From an uncultured Bacteroidales bacterium (GTDB lineage: Bacteria > Bacteroidota > Bacteroidia > Bacteroidales > FEN-979): 42,560 bases of DNA. Location: contig CAJAUM010000069.1 of assembly GCA_903945175.1 (NCBI GenBank), forward strand, positions 1-42,560, written 5' to 3'. The notes below the pieces were generated by a model. The model did not search any database. It saw only the letters and a program-made list of their open reading frames with translations, and had not been told where the DNA came from. The position numbers and the translations under genes are program-made. Positions within the stretch are counted from its first letter, which is position 1, and each line of letters starts with the position of its first letter. Below, piece after piece: positions 1 through 42,560 of the stretch.

Positions 1-1
1 A

Positions 2-178
2 TTCGGCACCGCTACGGTTGAACATATGACTGTAATCTCAGGGACCATGGTTGTTCAGCTACCGGATGAACAGGCATGGAAAGAGTATGCGCCGTTTGAT
101 AAATTTATTGTCCCTAAGGATAAAAAATTCAGACTTCGCATTGCAGCAGATGCTGCCTACTTGTGTCTTTATGTTTAA
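2..178 (+). CDS. ppnP: Pyrimidine/purine nucleoside phosphorylase PpnP, 3' part
   Basis: The window opens inside this gene; 58 codons and the stop are visible. The motif MTVISG followed by VVQLPD and, at the end, AAYLCLYV matches the small cupin-fold PpnP (YaiE, DUF1255) family, whose E. coli member has MTVISG and SYLCRY at the same places. The family cleaves diverse nucleosides with phosphate to free base and ribose-1-phosphate, as a cytosolic salvage enzyme of roughly 95-105 residues, so about the last 60% is present. The start and promoter lie outside the window. The identification is by conserved motifs only. Confidence 0.85.
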   Translation, partial: FGTATVEHMTVISGTMVVQLPDEQAWKEYAPFDKFIVPKDKKFRLRIAADAAYLCLYV

Positions 179-200
179 ATAACCTCTAATAAATTATGTT

Positions 201-788
201 ATGAAAAAGTTGATCCTGTTCACAATTGCGATCATCCTCGCCTGCAGCATCTCTGCTTCAGCCCAGGAAAAGGGAGTGCAGCAAAAAAACAACCAATCAG
301 ATCTTTACAATGATTTTTTTGCCTCTTACGGGGTTGGTTCCATCTTCTATTTCGTGAACCAATACAGTGATTATAGCTATACTACAACAGGATCCTTCCT
401 GCTGGGTTATTCAAGGTCGATCAACAAAGTGATTTCGGTGGGCTTTCAGGTCAGCTATGGGAAGGTGGAGAAAACATCGATAGCAGGCAATTCCGGCTCA
501 GTGAATAAGTACGGCGACAATTACTGGCAGGGCATGGCCGGCGTTAAGTTCAGGTATCTGAACAAGCCCATGTTCTGCATGTATTCAGGCGTAGCCATCG
601 GGGTTACGATGGATTATTGGTCAGAAACCAGCGTTTCATATACAAAAACCGGTCAGAAGTTGCTCCCCGCAGCCCAACTGACCCTGCTTGGCTTCCGCGT
701 TGGCCGTGCGCTCGGCTTTTTCGGTGAATTTGGGATCGGCACCAACTCCATCATCAACGCCGGGATCAGCTACAAATTCGGCGAATAA
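201..788 (+). CDS. Secreted outer-membrane beta-barrel-like protein, function unknown
   Basis: The 195-residue product starts with a clear signal peptide: MKK, a hydrophobic stretch to about residue 20, then an SASAQ cleavage region. The mature part alternates hydrophobic and polar residues with many Gly, Tyr and Ser, and ends in an aromatic/hydrophobic strand (ISYKFGE), as in small outer-membrane barrels of Bacteroidota. No catalytic motif is visible. It lies 22 bases after ppnP on the same strand, but nothing suggests a shared role. It could be a porin-like opacity-type protein; the specific function is unknown. Confidence 0.7.
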   Translation: MKKLILFTIAIILACSISASAQEKGVQQKNNQSDLYNDFFASYGVGSIFYFVNQYSDYSYTTTGSFLLGYSRSINKVISVGFQVSYGKVEKTSIAGNSGSVNKYGDNYWQGMAGVKFRYLNKPMFCMYSGVAIGVTMDYWSETSVSYTKTGQKLLPAAQLTLLGFRVGRALGFFGEFGIGTNSIINAGISYKFGE

Positions 789-841
789 ATTTTAGCGCCT
801 GTTTTCAGGATGGAAATTGCGAGGCAAATCGTGATGAACGA

Positions 842-1468
842 TTAATAAACCTTGCCCAGGCGGAATATCAATCCTCCGGTGAAACCGAATTGCACAAGGG
901 TTGAGTAAACAGAAACACCGCCACCCGATCCGCCGGAACCGGCAAACATGTAAAATCCCGATCCCTGGATGGGAGCAAGGGCCTGGGCCTGGAGGCGAAG
1001 TCCAACCCGTTTACTGAAATAGATCTTTGCGCCGCCTGTGATTCCCATTGAAAAGAACCATGCCGACTGGTAGTCAGCCTTTGGGTAAATCAAACAGCTC
1101 CCCAGGTTAAATCCCACAAAGGGAGATACCACCTGATTGACCCTGAAATTCTTGGTGAATCCGATGTGCATGTAATTGATGCTTACGGGAACCTCCCCGG
1201 AATGAATATTATCGTGCCAATTGTAAATGTTTACGTCGGCTTTGGTATCGATGCGGTTGTAGATCAGGTCAACATCGATCACCCGGCTGATCCCGATGCT
1301 GACCATGCCTCCATATTGTCCGTTGCCCCGAAAGTAGACGCTTCCCCCGTCCGCATTGAGTGTTCCCGGAAATACATATCCGCCGAATGGCGTAATCTCT
1401 ACAGTCTGCGATTTAAGGATAAATGGGAGGCAGATGATTGCTGCAAGTAAAAGGATATATTTTTTCAT
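842..1468 (-). CDS. Secreted outer-membrane beta-barrel-like protein, function unknown
   Basis: I start the gene at the Met at 1468, because the product then begins with a proper signal peptide (MKKYILLLAAIICLPF, then LKSQ). A longer reading from 1516 only adds an unlikely hydrophobic leader. The 208-residue product has amphipathic strands and a Gly/Ser-rich stretch (FAGSGGSGGG, about residues 174-183), and ends in a strand with a C-terminal aromatic (LIFRLGKVY), as outer-membrane barrels do. It is convergent with the barrel gene at 201-788 and only weakly similar in style. The ligand or role cannot be told. Confidence 0.65.
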   Translation of the reverse strand: MKKYILLLAAIICLPFILKSQTVEITPFGGYVFPGTLNADGGSVYFRGNGQYGGMVSIGISRVIDVDLIYNRIDTKADVNIYNWHDNIHSGEVPVSINYMHIGFTKNFRVNQVVSPFVGFNLGSCLIYPKADYQSAWFFSMGITGGAKIYFSKRVGLRLQAQALAPIQGSGFYMFAGSGGSGGGVSVYSTLVQFGFTGGLIFRLGKVY

Positions 1469-1551
1469 ATGGTTTATAATTTGAAGCAAAAGTAAAATAA
1501 TTGGTTGAACTGACAAAGAAAACCACGGCAGGTTTAACTTTCAGAACAAAT

Positions 1552-2970
1552 TCATTGAATTGTATGGACCTTGATAAAGTTTGTTCCTCCTGCCTCATGC
1601 GCCGGTATTCCACCCAATAGCAGGATCTTATCTCCGGGTTTGGCAAGGTTCCTTTTCAGCAGGTTTTGGTCAGCCATTGCGACCATATCTTCGAACGTGT
1701 TGGGGTGATCATCAATCAGGATGGGCCTGATGCCCCAGAGTAAATTCAATCCATGGTATACCGTGAGGTGGGTTGTAAAGGCGAAAACCGGGGCATTCGG
1801 GCGCTCGGTGGCAATGAATTGTGCACTTCGGCCACTGGTTGTCAAAACGACGATGCAGGCGGGGTTGACCACATCCTCCATCTGGTTTGCAGCGCGGCAG
1901 AGGGCAATGATGTCAGAATTGCCTGCAGGAGGGTAAGTCTTGAACTGGATCCTCGATTCAACATCGATGGCAATCTTGACCATCATTTCGACCGCCTTTA
2001 CCGGGTAATCGCCCATGGCTGTTTCACCGGAGAGCATGATGGCATCGGTACCATCGATGATGGCATTGGCTACGTCGCTGGCTTCGGCTCTTGTAGGGCG
2101 CGGTTCGTGTATCATGCTCTCGAGCATCTGCGTGGCTGTGATCACGGTTTTTCCGCTGCGGTTGCACAACTCAATGATCCTCTTTTGAAGCATCGGAACT
2201 TTATCGGGGCTCATTTCAACTCCGAGATCTCCGCGGGCAACCATGATTCCCTGAACAGCCTTCACAATCTCTTCGAGGTGTTCGATGGCCTGAGGTTTCT
2301 CAATCTTGGCAATGATCGGCTTTATAAAGCCTTTTTCGGTTATCATATTCCGCAGGGTGATCACATCTTCGGCTGACCTTACAAAACTCAATGACACCCA
2401 GTCGATGTCCTGCGAAAGCCCAAATTCAAGGTCGCGGATGTCTTTTTCGGTCAACGACGGCAGCCTCAGGTTCAGGTTGGGGAAATTTACCCCCTTGTGA
2501 TCGGTCAGGCAACCGCCTTCAACAACGCGGCATAATACATCGTTTCCCTTGATTTCAGTGACTTCGAGTTCAAAAAGCCCATCGGCTAGCAGCACCTGCA
2601 TCCCGGGTTTGGCCTCCTCTGCCACAAAGGGATAATCGATGGGGATGGTAGAAGTTTTGAAAACATATTCAGATTCAGGTACCAGGGTAATGATCTCCCC
2701 CCTGTTGATGTTCATTTTTCCTCCTGGAAGTTGTCCTACCCTGATTTTTGGCCCCTGAAGGTCCTGCAAAATGGTAATGGGTTTATTGAGTTCATCTGAG
2801 ATTCTCCGGAGTGATTTGATCACCTGTGCATGATCCTCATATTTCCCGTGGGAAAAATTCAGCCTGGCTACATCCATGCCAGCTTCGATAAGCTGCTTGA
2901 TCATTTCGGGTGAACTGCTTGCCGGCCCGATGGTGGCAACAATTTTCGTACGTCGTAAGGGATTCTGCAT
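1552..2970 (-). CDS. pyk: Pyruvate kinase
   Basis: Pyruvate kinase transfers phosphate from phosphoenolpyruvate to ADP in the last step of glycolysis. The start MQNPLRRTKIVATIGPAS at 2970 gives 472 residues, the usual length; the open frame continues upstream to 3081 but would overlap the previous gene. Visible signatures are TKIVATIGPAS, ARLNFSHG, the K+/Mg2+ region IAKIEKPQ, and GIMVARGDLGVEM near the active site, followed by TATQMLESM. The C-terminal allosteric domain is complete to the end. It is the last gene of a minus-strand operon, starting 10 bases after the beta-CASP hydrolase stop. No regulatory insertion is seen. Confidence 0.96.
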   Translation of the reverse strand: MQNPLRRTKIVATIGPASSSPEMIKQLIEAGMDVARLNFSHGKYEDHAQVIKSLRRISDELNKPITILQDLQGPKIRVGQLPGGKMNINRGEIITLVPESEYVFKTSTIPIDYPFVAEEAKPGMQVLLADGLFELEVTEIKGNDVLCRVVEGGCLTDHKGVNFPNLNLRLPSLTEKDIRDLEFGLSQDIDWVSLSFVRSAEDVITLRNMITEKGFIKPIIAKIEKPQAIEHLEEIVKAVQGIMVARGDLGVEMSPDKVPMLQKRIIELCNRSGKTVITATQMLESMIHEPRPTRAEASDVANAIIDGTDAIMLSGETAMGDYPVKAVEMMVKIAIDVESRIQFKTYPPAGNSDIIALCRAANQMEDVVNPACIVVLTTSGRSAQFIATERPNAPVFAFTTHLTVYHGLNLLWGIRPILIDDHPNTFEDMVAMADQNLLKRNLAKPGDKILLLGGIPAHEAGGTNFIKVHTIQ

Positions 2971-2980
2971 CGTTTGATAA

Positions 2981-4375
2981 TTAGAGTTCAATAGTGTCGC
3001 CATATTGGGGCATAATAGGAACAAGTCCGTATTGATAACGGATGATGGTTGCCAGGGGGACCCTCGATTTTTCTTCACCATGTGTCAGGACAACCTTGGG
3101 CCGCGCCGGGGCCAGCGCATTGAACCATTTAAGCAGGTCGGACTGGCCTGCATGGGCGCTGAACCCGCCGAGTTTATGTATCTGTGCCCTGACGGCAATA
3201 CGCTCGCCAAAAATATTCACTGACTTATCGCCATCAACGAGCTTTCTACCCAGGGTTCCCTCTGCCTGGTATCCCACGATCAGAACCGAGGTTTCGGTCC
3301 TCCACAAATTATGGCGCAAATGGTGCTTGATGCGGCCGGCATTGCACATGCCTGAGCCGGCGATAATCATGCACGGGCCCTCCACATCATTGAGATGCCT
3401 TGATTCTTCAGCGGTGGAAGTCGGCCGGATATATCCTTTATCAAGGTCCATGGCGCCGCTGCTGATGAACTCCTTCATCTCCTCATCAAACAATTCGGGA
3501 TGGTTCATGTAAATACGCGTTGCCTCAATGGCCATCGGACTGTCAATATAGATCGGAAAACGGGGCAATCCCCCTTTTCTAAAGGCCTGCTCAATATAAT
3601 AGAGCATATCCTGGGTACGTCCGATGGCAAAGGATGGGACAAGGATCTTTCCTTTTGAATGCAACGCGTTCCTGATGATTCCGATGGCTTCATCAATGGT
3701 TTCCTGCAAGGGCTTATGGTCCCGGTCTCCATAGGTCGATTCCAGGATGACCATATCGGCTTCCCTGAAGGGTTCGGAATCCCGGACAATGGGCATTCCG
3801 AGCGCGCCAAGATCCCCCGAAAAAATAACAGATTTCTTGTGGTTGTTCTCCTCTGCGATCAGCTTCAGGCTGCCAGATCCGAGGATATGGCCGGCTTCAT
3901 CCACCACGATCTGCATTCCGTGAGCAATGTCAAACGGTACATGGTAGGGGATCGGTCTCATCTGCCGGATGGCTCCTTCAACATCGGCCTCATCGAAGTT
4001 CATCTCAACCTTGCTTTTTCCTTTTCTCACCCGCATGCGATTCGTTTTTTCAAGGTCACTGGTTTGAACCTTCAGTGAATCACGTAAAACGAGCGCAGAG
4101 AGATCAAGGGTGGCGGGAGTTCCGAATATCGGACCACGATAACCCTCCCTGACTGCCTGAGGCAGCCTGCCGCAATGATCCAGGTGGGCATGGGTCAATA
4201 CAATGGCATCCAGGGTGTAATAATTGACAGGAGGCGCCTTTTTATTCCGCTCTTCCGCATCTTTTCCACCCTGGAACATGCCGCAGTCGATCAGGATTCG
4301 TGCGGTGGATGATTCACAATAATAGGCAGTCCCGGTTACCCCGCCTGCAGCGCCAAAGAATGAAATGTTCATCAT
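2981..4375 (-). CDS. Metallo-beta-lactamase/beta-CASP hydrolase (RNA-processing type)
   Basis: The 464-residue product carries the metallo-beta-lactamase zinc motif HAHLDHCGRLP (His62, His64, Asp66, His67), a later GHILGSG and SGDLG, and then the beta-CASP insert and C-terminal RMMBL-type end (VRAQIHKLGGFSAHAGQ, LTHGE). This order is that of YSH1/CPSF-like exonucleases, which act on RNA in the cytosol; the substrate here is not known. The start overlaps the stop of the upstream gene by four bases (ATGA), and a second Met follows directly. Pyruvate kinase follows after 10 bases, so the three genes probably share one transcript. Confidence 0.9.
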   Translation of the reverse strand: MMNISFFGAAGGVTGTAYYCESSTARILIDCGMFQGGKDAEERNKKAPPVNYYTLDAIVLTHAHLDHCGRLPQAVREGYRGPIFGTPATLDLSALVLRDSLKVQTSDLEKTNRMRVRKGKSKVEMNFDEADVEGAIRQMRPIPYHVPFDIAHGMQIVVDEAGHILGSGSLKLIAEENNHKKSVIFSGDLGALGMPIVRDSEPFREADMVILESTYGDRDHKPLQETIDEAIGIIRNALHSKGKILVPSFAIGRTQDMLYYIEQAFRKGGLPRFPIYIDSPMAIEATRIYMNHPELFDEEMKEFISSGAMDLDKGYIRPTSTAEESRHLNDVEGPCMIIAGSGMCNAGRIKHHLRHNLWRTETSVLIVGYQAEGTLGRKLVDGDKSVNIFGERIAVRAQIHKLGGFSAHAGQSDLLKWFNALAPARPKVVLTHGEEKSRVPLATIIRYQYGLVPIMPQYGDTIEL

Positions 4376-4788
4376 TTTTTGTGTTTGTGCTCTTTTTTAC
4401 CTTTATGGTCCTTCTTCTCTTTTTTTTCGTGCTTAACCTTATGCTTTTTTTTCTCCTTTTTTTCTTTTTTTTCAGGCTTTCCGGTTAATGGCATCTCCGC
4501 TGATTCAACCTCCGGCTTAGCCTCCATCAGTGGTTCAACCCTCTTTTTGCTTGGAAAAAACGAGAATGTGACCAGTGTATACTCCTTTTCCAACTGACCG
4601 ATATCATTCTGTGTAATTAACTCAAATTTTCCTTCAATTTCCAAATAGAACGCGCCCTGCTCTCCATCATAAAAAATCACAATTGTTTTTTTCTTATTGA
4701 GCATGGTAAGCAGATTTTGAAGATCTTTAAGATCACCGAGAATATGAACTTCAGGGAGAATCTGTTTCATTTTTTTAGATGCTTTCAT
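4372..4788 (-). CDS. Small protein with a long Lys/Glu/His-rich tail, function unknown
   Basis: The 138-residue product has an ordered N-terminal part (about residues 1-82), with predicted strands and helices around LEIEGKFELITQ, and a tail of about 35 residues (104-138) made almost only of Lys, Glu, His and Asp. Such tails are seen in proteins that bind polyanions, but no family is recognised. It is the first gene of the operon with the beta-CASP hydrolase, overlapping it by four bases. The DNA for the tail is low-complexity purine-rich on the coding strand. The four-base overlap and the conserved-looking N-terminus argue that it is real. Confidence 0.65.
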   Translation of the reverse strand: MKASKKMKQILPEVHILGDLKDLQNLLTMLNKKKTIVIFYDGEQGAFYLEIEGKFELITQNDIGQLEKEYTLVTFSFFPSKKRVEPLMEAKPEVESAEMPLTGKPEKKEKKEKKKHKVKHEKKEKKDHKGKKEHKHKK

Positions 4789-4894
4789 AGCTTTTTGGTT
4801 AAATTAGTGGGCAACAATGTGTAAAAATAAGCAGTAATTTTACAATGACAATACAATCTCAATATTAAATATCCATTAAATTATTGAAAAACAG

Positions 4895-4923
4895 TTGTTT
4901 TTAGTGGATCTGTCTTAAATTTG
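4895..4923 (+). promoter_or_regulatory. Bacteroidota-type promoter for the 4951 gene
   Basis: TTG at 4895-4897, an 18-base spacer and TAAATTTG at 4916-4923 fit the known Bacteroidota -33/-7 pattern (TTG...TAnnTTTG). Transcription would start around 4930, so the TTG at 4921, which opens the frame, lies inside the promoter. This supports the ATG at 4951 as the start. Confidence 0.6.
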
Positions 4924-4950
4924 TCTTTTAAGAAAATTAGAGATCATAAC

Positions 4951-5445
4951 ATGAAAAAAGGAACGAAGAAAGCCAGCGCTGCCAAAAAGGCAAAGGGAAA
5001 TCCCGCCGGCATTGCCGGTCTGGCATTTAAGCATGGTTTTTATCTTGAAACCTCCTGGATTCTTTCACTTATTTTTGAGAAAAAAGCTAAGAATCTGCTT
5101 AAGCAGATTGAAAGGGCCGCCCATGTTAAGGGTTATACGTTTGAACAAAGCATTAAAAGGATAAAATACCATCACCTGGGTGGCCGGATTACCGAACTTG
5201 AAATGAATCTTGACCTCGGATTGATCGATGCCATGCGAAACTGGAAAAACACCCGGAATACGATGCTTAAAGACATGATCACCATGCATGTTTCGCACCA
5301 AAGAATGGAACGTCTGGCTTCAGAAGGGATTACAATGTATAAAAAATGGAACAAATCGCTGAAAAGTGTAAAACGGGAGATGAAACATTCAGCTAAACAA
5401 GCAAATCAAAAAGCATACAGCGAGTTGGATGAAGAGAAAAAATGA
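4951..5445 (+). CDS. Basic helical protein with Lys-rich N-terminus, function unknown
   Basis: The 164-residue product begins with a basic, disordered-looking segment (MKKGTKKASAAKKAKG) and is then almost entirely predicted helix with many Lys, Glu, Met and His. There is no signal peptide or membrane segment. I chose the ATG at 4951 because the upstream TTG lies in the promoter. The next gene, a CHAD-domain protein, overlaps its end by 17 bases, so the two are co-transcribed and probably work together. No family is recognised; a polyanion- or nucleoid-binding role is only a guess from composition and neighbour. Confidence 0.7.
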   Translation: MKKGTKKASAAKKAKGNPAGIAGLAFKHGFYLETSWILSLIFEKKAKNLLKQIERAAHVKGYTFEQSIKRIKYHHLGGRITELEMNLDLGLIDAMRNWKNTRNTMLKDMITMHVSHQRMERLASEGITMYKKWNKSLKSVKREMKHSAKQANQKAYSELDEEKK

Positions 5446-6283
5446 TTACAGGATCGGCGAATTCCTTTTTCGGTTTTACAGGAAAAGGAGCGCATCATTT
5501 CTGGCAAATATTTATAAGTCAGGTATCACCGGCGCCCCAAAGGATATTCATCGGGCCAGGCTCGATGTAAAGAAAATCCTGGCCATTGTCGACCTGCTTC
5601 GGATTGTCCGTTCAAAGGCTGAAAAGGATCCCGGATATGATAAAATTTTCAAGAGGTTGTATCGGGCATCAGGCAAGATCAGGGAGATCCAGGTAAATCA
5701 GCTCCTGCTGACCAGATCGGAATTTTTGGCGTATGATCTGACCCTGTTTAAGCAAGACCTTTTGAAGATGGAACGTGAGAGGACGCGCGAATTTCTCGAT
5801 GTGATCCGAAAATTTGATGAGCATAAACTTGCACGGATTGAGAAGCGGATAAACAAGGAGGTTGAGGAAATCACACCTGTGACATTGCAAAAAAAGACCA
5901 ACAGGTATATCCGATCTAAAATTGCCCTGAGTTTGAATTTGCTTGAAAAGGGTGATAATGAAAAAAATATCCATGAGGCGAGGCAGCATGTCAAAGAGTT
6001 ATCAACCGTGCTTTCCCTCGTATTTTCAATTAAACCCACAGACAAACTTGAACTGGTCATCGACGGCTTAAACCGGTCTGAAATGGTGATCGGGGATTGG
6101 CATGATAAAGTGGTACTGGCCGAAGCGTTTGAACGCTTCCTTAAACAACACCGGGACGCTGATGAGAATCAGATGACCCAGATCAGGGAATGTCACCAGA
6201 CCTTGTGTGAAGCCAACACAGGGCAGATTGAAAGCATCGTTCGTGATGTACGGCGGGCTATTTTGTCAGAACCTCATTTGTAA
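5429..6283 (+). CDS. CHAD-domain protein
   Basis: The 284-residue, all-helical product has two similar segments, DIHRARLDVKKILAIVDLL (about residues 38-56) and NIHEARQHVKELSTVL (about 180-195), that match the repeated His-containing helices of CHAD domains. CHAD proteins are known to bind inorganic polyphosphate and localise to polyphosphate granules. Basic and His residues are spread along the helices. No CYTH triphosphatase domain is fused. The gene overlaps the upstream basic-protein gene by 17 bases, and its end overlaps the convergent ATPase gene by 18 bases. The domain call is by motif; polyphosphate binding is inferred from the family. Confidence 0.75.
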   Translation: MKRKNDYRIGEFLFRFYRKRSASFLANIYKSGITGAPKDIHRARLDVKKILAIVDLLRIVRSKAEKDPGYDKIFKRLYRASGKIREIQVNQLLLTRSEFLAYDLTLFKQDLLKMERERTREFLDVIRKFDEHKLARIEKRINKEVEEITPVTLQKKTNRYIRSKIALSLNLLEKGDNEKNIHEARQHVKELSTVLSLVFSIKPTDKLELVIDGLNRSEMVIGDWHDKVVLAEAFERFLKQHRDADENQMTQIRECHQTLCEANTGQIESIVRDVRRAILSEPHL

Positions 6284-7480
6284 AAATTCCTTCAGGTTCG
6301 AATGAATGATCCCCTGATTTGTATTACCCTTGAAATCATCCATCGTGACAACAAATTTCGGATAATTATCCTTGATCAGCAAGAGGTTCCCGAATTCACG
6401 CTCAATCGTTTGGTCATCTGTTAACAGGTAGGCGCATTGGATGTATATTTTTTCTCCCTGCCGCTCACAAATAAAATCGATCTCTTTATCGCCGGTTTTT
6501 CCGACACATACATTGAACCCCATCCTGATCATGTGCTGAAATACACTGTTTTCAATCAGTTTATGGATGTCCTGGGGCTTATATCCAATGAGGACATTCC
6601 GCAAACCAAGGTCTTCGAAATAATATTTTTCACTGGTTGCAAAAATTTTCTTTCCCTGCAGGTCGCTGCGCGGGACTCTTGTGATATAGTACGCCGATGC
6701 CAGGTACGACAGGTAGTTGGCAATAATGACCGGAGAAATTGCCATTTGCTGTGATTTCAGGTAATCGCTGATACGTTTTGTTGAAATGAGGCTGCCGGTT
6801 GAATCGGCCAGAAACCTGATCAGGTTTTCGAGGAAATTGACATGCCTGATATTATACCGGGCTACCACATCTTTAAGGAGTACAGTGGCATTGATCGATT
6901 TCAGGTAATCAAAAACCACCTGATCAGTCAACGGAAAAACCATCAGGTTGGGCAACCCGCCATATTTGAGATATTTACTCAGGTTTTCGGCGTTATCTTC
7001 AAACTTGTGAAAAATTAAAAACTCTGAAAAACTAAGTCCATGAATCCTGATTTCGATATACCGGCCACTTAAAACAGTGGCCAGATCGCCGGAAAGCATG
7101 GAAGAATTACTCCCCGTGCACCAGATATCCATGTTCCCTTTGACCAGTAAGCTCCGCAGCGCTTTTTCAAATTGTTCAATTTCCTGAACTTCATCAATAA
7201 ACAGGAAATTCATCTCCGCTGGGCGGCGGTTTTTCTCTACATGGTCAAGAAGATCCTTGTCATTTCTGATAAAATCAAACGCATGAATATCTTTGTCGAT
7301 ATAAATTATGTGAGCACCAGGGTGCATTGCTTCAACCAGGTCCATGATCTGAAAAAGCATAAAACTCTTTCCGGTTCTTCGCTGGCCGGTAAATATTTTG
7401 ATCAGGTTCTTGGCGAGAAAAGGCCGGGCACGGTCAATGTAAAGTGGCCGTTTGATGTGCGGTTTGATATCTGGGTTCAT
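6266..7480 (-). CDS. AAA ATPase with DUF4143 domain
   Basis: The 404-residue product has a Walker A motif GQRRTGKS (residues 33-40), a Walker B FLFIDEVQE (about 92-100), a sensor-like WCTGSNSSML, and then a C-terminal DUF4143 region ending in a nuclease-like segment (GDKEIDFICE, with Asp and Glu in place). Members of this widespread AAA_14/DUF4143 family are common in Bacteroidota and archaea; their role is not settled, although a toxin-like or mobile character has been suggested. It stands alone, convergent with the CHAD gene, and has a palindrome in its upstream region. It may be recently acquired. Confidence 0.85.
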   Translation of the reverse strand: MNPDIKPHIKRPLYIDRARPFLAKNLIKIFTGQRRTGKSFMLFQIMDLVEAMHPGAHIIYIDKDIHAFDFIRNDKDLLDHVEKNRRPAEMNFLFIDEVQEIEQFEKALRSLLVKGNMDIWCTGSNSSMLSGDLATVLSGRYIEIRIHGLSFSEFLIFHKFEDNAENLSKYLKYGGLPNLMVFPLTDQVVFDYLKSINATVLLKDVVARYNIRHVNFLENLIRFLADSTGSLISTKRISDYLKSQQMAISPVIIANYLSYLASAYYITRVPRSDLQGKKIFATSEKYYFEDLGLRNVLIGYKPQDIHKLIENSVFQHMIRMGFNVCVGKTGDKEIDFICERQGEKIYIQCAYLLTDDQTIEREFGNLLLIKDNYPKFVVTMDDFKGNTNQGIIHSNLKEFLQMRF

Positions 7481-7485
7481 AAATA

Positions 7486-7538
7486 TTAAATATACTTCAA
7501 ATGTACAATAAAAATATGAATAATATTAAGTATACTTA
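7486..7538 (-). promoter_or_regulatory. Promoter region with palindromic operator-like sites
   Basis: Upstream of the ATPase gene, on its strand, a -7-like TACATTTG lies at 7505-7498. It is bracketed by a perfect 12-base palindrome TAAGTATACTTA (7527-7538) and by a related half-like site TTAAATATACTT (7486-7497). This looks like a repressor-binding arrangement. No clear -33 element was found at the standard spacing. Confidence 0.4.
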
Positions 7539-7640
7539 GTAATTAAATTTAGGGTTCACTTACATCTTTTCAACTTCAAAACATTAAAAAGAGGGGGCGT
7601 AAATGTTATGAACAGGCTGTTTTCGGGTGTAAACGGTTGT

Positions 7641-7667
7641 AAAAGAAAAACCGCCTGGAGCGGCGGT
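7641..7667 (-). terminator. Terminator of tRNA-Val
   Basis: On the minus strand the six-base stem ACCGCC/GGCGGT (7650-7655 and 7662-7667, six-base loop) is followed by TTTTTCTTTT. It lies 38 bases past the tRNA-Val 3' end, in the right orientation to end that transcript. Confidence 0.6.
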
Positions 7668-7704
7668 CTTCATTGATTTTCATCGATATTTTTAAAATTT
7701 GCTG

Positions 7705-7779
7705 TGGGATTTGAGGGATTCGAACCCACGACCCCCGCCCTGTCAAGGCGATGCTCTAAACCAACTGAGCTAAAATCCC
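7705..7779 (-). tRNA. tRNA-Val (GAC)
   Basis: On the minus strand the sequence folds into a full cloverleaf: acceptor GGGATTT/AAATCCC with discriminator A, D-arm GCTCAGTTGGTTTAGAGC, anticodon stem TCGCC/GGCGG with loop TTGACAG, and T-arm with GTTCGAATC. The anticodon GAC reads the Val codons GUC and GUU. CCA is not encoded. Confidence 0.93.
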
Positions 7780-7802
7780 GTCGAAGCCGCAAATATAATA
7801 AT

Positions 7803-7843
7803 TTTTTTTTCACGCGTCACGCATTACGTTTGTTCGTCACCCG
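7803..7843 (-). repeat. Intergenic GCGTGACGCGTGA repeat, copy 1
   Basis: Read on the minus strand, CGGGTGACG is followed by GCGTGACGCGTGA and an A run. The same blocks occur in the same order at 25868-25901 after another gene. The repeat starts at the stop codon of the flavin reductase gene, whose TGA lies inside it. Confidence 0.6.
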
Positions 7844-8337
7844 TTTCGGTAGATCCCTAAAATCTCCCCGTAATATATCATATGATAATCATTCATCGGG
7901 TAGTGCCTTTTAATGATGGCTGCATCCAGCGTGACGGGATCAAGGAAATGCTTATGCACAATCCGGCACTCCAGATGAATGGTTGATTCTGCAATAAATG
8001 AAGCATCTGCTTTGATGCACTTTTCAACGGTAAGGTGGCAGTGCTCCATTTTATTCATGTCGCGCCCTGATTTGGTTCCGCAAATACTTAACTGCTTGCG
8101 GTACTGATCAGGCAACACACACACCGAAAAATCCTTTACAGATTCCATCAGGCTGAATGTGTGCCGCACCGGCCGCACCATCACGGTTATCATTGGTTTA
8201 TTCCAGATGTGTCCGATGGTGCCCCATCCAATGGTCATCGGGTTTGGAGGATCTCCTGCAACCAGCAATATTCCGTCTCCAGCCAGTTTGTCGAGTGTTT
8301 CATGAAATACATCGAATAATTCCACCTCTGTTCGCAT
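7837..8337 (-). CDS. Flavin reductase family protein
   Basis: The 166-residue product has the split-barrel FMN-binding fold signature of the flavin reductase/DIM6-NTAB family: PNPMTIGWGTIGHIWNKP near the N-terminus, VRPVRHTFSLM, then DFSVCVLPD and GTKSGRDMNK. Family members bind FMN and reduce flavin or act as small oxidoreductases in the cytosol; the electron donor cannot be told here. The length is usual for the family. It is a single-gene unit divergent from the dipeptidyl peptidase, and its stop codon lies within a dispersed intergenic repeat. Confidence 0.88.
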   Translation of the reverse strand: MRTEVELFDVFHETLDKLAGDGILLVAGDPPNPMTIGWGTIGHIWNKPMITVMVRPVRHTFSLMESVKDFSVCVLPDQYRKQLSICGTKSGRDMNKMEHCHLTVEKCIKADASFIAESTIHLECRIVHKHFLDPVTLDAAIIKRHYPMNDYHMIYYGEILGIYRNG

Positions 8338-8344
8338 AATTACC

Positions 8345-8352
8345 TATTTTTG
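8345..8352 (+). promoter_or_regulatory. Possible -7 element of the dipeptidyl peptidase gene
   Basis: TATTTTTG fits the TAnnTTTG pattern and lies 40 bases before the ATG. No TTG is present at the usual distance upstream, so the promoter call is weak. Confidence 0.35.
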
Positions 8353-8392
8353 ACTTCCAAAAGTAATCCTATTCACCAATTCCTCATCATTT

Positions 8393-10627
8393 ATGAATCA
8401 TCGCATGATCAAATTTGTATTCACTTGTCTGCTCATTGCCATCCAGATGATGGCGATGGCCCAGGCTGAAAAGAAAATCATCACACTTGAAGATATCTAT
8501 AAGAACCGGAAATTTTCGTCGAAAGGGGCTGGAGGTTTCCAGTCAATGAACGACGGAGATCATTATTGCCAGCTGAAAAAGGACAGCCTCAATGTGTTTG
8601 AATATGCCACCGGAAAATTATCCGGAACCCTTGTGACCTCCAAAAAATTGGTGCCAGCAGGTGATACAGTGGCCATTCCGATGGGCAGTTTTGAATTCAG
8701 CGATGATGAGACTAAAATATTGTTTGCCACAGAGGATGAGCCGATTTACCGGAGGTCGTCGAAAGCCAATTATTATGTGTACGATCTGAAGACTGAAAAG
8801 TTGTATCCACTCTCAAAAAACGGGAAGCAACGCCTCGCCACTTTTTCTCCGGATGGGACCAGGATTGCATTTGTGCGCGATAATAATATTTTCATCAGGG
8901 ATCTCTCTCTCGGTTTGTTCGATGCCGGAGGAAAGCAAAGTGATGGAGAAGATGGCATTGAATACCAGGTGACCACTGACGGCAAAATCAACGAAATTAT
9001 CAATGGAGCCACAGATTGGGTTTATGAAGAGGAATTTGAGTTTTCAAAGGCCTTTTGCTGGTCACCCGATGGCGCCAGGATCGCATTTTACCGCTTCGAT
9101 GAACGAAAAGTCAAGGAGTATCAGCTCACCTATTACGGAGATCTCTATCCGGAGCAATACAAGTATAAATATCCCAAAGCAGGAGAAGATAATTCCATCA
9201 TCAACCTCTATTTATATGACCTGAAATCGAACAAGACCATCCCGATAGATATTGGCAGCGAGACGGATATCTATATACCCAGGATCAAATGGACCGAGGA
9301 TGTAAATACGCTGGCCCTGTACCGGCTGAACCGCCACCAGAACAAACTTGACTTGCTGCTGATTGATGCATCCACCGGGAATTCGAAGGTGGTTTATACG
9401 GAAGAGAACAAATATTACATTGAGATCAACGATCATTTGCACTTTTTTAAAAATAAGCAGGCCTTTCTTCTGTCGAGCGAAAAGGATGGTTACCGGCACC
9501 TCTATCTTTACGACATCACAGGAAAGCCAATCAGGCAGATTACCAAAGGCAGCTGGGATGTGATTGATCTCCTTGGGGTGGATGAGGCCCGCGGGCTGGT
9601 CTATTATTCATCTGCTGAACCAACGCCGATGGATAAAACCATAAGTGCAGTAAGCCTGGATGGTAAGAACATCCTGAAATTGAATAAGAAAACGGGAGGA
9701 AATTCAGCTGATTTCAGCAAGAATTTTGCATGGTATGTGGGTCGCTGGTCCGACATCAACACCCCCGCTTATACTGCGGTTTACAAAGCCAATGGGGAGG
9801 AGATACGGATGTTACAGGACAATGCCAAATTAAAAGAGATGATGGCTGACTATCAATTCAGCAAGTCGGAATTTTTTAAATTCACCACAGCCGATGGGAT
9901 TGAATTGAACGGATGGATGTTAAAGCCCCCTGATTTCAATCCGGAGAAAAAATACCCTGTTCTCTTTACGATTTATGGCGGGCCTGGCTCCCAAACGGTT
10001 AACAATAGCTGGGGAACGGTTTCTTCCTGGAATCAGCTCTGGGCTCAGCGGGGGTTCATTGTCGTATCGGTCGACAACCGCGGAACCGGTGGCAGGGGAG
10101 CAGAGTTTAAAAAATGCACCTATTTGCAACTTGGCAAATATGAAACCCTAGATCAGATTGAAGCGGCAAAATACATGGGAACCCTCAGTTATGTTGATAA
10201 ATCCAAAATTGGCATGTGGGGATGGAGTTTCGGAGGCTATCTTACCCTGTCGTGTCTGACCAAAGGCGCCGATTATTTTAGTTTTGGCGTTGCAGTAGCC
10301 TCGGTAACAAACTGGAAGTATTACGACAATATCTACACAGAACGATTCATGCGTACGCCAAAAGAAAATGAGGCGGGATATGAGGAGAATTCACCCGTGA
10401 ATCATGCCGCCAAATTAAAGGGTAAGTTGTTGCTGATCTGCGGGATGGCCGATGACAATGTGCATCCCCAAAATTCATATGACATGGTTACGGCCCTGGT
10501 AGGCGCCGATAAGCAATTCGAGTCACAATTCTATCCAAACAGCAACCACGGCATATATACCGGCAAAAACACGAGTTTCCATCTTTACAGGAGAATGACC
10601 GATTTTATTTTGGAAATATTAAATTAA
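8393..10627 (+). CDS. Secreted dipeptidyl peptidase IV (S9B serine peptidase)
   Basis: The 744-residue product has a signal peptide (hydrophobic stretch, cleavage near AMAQA), an N-terminal beta-propeller region and a C-terminal alpha/beta-hydrolase domain. The catalytic Ser is in GWSFGGY (Ser612), the Asp in ADDNVH (Asp687 or 688), and the His in SNHGIY (His719). The paired Glu motif YEEEFEF in the propeller, which binds the substrate N-terminus in DPP IV, is also present. It would release X-Pro or X-Ala dipeptides in the periplasm. A -7-like TATTTTTG stands at 8345-8352. The gene is complete and of usual length. Confidence 0.93.
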   Translation: MNHRMIKFVFTCLLIAIQMMAMAQAEKKIITLEDIYKNRKFSSKGAGGFQSMNDGDHYCQLKKDSLNVFEYATGKLSGTLVTSKKLVPAGDTVAIPMGSFEFSDDETKILFATEDEPIYRRSSKANYYVYDLKTEKLYPLSKNGKQRLATFSPDGTRIAFVRDNNIFIRDLSLGLFDAGGKQSDGEDGIEYQVTTDGKINEIINGATDWVYEEEFEFSKAFCWSPDGARIAFYRFDERKVKEYQLTYYGDLYPEQYKYKYPKAGEDNSIINLYLYDLKSNKTIPIDIGSETDIYIPRIKWTEDVNTLALYRLNRHQNKLDLLLIDASTGNSKVVYTEENKYYIEINDHLHFFKNKQAFLLSSEKDGYRHLYLYDITGKPIRQITKGSWDVIDLLGVDEARGLVYYSSAEPTPMDKTISAVSLDGKNILKLNKKTGGNSADFSKNFAWYVGRWSDINTPAYTAVYKANGEEIRMLQDNAKLKEMMADYQFSKSEFFKFTTADGIELNGWMLKPPDFNPEKKYPVLFTIYGGPGSQTVNNSWGTVSSWNQLWAQRGFIVVSVDNRGTGGRGAEFKKCTYLQLGKYETLDQIEAAKYMGTLSYVDKSKIGMWGWSFGGYLTLSCLTKGADYFSFGVAVASVTNWKYYDNIYTERFMRTPKENEAGYEENSPVNHAAKLKGKLLLICGMADDNVHPQNSYDMVTALVGADKQFESQFYPNSNHGIYTGKNTSFHLYRRMTDFILEILN

Positions 10628-10640
10628 GATTGTAATTTTG
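10609..10640 (+). promoter_or_regulatory. Promoter of rpsU
   Basis: TTTG at 10609-10612, exactly 20 bases of spacer and TAATTTTG at 10633-10640 match the Bacteroidota promoter pattern. It overlaps the last codons of the dipeptidyl peptidase gene. The transcript would have a leader of about 45 bases before rpsU. Confidence 0.75.
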
Positions 10641-10693
10641 CAGCCCTTTTAGAAGAATAAGTATTCACATTAACAAGAAAGCGAGTAAAAAGC

Positions 10694-10891
10694 ATGATCA
10701 TCGTACCTGTTAAAGAAGGCGAAAGCATTGACAGATCACTCAAGAAACTGAAACGTAAATTTGAGAAGACCGGCGTGGTCAAAGAACTTCGTGAGCGTCA
10801 GAAATTTACAAAGCCCTCTATCAAGCATAGAGAAAAGGTAAACAAGGCGATTTATATTCAGCACCTGCAGGACGCCGAAGCCGCCAAGTAA
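10694..10891 (+). CDS. rpsU: 30S ribosomal protein S21
   Basis: The 65-residue, highly basic product starts MIIVPVKEGESIDRSLKKLK and continues with RKFEKTGVVKELRERQ, the conserved S21 core. S21 sits on the platform of the small subunit near the 3' end of 16S rRNA, where in some Bacteroidota it helps hide the anti-Shine-Dalgarno sequence. The length is usual. It has its own strong promoter and is followed by xerC and hpf on the same strand. Confidence 0.95.
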   Translation: MIIVPVKEGESIDRSLKKLKRKFEKTGVVKELRERQKFTKPSIKHREKVNKAIYIQHLQDAEAAK

Positions 10892-11000
10892 CGTCCCATC
10901 TTTTATTTTTAAGAAGAAATTTTGTTTCGGGCAAATATCGTTGTATATTTACCCTTGTATTGAGACTCGGCAAAATTTCTTCTTACTTTTCCATTGACCG

Positions 11001-11876
11001 GTGAAGGAACGCTTTCTTGCATATATAGAATTTGAAAAACGGTACTCTCCAAACACCGTAACTGCCTACCGGATCGACCTGAATCAATTCTTCGATTACC
11101 TTCAATCACAATATGATACGGATGATATCCGGGAGGTGGATCATCTCATGATACGTTCATGGCTGGTCTCCCTGATGGAGCATGAGATCATGGCACGATC
11201 TGTTAACAGGAAGCTTACCACGCTGAAGTCCTTTTACAAGTTTATGATTCGGGAGGGGGAATTGGTCGAAAACCCCATGCGAAAGGTTACTCCGCCGAAG
11301 ACTGCGAAAAGTTTACCGGTTTTTGTGGAAAAGGAGAAGATGGAGATGTTGTTTGACAAAATTGAATTCGCTGAAGGATATCCGGGATTCCGTGATAAAA
11401 CAATTCTGGAAATGTTTTATCGCACAGGCATGCGGTTGTCTGAACTGGTAAACCTGAAAGAAACTGACCTTGATTTTCATTATGATACCATAAAGGTCAT
11501 CGGGAAACGTAATAAAGAACGATTGATTCCGTTCAGTAAGAAATTTGAAACTGTTTTAAAATCATATCTTGAATGTAAAAAGAGTACCTTCGGTGAGGTC
11601 AATGATCTGTTTCTGACTGACAAGGGAGGGAGGGCTTATTCAAAAATGATTTATCAGATTGTGACAAGGCAATTGGGCGTTGTGACTACATTGGAGAAGA
11701 AAAGCCCACATGTATTGCGGCACACCTTTGCCACACACATGCTGAATAACGGAGCTGAACTGAATTCAGTAAAAGAGCTGCTGGGTCATGCCAATCTTTC
11801 GGCCACCCAGGTTTATACCCATAATACCATCGAAAAATTGAAGAGAATCTACAAACAAGCCCATCCAAAGGCGTAA
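11001..11876 (+). CDS. xerC: Tyrosine recombinase XerC-type
   Basis: The start is GTG at 11001, giving 291 residues, the usual Xer length. The N-terminal SAM-like DNA-binding domain (about 1-85) begins FLAYIEFEKRYSPNTVTAYR. The catalytic set is complete: Arg145 (TGMRLSEL), Lys169, His237 and Arg240 (HVLRHTFATHML), His263 (LLGHANL) and Tyr272 (VYTH). Xer recombinases resolve chromosome dimers at dif. The fixed place between rpsU and hpf is a housekeeping context, unlike the mobile integrase at 35247. XerC against XerD cannot be separated with certainty; some Bacteroidota annotations use either. Confidence 0.92.
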   Translation: MKERFLAYIEFEKRYSPNTVTAYRIDLNQFFDYLQSQYDTDDIREVDHLMIRSWLVSLMEHEIMARSVNRKLTTLKSFYKFMIREGELVENPMRKVTPPKTAKSLPVFVEKEKMEMLFDKIEFAEGYPGFRDKTILEMFYRTGMRLSELVNLKETDLDFHYDTIKVIGKRNKERLIPFSKKFETVLKSYLECKKSTFGEVNDLFLTDKGGRAYSKMIYQIVTRQLGVVTTLEKKSPHVLRHTFATHMLNNGAELNSVKELLGHANLSATQVYTHNTIEKLKRIYKQAHPKA

Positions 11877-11890
11877 AAAAGGAGGTCTGA

Positions 11891-12190
11891 ATGAATGTTA
11901 AAATTAACGCTGTACATTTCAAGGCTGACAAGAAGTTGGAAGCTTTTATCAATGAGAAACTTGAAAAATTGCACACCTTTTTTGAAGGTGTTCTTAGCAG
12001 TGAAGTCATATTAAAGACAGAGAATACCGAAACGCGGGAGAATAAAATTGCAGAGGTCAGGCTTTTGGTAAAGGGATATGACCTCTTTGCCAAGAAAGAG
12101 GCCACAACGTTTGAAGCTGCAATTGACCTTGCTACAGAGGCGTTGAGGAAGCAACTTGTGAAGCATAAAGAAAAAGTAAGGGGAAGCTAA
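11891..12190 (+). CDS. hpf: Ribosome hibernation-promoting factor, short form
   Basis: The 99-residue product has the HPF/YfiA beta-alpha-beta fold pattern: MNVKINAVHFKADKKLEAFI, then EVILKTENTE, and the end TEALRKQLVKHKEK. It binds the decoding centre of idle ribosomes in stationary phase. The length fits the short form without the dimerisation tail. It starts 14 bases after xerC, next to a GGAGGT stretch, and is followed by a perfect hairpin that probably ends the rpsU-xerC-hpf transcript. Confidence 0.93.
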   Translation: MNVKINAVHFKADKKLEAFINEKLEKLHTFFEGVLSSEVILKTENTETRENKIAEVRLLVKGYDLFAKKEATTFEAAIDLATEALRKQLVKHKEKVRGS

Positions 12191-12199
12191 GGGGAGATA

Positions 12200-12255
12200 T
12201 TTCCTAAAATGAAGCAGGCAACCATTTTTTTGGTTGCCTGCTTCATTTTAGGAAA
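12200..12255. terminator. Perfect 25-bp hairpin after hpf
   Basis: Bases 12200-12224 and 12231-12255 are exact reverse complements, with a loop of six T. The stem starts with TTTCCTAAAATG and is symmetric, so it can fold on either strand. A U tail on the plus strand is weak, but the stem is long and it stands between hpf and the tRNA promoter. Confidence 0.7.
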
Positions 12256-12339
12256 CGCTTGATTGGCGCTTGTTTCGGAGTTCGGTACAAATATTGTTTA
12301 AAAAAAATCACGTTTGAGGCAGTTAATTTCATAAAACCC

Positions 12340-12370
12340 TTGTTTCGTATCCAAATTGTTTCTAATTTTG
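12340..12370 (+). promoter_or_regulatory. Promoter of the tRNA-tuf operon
   Basis: TTG at 12340-12342, 20 bases of spacer and TAATTTTG at 12363-12370 fit the Bacteroidota consensus. The predicted start lies about 20 bases before tRNA-Thr, so the four tRNAs and perhaps tuf would be expressed from it. Confidence 0.75.
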
Positions 12371-12396
12371 CAGTCCTTTTTGAAAAAGGAAAACGT

Positions 12397-12469
12397 GCCG
12401 ATGTAGCTCAGCTGGTAGAGCAGCTGATTTGTAATCAGCTGGTCGGCGGTTCGAATCCGTCCATCGGCT
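12397..12469 (+). tRNA. tRNA-Thr (TGT)
   Basis: Acceptor GCCGATG/CATCGGC with discriminator T, D-arm GCTCAGCTGGTAGAGC, anticodon stem GCTGA/TCAGC with loop TTTGTAA, and T-arm GGTTCGAATCC. Anticodon TGT reads ACA. CCA is not encoded. It is the first of four tRNAs before tuf. Confidence 0.95.
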
Positions 12470-12566
12470 CTGAACTCCGGATAAAAACGGAGGAATCATT
12501 GTAGAAGATGTTCTTTGCATAATTGAGTAACAATCACGATCACCCTTTCACCACCATATTTTTTTT

Positions 12567-12651
12567 GGGGGGATACCAGAGCGGTCAAATGGGGCAGACT
12601 GTAAATCTGTTGGCGCAGCCTTCGAAGGTTCGAATCCTCCTCCCCCCACCA
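12567..12651 (+). tRNA. tRNA-Tyr (GTA)
   Basis: Acceptor GGGGGGA/TCCCCCC, a long variable arm typical of tRNA-Tyr (TTGGCGCAGCCTTCGAA region), anticodon loop CTGTAAA with anticodon GTA, and T-loop TTCGAAT. The 3' CCA is encoded (12649-12651). Confidence 0.95.
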
Positions 12652-12672
12652 AGGTGGTGAATGTGAAATTTT

Positions 12673-12745
12673 GCGGAAGTAGCTCATTTGGTAGAGCGGA
12701 AGCCTTCCAAGCTTCAGGTGGCGGGTTCGAGCCCCGTCTTCCGCT
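12673..12745 (+). tRNA. tRNA-Gly (TCC)
   Basis: Acceptor GCGGAAG/CTTCCGC with discriminator T, anticodon stem GAAGC/GCTTC with loop CTTCCAA, anticodon TCC, and T-arm GGGTTCGAGCCCC. CCA is not encoded. Confidence 0.95.
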
Positions 12746-12760
12746 CAATCAAAAACCGAC

Positions 12761-12835
12761 GCCTTTGTAGCTCAGGGGTAGAGCACTTCCTTGGTAAGGA
12801 AGGGGTCAGCAGTTCAATTCTGCTCAAAGGCTCCA
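12761..12835 (+). tRNA. tRNA-Thr (GGT)
   Basis: Acceptor GCCTTTG/CAAAGGC with discriminator T, anticodon stem CTTCC/GGAAG with loop TTGGTAA, anticodon GGT reading ACC and ACU, and encoded CCA (12833-12835). It is the last tRNA before tuf. Confidence 0.95.
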
Positions 12836-12910
12836 CAGATGGTCCGGATTATGTGCATTACGCGACCATCTAAAAAGATCAACATATATATATAAACTCT
12901 CAAATATTTG

Positions 12911-12936
12911 GTAATTAAACTTTGTAATTAAACTTT
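12911..12936 (+). repeat. Tandem 13-base repeat before tuf
   Basis: The 13-mer GTAATTAAACTTT occurs twice in direct succession (12911-12923 and 12924-12936), ending seven bases before the tuf ATG. It lies in the tuf leader and may affect translation or be a simple duplication. Confidence 0.7.
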
Positions 12937-12942
12937 AATAAA

Positions 12943-14130
12943 ATGGCTAAAGAAAAATTTTCACGCTCCAAACCGCATGTCAATGTTGGTACAATCGGCC
13001 ACATTGATCATGGCAAAACCACGTTAACGGCTGCCATAACTTTAGTTTTGGCAGACAAAGGCTTATCTGAGTACAGGTCGTTTGATTCAATCGACAATGC
13101 ACCAGAAGAAAAAGCACGTGGAATCACGATTAACACGGCTCACATCGAGTATCAGACTGCGCTGCGGCATTATGCACACGTTGACTGCCCCGGTCACGCC
13201 GACTACATTAAGAACATGGTTACAGGTGCTGCCCAGATGGACGGTGCCATCATCGTTGTTGCTGCAACAGATGGTCCCATGCCCCAAACCCGCGAACATA
13301 TCCTGCTCGCCCGTCAGGTTGGTGTACCCAAGCTCGTTGTATTTATGAACAAGTGCGACAGTGTTGACGATCCTGAAATTCTCGAAATCGTTGAAATGGA
13401 AATCCGTGACCTTCTTACCTTCTACGGTTTTGACGGAGCCAATACACCGGTTATCCAGGGATCAGCATTGGGTGGACTGAACAAAGAGCCTAAATGGGTT
13501 GATAAAATTATGGAACTCATGGATGCAGTTGATACCTGGATCCCATTGCCATTGCGCGATGTTGACAAGCCATTCCTCATGCCTGTTGAAGACGTGTTCT
13601 CCATCACTGGTCGCGGTACCGTTGCTACCGGCAGGATTGAAACAGGTGTTATAAATACAGGTGATCCTGTTGACATCATTGGCATGGGCGCAGAAAAACT
13701 GAAGTCCGTTGTAACTGGTGTTGAAATGTTCCGCAAGATCCTCGATCGGGGTGAAGCAGGTGACAACGCAGGTCTGTTACTCCGCGGTATTGATAAAGAA
13801 GCCATCCGTCGTGGTATGGTTATTGCAAAACCCGGTTCAATCACACCGCATAAAAAATTCAAAGCTGAGATTTACGTTCTGAAGACCCAGGAGGGTGGAC
13901 GTCATACGCCGTTCCATAACAAGTACCGTCCCCAGTTCTACTTCCGTACCACCGATGTTACCGGTGAAATCCATCTCCCTGAAGGAGTTGAAATGTGTAT
14001 GCCCGGTGATAACATCACCATTCATGTGGATTTGATTTCTGAAATCGCCATGAGCAAGGGTCTCCGTTTCGCTATCCGTGAAGGTGGACGTACCGTTGGC
14101 GCTGGTCAGGTTACTGAAATTCTCGACTAA
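12943..14130 (+). CDS. tuf: Elongation factor Tu
   Basis: EF-Tu delivers aminoacyl-tRNA to the ribosome as a GTP complex. The 395-residue product is complete, with the P-loop GHIDHGKT (residues 19-26), DCPGHADY and NKCD as the other GTP-binding motifs, and switch [13 protein letters not shown]. Domains 2 and 3 follow, ending [10 protein letters not shown]. It lies between four tRNAs and tRNA-Trp, the common Bacteroidota order, and is expected to be among the most strongly expressed genes. Confidence 0.98.
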
Positions 14131-14150
14131 AAAGTAAAGTTTAATTACAC

Positions 14151-14223
14151 ACGGGTGTAGCTCAACTGGTAGAGTGGCGGTCTCCAAAACCGTAGGCTGT
14201 GGGTTCGATTCCTACCACCCGTG
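14151..14223 (+). tRNA. tRNA-Trp (CCA)
   Basis: Acceptor ACGGGTG/CACCCGT with discriminator G, D-arm GCTCAACTGGTAGAGT, anticodon loop CTCCAAA with anticodon CCA, and T-arm GGGTTCGATTCC. It stands 20 bases after tuf and 16 before secE, the conserved location in many bacteria. Confidence 0.95.
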
Positions 14224-14239
14224 CAAAAACATTAGATAA

Positions 14240-14437
14240 ATGGCTAAAAATAAAGTTGTTAACTACATTCAGGAAAGCTACGATGAGCTTATGCATAAGG
14301 TGTCGTGGCCAACATGGACGGAATTGCAGGGCAGTGCCATTGTGGTTTCCGTTGCATCCCTGATCATTGCCGTCATTGTTTTTGCAATGGATGAAGTGTT
14401 TCGGAACATCCTTGTTCAATTTTATAAACTCATCTAA
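14240..14437 (+). CDS. secE: Preprotein translocase subunit SecE
   Basis: The 65-residue product has the single-span SecE pattern: a short amphipathic N-terminus with YDELMHKVSWPTWTELQGS (the conserved K-V-x-WP-T motif) and one membrane helix (AIVVSVASLIIAVIVFAM). SecE holds the SecYEG channel together in the inner membrane. Its place directly before nusG is the conserved order. Confidence 0.95.
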   Translation: MAKNKVVNYIQESYDELMHKVSWPTWTELQGSAIVVSVASLIIAVIVFAMDEVFRNILVQFYKLI

Positions 14438-14501
14438 ATCCTGTTGGATTTATTTGTCTAATGTTCAATTAAGTTAATTAAGAGTCAATCTCACAATAAG
14501 C

Positions 14502-15044
14502 ATGAGTGAAGTAACCAAAAAGTGGTACGTCGTCAGGGCTATCTCTGGAAATGAGAAGAAGGTGAAGCAATATCTCGAAAGTGAAATTGTGAATCTGAAG
14601 CTTCAGGAATACATTTCACAGGTGCTTATTCCTACCGAGAAGGTATACCTGATCCGTAACGGGAAAAAAGTCAGCAAAGAGCGAAACTACTTTCCCGGAT
14701 ACGTATTGATTGAAGCGACCCTGGTGGGGGAGATTCCTCATATTATCAGAAATATCCCCGGCGTTCTGGGTTTCCTCGGAGCAAAGGGTGAAGCACATCC
14801 GATGCGTCCTTCCGAAGTGAAGCGAATCCTGGGCAAGTTCGACGAACTTTCTGAACAGGGAGAAGAGGTTAACATTCCTTTCATTGTGGGCGAAACCGTG
14901 ACGGTCATTGACGGACCATTCAACAGTTTCAGCGGTGTGATTGAAGAGATCAATGAAGAGAAAAAGAAACTTAAGGTGATGGTCAAGATCTTCGGACGCA
15001 AGACCCCGCTGGAGTTGAGTTTCATGCAAGTACAAAAAGAGTAG
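14502..15044 (+). CDS. nusG: Transcription termination/antitermination factor NusG
   Basis: The 180-residue product has the NGN domain ([39 protein letters not shown]) and a C-terminal KOW domain ([21 protein letters not shown]). NusG binds the clamp of RNA polymerase and couples it to Rho and ribosomes. The length and order after secE are typical. Confidence 0.97.
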
Positions 15045-15066
15045 AATTGAATTAATTATACGTAAC

Positions 15067-15510
15067 ATGGCAAAAGAAGTTAGTGGAATAATCAAGTTAC
15101 AGATCAAGGGCGCGGCAGCAAATCCTTCACCTCCTGTTGGGCCTGCACTGGGCGCCAAAGGTGTGAATATCATGGAGTTTTGCAAGCAATTCAACGCCCG
15201 TACCCAGGACAAGGCCGGGAAATTGATTCCTGTGATCATCACCGTTTACCGGGATAAATCGTTTGATTTTATCATCAAAACGCCCCCTGTCGCTGTTCAG
15301 TTGATGGAAGTTTCAAAGCTGCAGAAGGGTTCACCCGAACCGAACCGCAACAAGGTTGCCTCCGTTTCGTGGGAACAGGTACAGAAGATCGCTGAAGACA
15401 AAATGCCCGACCTGAACGCATTTACGCTGGAATCAGCCACCAAAATGGTTGCCGGAACAGCACGAAGCATGGGAATTACGGTTACAGGTACCGCCCCCTT
15501 CAAAAAATAG
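15067..15510 (+). CDS. rplK: 50S ribosomal protein L11
   Basis: The 147-residue product begins with the flexible N-terminal domain ([22 protein letters not shown], where the Pro-rich loop touches the thiostrepton region) and ends with the rRNA-binding domain ([11 protein letters not shown]). L11 binds 23S rRNA at the GTPase centre. It follows nusG by 22 bases in the ribosomal operon. Confidence 0.97.
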
Positions 15511-15566
15511 TTGAAAATAAACCAGTTGTTAATAGACCTCATTAACGACATTAAATTAAATAAACA

Positions 15567-16262
15567 ATGATAAAGCTGACAAAAAAGAGGAAGGTTGCCT
15601 TGGCGAAGATCGACAAGAATACCGTTTATTCGTTGGCGGATGCTGCTGCGCTCGTAAAAGAGATCAGCAATACAAAGTTTGACTCATCCGTCGATATTGA
15701 CGTTCGTCTCGGGGTTGATCCCCGTAAGGCCAACCAGATGGTTCGCGGCATCGTGACGCTTCCCCACGGTACCGGTAAAACTATTCGTGTCCTTGTACTC
15801 TGTACACCCGATAAAGAAGAAGAAGCCATGCAGGCAGGCGCTGATTTTGTCGGATTGGATGAATATGTTGAAAAGATCAAAGGTGGCTGGACGGATGTGG
15901 ATGTGATTATTACCATGCCCAGTGTGATGGCTAAGGTTGGTGCTCTTGGAAAAATCCTCGGACCACGTGGATTGATGCCCAACCCTAAAACGGGGACTGT
16001 TACCATGGATGTTGGAAAGGCCGTTAAAGAAGTAAAAGCCGGTAAGATCGATTTTAAGGTTGACAAGTTCGGTATTATTCATGCTTCTGTTGCAAAAGTT
16101 TCCTTTGAACAGGATAAAATTGTAGAGAATGCAAGAGAACTCATCAACACGATCATCAAACTGAAACCTTCTTCGGCGAAGGGTACCTATGTAAAGAGTA
16201 TTTATATGTCAAGTACCATGAGCCCAAGTATTCCGGTGGAACCTAAATCGGTTACGGCTTAA
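15567..16262 (+). CDS. rplA: 50S ribosomal protein L1
   Basis: The 231-residue product has the L1 signatures [29 protein letters not shown] and [16 protein letters not shown]1 forms the mobile stalk that moves E-site tRNA, and in many bacteria it represses its own operon by binding the leader mRNA. The length and the place after rplK are usual. Confidence 0.97.
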
Positions 16263-16286
16263 ACAGAAATCTGAGAGAAAACAATC

Positions 16287-16808
16287 ATGAAAAAAGTAGA
16301 AAAAACCCAGCTTATAGATTCCCTGACAGAACAGCTTAAAGGAGCAAACTCCTTTTACCTGACTGATACCTCGGCGCTGAATGCAGCGACGACAAGCAGA
16401 CTGAGAAGGACATGCTTCAAGAAGAATGTACAGCTGAAGGTGGTTAAGAATACTTTGTTACAGAAGGCAATGGAACGCTCAGGTAAGTCCCTGGAGGAAT
16501 TTTATCCTGTGCTCGTCGGATCAACTTCGATTATGTTTTCGGAAGTTGCGAATGACCCTGCCAAACTGATCAAGGATTTTCGTAAAACCGCTCCGAAGCC
16601 CATTCTGAAAGGCGCTTATGTGGAAGAATGCATCTATCTTGGTGATAATCAGCTGGATGCCTTGGTTAATATCAAATCGAAGTTCGAATTGATCGGTGAC
16701 CTGATCGGCCTGTTACAATCCCCCACCATGCGTGTCATGTCGGCTTTACAGTCGGGCAGCAACAAGCTTTCAGGGATCGTGAAGACCTTGTCGGAAAAAC
16801 CCGAGTAA
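16287..16808 (+). CDS. rplJ: 50S ribosomal protein L10
   Basis: The 173-residue product starts MKKVEKTQLIDSLTEQLKG and has the L10 core (SRLRRTCFKKNVQLKVVKNT) followed by the C-terminal helix that anchors L7/L12 dimers (LLQSPTMRVMSALQSG). It is the base of the stalk. It precedes rplL, as is usual. Confidence 0.95.
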   Translation: MKKVEKTQLIDSLTEQLKGANSFYLTDTSALNAATTSRLRRTCFKKNVQLKVVKNTLLQKAMERSGKSLEEFYPVLVGSTSIMFSEVANDPAKLIKDFRKTAPKPILKGAYVEECIYLGDNQLDALVNIKSKFELIGDLIGLLQSPTMRVMSALQSGSNKLSGIVKTLSEKPE

Positions 16809-16873
16809 CCAATTTTTTAAAGATAAATTAGTAATAACCGTTCCGACATACCGGAACACAAATAGTAACAAAA

Positions 16874-17248
16874 ATGGCAGATTTAAAAGCTTTTGCAGAA
16901 CAGTTAGTTAATTTGACAGTAAAAGAGGTCAACGAATTAGCAAAGATCCTGAAAGATGAATATGGTATTGAGCCAGCAGCCGCAGCTGTAGCTGTTGCAG
17001 CACCTGTTGCCGCCGCAGCACCTGAAGCTGAAGAAAAGACCACATTCGATGTGATTCTGAAATCAGCAGGACAGGCTAAGTTAGCCGTTGTTAAATTAGT
17101 TAAGGAACTGACCAGCCTTGGATTGAAAGAAGCAAAGGAATTGGTTGATGCAGCGCCTAAAGCAATTAAAGAAGGTGTTTCAAAAGACGAAGCTAACGCT
17201 TTAATGAGTCAATTAAAAGAAGCTGGTGCAGAGGTTGAAATTAAGTAA
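16874..17248 (+). CDS. rplL: 50S ribosomal protein L7/L12
   Basis: The 124-residue acidic product has the dimerising N-terminal domain ([20 protein letters not shown]), an Ala/Pro/Val-rich hinge (about residues 37-53) and the C-terminal factor-binding domain ([20 protein letters not shown], then [10 protein letters not shown]). Several dimers bind L10 and recruit translation factors. Confidence 0.97.
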
Positions 17249-17277
17249 GACAGACGTTTCTTATACCTTAATAAAAG

Positions 17278-17308
17278 CATAGATCTCTTCAAAAAGAAGA
17301 GGTCTATG
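17278..17308 (+). terminator. Attenuator-like hairpin between rplL and rpoB
   Basis: A 13-base stem (17278-17290 with 17296-17308, one G.U pair, loop of five A) is followed by the T-rich run GTTTATTTATAA. It lies between rplL and rpoB, where partial termination commonly lowers polymerase subunit expression relative to ribosomal proteins. Confidence 0.65.
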
Positions 17309-17367
17309 GTTTATTTATAAAAATTAATTTCAAACCTTCCCGCATTGCGGGATTAAAAAATACGACC

Positions 17368-20300
17368 TTGGCTTCAAAAAAAACCGAAAGAATTCGCTTT
17401 GGATCTACCAAGATTCAAGCTGAGTATCCTGATTTTCTTGGCATTCAGGTAAAATCATTTCAGGATTTTTTCCAACTGGAGACGAATCCTGAGAACAGGG
17501 TCAATGAGGGATTATACAAGGTTTTTACTGAAAACTTCCCGATTTCTGATGCACGGAACAATTTTGTATTGGAATTTCTGGATTATTTCATCGACCCTCC
17601 GCGCTACTCAATCGAGGAATGTATTGAACGTGGTTTGACTTATAGCGTTCCGTTAAAAGCCAAGCTCAAGCTTTATTGCACCGATCCGGAGCATGAGGAT
17701 TTTGAAACGATCATCCAGGATGTCTATCTTGGCATGATCCCCTATATGACTCCCCGGGGCACATTTGTGATCAACGGAGCAGAGCGGGTTGTTGTTTCTC
17801 AGTTGCACCGGTCACCTGGTGTCTTTTTCAGTACCAGTTTCCATGCAAACGGTGCCCAGTTATATTCGGCCAGGATCATCCCCTTCAAGGGCTCCTGGAT
17901 TGAATTTACCACCGACATCAACAATGTCATGTATGCATACATTGACCGGAAGAAAAAATTACCGGTAACGACATTGCTGCGTGCCATTGGTTTTGAAACG
18001 GATAAGGATATTCTTGAAATATTCGGACTGGCCCAGGAGATAAAAGTTAGCCGTGCAGCGCTTAAACGCGTGGTGGGTTCACGTCTTGCCGCCCGTGTTG
18101 TGCGTGCCTGGATTGAAGATTTTGTGGATGAAGATACGGGTGAAGTGGTATCCATCGAACGCACCGAGGTGGTCATTGAACGTGAAACAGTTCTTGAGAA
18201 TGATCATGTCGATCAAATCCTGGATGCCGGAATCAAGGCCATCCTCATTCACCGTGAAGAGGCGCTTGCGACAGACTACTCGATTATTTTCAATACGCTG
18301 CAGAAAGACCCGGCAAACTCGGAAAAAGAGGCGGTCGAATTTATCTACAGGCAGTTGCGTAATGCTGAACCTCCCGATGAAGAAACCGCGCGCGGCATCA
18401 TTGAAAAATTGTTTTTCTCCGATAAACGTTATGACCTGGGTGATGTTGGCCGTTACAGGATCAACAAAAAACTCAGTCTCAACACACCTGTAGAGACCAA
18501 AGTTCTTACCAAGGAAGACATCATCTCTATTATAAAATACCTGATTGAACTGGTCAATGCCAAGGCCGAAGTGGACGATATTGACCACTTGAGCAACCGC
18601 CGTGTCAGGACCGTCGGCGAACAATTATACAATCAGTTTGGAGTTGGCCTCTTAAGAATGGCCCGCACCATCCGGGAGCGAATGAATGTTCGTGACAATG
18701 AGGTGTTTACACCAATGGATCTGATCAATGCTAAAACGTTGTCGTCTGTTATCAACACCTTCTTCGGAACCAATCAGCTTTCACAGTTCATGGATCAAAC
18801 CAATCCATTGTCGGAGATCACGCACAAACGCCGTATCTCTGCCCTCGGGCCTGGTGGTCTGTCACGTGAACGTGCCGGGTTTGAAGTCCGCGACGTTCAC
18901 TATACCCATTACGGACGGCTTTGTACCATTGAAACGCCGGAAGGTCCGAACATCGGTTTGATCTCCTCTTTGTGTGTTTATGCGAAGATTGACAAACTTG
19001 GTTTCATTGAAACTCCTTACCACCGTGTTGTGGACAGCCGGGTGACCCTCGAGGAACAACCTACTTATCTGACTGCTGAAGAGGAAGAACACAAAATCAT
19101 TGGTCAGGCTACCACGCCGATGGATGACAAAGGTAATTTCCTTGAAGAGAAGGTTAAAGTGCGTTATCTTGCTGATTATCCTATTATTGATAAGTCAAAG
19201 GTTGACCTTGTTGACATTGCCCCGAATCAGATTGCTTCGATTGCAGCATCTCTGATCCCCTTCCTGGAGCATGACGATGCAAACCGCGCCCTCATGGGAT
19301 CAAACATGATGCGGCAGGCTGTTCCACTGTTAAATCCGGAAGCAGCCATTGTTGGTACAGGAATTGAAGATATGGTTGCCCGTGATTCAAGGGTGCTGAT
19401 CAATGCTGAAGGCGATGGCGTTGTTGAATTTGTGGATGCCAACGAGATCGTGATCCGATACACCCGTGATGACAAAGAGCGGTTAATCAGTTTTGATGAA
19501 GATTCCAAAAGCTATACCCTTACCAAATTTGCCCGCACGAACCAGAATACCTGTGTGAACCTTCGCCCCATTGTGCGCAAAGGAGACAAGGTTACCAAGG
19601 GACAGGTTCTTTGCGAGGGATATGCCACCAAAGATGGGTCACTGGCCCTTGGGCGTAACCTGATGGTTGCATTCATGCCCTGGAAAGGCTACAATTTTGA
19701 AGATGCTATTGTTATCTCTGAAAAGGTTTTGAAGGAGGATATATTTACCTCTATCCATATTGAGGAGTTTACGCTGGAGGTTCGCGATACCAAGCGTGGT
19801 GTTGAAGAACTGACGAATGATATTCCCAATGTTAGTGCCGAAGCTACCAAGGACCTGGACGAAAACGGATTGATCCGCATAGGCGCTGAGGTAAGTGAAG
19901 GTGATATTCTCATTGGAAAGATCACCCCGAAAGGGGAGAGTGATCCGACTCCTGAAGAGAAGTTGCTGCGCGCCATTTTTGGCGACAAGGCCGGTGATGT
20001 CAAGGATGCTTCACTCAAAGCGCCTCCTTCGATGAAGGGTGTGGTGATTGATAAAAAGCTCTTCTCCAGGATCATCAAGGACCGCAAGGCCAAGGCGCGT
20101 GAGAAGGATGATATCAAAAAACTGGACGACGATTACCACAAGGAGGTTGACAAGCTCCGGGTTAAGTTGGTTGAGAAACTCAATATTTTGGTGAGCGGCA
20201 AAGTTTCACAGGGAGTTTATAACAACTTCAAGCAGGAAATAATCGCCAAGGGAACCAAATTCCAGACCAAGAGTTTGATGGATATTGATTATGTCAATAT

Positions 20301-21174
20301 TAACCCGAACAAATGGACCACAGATAAAGAAAAGAATGATTTTATCAAGACCTTGATCAACAATTATATCATCAAGTTCAAGGAAATCATGGGGGTTCAC
20401 AACCGCAAGAAGTTTGTGGCTGTAGTCGGTGATGATTTGCCCGCAGGAATTGTACAGATGGCCAAGGTTTATATCGCCAAGAAGCGCAAGCTTAAGGTGG
20501 GTGATAAAATGGCCGGTCGTCACGGAAACAAGGGTATTGTTGCCCGAATCCAGCGCGAGGAGGATATGCCATTCCTTATTGATGGAACACCGGTTGATGT
20601 GGTTTTGAATCCACTTGGGGTACCTTCACGTATGAACCTCGGACAGATTTATGAAACGATTCTTGGTTGGGCCGGTAAAAAACTTGGGTTGAGATTCAAT
20701 ACCCCGATTTTTGACGGAGCTAGCATTGACCAGATCAATGATTACCTTGTAAAAGCCGGTCTGCCGCAAAACGGGAAAGTCTATCTTTATGACGGATTAT
20801 CCGGAGAACGGTTTGATCAGCCTACCACTGTTGGTTTCATCTATATGCTGAAACTGCATCACATGGTCGACGACAAGATGCACGCCCGTTCGATAGGTCC
20901 ATATTCGCTGATTACGCAGCAGCCCCTTGGTGGTAAAGCCCAGTTCGGCGGCCAGCGTTTCGGAGAAATGGAAGTCTGGGCACTCGAAGCCTTCGGCGCT
21001 GCCAATATTCTGCTCGAAATTCAGACTGTGAAGTCTGACGATGTGATTGGCCGTGCCAAAGCGTATGAAACCATTGTGAAGGGTGAATCGATGCCGACTC
21101 CAGGTATTCCGGAATCCTTCAATGTATTGGTTCATGAATTACGCGGTCTCGGATTGAATCTCACGTTTGATTAA
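17368..21174 (+). CDS. rpoB: RNA polymerase beta subunit
   Basis: The 1268-residue beta subunit forms half of the polymerase catalytic cleft. The start is TTG at 17368 ([15 protein letters not shown]), since no in-frame ATG lies near and the alignable N-terminus [14 protein letters not shown] follows. The rifampicin region [20 protein letters not shown] is at about residue 468-487, the [10 protein letters not shown] motif that contacts NTP is near residue 1046, and the C-terminal anchor is intact. There is no intein or frameshift. rpoC follows 76 bases later. Confidence 0.97.
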
Positions 21175-21250
21175 CGACCCTGGCGATTATTCGCCTTTGA
21201 ATGCATAAGATTTCTCTGTTTTTGGTTTTTCAATCGAAATATAAAACAAT

Positions 21251-24200
21251 ATGGCATACAGAAAAGACGGTCAGGTAAACAGCAGCTTTTCAAAAATTAC
21301 CATCAGCCTTGCTTCACCGGAGAAGATCCTCGAAATGTCGAGTGGTGAGGTTTTAAAGCCTGAAACCATCAACTACAGGACCTATAAACCTGAACGGGAT
21401 GGGCTGTTCTGCGAACGCATCTTCGGTCCGGTTAAGGACTGGGAATGCCATTGCGGTAAATACAAACGGATCCGTTACAAAGGGATCGTTTGCGACCGTT
21501 GCGGTGTGGAAGTTACCGAAAAGAAGGTGAGAAGAGAGCGCATGGGACACATTCAACTGGTTGTTCCCGTGGCACACATATGGTTCTTCAGGTCGCTTCC
21601 GAATAAAATTGGCTCATTGCTTGGATTACCTACCAAAAAGCTTGAGTCCATCATTTATTATGAAAAATATGTAATCATCAACCCTGGTATCAAACAGGCT
21701 GATGGTCTGAACTATCTGGATTTCCTGTCAGAAGAGGAGTATTTCGACATCATGGAAAAACTCCCTCAGGAGAATCAGTACTTAGACGACCACGATCCGA
21801 ATAAATTTGTGGCCAAGATGGGCGCTGAAGCATTGTGCGAATTGTTAGCACGCATCGATCTTGATAAGGAATCCTATGACCTTCGTTATAAAGCCAATAC
21901 TGAAACATCACAGCAACGTAAAGCCGAGGCCCTGAAACGCCTCCAGGTTTTTGAGTCGTTCCGTGATGGCCAGAAACGCCTTGAAAACCGGCCTGAGTGG
22001 ATGATTGTCAAGGTAGTGCCGGTTATTCCGCCCGAACTAAGGCCGCTTGTTCCACTGGATGGCGGACGTTTTGCCACCTCCGACCTGAACGATCTATACC
22101 GCCGTGTGATCATCCGCAATAACCGTTTGAAGCGACTGATTGAAATCAAAGCGCCTGATGTTATTCTTCGCAATGAGAAGCGTATGCTCCAGGAAGCGGT
22201 CGATTCATTGTTCGACAACTCCCGCAAGGCAAGCGCTGTGAAAACCGAATCAAACCGGGCACTCAAGTCATTGTCTGACAGTTTGAAAGGCAAACAAGGA
22301 CGTTTTCGCCAGAACCTGTTGGGTAAGCGTGTTGACTATTCAGGCCGTTCGGTTATCGTTGTGGGTCCTGAACTCAAGTTAAGTGAATGCGGTTTACCAA
22401 AGGAGATGGCATCGGAATTATACAAGCCATTCATTATCAGAAAAATGCTGGAACGCGGCATCGTTAAAACCGTTAAATCTGCCAAAAAAATTGTTGACCG
22501 GAAAGACCCCGTTGTCTGGGACATCCTGGAAAATATTCTGAAGGGACATCCGGTATTGCTTAACCGTGCACCTACGCTTCACCGCCTCGGCATCCAGGCT
22601 TTTCAGCCTAAATTGATCGAAGGCAAAGCGATCCAGCTGCACCCGCTTGTATGTACCGCGTTCAATGCCGACTTTGACGGAGACCAGATGGCCGTACACG
22701 TTCCACTGGGAAATGCAGCCATCCTCGAAGCCCAGCTTTTAATGCTTGCCTCCCACAACATTCTCAATCCTGCAAATGGCGCCCCTGTAACTGTTCCTTC
22801 ACAGGACATGGTTCTGGGATTGTACTATATGACCAAGGCACGCAAGAGCGACAGCACACTGAAGGTCAAAGGTGAGGGAATGATTTTCTATTCACCCGAA
22901 GAGGTAATCATCGCATTTAATGAAAAAAGTGTTGATCTTCATGCTATTATAAAAGTACGACATACTTTTTACGAAGGAGATGAAAAGGTAACCCGGATTA
23001 TTGAAACGACGGTTGGCCGTGTTATTTTCAATCAGGTGGTTCCGGTGGAATATGGTTACATTAACCAGCTCCTGACGAAGAAATCGTTGCGTGACATCAT
23101 TGGTATGATCCTGAAAAAGACAGGGACTGCCAAGACCGCCAAATTCCTTGATGATATCAAGGATCTTGGATTCAAGATGGCTTTCCAGGGTGGTTTATCC
23201 TTCAACCTCGATGATGTAATTGTTCCTGCAATCAAAGAATCGCTGGTAGCCGATGCCAGGCTTGAAGTTGAAGAGGTGGTGAGCAACTACAACATGGGTT
23301 TCATTACCAACAATGAGCGTTACAACCAGATCATTGATATCTGGACCCATGCGAATTCACAGCTTACTGTTTCGCTGATGAATCAATTGATCAATGACAA
23401 GCAGGGATTCAACCCGGTTTACATGATGCTTGACTCAGGTGCCCGTGGTTCCAAAGAGCAGATCCGCCAGCTTTCAGGTATGCGTGGTTTGATGGCGAAA
23501 CCGCAAAAATCAGGTGCAGGTGGTGGTGAGATCATCGAAAATCCGATTCTTTCAAACTTCAAGGAGGGATTATCGGTGCTCGAGTACTTCATCTCTACAC
23601 ACGGCGCCCGTAAGGGTTTGGCCGATACCGCCTTGAAAACTGCGGATGCCGGTTATCTTACCCGTCGTTTGGTTGACGTTTCACAGGATGTCATTATTTC
23701 TGAGGAAGACTGCGGAACATTGCGCGGATTGACCATCACAGCATTAAAGAAAGCAGAAGAAGTTGTTGAATCATTGTATGACCGGATCCTTGGCCGTGTT
23801 TCGCTGCATGATATTCACCATCCGCAGACAGGCGAATTGATCATTACGGCAGGCAGTGAGATTAACGAAGAACTTGCACACATCATTGACAGTTCACCAC
23901 TGGAAGGTGTGGAAATCCGTTCCGTGTTAACATGCGAATCCAAGAAGGGTGTTTGTGCCAAGTGCTACGGCCGTAATCTTGCAACAGGAAGTATGGTTCA
24001 AAGGGGAGAAGCTGTTGGTGTAATTGCTGCCCAGAGTATCGGGGAGCCAGGTACCCAGCTGACCTTGCGTACATTCCACGTCGGTGGTGTGGCCGGTGTG
24101 AACATTGCCAGCGCTTCGCGCATTGATGCAAAATATGATGGAATTCTTGAAATTGACGAGCTCAGATCGGTTGATTATACCAGTGAAGCCGGGGAGACCT

Positions 24201-25537
24201 ATGAAATCGTGATCGGACGTTCAGCCGATATGAGGATTGTCGATAAAAATACCCACATTGCACTGACCTCTGCCCATATTCCCTATGGTGCACGCCTTTA
24301 CTTCCACAATGGTGATCCCATCAAGAAAGGTCAGCTTATCAGCGACTGGGATCCGTACAATGCCGTTATTCTTTCAGAAGTACCAGGTAAGGTGAACTTT
24401 GAAAGTATCATTGAAAATGTGACCTTCCGCGTTGAATCGGATGAACAGACCGGCTATCACGAGAAAGTTGTAATTGAATCACGTCAGAAAGCAAAGAACC
24501 CTGCTATCAATATTTTGTCAGCCTCAGGTGAGATTATCAAGATTTATGATATCCCTGTTGGGGCTCACATCAACATAGATGATGGCGCCAAAATCAAAGC
24601 AGGTGAAATCCTGGTGAAGATTCCGCGTGCCATCGGCAAAGCCGGTGACATCACGGGAGGTTTACCACGCGTTACTGAATTGTTTGAAGCACGCAACCCC
24701 TCCGATCCTGCAGTCGTATCTGAAATTGACGGTGTGGTATCTTTTGCAAAGAAACTTAAAAGAGGAAACCGCGAAGTCATCATCACCTCTAAAACCGGTG
24801 AAGAAAAGCGTTACCTCGTTCCCACCTCAAAACAGATCCTGGCACAGGAAAATGATTACGTACGTGCGGGTACCGCCCTTTCTGACGGAGCATTGACCCC
24901 GAGCGACATCCTGGCCATCAAGGGACCCATGAAGGTTCAGGAGTACATTGTGAACGAAATCCAGGAGGTTTACCGTTTACAGGGTGTGAAGATCAATGAC
25001 AAACATTTCGAGACCATTGTCCGCCAGATGATGCGCAAAGTCGAAGTGGAAGATCCGGGTGATTCTCGTTTCCTCGAAGGAGAGTTGATCAACAAGATCG
25101 ACTTCCAGGAAGAAAATGACTGGATTTATGGCAAAAAAGTTGTCGAAGAAGCAGGTGATTCTCCTACCTTCAAGTCCGGCCAGATCATCAGTGCCCGCAA
25201 ACTGCGCGATGAAATTTCCATGCTGAAACGGAAGGATAAAAAACTGGTAGAGGCCCGTGATGCAAAACCCGCCACGGCATTCCAGATCCTTCAGGGTATT
25301 ACACGTGCTTCGCTGCAAACCAAGAGCTGGATCTCTGCTGCATCTTTCCAGGAAACCACCAAGGTACTCACCCAGGCTGCGATCAATGCACGTCAGGATG
25401 ATCTGCTTGGGCTCAAGGAAAATGTGATTGTCGGACATCTCATCCCGGCTGGCACCGGATTGCGCGAATACGAAAACCTTATTGTTGGCAGCAAAGAAGA
25501 ATACGAAATCCTTCTTGCTTCGAAAGAAGAAGATTAA
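21251..25537 (+). CDS. rpoC: RNA polymerase beta' subunit
   Basis: The 1428-residue beta' subunit carries the N-terminal zinc site (Cys66, Cys68, Cys81, Cys84), the catalytic NADFDGDQM motif (about residue 471) with the three Mg-binding Asp, the trigger loop region, and the second zinc cluster ([13 protein letters not shown]). It is complete. It ends 10 bases before the DUF3467 gene, which is probably co-transcribed. Confidence 0.97.
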
Positions 25538-25547
25538 ATTTTAAGCT

Positions 25548-25859
25548 ATGCAGGACAAAAAGAATCCACTGAATCAGATTAACATTGAGATCTCTGATGA
25601 AGTAGGGGAGGGAATTTATTCAAATCTGGCTATTATCACACATTCTCCGGCTGAATTCATCATCGATTTTGTTAAGATGATGCCCGGTGTTCCGAAAGCC
25701 AAGGTAAAATCACGGATTATCCTTACTCCCCAGCATGCCAAACGTCTGTATAAGGCGTTGAAGGAAAACGTGGCGAAATATGAAGCCATGCATGGTGAGA
25801 TCAGGGACTCAGAAGGAGAAATTCCCTATAACTTCCCCTTGCCAACAGCGCAGGCTTAA
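25548..25859 (+). CDS. DUF3467 protein
   Basis: The 103-residue product has the DUF3467 pattern: INIEISDEVGEGIYSNLAII, then HSPAEFIIDFVKMMPG and VKSRIILTPQHAKRLYKAL. The family is small and acidic, and its function is not known. Its constant place directly after rpoC in Bacteroidota suggests a link to transcription, but this is only from context. An intergenic repeat begins nine bases after the stop. Confidence 0.9.
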   Translation: MQDKKNPLNQINIEISDEVGEGIYSNLAIITHSPAEFIIDFVKMMPGVPKAKVKSRIILTPQHAKRLYKALKENVAKYEAMHGEIRDSEGEIPYNFPLPTAQA

Positions 25860-25867
25860 CGGAAAAA

Positions 25868-25901
25868 CGTGACGGGTGACGCGTGACGCGTGACAAAAAA
25901 A
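25868..25901 (+). repeat. Intergenic GCGTGACGCGTGA repeat, copy 2
   Basis: CGTGACGGGTGACGCGTGAC is followed by GCGTGAC and a run of seven A, directly after the DUF3467 stop. The minus strand at 7843-7803 has the same blocks in the same order after the flavin reductase stop, so this is a dispersed repeat. Confidence 0.6.
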
Positions 25902-25968
25902 GCCGATTACTTCCTTATTGTACCAAGGCAATATCCTATCTTTGTATTTTTGGTAAAATTTTCAGCCG

Positions 25969-26766
25969 GTGGCAGAGAGGAAAATTCAGGATATTGTTAT
26001 GATCGGTGCCGGAAACATGGCGTCCCATCTGGGTTTGGCGTTACACCGGCAAAAGTTCAATGTGGTTCAGGTATGCAACAGGACTCCTGACCGCGGAATC
26101 AGGCTTGCCACGAAGATTGGAGCTGAATTCATTTCAGATCCCAGGAAAATCACCCCACATGCTGATATTTATATCCTTGCAGTCAGCGACGCGGCAATTG
26201 AGGATGTTGGTATGCAACTCCACCTTCAGAATCAATTGGTGGTTCATACTTCCGGAACCATCGGTATGGAAATTTTGGCCGATGTTTCCGGTAACACTGG
26301 CGTATTTTACCCCTTACAAACCTTTTCTGGCAGGAAACGAATTGGATTTCAGAGGATTCCACTTTGTATTGAAGCAAATTCGACACGCAGTGCGACTTTA
26401 CTGGTGGAAATGGCAACCAGGCTTTCCGGGAATGTTCATCTGATCAACAGTGAAAACCGGAAGATGCTTCACCTCTCGGCAGTCTTCGCCTCCAACTTTA
26501 CAAATTTCATGCATGTCATCGCGGAAGAGCTGCTTGACGATCAGAAAATTTCATTTGACCTTCTCAGACCGCTTATCAGGCAGACTGTTCAGAACACAAG
26601 GATGGATCATCTTTTTCATTATCAAACCGGCCCCGCTGTCCGCGGCGACAGTCAGGTACTTGACCAGCACCGTGCGTTGTTGACATCCTATCCTGCCTAT
26701 CTTGAACTTTATAACATGATCAGCGAGAACATAATCAAATACAAATCCTTACATGGCAAACTATAA
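25969..26766 (+). CDS. DUF2520 Rossmann-fold oxidoreductase-like protein
   Basis: The GTG start at 25969 gives a 265-residue product. It begins with a Rossmann nucleotide-binding motif (DIVMIGAGNMASHLGLAL), then AVSDAAIEDV and HTSGTIGMEIL, and a C-terminal DUF2520 domain with an all-helical dimerising part (FASNFTNFMHVIAEELL). These proteins resemble NADP-dependent or F420-dependent oxidoreductases of the ProC/TyrA type, but the substrate is unknown. A -7-like TATCTTTG (25937-25944) may be its promoter. It overlaps the KdsC-like gene by 14 bases. Confidence 0.85.
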   Translation: MAERKIQDIVMIGAGNMASHLGLALHRQKFNVVQVCNRTPDRGIRLATKIGAEFISDPRKITPHADIYILAVSDAAIEDVGMQLHLQNQLVVHTSGTIGMEILADVSGNTGVFYPLQTFSGRKRIGFQRIPLCIEANSTRSATLLVEMATRLSGNVHLINSENRKMLHLSAVFASNFTNFMHVIAEELLDDQKISFDLLRPLIRQTVQNTRMDHLFHYQTGPAVRGDSQVLDQHRALLTSYPAYLELYNMISENIIKYKSLHGKL

Positions 26767-27268
26767 AGAACTCCTGAAACACATCAATACCTTTATTTTT
26801 GATTACGACGGGGTGCTCACCGATGGAGGTTTGATTACCACCAGCGACGGCGAAGTGCATCGCATTTCAAATGTCAAAGACGGGTATGCGCTGCAACTGG
26901 CTTATAAGAAGGGTTACAGGGTTGCCGTAATTTCCGGCGCCCGGTCTGACTCCATAATGCACAGGATGAAAGCGTTGCAGATTACGGATGTATTTTTGGG
27001 CGTAGAGCGGAAGCAGGATGTTTACAGGGAATACCTGAAAAACAATAATCTGAAGCCTGAGCAGGTATTGTATATGGGTGACGATATTCCCGATTATAAA
27101 GTGATGCTGGAGGCGGGTGTTTCAAGCTGTCCGGCTGATGCGGCAGAAGAGATCAAATCGGTGTCAAAGTATATCTCCCATTTCAACGGGGGCAAGGGTT
27201 GTGTGCGCGACGTCATTGAACAGGTGTTGAAGGTTCAGGGTAAATGGATGAATGATGATGAATTTTAA
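26753..27268 (+). CDS. KdsC-like HAD phosphatase
   Basis: The 171-residue product has the HAD motifs FDYDGVLTDG (Asp17 nucleophile, Asp19), VISGARS as motif II and YMGDDIPD as motif IV, without a cap domain. This matches the KdsC type that dephosphorylates 3-deoxy-D-manno-octulosonate 8-phosphate for lipopolysaccharide. lpxB nearby supports an envelope role, although the substrate is not proved. It overlaps both neighbours by 14-17 bases. Confidence 0.85.
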   Translation: MANYKELLKHINTFIFDYDGVLTDGGLITTSDGEVHRISNVKDGYALQLAYKKGYRVAVISGARSDSIMHRMKALQITDVFLGVERKQDVYREYLKNNNLKPEQVLYMGDDIPDYKVMLEAGVSSCPADAAEEIKSVSKYISHFNGGKGCVRDVIEQVLKVQGKWMNDDEF

Positions 27269-28232
27269 GGGGTTGTCGGTTTTATCTTTTTTCAAAGCGC
27301 TGGCTCAGCTGATCCGGTTGCCGAATGTATTGATCATGGTTTTTGCCCAGTTCATGCTGCGATACTGTATCCTTGAACCCTATGTATATGAAGGTGAGCC
27401 AGGATTAATCTCAACCCTTCCCGATTTTCTTATTCTTGTTTTTGCGACCATGCTTGTTGCCGTTGGCGGCTATGTGATCAATGATTATTTCGATGTTAAA
27501 ACAGACGCCATCAACCGCCCTGAAAAATTGGTTGTTAATAAGTTGATCAGTGCAAGGGGAGCCATTAAAGTGCACATGCTGCTGAATGGATTGGCCATTC
27601 TGCTTGGATTCTATCTGTCATACCGCCTGAAGGCCTTAACATTTGCGTTTTTATTCCCTTTTGTTTCCGGCTTGATTTGGATCTATTCAGCCAAGTACAA
27701 ACGCATGGCCTTCTGGGGTAATTTTCTTGCTGCCTGCTTTACCGTGTTTGTGATTCTTATTGTCTGGCTGTTTGAATTTTTCTGGTTGCGTTTTAATGCA
27801 GTGCATTTTGTAGCCGTCATCCCCGAGATAAGCAGCGTTACCTATATATTCGCCGGGTATGCCCTGTTTGCCTTTCTTATTTCCATGGTCCGTGAAATTA
27901 TTAAGGATATGGAAGATACAGAGGGGGATAAATCCCTTGGCTTCAGAACGATTCCCCTGGTATTTGGCATGATTAAGACCCGCTACCTTGTTGCTGCACT
28001 GATTGTGTTCGGAATGGCCCTGCTTGGTTACGTTCAGATGATCCTCTTCCGGCTGGAGTTGCGCATGGTCTTCTGGTATTTTTTAGTGGCAGTCCAGATG
28101 CCCCTGATCTATTTTTTAGTTAAACTTTTCGGCGCCCGCGATAAGCAGGATTATCATTTTCTGAGTTATTTCTGCAACCTGATCATGGTGGCCGGTATTT
28201 TATCCATGGAATTATTATTCATCAGTAATTGA
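27252..28232 (+). CDS. UbiA-family prenyltransferase
   Basis: The 326-residue membrane protein has the two Asp-rich motifs of the UbiA family: GYVINDYFDVKTDAINRP and EIIKDMEDTEGD, which bind Mg2+ and the prenyl diphosphate. About eight hydrophobic helices are visible. The Bacteroidota group resembles geranylgeranylglycerol-phosphate or quinone-type transferases; the prenyl acceptor cannot be set from sequence. It overlaps the KdsC-like gene by 17 bases and precedes maf by six. Confidence 0.88.
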   Translation: MMMNFKGLSVLSFFKALAQLIRLPNVLIMVFAQFMLRYCILEPYVYEGEPGLISTLPDFLILVFATMLVAVGGYVINDYFDVKTDAINRPEKLVVNKLISARGAIKVHMLLNGLAILLGFYLSYRLKALTFAFLFPFVSGLIWIYSAKYKRMAFWGNFLAACFTVFVILIVWLFEFFWLRFNAVHFVAVIPEISSVTYIFAGYALFAFLISMVREIIKDMEDTEGDKSLGFRTIPLVFGMIKTRYLVAALIVFGMALLGYVQMILFRLELRMVFWYFLVAVQMPLIYFLVKLFGARDKQDYHFLSYFCNLIMVAGILSMELLFISN

Positions 28233-28238
28233 CAAACC

Positions 28239-28823
28239 ATGATCAATCGTCGTCTGAACGGGAGGCATATCATCCTGGCCTCACAATCACCCCGCCGTCA
28301 GTACCTGTTAAAGGAGCTGGGACTTAATTTCGAAATCCGCACGACCAACATTAAGGAGGTGTATCCGGATGGACTGGCCCCGCATGAAATTGCCATTTAT
28401 CTGGCTGAGCTGAAAGCTGCAAGCTTTGACCTATCGCGGATCGATGAAAAGGCGATCATCCTCACCGCAGATACCATTGTTTCGATCGGGGATGAGATCC
28501 TTGGAAAACCATCAAGTTATGGGGAGGCCGTTTCCATGCTTCAGAAACTTTCGGGGAAGAAGCATGATGTAATTACGGCTGTTTGCCTCTATTCAAAGAA
28601 CAAGAAACAAGTTTTCCATGTGCTTTCCTCCGTTTATTTCAAAGAGCTCAGACTCGATGAGATAGAATATTACATTGATAATTTTCAGCCATTTGACAAG
28701 GCTGGCGGGTATGGTATCCAGGAATGGATTGGTTATATCGGAATCAATAAGATCGAGGGTTCTTTTTTTAATGTTATGGGTTTGCCTGTGAAAGAACTCT
28801 ATGAGGAGCTGCTGAGATATTAA
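28239..28823 (+). CDS. maf: Maf-family nucleotide pyrophosphatase
   Basis: The 194-residue product has the Maf signature ILASQSPRRQYLLKELGL, then TADTIVSIGDEILGKP and VYFKEL, as in Maf/YhdE nucleoside triphosphate pyrophosphatases. They hydrolyse dTTP, UTP or modified nucleotides to monophosphates in the cytosol, acting as house-cleaning enzymes. The length is usual. It is part of the run of tightly spaced genes. Confidence 0.92.
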   Translation: MINRRLNGRHIILASQSPRRQYLLKELGLNFEIRTTNIKEVYPDGLAPHEIAIYLAELKAASFDLSRIDEKAIILTADTIVSIGDEILGKPSSYGEAVSMLQKLSGKKHDVITAVCLYSKNKKQVFHVLSSVYFKELRLDEIEYYIDNFQPFDKAGGYGIQEWIGYIGINKIEGSFFNVMGLPVKELYEELLRY

Positions 28824-28844
28824 TTTCTTATTAAATTACAAAGA

Positions 28845-29609
28845 ATGAAGGATAAACCTTTGATATTGATCACCAACGATGATAGTGTGAAGGCCCCGGG
28901 TATACGGGCGCTCATCAATTATGTCCGTCCTTTTGGCCGGGTGGTTGTGGTGGCCCCCGATCGACCGCAATCGGGAACAGCCCATGCAGTTACCATCGCG
29001 CATCTCCTGCGGATTGAACTTATTACCAAAGAGGAAGATTACGAGGAGTACAGTTGCAGTGGAACCCCGGCTGACTGTGTCAAGATGGCCTTTAAAATAG
29101 TTTTGAGCCGGCGCCCTGATTTCCTTTTTTCCGGCATTAACCATGGATCGAATGCATCGATCAACATTATTTATTCGGGGACGATGGCAGCCGTACTTGA
29201 AGGTGCGCTGGCCGGAGTTCCATCAGTTGGTTTTTCCCTTACAAACTATAGCCTCAGCGCCGATTTTGGGCCATCGGAGCAATTTATCAAGACCATAGTT
29301 TCAGATGTGATGGCACACGGGCTTCCCAGGGGGGTATGCCTCAACGTCAACATTCCGGATATCGCTGAAGGTGAAATTAAGGGGATTAAAGTATGCCGAC
29401 AGGCTGAAGGGACCTGGGAGGAAGACTTTGATGAGCGGAAAGATCCGAACGGCAGAAATTATTACTGGATGAAGGGAATGTATGTCTCGATTGGCAATGG
29501 CCAGGACACCGACCAGTGGGCGCTTGAAAACAACTATGTGGCCGTGGTGCCGGTACAGTTTGATTTAACAGCCAACAGTGCGCTTGAAACACTCAGGAAA
29601 AGGTTCTGA
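28845..29609 (+). CDS. surE: 5'/3'-nucleotidase SurE
   Basis: The 254-residue product has the SurE metal site ILITNDDSVKAPGI (Asn11, Asp12, Asp13), APDRPQSGTAHAVT, SGTPADCVKMA and SGINHGSN. SurE hydrolyses nucleoside monophosphates with divalent metal. The start is the ATG at 28845. The last base is the first base of the lpxB start codon. Confidence 0.95.
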   Translation: MKDKPLILITNDDSVKAPGIRALINYVRPFGRVVVVAPDRPQSGTAHAVTIAHLLRIELITKEEDYEEYSCSGTPADCVKMAFKIVLSRRPDFLFSGINHGSNASINIIYSGTMAAVLEGALAGVPSVGFSLTNYSLSADFGPSEQFIKTIVSDVMAHGLPRGVCLNVNIPDIAEGEIKGIKVCRQAEGTWEEDFDERKDPNGRNYYWMKGMYVSIGNGQDTDQWALENNYVAVVPVQFDLTANSALETLRKRF

Positions 29610-30730
29610 TGCGATACTATATCATTGCCGGCGAAGCTTCGGGCGATTTGCATGCCTCGAATCTGATGAAAGAGTTGAAATCGAGGGATCAGGATGCTGT
29701 TTTTCGTTGCTGGGGCGGGGATTTGATGCAACATCAGGGTGCTGAGCTTGTGAAGCATTACCGTGACCTGGCCTTCATGGGTTTCATTGAAGTGGCCTCC
29801 CATTTGCCAACCATCCTTAAAAATTTTCATTTCTGTGAAGCCGATCTGGTGGCCTTTCATCCCGATGTGCTCATCCTGGTTGATTATCCCGGTTTTAACC
29901 TGAAGATGGCCAAATTTGCATTCCGCAAGAAGATCCGGGTATTCTATTATATTTCTCCCCAGTTATGGGCATGGAGATCATCCAGGGTGAAATCGATCAG
30001 GAAATATGTCGAAAAAATGTTTGTCATTCTTCCATTCGAGAAGGAATTTTATGCCCGTTATCACTATCCCGTCGATTATGCAGGACATCCGCTGCTGGAT
30101 GTGATCCATGATCAGATGCCGTTAAAGCGTCGTGAAACGTTTCTTGCAGTGAACGGATTACCCGATCGCAGGATCATTGCTTTGTTGCCCGGCAGCCGGA
30201 GGATGGAAATTGGAAAAATGCTTCAGATGATGACCAGTGTAATCCCTGCATTCCCGGATTATCTCTTCGTGATTGCCGGAGCGCCTGCCATTCCCGAAGA
30301 ATTTTACGGGCAGATACTCAAGCAAACCGGCGTCAGGCTGGTCGTAAATCAAACGTATGATCTGCTGCGCCAATCCAGTGCAGCCCTGGTTGCATCGGGT
30401 ACAGCCACACTCGAAACTGCATTGATGGAGGTGCCCCAGGTTGTGTGTTACAAGGGGAATGAATTATCTTACCTGATTGCCAGGCAATTGGTTCATGTTC
30501 CCTATATTTCGCTGGTAAATCTTATCTCGGGTAAAATGGTCGTTCCTGAATTGATCCAATCGGAACTGAACCAGGAAAACCTGATCCGAACGCTGACCCC
30601 CATCCTTGAAAACGGGGCTTCAAGGCAGCCGATTCTCGATGGCTATCATGACCTGAAACGTAAACTCGGGGGGAGCGGCGCTTCTGCAAGGGTTGCAGCC
30701 TTCATGATACAATATTTAAGACAAAAATGA
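29609..30730 (+). CDS. lpxB: Lipid-A-disaccharide synthase
   Basis: The 373-residue product has the LpxB opening YYIIAGEASGDLHASNLM, RCWGGDLMQHQGAELV, the VDYPGFNL motif, YYISPQLWAW, ILPFEKEFY and the glycosyltransferase-B core LLPGSRRMEI. It joins UDP-diacylglucosamine and lipid X to the lipid A disaccharide at the inner membrane. This shows the host makes lipopolysaccharide. surE-lpxB pairing is common in Bacteroidota. Confidence 0.96.
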   Translation: MRYYIIAGEASGDLHASNLMKELKSRDQDAVFRCWGGDLMQHQGAELVKHYRDLAFMGFIEVASHLPTILKNFHFCEADLVAFHPDVLILVDYPGFNLKMAKFAFRKKIRVFYYISPQLWAWRSSRVKSIRKYVEKMFVILPFEKEFYARYHYPVDYAGHPLLDVIHDQMPLKRRETFLAVNGLPDRRIIALLPGSRRMEIGKMLQMMTSVIPAFPDYLFVIAGAPAIPEEFYGQILKQTGVRLVVNQTYDLLRQSSAALVASGTATLETALMEVPQVVCYKGNELSYLIARQLVHVPYISLVNLISGKMVVPELIQSELNQENLIRTLTPILENGASRQPILDGYHDLKRKLGGSGASARVAAFMIQYLRQK

Positions 30731-31722
30731 GTTCATTTGTAAAACAAATTTTCTTTATGAAACACATTACCCTATTCATTTTCGCGCTATTTTGCGGTTT
30801 ACCTTACAGTGTCGATGCCCAAACCAACCCACAAAAAAGTGGCACTAAGCAGGAGACCCTGATACGACTTACTCCACAAATGTCGGATACGAATAATAAA
30901 TCAACAAAGCAGGGTTCAAAAGATAAATCAATCAATGCGTTGGGCGGTTCAAAAAAGCTGACACCCAAGGAAGATTCAGCCAGAAACTATTTAAAGGAGG
31001 GGCTGATAAAAGCCAAATCGGCGGATTATAACGGAGCAATAGCGGATTTTACCAAATCGCTTGACCTTGTAAAAGATGGAAGTGGCTATTTGAGACGCGG
31101 GTTTGCCTATTTAATGGTCCTGAATTATGGCGCTGCGATGCAGGATGCAGCCGAAGCGCTGAGGTTGAAGCCCTCTCTGACCAAGGCCTATTATATCCGT
31201 GGGGTCGGCCGCTATGAAACAGGTGACTTCAAAGGCGCCAAAGAAGATCTCGATGTGTTTCTGGAGAAAGACCGGACCAATGCAAGTGCATTCAATTATA
31301 TGGCAGCCTTGCTGTTCATGAACCAGGATTTCAAAGGCGCCCTTATTAACTATGAGGAGGTGGCGAAGCTTGATCCCAAATTTCAAGATGTCTTTACAAA
31401 TCTTGGAATGATGCGGCATTACAGCAAGGATTACAAGGGAGCCGTGGCGGATTATGATGAAGCGCTGAAGCAGAAGCCCGACAATGCTACGGCCTATAAC
31501 AACAGGGGTGCAGCCCGGATGATGCTGAAGGAATTGGATGGTGCCATGGCTGATTTGAATGAGGCGATTAAACTCAGCAGCAAGTATGCAGAGGCCTATG
31601 ATAACCGCGGAAGGTTAAAACAGGAACTTGGTGATCTGGCCGGGGCCTGTGCAGACTGGCAATTGGCCTCTGCCAATGGGATGGAGGTCTCCCGCGAAAG
31701 AATTACTCAATTCTGTAAGTAA
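30727..31722 (+). CDS. Secreted TPR-repeat protein
   Basis: The likely start is the Met at 30757 (MKHITLFIFALFCG), which gives a signal peptide; the longer reading from 30727 overlaps lpxB by four bases. After a low-complexity Ser/Lys/Thr linker (about residues 25-75), several TPR units follow (GAIADFTKSLDLV, KGAVADYDEALKQKPD, NGRGAARMML-like loops), ending in ACADWQLASANG. It is a protein-protein scaffold, probably periplasmic. The next gene is a related TPR protein. Confidence 0.85.
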   Translation: MSSFVKQIFFMKHITLFIFALFCGLPYSVDAQTNPQKSGTKQETLIRLTPQMSDTNNKSTKQGSKDKSINALGGSKKLTPKEDSARNYLKEGLIKAKSADYNGAIADFTKSLDLVKDGSGYLRRGFAYLMVLNYGAAMQDAAEALRLKPSLTKAYYIRGVGRYETGDFKGAKEDLDVFLEKDRTNASAFNYMAALLFMNQDFKGALINYEEVAKLDPKFQDVFTNLGMMRHYSKDYKGAVADYDEALKQKPDNATAYNNRGAARMMLKELDGAMADLNEAIKLSSKYAEAYDNRGRLKQELGDLAGACADWQLASANGMEVSRERITQFCK

Positions 31723-31749
31723 GCCGGAGTTACTGTACAACAATCCCCA

Positions 31750-32682
31750 ATGAAGTCCTGTCATTTTAAATTCCTTGTTCTCATTTTATTGGGAATAGTT
31801 ACACACGTATCAGCTTTTTCACAGGATCCCGCTCAGAAAAAGCTCATTGATTCGGGTATCCTGAAGGCTAAAATGGGCGATTTTAAACAGGCCCTTAAAG
31901 ACTTTGACATGGCGGTTGCGCTCGATTCAACTGAGGCGGAGCCCTACTATAACCGGGGTATCGTACTTTCAGAAATGAAAGACTACCAGGGAGCCATCAA
32001 CGATTTCAATAAGGTGATTCGGCTTAAGCCGGCCCATGCCGAACCCTATTACAACCGTGGACTGGTAAGGGATTACATGAAAGATTACATCGGAGCCATC
32101 CAGGATTATAACAAAGCCATTTCCCTGAAACCTGACTATGCCGAAGCCTTTCATAACATGGGGCTCGCGAAGTTTGACCTGGGGAATTATGTGGAAGCGG
32201 TCAAAGACTTTACACGGGCGCTCCAGTATAAACCTGACTTTATTGAGGCCTATTATAACAGGGGGCTGGGGCGCTTCAGCATGCACGACCTGAATGGGGC
32301 ATTGGCGGATTTTGATGAAGCCATTAAGCTTGATCCCTCTCAATTTGAGTACTTTTCCAGCAGGGGGGCTGCCCTGGCCGCATTGGAAAAGTATGATGAG
32401 GCCGTGGATGATTTCAACGCAGCCGTCAGCCTGAGTCCCGCTGACCTCAATTCGCGGATGAACCTGGCGCTCGCCTACATGTACCTGAAGAAATACCAGG
32501 AAGCCCTGGGAGAGTACACCCAAATCATTGATTCTGACCCTTTGAATCATGAAGCCCTTGCCAACAGAGGCGTGGCAAAGCGATACCTGGCTGATGAAGC
32601 CGGCGCGTGTGCGGATTGGAGCCGGGCCTCACAAAACGGTTCGGAAAAGGCAAAAGGCTATTTGTTGAAATTTTGTGACTAA
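31750..32682 (+). CDS. Secreted TPR-repeat protein
   Basis: The 310-residue product begins with a signal peptide (hydrophobic stretch to VSAFSQ) and consists of about eight TPR units, well spaced with the consensus AEPYYNRG and GAIQDYNKAISLKPDYAEA. It ends in ACADWSRASQNG like its upstream neighbour, so the pair probably arose by duplication. The partner proteins are unknown. It lies 27 bases after the first TPR gene. Confidence 0.9.
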   Translation: MKSCHFKFLVLILLGIVTHVSAFSQDPAQKKLIDSGILKAKMGDFKQALKDFDMAVALDSTEAEPYYNRGIVLSEMKDYQGAINDFNKVIRLKPAHAEPYYNRGLVRDYMKDYIGAIQDYNKAISLKPDYAEAFHNMGLAKFDLGNYVEAVKDFTRALQYKPDFIEAYYNRGLGRFSMHDLNGALADFDEAIKLDPSQFEYFSSRGAALAALEKYDEAVDDFNAAVSLSPADLNSRMNLALAYMYLKKYQEALGEYTQIIDSDPLNHEALANRGVAKRYLADEAGACADWSRASQNGSEKAKGYLLKFCD

Positions 32683-32740
32683 GGATGTATTACTTTTCGG
32701 CTTTATCCTGATTAAGCAGGTATAAACATGGTAATACATT

Positions 32741-34882
32741 ATGAACTCCTGGAGGCCCTATCCTCTGCTAAGGTTATTGTTTCCCTTCCTGACCGGGATC
32801 GTTATTGAAATAGCGTACGGACCGCTTGGTGTTGGGCCGTGGTGGACACTGGCCTTGCTCACATTTTCGACATGCTCCATCCTGATTTTTCCCTCTGTTT
32901 TTAAAGCATACCGGCTGCGTTGGATTTCGGGGCTGATGATCAACCTGTTTTTAATGGTTGCAGGCCACCAGATTGCAGCCTCTCACAATCCCTGCAACGA
33001 CCCTGACTATGCAGGCCGAGAGCCCGATGGATTATTCCTGGCTACGGTCGCTGAGCCACCTTCAATCAGGAAATCTTCCTTTAAAACAATCCTCGATATC
33101 AGGTATCGCCGCGAAAAGGATCAATGGATCAGGTGCAAGGGTCAGGCAGCAGGATATCTGAAGATGCGAGACATGGCGCAACAATTGCAATACGGTGATT
33201 ACATCCTGTTGCATGCCGGTCTTATTGAAATTAAGGATAACTCAAACCCACACTCATTTAATTACGCTCGCTATCTGGGAAACAAGAACATCCATCACCA
33301 GGTATTTGCGGAACCAGGGGCATGGAAAATTTTAAAAATTCCACCTGCCGGGATGATCCGCAAGGTGGCATTTCAGCTGCGCGACCGGCTGCTCAATATT
33401 TTACGCGACAACCAGGTCAAGGGGAAGGAATTTGCGGTGGCTTCGGCGCTTTTGCTTGGTTATGTTGAGGAGCTGGATGCCGATCTGCGAAAGGATTATG
33501 CGGCTACCGGAGCCATGCACATACTCTCTGTTTCAGGGATGCACGTCGGCATCATCTATATTTTCCTGGAGTTCCTTCTGGGATTTCTCAACAGGCGCAA
33601 ATCGGGACGATTTCTGAAGGCAGTCATTTTAATGGCTTTTATATGGTTTTATGCGATGATTACCGGACTATCGCCCTGTGTGTTCCGGTCGGCTGCCATG
33701 CTGAGTTTGCCGATTCTGGCAAAATCACTGAACCGATCACCTGACATGTTTAACGTTATTGCAGCCTCGGTTTTCATCCTGCTGGTCGTAGACCCGTATT
33801 TGGTACTGGATGTCGGATTTCAGCTCTCCTATCTGGCCGTTGCCGGAATCATCCTCCTGTATAAGCCCATCTACGATGTATATCTGACTTCGGCCTGGCT
33901 TCCTGATAAATTATGGTCGATACTGGCGATCTCCCTCGCCGCACAGATTGCTACCTTGCCAATCACCCTCTATACGTTTCATCAGTTTCCGAATTACTTC
34001 ATGCTGACCAATCTATTCGTGGTTCCATTGTCAAGTTTGATTATTTATGTGGGAATTTTACTGATGGCTGTCGGGGCCATCCCCATGCTTTCAATGATAT
34101 GTGCCAAATTGCTCATTGTCCTGGTGTGGCTTTTGAACAGCATCATTCATTTTATTGAACAACTGCCCTGTTCAACACTCAGGGGGATCCATATTTCATC
34201 GCTTGAAATGTTTCTGCTCTACCTTATCATTTGTATGGGTTTCCTCTATCTGATGAAGAAGCAGATTTCGTTTTTATACCTGTTCCTTTGTGTTTGCATT
34301 GTGTTGAATCTGGTGGTATTGGATTTCAGGTTGCAACGGCTCAGGTCGAACCGGCTGATCGTCTACAATGCCTACCGTGCTGCTTTTTATCAGATCAGCA
34401 TGCAAGATAAAGCGATCGTTTTCTATGACGGAAGGGCCATGCATGAGTCAGCGTTGCAAAAGATGAATTGGGAGACAGTCAGAGCCGATATGGAGGCGCA
34501 TGGAATTAAATTTCACCGGGCTTTCTGGTCGGGCAGGAGCAACTGGCCTGTCGGCACGGCCCTGACCATGTTGCCGGTTTATTGTTCAGGAAATTATATC
34601 CAGTTTTACGATTACAGGTTGGCCATCCTGAAAAAGACAATTCCCAAGGGGTTGAAGCGTGATTTGCCTGTTGATTTCCTGATACTTTCCGGGAATCCGG
34701 CCATCCGGATTGCCGATGCCGTTGCATGCTTTCATCCCCGACAGATCATCATTGATGCGACCAATACCCGGTTTCGAACCATGCAATGGTTGAAGGAGGC
34801 ATCAATACAACACATAGACTGTCAGGCTGTTACGATGCATGGCGCGTTTGAAAAAGAATTTAGTAAAGATGTTGGTAATTAA
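32741..34882 (+). CDS. comEC: ComEC/Rec2-family DNA-uptake channel protein
   Basis: The 713-residue membrane protein has a short N-terminal DUF4131-type OB domain (FLATVAEPPSIRKS, YLKMRDMAQQLQYGDYI) and the competence domain with its signature GAMHILSVSGMHVGI (about residue 255), followed by many membrane helices. In ComEC this core forms the inner-membrane channel for single-stranded DNA. The C-terminal part (about 545-713) is soluble but has no HxHxDH metal motif, so the nuclease-like domain seen in some ComEC is absent or degenerate. That is usual in many Bacteroidota. Confidence 0.9.
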   Translation: MNSWRPYPLLRLLFPFLTGIVIEIAYGPLGVGPWWTLALLTFSTCSILIFPSVFKAYRLRWISGLMINLFLMVAGHQIAASHNPCNDPDYAGREPDGLFLATVAEPPSIRKSSFKTILDIRYRREKDQWIRCKGQAAGYLKMRDMAQQLQYGDYILLHAGLIEIKDNSNPHSFNYARYLGNKNIHHQVFAEPGAWKILKIPPAGMIRKVAFQLRDRLLNILRDNQVKGKEFAVASALLLGYVEELDADLRKDYAATGAMHILSVSGMHVGIIYIFLEFLLGFLNRRKSGRFLKAVILMAFIWFYAMITGLSPCVFRSAAMLSLPILAKSLNRSPDMFNVIAASVFILLVVDPYLVLDVGFQLSYLAVAGIILLYKPIYDVYLTSAWLPDKLWSILAISLAAQIATLPITLYTFHQFPNYFMLTNLFVVPLSSLIIYVGILLMAVGAIPMLSMICAKLLIVLVWLLNSIIHFIEQLPCSTLRGIHISSLEMFLLYLIICMGFLYLMKKQISFLYLFLCVCIVLNLVVLDFRLQRLRSNRLIVYNAYRAAFYQISMQDKAIVFYDGRAMHESALQKMNWETVRADMEAHGIKFHRAFWSGRSNWPVGTALTMLPVYCSGNYIQFYDYRLAILKKTIPKGLKRDLPVDFLILSGNPAIRIADAVACFHPRQIIIDATNTRFRTMQWLKEASIQHIDCQAVTMHGAFEKEFSKDVGN

Positions 34883-34902
34883 ATAAAATAGGATTACTTT
34901 TG
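34872..34902 (+). promoter_or_regulatory. Promoter of tRNA-Asp
   Basis: TTG at 34872-34874, 20 bases of spacer and TACTTTTG at 34895-34902 fit the pattern well. It overlaps the last codons of comEC. Confidence 0.7.
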
Positions 34903-34913
34903 CAGTACAATCT

Positions 34914-34987
34914 GGATCGGTAGTTCAGCTGGTTAGAATGCCGCCCTGTCACGGCGGAGGTCGCGGGTTCGAGTCCCGTCCGGTCCG
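34914..34987 (+). tRNA. tRNA-Asp (GTC), integration site of the accessory element
   Basis: Acceptor GGATCGG/CCGGTCC (one G.T pair) with discriminator G, D-arm GTTCAGCTGGTTAGAAT, anticodon stem CCGCC/GGCGG with loop CTGTCAC, anticodon GTC, and T-arm GGGTTCGAGTCCC. CCA is not encoded. The integrase gene begins 260 bases downstream, so the 3' end is the likely attachment core. Confidence 0.95.
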
Positions 34988-35011
34988 CAAAAAACAAATC
35001 AAAATACAACA

Positions 35012-35048
35012 AAACCGCTTAAATTCAATGATTTAGGCGGTTTTTTTT
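35012..35048 (+). terminator. Terminator after tRNA-Asp
   Basis: The stem AAACCGCTTAAAT / ATTTAGGCGGTTT (13 pairs, one G.U) is followed by a run of T. It would end the tRNA-Asp transcript and isolate the integrase from it. Confidence 0.8.
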
Positions 35049-35089
35049 ATTCTCCCTCCTCTAAAATTAGCCAAAGAAATTCAAATAAA

Positions 35090-35232
35090 AGGTGCATCAT
35101 TCGGTGCATGTAGTTTTGTTTGAAAAATATGCACCGAATCACATACAAATTGTTAATAATTAATCATTTATGTGTGTTTTTTTATTTGGAAAATCCATTC
35201 ATTTTTCGTAATTTTATAACTAATCGGTGCAT
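35090..35232. repeat. GGTGCAT repeats near the integrase (possible arm sites)
   Basis: GGTGCAT occurs at 35091-35097, 35103-35109, 35226-35232 and inverted at 35130-35136. Two of them form a perfect 11-base inverted repeat (ATTCGGTGCAT at 35099-35109, its complement at 35129-35139). Between tRNA and integrase this spacing suggests arm-type integrase or excisionase binding sites, or an operator for the integrase promoter. Confidence 0.55.
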
Positions 35233-35246
35233 AAAACCTTTAACAC

Positions 35247-36500
35247 ATGGAAAATTCTATATCTGTACTCTTTTACCTCCGCAAGAGTATTATTCGTAAA
35301 AAAACCGAGGCTCCAATTTATATGAGGATAACTGTTAATGGGAGCAGAGTTGATCTCTCAACTCACCAGTTCACGTTAGATGACAAGTGGGATGTTAAAC
35401 ATGGCCAAGTGAAAGGGCCGAAATCCGAAACCCACACTGTCAATAATACCCTGGATAATCTTAGATCGAAGGTCAACAAGATTTTTACGCAGTTAGAAAC
35501 GATGGGGAAGCCTATAACTGCTGAAATCATCAGGAATACCTTGGAAGGCAAGTCAATAAACCGGCGCTCATTGGTTGAAGCATTCAAATTGTACAATGAG
35601 CAACTTAAGCCCAAGGTAGGTCATGGTTATGCAAAAGCCACCCTGGTAAAGTATCAGGTCACCTGTAATAAGGTGGAAGATTTCATAAGGTTTCAGTATA
35701 ACCGTTCAGACGTTTTTCTCGATGAACTGGATTACCAGTTTACTGTCAATTTTGAGCTTTACTTAAAAACTCATGATTTTAATATTCAAAACACCGTATC
35801 CAAGCATGTTACCCTCCTGAAGAAGATTATTAATTATTGCCTGGCAAACAACTGGCTTGAAAAAAATCCCTTCATCAACTTCAAATGTCCATATAAGGAC
35901 CCGGAACGCCATTTCCTGACCAAAGATGAGCTTGAAACTCTGCAAAGTAAAGCTATGATGATTAACAGGCTGGCAGTAGTCCGGGATATGTATGTCTTTT
36001 CATGTTACACCGGTATCCCATTTGCAGATATGGAAAACCTTATCCCTTCCGATGTCAGCATTGGTATCGATGGTGACAAGTGGATTATTTTTAACCGGAT
36101 AAAAAATGGCAGTCGTTCCCCTGTTCCCTTGTTGCCGGTTCCCCTTAGTATAATAGAGAAATACAAAGATTATCCTGTTAATTCCAGCAAGGGCAAACTA
36201 TTGCCGATGTATTCCAACCAGCGGGTAAATGGTTACTTGAAGGAAATTGCTACGATTTGCGGCATCGAAAAGACTTTGACGTTCCATACAGCCCGCCACA
36301 CATTTGCCACCACTGTAACGCTTACAAACGGTGTTCCCATCGAAACCGTGAGCAAGATGCTTGGCCACACCTCAATTAAAACTACCCAAATATATAGCAA
36401 GGTGGTAGACGTGAAAATCAGCCATGATATGAAGGTTCTGAAGGAGAAAATAGCCGCCGTGAAAGAGGTAACACCAATGGCTAAAGTGGTTAATCAATAA
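35247..36500 (+). CDS. Tyrosine integrase, IntDOT-like (Bacteroidota type)
   Basis: The 417-residue product has an N-terminal arm-binding domain (about 1-90), a SAM-like core-binding domain (about 108-210) and a catalytic domain. His347 and Arg350 (HTARHTFATT), His374 (LGHTSIKTT) and Tyr383 (IYSKV) are present. The first catalytic Arg is replaced by Pro258 in CYTGIPFADM, a feature known from IntDOT of CTnDOT, where this position is also not Arg. It catalyses integration and excision at tRNA-Asp. The start and length are usual. Confidence 0.9.
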   Translation: MENSISVLFYLRKSIIRKKTEAPIYMRITVNGSRVDLSTHQFTLDDKWDVKHGQVKGPKSETHTVNNTLDNLRSKVNKIFTQLETMGKPITAEIIRNTLEGKSINRRSLVEAFKLYNEQLKPKVGHGYAKATLVKYQVTCNKVEDFIRFQYNRSDVFLDELDYQFTVNFELYLKTHDFNIQNTVSKHVTLLKKIINYCLANNWLEKNPFINFKCPYKDPERHFLTKDELETLQSKAMMINRLAVVRDMYVFSCYTGIPFADMENLIPSDVSIGIDGDKWIIFNRIKNGSRSPVPLLPVPLSIIEKYKDYPVNSSKGKLLPMYSNQRVNGYLKEIATICGIEKTLTFHTARHTFATTVTLTNGVPIETVSKMLGHTSIKTTQIYSKVVDVKISHDMKVLKEKIAAVKEVTPMAKVVNQ

Positions 36501-36626
36501 AGCTTCGTATCTAACTGATTACATGTACATTATGTTGTTAAAACTTCTTAATTGAGTTATTATAGTCTATGCTTTTGAAAGTCAGGTGTTTACCCTCCTA
36601 ACCCCCTCCGGATGTGCATAACTAAT

Positions 36627-36658
36627 TTTGTATTTGGTGCGTTTTCGTCGTATTTTTG
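36627..36658 (+). promoter_or_regulatory. Promoter of the HTH-polymerase-exonuclease group
   Basis: TTTG at 36627-36630, 20 bases and TATTTTTG at 36651-36658 fit the Bacteroidota consensus, 66 bases before the HTH gene. It suggests the group is transcribed separately from the integrase. The rest of the 224-base gap (36501-36724) holds no gene. Confidence 0.65.
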
Positions 36659-36724
36659 TATATTAAATATGAAACACATTTTTTCTGAATCCACTTAGTG
36701 TCTAACTATATAAATACCAGGTAA

Positions 36725-36994
36725 ATGAATGTTGAATTAGTTACGAAATCTGATCTCGAAAATCTCCGTGATTCTCTTATTAAAGAAATGAGATCCATTG
36801 TCGGTTTGAAAGCCGATACAAAGAAATATTTGAAGTCCTCCGAAGTCCGGGATATTCTTGGCTGTTCCCCCGGCACACTCCAACACCTCCGTGTAAACGG
36901 AACACTTGAATACACCAAAATTGGTGGTACAATTTACTATTCTTCCGATTCTGTAAATGCTGTTTTTGATAGAAACAAGCGTAACGTAGCATAA
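36725..36994 (+). CDS. Small helix-turn-helix DNA-binding protein
   Basis: The 89-residue product has a coiled N-terminal helix (about 1-28) and a MerR/excisionase-type winged HTH: KKYLKSSEVRDILGCSPGTL (HTH), then LRVNGTLEYTKIGGTIYYSS (wing). Such proteins act as excisionases or as regulators in Bacteroidota mobile elements. It stands 20 bases before the polymerase-like gene and is probably co-transcribed, so it may control it. The exact role cannot be told. Confidence 0.85.
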   Translation: MNVELVTKSDLENLRDSLIKEMRSIVGLKADTKKYLKSSEVRDILGCSPGTLQHLRVNGTLEYTKIGGTIYYSSDSVNAVFDRNKRNVA

Positions 36995-37014
36995 GCCATC
37001 AATCAATACTGGTT

Positions 37015-38421
37015 ATGAAACAATTTATTCCAGCTAACCTGGACATAGATAAGTTATTGGCTTCTAATCCGCCCTCATTTAAGTATCATAGAGATAATTT
37101 TGTCCATATACTACACCTGCTTACTGAGATTCCAGCTCGCAACAAAGACCTCCGCCGCGAGGATGGCTTCGTTCCTATCCATGCGCATACGCTGCAAAAG
37201 CAGATTCGGGATTATAATTTGTACCTGGAATATTTGGTCAGTACCGGGGTACTTGATATTGACAGCCAGTATATCCCCGGAATAAAATCACGAGAGTACC
37301 GGTTTACTGAACAGTACCAGACTGTAAATAAGGTTGAGCAGATTGACAAGTTCACTTTGACCAAGAATATCTCCAAAGGTTTTGAAAGAAATTGGTGCAC
37401 GGAGAAACAGTATCCATTCTTGTCACGGTTTTTTAATGATGATCTGAAGATTGACCATTCCGGTGCTACTGATTATTTGTTTCAGCTTTATAAGAAGAAT
37501 TGCTCGGCAGGAGTGGCCAACTCAATCCGGAAATATAATTACAGCATGCTCAGCATCGAAAAGTTAAAAAACCATGAGTTCTTCTTTCATGTTGACAAGA
37601 CGGTTAATCGGCTTCATACAAATCTTACCGGGTGCAAAAGTCAAATCCGAAATTTTATAACCTACTCTGGAATGGATTTGGTTTCAATCGATTTGAAAAA
37701 TTCACAACCGTGGATAAGTACTATCCTCTTAGACCCAAAATTTTACGAAAATTGGGGTCGCCCCCCTTATTCTTCATCTTTTATCTCCAATAACTCCTCT
37801 TCACTCTTCAAATATAATAATTACACTCCCTTTTTATTTTCTTCTTCTTCTTCTTCTTCACATAATAATTCTCCTATTTCTCTCATTATGATAGTAAAAA
37901 ATGAGCTAAGCCTTGATACCATTGAGAAAGATGATGTGAAACTGTATAAATCAAAAGTGCTGGATGGAACCCTGTATGATTACTTCTCACAAGAGATTTT
38001 TAACAGGCACGGGATGAAATTTAAAGATCGGAAAGCAGTGAAAGCAGTTATTTTTACCGTCCTATTTTCTGACAACAGGTTTATCGGCCAGAAGGAAGCC
38101 TACTCCAAAAGATTGTTCAGGGAAATCTTCCCGAATGTGTATGAGATTTTTAAAATTATAAAAAGGTCCAATGCCAGTGATCTTCCGGTTCTTTTACAAA
38201 GAATGGAATCATCCCTGATCCTTAACCATATTGCATACCGGATCAGTAAAGAACAATCAGGGTTGCCAATTTTTACAATACATGATTCGGTGGTATTCCC
38301 TGTTGGCTACGAGAGTTATGTCACTCAGGTAATAAAAGAAGAATCAATGAGATGCCTTGGTTCAAATCCGACTCTTGCAGTTGAGCCTTGGTCTCCGTCA
38401 AGTTTAAAACTAACCGCATAG
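37015..38421 (+). CDS. Family A polymerase-like protein with winged-helix-like N-terminus
   Basis: I do not recognise a named family. Residues about 20-100 (LQKQIRDYNLYLEYLVSTGV, then KSREYRFTEQY) look like a winged helix. The C-terminal part has family A polymerase motifs in order: RLHT at 199-202; IRNF then the motif A segment VSIDLKNSQP with Asp226; an O-helix with Arg339, Lys343, Phe347 and Phe351, matching Taq Arg659, Lys663, Phe667, Tyr671 without a gap; FPNVYEIF; Gln395; and motif C IFTIHDSVVF with Asp424. Both catalytic Asp are kept. The motif A Glu steric gate is Gln231, and motif C is HDS, as in phage RNA polymerases, not HDE. A Ser/Asn-rich insert (about 252-287) separates motifs A and B. 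No exonuclease domain is present, but one follows as the next gene. Confidence 0.7.
   Translation: MKQFIPANLDIDKLLASNPPSFKYHRDNFVHILHLLTEIPARNKDLRREDGFVPIHAHTLQKQIRDYNLYLEYLVSTGVLDIDSQYIPGIKSREYRFTEQYQTVNKVEQIDKFTLTKNISKGFERNWCTEKQYPFLSRFFNDDLKIDHSGATDYLFQLYKKNCSAGVANSIRKYNYSMLSIEKLKNHEFFFHVDKTVNRLHTNLTGCKSQIRNFITYSGMDLVSIDLKNSQPWISTILLDPKFYENWGRPPYSSSFISNNSSSLFKYNNYTPFLFSSSSSSSHNNSPISLIMIVKNELSLDTIEKDDVKLYKSKVLDGTLYDYFSQEIFNRHGMKFKDRKAVKAVIFTVLFSDNRFIGQKEAYSKRLFREIFPNVYEIFKIIKRSNASDLPVLLQRMESSLILNHIAYRISKEQSGLPIFTIHDSVVFPVGYESYVTQVIKEESMRCLGSNPTLAVEPWSPSSLKLTA
37839..37859 (+). repeat. TTC microsatellite inside the polymerase-like gene
   Basis: Seven TTC units in a row encode most of a run of seven Ser (residues 276-282) in the low-complexity insert. 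Because the unit is three bases, slippage would change the length of the Ser run but not the frame. Confidence 0.85.
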
Positions 38422-38441
38422 TAATATTCAAAAACAAGCAT

Positions 38442-39209
38442 ATGAATTTACCAAATCTTATTCTCAACCGCCCCCTGGTCTTTTTTGATACGGAAACCAC
38501 AGGGGTGAATATTACCAAAGACCGGATAATTGAACTGTGTGCTATCAAGGTTTACCCGGACAAGTCACAGGATATGTTTCTGCAAAGGTTCAATCCTGGA
38601 ATACCTATACCCCCGGAAGCAACAGCTATACATGGTATCACTGATGAAATGGTAACCAATGCACCACGCTTTGTAGCAAAGGTCAATGAAATAGTTGATT
38701 TCTTTTCCGGGTGTGATCTTGCAGGTTACAATCTGATTAGGTTTGATATACCATTACTTGTAGAAGAACTCCTTAGAAACGGTGTTACCACGATCCCTTT
38801 CGATGGAGCCAGGTTTATTGACTGCTTGGCTATATGGCGTAAAATGGAACCAAGGACACTATCTGATGCCGTAAAATATTATACTGGTGAAGTTCATAAC
38901 GATGCTCATGCAGCAAAAGGTGATGTTGAAGCAACAATGAAGGTTTTGAGTGGCCAGCTGGCAAAGTATCCTGATTTGCTACCTGACCTTACCACACTCC
39001 ACGATTTAGTTCAGGAGGGTAACACAGTTATTGATTATGCCGGAAAATTTGCCAGGGATTCTGATGGAGATATAATTTTTACATTCAGTAATAACATTGG
39101 CAAGAAGGTTAAAGTCAACCTTGGAATGTTGGATTGGATGCTCACACGGGATTTTACAGCTCAGACAAAGCATATTGCCATGCAGATATTGGATGGGGAG
39201 TTGAGATAG
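38442..39209 (+). CDS. DnaQ-like 3'-5' exonuclease
   Basis: I start at the ATG at 38442 (MNLPNLILNRPLVFFDTETT), 20 bases after the previous stop; a longer frame would overlap it. The 255-residue product has the DEDDh motifs: ExoI FDTETTG (Asp16, Glu18), ExoII GYNLIRFDIPLL, and ExoIII with His and Asp in HNDAHAAKGDVEAT. It should remove nucleotides from 3' ends. The C-terminal region (about 185-255) ends with a domain of unknown role. As it follows a polymerase-like gene with no exonuclease domain, it may proofread for it. Confidence 0.88.
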   Translation: MNLPNLILNRPLVFFDTETTGVNITKDRIIELCAIKVYPDKSQDMFLQRFNPGIPIPPEATAIHGITDEMVTNAPRFVAKVNEIVDFFSGCDLAGYNLIRFDIPLLVEELLRNGVTTIPFDGARFIDCLAIWRKMEPRTLSDAVKYYTGEVHNDAHAAKGDVEATMKVLSGQLAKYPDLLPDLTTLHDLVQEGNTVIDYAGKFARDSDGDIIFTFSNNIGKKVKVNLGMLDWMLTRDFTAQTKHIAMQILDGELR

Positions 39210-39307
39210 GATTATATAGAGCCTAAAATGTATATTTTCTTTTGAATAAAAATGGTATTCAAACAATTTTCATCCATCCAAACCGCAAAACATGTACCAA
39301 TAAAAAT

Positions 39308-39315
39308 TAACTTTG
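39308..39315 (+). promoter_or_regulatory. Possible -7 element of the restriction-modification genes
   Basis: TAACTTTG fits TAnnTTTG. It stands seven bases before the ATG at 39323, so either the transcript is almost leaderless or translation starts at the ATG at 39338. No TTG was found at the usual distance. Confidence 0.35.
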
Positions 39316-39322
39316 CAATAAG

Positions 39323-40216
39323 ATGACAAATCAAAACATGGAAATTACGACAGACATATATCTTGGTGACAGTAAAAAGGAACTTAAAAAACTTCTTGAC
39401 AATTCTGTTGACCTCATTGTAACTTCCCCACCTTACGCAGACCAACGTAAAAGCACATATGGAGGCATTCATCCGGATAAATATGTTGAATGGTTTTTGC
39501 CAATATCCGAGCAACTATTTAGAGTTCTTAAACCTACAGGGACTTTTGTTCTAAACATAAAAGAAAAAGTTGTTGAAGGTGAACGGAGCACATATGTAAT
39601 GGGTCTTATCATTGCAATGCGTAAACAAGGATGGCTATGGACAGAGGAGTTTATATGGCACAAGAAAAATTCTTATCCTGGAAAGTGGCCTAACCGTTTT
39701 CGTGATTCTTGGGAAAGACTATTACAATTCAATAAGGATAAGCACTTCAATATGTATCAAGAGGAAGTGATGGTTCCAATGGGTGAATGGGCTAAAACAC
39801 GTTTAAAGAAACTTTCTGACACAGACAAGGTTCGAGATAACTCAAAAGTTGGAAGCGGTTTTGGTAAAAATATTTCAAATTGGATAGACAGAGACAAAGC
39901 ATATCCAACAAATGTTTTGCATTTGGCAACAGAGTGCAATAATAAAAATCATAGTGCGGCATTCCCTGAAGAATTGCCAGAATGGTTTATTAAACTATTT
40001 ACTAAAGAAAATGACATTGTCCTTGATCCCTTTATGGGTTCGGGAACTACCTTATCTGTTGCCAGTAGAATGAAAAGAAATTCAATTGGAATTGAAATAG
40101 TTCCTGAGTACTATCAAATGGTAAAAAATCAATTAAACCCGGTAGAATTATATCTATTGGAACCTGGAGCAAAATATGAAAAAACTGAACCTAAAAGACG
40201 TATTGCAATACGTTGA
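39323..40216 (+). CDS. Type II DNA methyltransferase (N4-cytosine or N6-adenine)
   Basis: The 297-residue product has the catalytic motif TSPPY at residues 34-38, near the N-terminus, and the AdoMet motif DPFMGSGTT at 235-243 near the C-terminus. That order, motif IV before motif I, is the beta class. SPPY favours N4-cytosine, but N6-adenine is possible. It would protect the host at the site of the partner nuclease. The Met at 39338 is an alternative start. The next gene overlaps it by 41 bases. The target sequence cannot be told. Confidence 0.9.
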   Translation: MTNQNMEITTDIYLGDSKKELKKLLDNSVDLIVTSPPYADQRKSTYGGIHPDKYVEWFLPISEQLFRVLKPTGTFVLNIKEKVVEGERSTYVMGLIIAMRKQGWLWTEEFIWHKKNSYPGKWPNRFRDSWERLLQFNKDKHFNMYQEEVMVPMGEWAKTRLKKLSDTDKVRDNSKVGSGFGKNISNWIDRDKAYPTNVLHLATECNNKNHSAAFPEELPEWFIKLFTKENDIVLDPFMGSGTTLSVASRMKRNSIGIEIVPEYYQMVKNQLNPVELYLLEPGAKYEKTEPKRRIAIR

Positions 40217-40964
40217 GAAAAATATCGGGAAATTTCACGAAAAGCGTATTCAAAGCCTTGACGATTTAAAACTTATAAAAGTTCTTAAACGCAAAAACCC
40301 ATATTTATTTAAAGCCAAATATGTATTGACTGCTGACCAAATTGTTCGTGGCATTGTGGATGCTCACATATCTTCAAATGAGGAAACTATTTTTGGCGAC
40401 TGGTTGGAAGGGCTTGCAATTTTTATAAATGGCAAAGTATATGGTGGTCGTAAATCAGGCATTACAAATATTGATCTTGAATTTGACAACAACGGAATAC
40501 GAAACGTTGTAACAATAAAGTCAGGCCCAAATTGGGGCAATAGTTCTCAAATTAAAAAAATGGTTGCGGACTTTAAAACAGCAAAAAGGACTTTAAGAAC
40601 GAGCAATTCACTACTTAATATTGTAGCTGTCAACGGCTGCTGTTATGGCAGAGACAATAAATCCGACAAAGGTGATTATTACAAATATTGTGGGCAAAAT
40701 TTTTGGACATTTATTTCTGGCGATCCCAACCTTTATACCGAATTAATTGAGCCACTTGGGCATAAAGCGAAAGAACGAAATGATGATTTTATGAAATCTT
40801 ATTCGCAAATGATAAATAAATTCACCAAAGAATTTACGACTGACTTTTGCGATAAAAACGGAGCAATTGACTGGGACAAACTAATAAAACTTAACTCAGC
40901 AATTGTAGAACCCAAGTCGAATAAACTAAAAGAACGAAAGCCTAAAGCAACTACTACAACTTAA
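40176..40964 (+). CDS. Type II restriction endonuclease, PmeII-like
   Basis: The 262-residue product overlaps the methyltransferase gene by 41 bases, which ties the two together. It resembles the PmeII family by KYVLTADQIVRG, EETIFGDWLEGLAIF and GGRKSGITNIDLEF. The likely PD-(D/E)XK-type core is Asp100 followed by VTIKSG (Lys115), with Glu79-81 region as another acidic site. It cuts unmethylated DNA, so the pair may defend the element's host or keep the element in the population. It is AT-rich like the methyltransferase. Confidence 0.8.
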   Translation: MKKLNLKDVLQYVEKNIGKFHEKRIQSLDDLKLIKVLKRKNPYLFKAKYVLTADQIVRGIVDAHISSNEETIFGDWLEGLAIFINGKVYGGRKSGITNIDLEFDNNGIRNVVTIKSGPNWGNSSQIKKMVADFKTAKRTLRTSNSLLNIVAVNGCCYGRDNKSDKGDYYKYCGQNFWTFISGDPNLYTELIEPLGHKAKERNDDFMKSYSQMINKFTKEFTTDFCDKNGAIDWDKLIKLNSAIVEPKSNKLKERKPKATTTT

Positions 40965-41014
40965 TGATCGTTTTTTCTATCAAATCTGGTCATGGAAAAT
41001 AGCTTGTAAAAAAG

Positions 41015-41052
41015 AAACCACTTCACTTTTCTCAGTTCGAGTGGTTTTTTAA
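41015..41052 (+). terminator. Terminator of the restriction-modification genes
   Basis: The eight-base stem AAACCACT / AGTGGTTT (41015-41022 and 41040-41047, loop of 17) is followed by T residues. It lies 50 bases after the endonuclease stop. Confidence 0.5.
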
Positions 41053-41065
41053 AAGTTTCCCCTTC

Positions 41066-41335
41066 GCAACCGTTAATCCTTCAGTCATTCAAAGCTCCAC
41101 CGCTGCTTCATTCCTTCAGTCTTAACCGTTGCTCGGAGATAGGTTTGAACTTTAGCCAGTCTGCTTGGTTTCCCTCATTACGCTCTCATCCTTCGAGCTT
41201 ATGAAGCAAACCATATCTCCCGGTTAGTTTCCTTGCTCCCCGCCCACCCACCCTCAGCAGCTTGAGCTGCTGGCTTCTGGCAAAAGCCAGGTGTTCCAGG
41301 TCGCCAAAATTCTTTTACCCTCAGTAGGACGAGTC
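41066..41335. other. Gene-free, highly self-complementary stretch
   Basis: No convincing reading frame is present. Several stems are visible: 41066-41076 with 41122-41132 (11 pairs, one mismatch), 41135-41147 with 41207-41220 (one bulge), 41255-41261 with 41266-41272 (loop TTGA), and 41277-41281 with 41286-41290 (loop AAAA). On the minus strand it lies directly downstream of the group II intron 3' end. It may be part of another intron copy, an RNA, or its flanking sequence. Confidence 0.45.
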
Positions 41336-41410
41336 GTCGGGTAACCAAAGCGGGTCGCCCCGCTCCAGTCCCCTAAGAACCGTACTTGCGACTTTCACCG
41401 CATACGGCTC
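41336..41410 (-). mobile_element. Group II intron 3' end (domains V and VI)
   Basis: On the minus strand, 41410-41377 is a 34-base domain V: GAGCCGTATGCGG, GAAA-type loop, then GTACGGTTC, with the GAGC start and bulged pairing. After a short linker, 41364-41349 forms a GC hairpin (AGCGGG/CCCGCT) as domain VI, and the sequence ends in ACCCGAC near 41336, the usual AY 3' splice end. The upstream part of the intron is cut by the IS21-type element. Confidence 0.8.
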
Positions 41411-41433
41411 AAGCTCTCTAAATGCAAAATCAA

Positions 41434-41483
41434 TTACACGGCAATATTCAACCGTTTCGGGATGTTACGCTTGGTGAGGTAAC
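41434..41483 (-). pseudogene. C-terminal remnant of the group II intron reverse transcriptase
   Basis: On the minus strand an open frame ends YLTKRNIPKRLNIAV and a TAA stop, 23 bases before domain V. This is where the intron-encoded protein of group II introns ends. The rest is lost at the IS boundary, so only about 16 residues remain. Confidence 0.5.
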
Positions 41484-42560
41484 TGTATATTCCGGCGCAT
41501 AGTGACCCCTCATTCCGGAGCAAGGTGACCCCCCATTCCGGCCATAGTGACCCCCCTCTTTTTTGAGTTGTGCCTATTTTCTCTCTGTATTTTATAAGAG
41601 ATAGAATATGAGCGTATTAATCATGTGTCGTACTACGATTCTCAGACGCACACAGGGTAATGCCATTCCGGCATAGTGACCCCTGCGTTATGATTCCTTA
41701 CGCTGCCATTCCGGCATAGTGACCCCCTGAGGACAATTTGGGTTTATCTGATGGATTTGTATCTTCAGACAAACTCAAAAGACAAACTCGATGGCTGGAA
41801 AACGGATACCTATGGGCTCATTAAAGCAAATATTATTATTACGGAACCTGGGGACAGGTAAAAAAGCAATCGCACGACAAACCGGTGTGTCGAAGGTCGC
41901 AATCAACGAATATCTGGATGTGATCACACGCAAAGGGTATGTTTTACAAGATCTTATCCAACTGGAGGAGCCGGTATTAGAGGGTCTTTTTTTCAATGCA
42001 AAGGAGATCGAAGAAGTTGCGAGGTATAACCTGTTAAAAGAGCTATTTCCCTCATTTGCAGAGGACTTGCTGGAAGTTGGGGTCAACCGTATGTTCTTAT
42101 GGCAGGAGTATAAACTAACGCACCCCGAGGGGTATGGTTACTCTCAGTTTTGTTATCATTATCAACAGTGGGCTACTGCAAATAAAACAACCCTGCATAT
42201 TGAACATAGGACTGGAGATAAAGTTTACATTGACTTTGCAGGCAAAAAAATGTCTATTGTTTTCCCCCTGACCGGCGAAGTGAGGGAGGTGGAAACGTTT
42301 GTGGCAACGCTTGGCTTTAGCGGGCTTACCTACGTAGAGTTTTGTGAAAGCCAGACCAAGGAAGATTTTATCCATTGCGTTGAAAACGCCCTTCATTACT
42401 TTGGCGGTGTTCCGCTTGCCTGTGTTCCGGATAATCTCAAGTCTGGAGTTACCAAAGCATGCCGGTACTCACCGCATCTTGCCAAGGACTTTGAGGATAT
42501 GGCCAGCCATTATAACCTTGCCATTGTCCCCGCCCGCAGCAGAAAACCCAGAGACAAAGC
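41484..42560 (+). mobile_element. IS21-family insertion sequence, left part
   Basis: The element begins near TGTATATTCCGG at 41484 and carries an istA transposase. Its end region holds five copies of a motif close to CATTCCGGCATAGTGACCCC (41488-41509, 41511-41532, 41534-41555, 41664-41683, 41707-41727), as IS21 ends hold multiple transposase-binding repeats. The right end and istB lie beyond the window. It interrupts a group II intron. Confidence 0.85.
41791..42560 (+). CDS. istA: IS21-family transposase IstA, 5' part
   Basis: The frame opens at ATG 41791 after an in-frame stop at 41749 and runs off the window after 256 codons. An N-terminal HTH (about residues 22-42, AIARQTGVSKVAINEYL), then the RNase H-like DDE core with Asp148 (VYIDFAGKKM) and Asp214 (VPDNLKSGV) are visible; the Glu lies beyond. 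IstA inserts the element with the ATPase IstB, which should follow. The frame is intact, so the element may be active. Confidence 0.92.
   Translation, partial: MAGKRIPMGSLKQILLLRNLGTGKKAIARQTGVSKVAINEYLDVITRKGYVLQDLIQLEEPVLEGLFFNAKEIEEVARYNLLKELFPSFAEDLLEVGVNRMFLWQEYKLTHPEGYGYSQFCYHYQQWATANKTTLHIEHRTGDKVYIDFAGKKMSIVFPLTGEVREVETFVATLGFSGLTYVEFCESQTKEDFIHCVENALHYFGGVPLACVPDNLKSGVTKACRYSPHLAKDFEDMASHYNLAIVPARSRKPRDK

What the first reader, a model, noticed from the sequence alone, without database searches (positions are those of the whole stretch)
37015..38421. Divergent family A polymerase-like protein on a small integrative element
The sequence shows, in the right order, RLHT, an IRxF-G-VSIDLKNSQP motif A, an ungapped RxxxKxxxFxxxF O-helix, FPNVYEIF, a Gln region and IFTIHDS motif C, behind a winged-helix-like N-terminus. 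Both catalytic Asp remain. The Pol I steric-gate Glu is Gln and motif C is HDS, so whether it makes DNA or RNA, and whether it needs a primer, is open. At 468 residues, it is much shorter than Pol I. I know of similar unnamed proteins in Bacteroidota elements, but none with a described function.
Basis: partly seen in the sequence, partly recalled or inferred. Interest (0 to 1): 0.88.

Follow-up and report, generated by a model that had tools for sequence, protein, structure and literature searches.

The report
Small polymerase on defence-carrying mobile element
A mobile DNA element in a bacterium carries a small, unusual relative of DNA polymerase I next to a separate proofreading-type nuclease and anti-virus genes; relatives occur in giant phages, and what it copies is still unknown.

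Summary
The 468-aa ORF is a conserved protein with an intact family-A-type palm: R199, D226 and K343 are invariant in 136 of 136 representatives, D424 in 135. An AlphaFold model (pLDDT 89.9) finds Klenow first (E 1.2e-5), though TM-scores are only 0.19-0.40. No Pfam or NCBIfam family matches at E <= 1. Profile comparison (98.0%) joins it to divPolA2, a phage family of unknown function published in 2024; the bacterial-element and huge-phage branch was not described in the papers I found. The gene lies on a tRNA-Asp element: integrase, HTH protein, polymerase, DEDDh-type exonuclease, type II R-M pair. A second contig of the assembly keeps polymerase and exonuclease (dN/dS 0.064, 0.143) with different cargo. 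In five phage loci a relative overlaps the start of a small PolA gene. Steric-gate Glu is Gln and motif C is HDS, so DNA versus RNA is unsettled. I favour a primer-using DNA polymerase for the element's DNA (0.5) over an RNA polymerase/primase (0.25) or repair enzyme (0.2). New variant of a known kind.

The parts
34914..34988 (+). tRNA-Asp(gtc), integration target
   Evidence: ARAGORN; Rfam RF00005
34966..34989 (+). attL core: 3' end of tRNA-Asp, repeated with one mismatch at G000:C34:1301-1324 (-), the candidate attR
   Evidence: pattern search; no tRNA gene on that contig; terminator-like hairpin beyond it resembles the one after tRNA-Asp in relative L277 (read by eye)
35101..35231 (.). three TCGGTGCA boxes (35101 +, 35130 -, 35224 +), possible integrase arm sites; two more at 1376-1395 of L239 near attR
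   Evidence: 4 in the window, 1.17 expected, 3 of 100 shuffles reach 4; 2 found, 0.04 expected, 0 of 200 shuffles reach 2; function inferred
35247..36500 (+). tyrosine integrase, 417 aa
   Evidence: PF17293, PF13102, PF00589
36725..36994 (+). small HTH_17 protein, excisionase/regulator type, 89 aa
   Evidence: PF12728 E 1.6e-8; phrog_668, phrog_66
37015..38421 (+). divergent family-A-fold polymerase, 468 aa
37015..37350 (+). N-terminal domain, residues 1-112, winged-helix-like
   Evidence: model pLDDT 90.3; fold hits not significant, E >= 0.08
37609..37650 (+). RLHT...R212 segment (residues 199-212), likely counterpart of TGRLSS...R in Pol I (mapping inferred, Pol I motif recalled)
   Evidence: R199 136/136, R212 127/136
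37678..37713 (+). motif A LVSIDLKNSQPW: D226 catalytic, Q231 at the steric-gate position (mapping inferred)
   Evidence: D226 136/136, Q231 135/136
38029..38067 (+). O-helix RKAVKAVIFTVLF, K343 invariant
   Evidence: helix 339-351 in the model
38275..38289 (+). motif C TIHDS, D424 catalytic
   Evidence: D424 135/136, S425 133/136
38442..39209 (+). stand-alone DnaQ-like 3'-5' exonuclease, 255 aa from its first ATG, with DEDDh-type motifs DTET, YNLIRFD, HAAKGD (motif names recalled)
   Evidence: PF00929 E 7.2e-26; phrog_192 'DNA polymerase exonuclease subunit' E 1.2e-47; motif positions
39323..40216 (+). N6/N4 DNA methyltransferase (probable cargo)
   Evidence: PF01555 E 1.2e-46; PADLOC MTase_II
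40176..40964 (+). EcoO109I-type type II restriction endonuclease (probable cargo)
   Evidence: PF14511 E 1.2e-92; no PADLOC match

Best explanation
It is a minimal family-A-fold polymerase of the divPolA2 superfamily: an N-terminal winged-helix-like domain, a short helical segment that may act as a thumb, then palm and fingers, with no exonuclease domain of its own. Most likely it is a primer-using DNA polymerase that an integrative element encodes for its own DNA. After integrase and the HTH protein excise the element, the N-terminal domain would bring the enzyme to element DNA; it would extend a 3' end from a nick or annealed strand, with D226 and D424 holding the two metals and K343 the incoming triphosphate; the separate exonuclease would proofread. 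In other elements a Sak4-like ATPase encoded nearby could supply annealed ends. Shown: gene order, conserved catalytic residues, family-A-like predicted fold, purifying selection on polymerase and exonuclease. Supported but not closed: tRNA-Asp attachment with a repeat on another contig. Inferred: DNA as product, primer use, recruitment, partnership with the exonuclease, role in replication or gap filling of the element.
For: Palm residues conserved. Fold hits led by Pol I enzymes. A proofreading-type exonuclease starts 20 bp after the polymerase stop; both recur on a second contig of the assembly and are under purifying selection. Of 86 bacterial loci (three records fetched twice), 48 hold an integrase-like, 23 a Sak4-like and 25 a DUF3871 gene (Sak4 name from phrog_124 E 1.1e-6 and AAA_24). 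Relatives directly precede a small PF00476 polymerase gene, overlapping its start, in five of up to 99 phage-collection loci given (L026, L144, L145, L146, L227; L144 and L146 near-identical), which puts them in a DNA-synthesis setting. The host has its own PolA.
Against: The exonuclease gene is in only 2 of 86 bacterial loci by phmmer at E <= 1e-4, both from this assembly. The steric-gate Glu is Gln and the O-helix Tyr mostly Phe. Motif C is HDS, as in T7 RNA polymerase (recalled). A complete Hymenobacter plasmid with a relative also has an annotated replication initiation protein and a ParA. All 11 phage records tested have another DNA polymerase match (PF00476 in 3, PF00136 in 8). TM-scores to solved polymerases are low.
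Confidence: 0.5

Rival explanations
1. It is a new lineage of single-subunit RNA polymerase or primase: the N-terminal domain recognises an element promoter or origin and the enzyme makes RNA, for element transcription or as primers for another polymerase.
For: Motif C HDS as in T7 RNA polymerase (recalled); mitochondrial RNA polymerase among the Foldseek hits at E 9.2e-5; 11 of 11 phage records tested carry another DNA polymerase, and in five loci a PF00476 gene directly follows the relative, which would suit a priming partner; the divPolA2 authors also name RNA polymerase as an option (PMC11348598 section 13); steric-gate Glu replaced by Gln.
Against: Best structural hits are DNA polymerases; a proofreading-type exonuclease is adjacent here; the position of T7 RNA polymerase's discriminating Tyr (recalled) is mostly Phe (120 F, 14 Y of 136; mapping inferred). 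Profile comparison does not separate the two: scores 30.2 to RNAPs and 26.5 to DNAPs, both under 5% probability.
Confidence: 0.25
2. It is a repair, lesion-bypass or gap-filling DNA polymerase that protects mobile DNA from damage or host nucleases, not one that replicates the element.
For: Accessory pattern: some phage records hold 2-3 places (PMC11348598 reports two or three paralogues), and 11 of 11 phage records tested carry another DNA polymerase; small size, no exonuclease domain; Sak4-like genes in 23 of 86 bacterial loci.
Against: The exonuclease in this element points to accurate synthesis; I saw no consistent link to repair genes, but neighbours were only partly annotated.
Confidence: 0.2
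3. It is a polymerase-derived defence effector that makes non-templated DNA, as some Abi reverse transcriptases do (recalled).
For: Lies beside R-M, McrB-like, Mza and type I R-M genes in four elements.
Against: Polymerase and exonuclease stay while the cargo changes; relatives are in phages.
Confidence: 0.05

Closest known systems
divPolA2 (Rheinheimera barbaviruses and vibriophages; PMC11348598)
   Same: Homologous by profile comparison: 98.0%, E 1.5e-13, between 135 representatives and 8 phage proteins with no shared row. Same small size, palm residues kept, no exonuclease domain, extra to a regular DNA polymerase in phages.
   Different: Element and huge-phage members have Q at +5 of motif A (135 of 135), against H (6), E (2) or W (1) in nine divPolA2 sequences; the third residue of motif C is S in 132 of 135 here, against S (5), E (2), A (2) there. 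Found on bacterial integrative elements and one plasmid. The published N-terminal domain had no detectable similarity; here it looks winged-helix-like.
DNA polymerase I / Klenow (family A)
   Same: Motif order, catalytic Asp pair, O-helix Lys, overall fold.
   Different: 468 aa, no exonuclease domain, no steric-gate Glu, HDS not HDE (Pol I features recalled), not detected by PF00476.
T7-like and mitochondrial single-subunit RNA polymerases
   Same: HDS motif C as in T7 (recalled); some fold similarity.
   Different: About half the length of the three phage RNAPs used (816-883 aa); no Pfam RNA polymerase match.
Bacterial A-family groups PolA1, PolA2 (APEX), PolA3, PolA1-like (PMC12926913 section 15)
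   Same: Family A.
   Different: As described in that section, none is a small exonuclease-free protein on Bacteroidota elements; its supplements were not seen.

Membership tests
Family A DNA polymerase | Two catalytic aspartates in motifs A and C | tested here: met
   D226 136/136, D424 135/136; 21/21 each in the pattern-free set
Family A DNA polymerase | O-helix RxxxKxxxFxxxYG | tested here: inconclusive
   K343 136/136; R339 95 R and 34 K; last aromatic position 120 F, 14 Y, 2 N
Family A DNA polymerase | Steric-gate Glu after the motif A Asp | tested here: not met
   Q231 in 135/136, mapping inferred from a gap-free motif
Family A DNA polymerase | Motif C HDE | tested here: not met
   HDS; S425 133/136
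Family A DNA polymerase | Match to PF00476 over cut-off | tested here: not met
   0 Pfam families at E <= 1
Family A DNA polymerase | Palm-fingers-thumb fold | tested here: inconclusive
   Klenow E 1.2e-5, prob 1.00, but TM 0.19-0.40; thumb not identified
Family A DNA polymerase | Primer extension with dNTPs | not testable with these tools
   needs an assay
Single-subunit RNA polymerase | HDS-type motif C | tested here: met
   S425 133/136; the RNAP motif itself is recalled
Single-subunit RNA polymerase | Pfam RNA polymerase domain match | tested here: not met
   0 Pfam families at E <= 1
Single-subunit RNA polymerase | Promoter-dependent RNA synthesis | not testable with these tools
   needs an assay
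divPolA2 | Sequence homology to barbavirus/vibriophage proteins | tested here: met
   hhalign 98.0%, E 1.5e-13 without shared rows; six unrelated neighbour families score 12.5-17.7 against 108.3
divPolA2 | Small protein, palm residues intact, no exonuclease domain | tested here: met
   468 aa, residues conserved; no exonuclease domain match
divPolA2 | Same N-terminal domain | tested here: inconclusive
   the profile alignment starts only at the palm (model positions 224-449)
tRNA-targeted integrative element | Integrase next to a tRNA with target duplication | tested here: met
   the repeat is on another contig and is not assigned to this copy with certainty

The most novel reading that the evidence does not exclude
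The element and huge-phage branch is a new lineage of family-A-fold RNA polymerase or primase: a compact enzyme with its own winged-helix promoter/origin reader that starts synthesis for a partner DNA polymerase (the small PolA that directly follows it in some phages), and that serves as core engine of a class of Bacteroidota elements carrying exchangeable anti-phage systems.
Probability: 0.23. Interest if true: 0.85.

Novelty: new variant of a known kind. Interest (0 to 1): 0.62.

Why it matters
Family-A-fold enzymes include both DNA and RNA polymerases; a compact branch with altered sugar-gate residues makes it possible to test how that choice is made. It also marks mobile elements that carry different anti-phage systems in Bacteroidota, and links them to huge phages and to divPolA2, whose function is unknown.

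Tried and rejected
Plasmid replication initiator as the general role: the complete Hymenobacter plasmid already has an annotated replication initiation protein, so not adopted.

Exonuclease as a general partner: not supported, 2 of 86 bacterial loci by phmmer. Distant DnaQ-like proteins could be missed that way, and the Pfam list shows only 25 of 83 families.

Direct profile comparison to known polymerases is too weak alone: scores 27.2 (DNAPs), 30.0 (RNAPs), 30.0 (two small phage PolA) against 11.6-17.7 for six unrelated neighbour families, all under 10% probability. Repeated without the KLEP7 row: 26.5, 30.2, 31.9, the last at 14.1%, against 12.5-17.7. Global mode failed. A single-sequence search of PDB sequences gave only a methylase at E 0.064, and a profile only an Mcm5 chain at E 0.34.

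My first link to divPolA2 (98.3%, E 1.5e-14) shared one row, KLEP7, between the two profiles; I repeated it without shared rows (98.0%, E 1.5e-13) and use that.

Single-protein scan of viral contigs: no match. Huge-phage neighbours: mostly unknown, with Gp23-fragment matches in 10 of 34 proteins and S-AdoMet-lyase-like in 2 of 34, at or under E 0.01. Promoter scan at chance level (11 found, 10.4 expected).

Rows dropped: one search found the family in 185 of the 188 loci searched (window included), not in L045, L140, L142. One search kept 176 of 185 best hits by length, then 136 at 90% identity. One search used 115 of the 116 proteins. One search left out one Vibrio phage ORF (eugene_75) that does not align, though it was in the ten-row profile, and the duplicate of KLEP7. 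One search used 94 of 114 N-terminal fragments. One search left out L031 and three records fetched twice. In one search one of nine relatives' loci (L283) showed no tRNA-Asp 3' end, and one (L276) ended there.

Full report
What is there. Window 37015-38421 (+) encodes 468 aa. It lies in a same-strand run: tyrosine integrase 35247-36500, HTH_17 protein 36725-36994, the polymerase-like gene, a DnaQ-like exonuclease 38442-39209 (given to the family searches from 38439, three bases before its ATG), an N6/N4 methyltransferase 39323-40216 and an EcoO109I-type endonuclease 40176-40964. A group II intron end and an IS21 transposase follow before the contig stops. The polymerase-like protein has no Pfam or NCBIfam match at E <= 1; its best PHROG is phrog_4756, unknown function, E 2.5e-4.

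Element. tRNA-Asp is at 34914-34988. Its 3' end recurs with one mismatch at G000:C34:1301-1324. That contig has no tRNA gene, and beyond the repeat stands a hairpin like the one after tRNA-Asp in relative L277 (read by eye). TCGGTGCA boxes lie inside both ends: three at the left (four in the window, 1.17 expected, 3 of 100 shuffles as many) and two at the right (0.04 expected). Of nine same-genus loci examined, eight show the tRNA-Asp 3' end and seven have sequence beyond it, none of it like the start of this element by eye. The 401-aa ORF beyond the C34 repeat was not found by tblastn in any of the nine, so the empty site is not demonstrated. The right end is probably on C34; which copy owns it is not settled.

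Second copy. Contig C2 of the same assembly carries the last 189 aa of the polymerase (97% identical) and the exonuclease, followed by a small HTH-like ORF, a methyltransferase (PADLOC MTase_II) and an ATPase (PADLOC PDC-M26A; McrB-like is my recall). The assembly has 155 contigs and 1.86% estimated contamination, so C2 may come from another strain. DNA similarity is 91.5% over window 37852-39208 and ends at the exonuclease stop. Between the copies dN/dS is 0.064 over 187 polymerase codons and 0.143 over 255 exonuclease codons. Both genes are therefore kept as working proteins while the cargo differs. Elsewhere, L072 has integrase-HTH-polymerase and then a C5 methyltransferase, MzaB and MzaC; L084 has an integrase, two small ORFs and the polymerase, then type I R-M genes. 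Of ten cargo proteins that I chose from four elements, nine match PADLOC at E <= 1e-5; the tenth is the EcoO109I-type enzyme found by Pfam.

Relatives. The single protein finds relatives in 13 of 395 genomes of the phylum, own genome included; a 21-sequence profile finds them in 20 of 395. In named genomes 72 of 99 pattern-matching stretches encode a relative; by their titles nearly all are Bacteroidota, with one MAG titled Rhizobium and two titled only bacterium. In viral contigs one scan with the single protein found none, and three scans with alignments found 125 of 160 stretches (80 kept), 1 of 116 and 14 of 117. Seven phage records match: six uncultured ones of 595-735 kb and KLEP7. One plasmid matches. 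The KLEP7 protein finds 290 phage records, mainly Vibrio (146) and Rheinheimera (115).

Catalytic residues and fold. In 21 sequences chosen without motif patterns, M1, R199, D226, P232, K343, F368, P373, D424 and S425 are invariant. In 136 representatives the counts are R199, D226 and K343 136; D424 135; Q231 135; H423 133; S425 133; R339 95 R and 34 K; F351 120 F and 14 Y. Without KLEP7 they are 135, 135, 135, 134, 135, 132, 132, 94 and 34, 119 and 14 of 135. The model has mean pLDDT 89.9 and pTM 0.89; a serine-rich loop within 253-285 is poor. Foldseek against PDB puts Klenow first (E 1.2e-5, prob 1.00), with mitochondrial RNA polymerase at 9.2e-5; TM-scores are 0.19-0.40 in the 50 rows shown. 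Among viral models the best has TM 0.81 by target and E 1e-25, and the second, E 1.2e-19, is named putative DNA polymerase I. The mapping to Klenow residues (R668, D705, E710, R754, K758, Y766, H881-D882-E883) rests on motif order and recalled numbering, not on a superposition.

Closest known family. Eight phage proteins from Rheinheimera, Vibrio and Pseudoalteromonas phages align with 135 representatives at 98.0%, E 1.5e-13, with no row in common. They correspond to divPolA2 of Virol J 2024 (PMC11348598; sections 13 and 14 and passages read), whose model protein is from MG592441.1, a record that my KLEP7 search also hits. The paper describes an extra, active-looking palm protein without exonuclease, with an N-terminal domain of unknown kind and sometimes two or three paralogues per genome, perhaps a repair DNA polymerase or an RNA polymerase. 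The term divPolA2 is in two held papers, preprint and article. A 2026 survey of bacterial DNA polymerases (PMC12926913; outline, section 15 and passages read) names PolA1, PolA2, PolA3 and PolA1-like. Passages on family A in a jumbo-phage review (PMC7824862) show nothing alike. In a tree of 144 sequences on 207 columns the nine divPolA2 sequences group together; neither the bacterial nor the phage-contig members are a clade, at a base with support 0.42; the window's nearest neighbours are three Chitinophaga loci (0.90). That the bacterial-element and huge-phage branch is undescribed rests on the searches only.

DNA or RNA. For RNA: HDS motif C; loss of the steric-gate Glu; and another DNA polymerase in all 11 phage records tested (3 by PF00476, 8 by PF00136), the Hymenobacter plasmid having neither. 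The tandem arrangement suits a priming partner as well as a second DNA polymerase, so it raised the RNA/primase reading a little. Two of nine divPolA2 sequences have Glu at +5 of motif A and E after the motif C Asp, so the sugar gate varies inside the superfamily. I put a DNA polymerase for the element's DNA at 0.5, RNA polymerase or primase at 0.25, repair or bypass at 0.2, a defence effector at 0.05.

Limits. The exonuclease is not a general partner. Motif columns in the large set are biased by the search patterns. Bacterial locus counts include three records fetched twice. Cargo membership in the window is inferred, since the right end is not in the contig. No product, template or primer has been shown for any member in what I read.

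Noticed in passing
L026 9149-10438, L144 and L146 11182-12468, L145 11167-12447, L227 9928-11214: A small PF00476-type polymerase gene (430-460 aa) directly follows and overlaps the end of the divergent polymerase gene in five phage-collection loci: two unlike family-A polymerases in tandem.
   Followed up: partly
window 41336-41412 (-): 3' end of a group II intron (RF00029, 63 bits) between the R-M genes and the IS21 element.
   Followed up: no
window 41791-42558: IS21-family transposase ORF running off the contig end, which may have broken the assembly of the element.
   Followed up: no
L031 1-2950 (G000:C2): Second contig with the same polymerase-exonuclease pair but a methyltransferase and an McrB-like ATPase as cargo.
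   Followed up: yes
L082, L091, L094, L097, L120 (Chryseobacterium and others): Recurrent order DUF3871 - Sak4-like ATPase on the opposite strand to the polymerase gene, with an integrase on its other side; DUF3871 has no function in Pfam's name.
   Followed up: partly
huge-phage loci, e.g. L156 11172-11708 and L197 5453-5659: A conserved 179-aa protein downstream (2 of 34 scanned neighbour proteins weakly resemble S-AdoMet lyase) and a 69-aa piece resembling part of capsid protein Gp23 upstream of the polymerase gene.
   Followed up: partly
L265 and L270 (Vibrio phage ICP1 isolates): Two different divPolA2-type genes stand at the same place in two ICP1 isolates, one formerly called GP100.
   Followed up: no
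L266, L268: A putative homing endonuclease or HNH endonuclease gene directly follows the divPolA2-type gene in two Vibrio phages; one of these records has three places in the search.
   Followed up: no
L086: A relative in a MAG titled Rhizobium, outside Bacteroidota; may be mis-binned.
   Followed up: no
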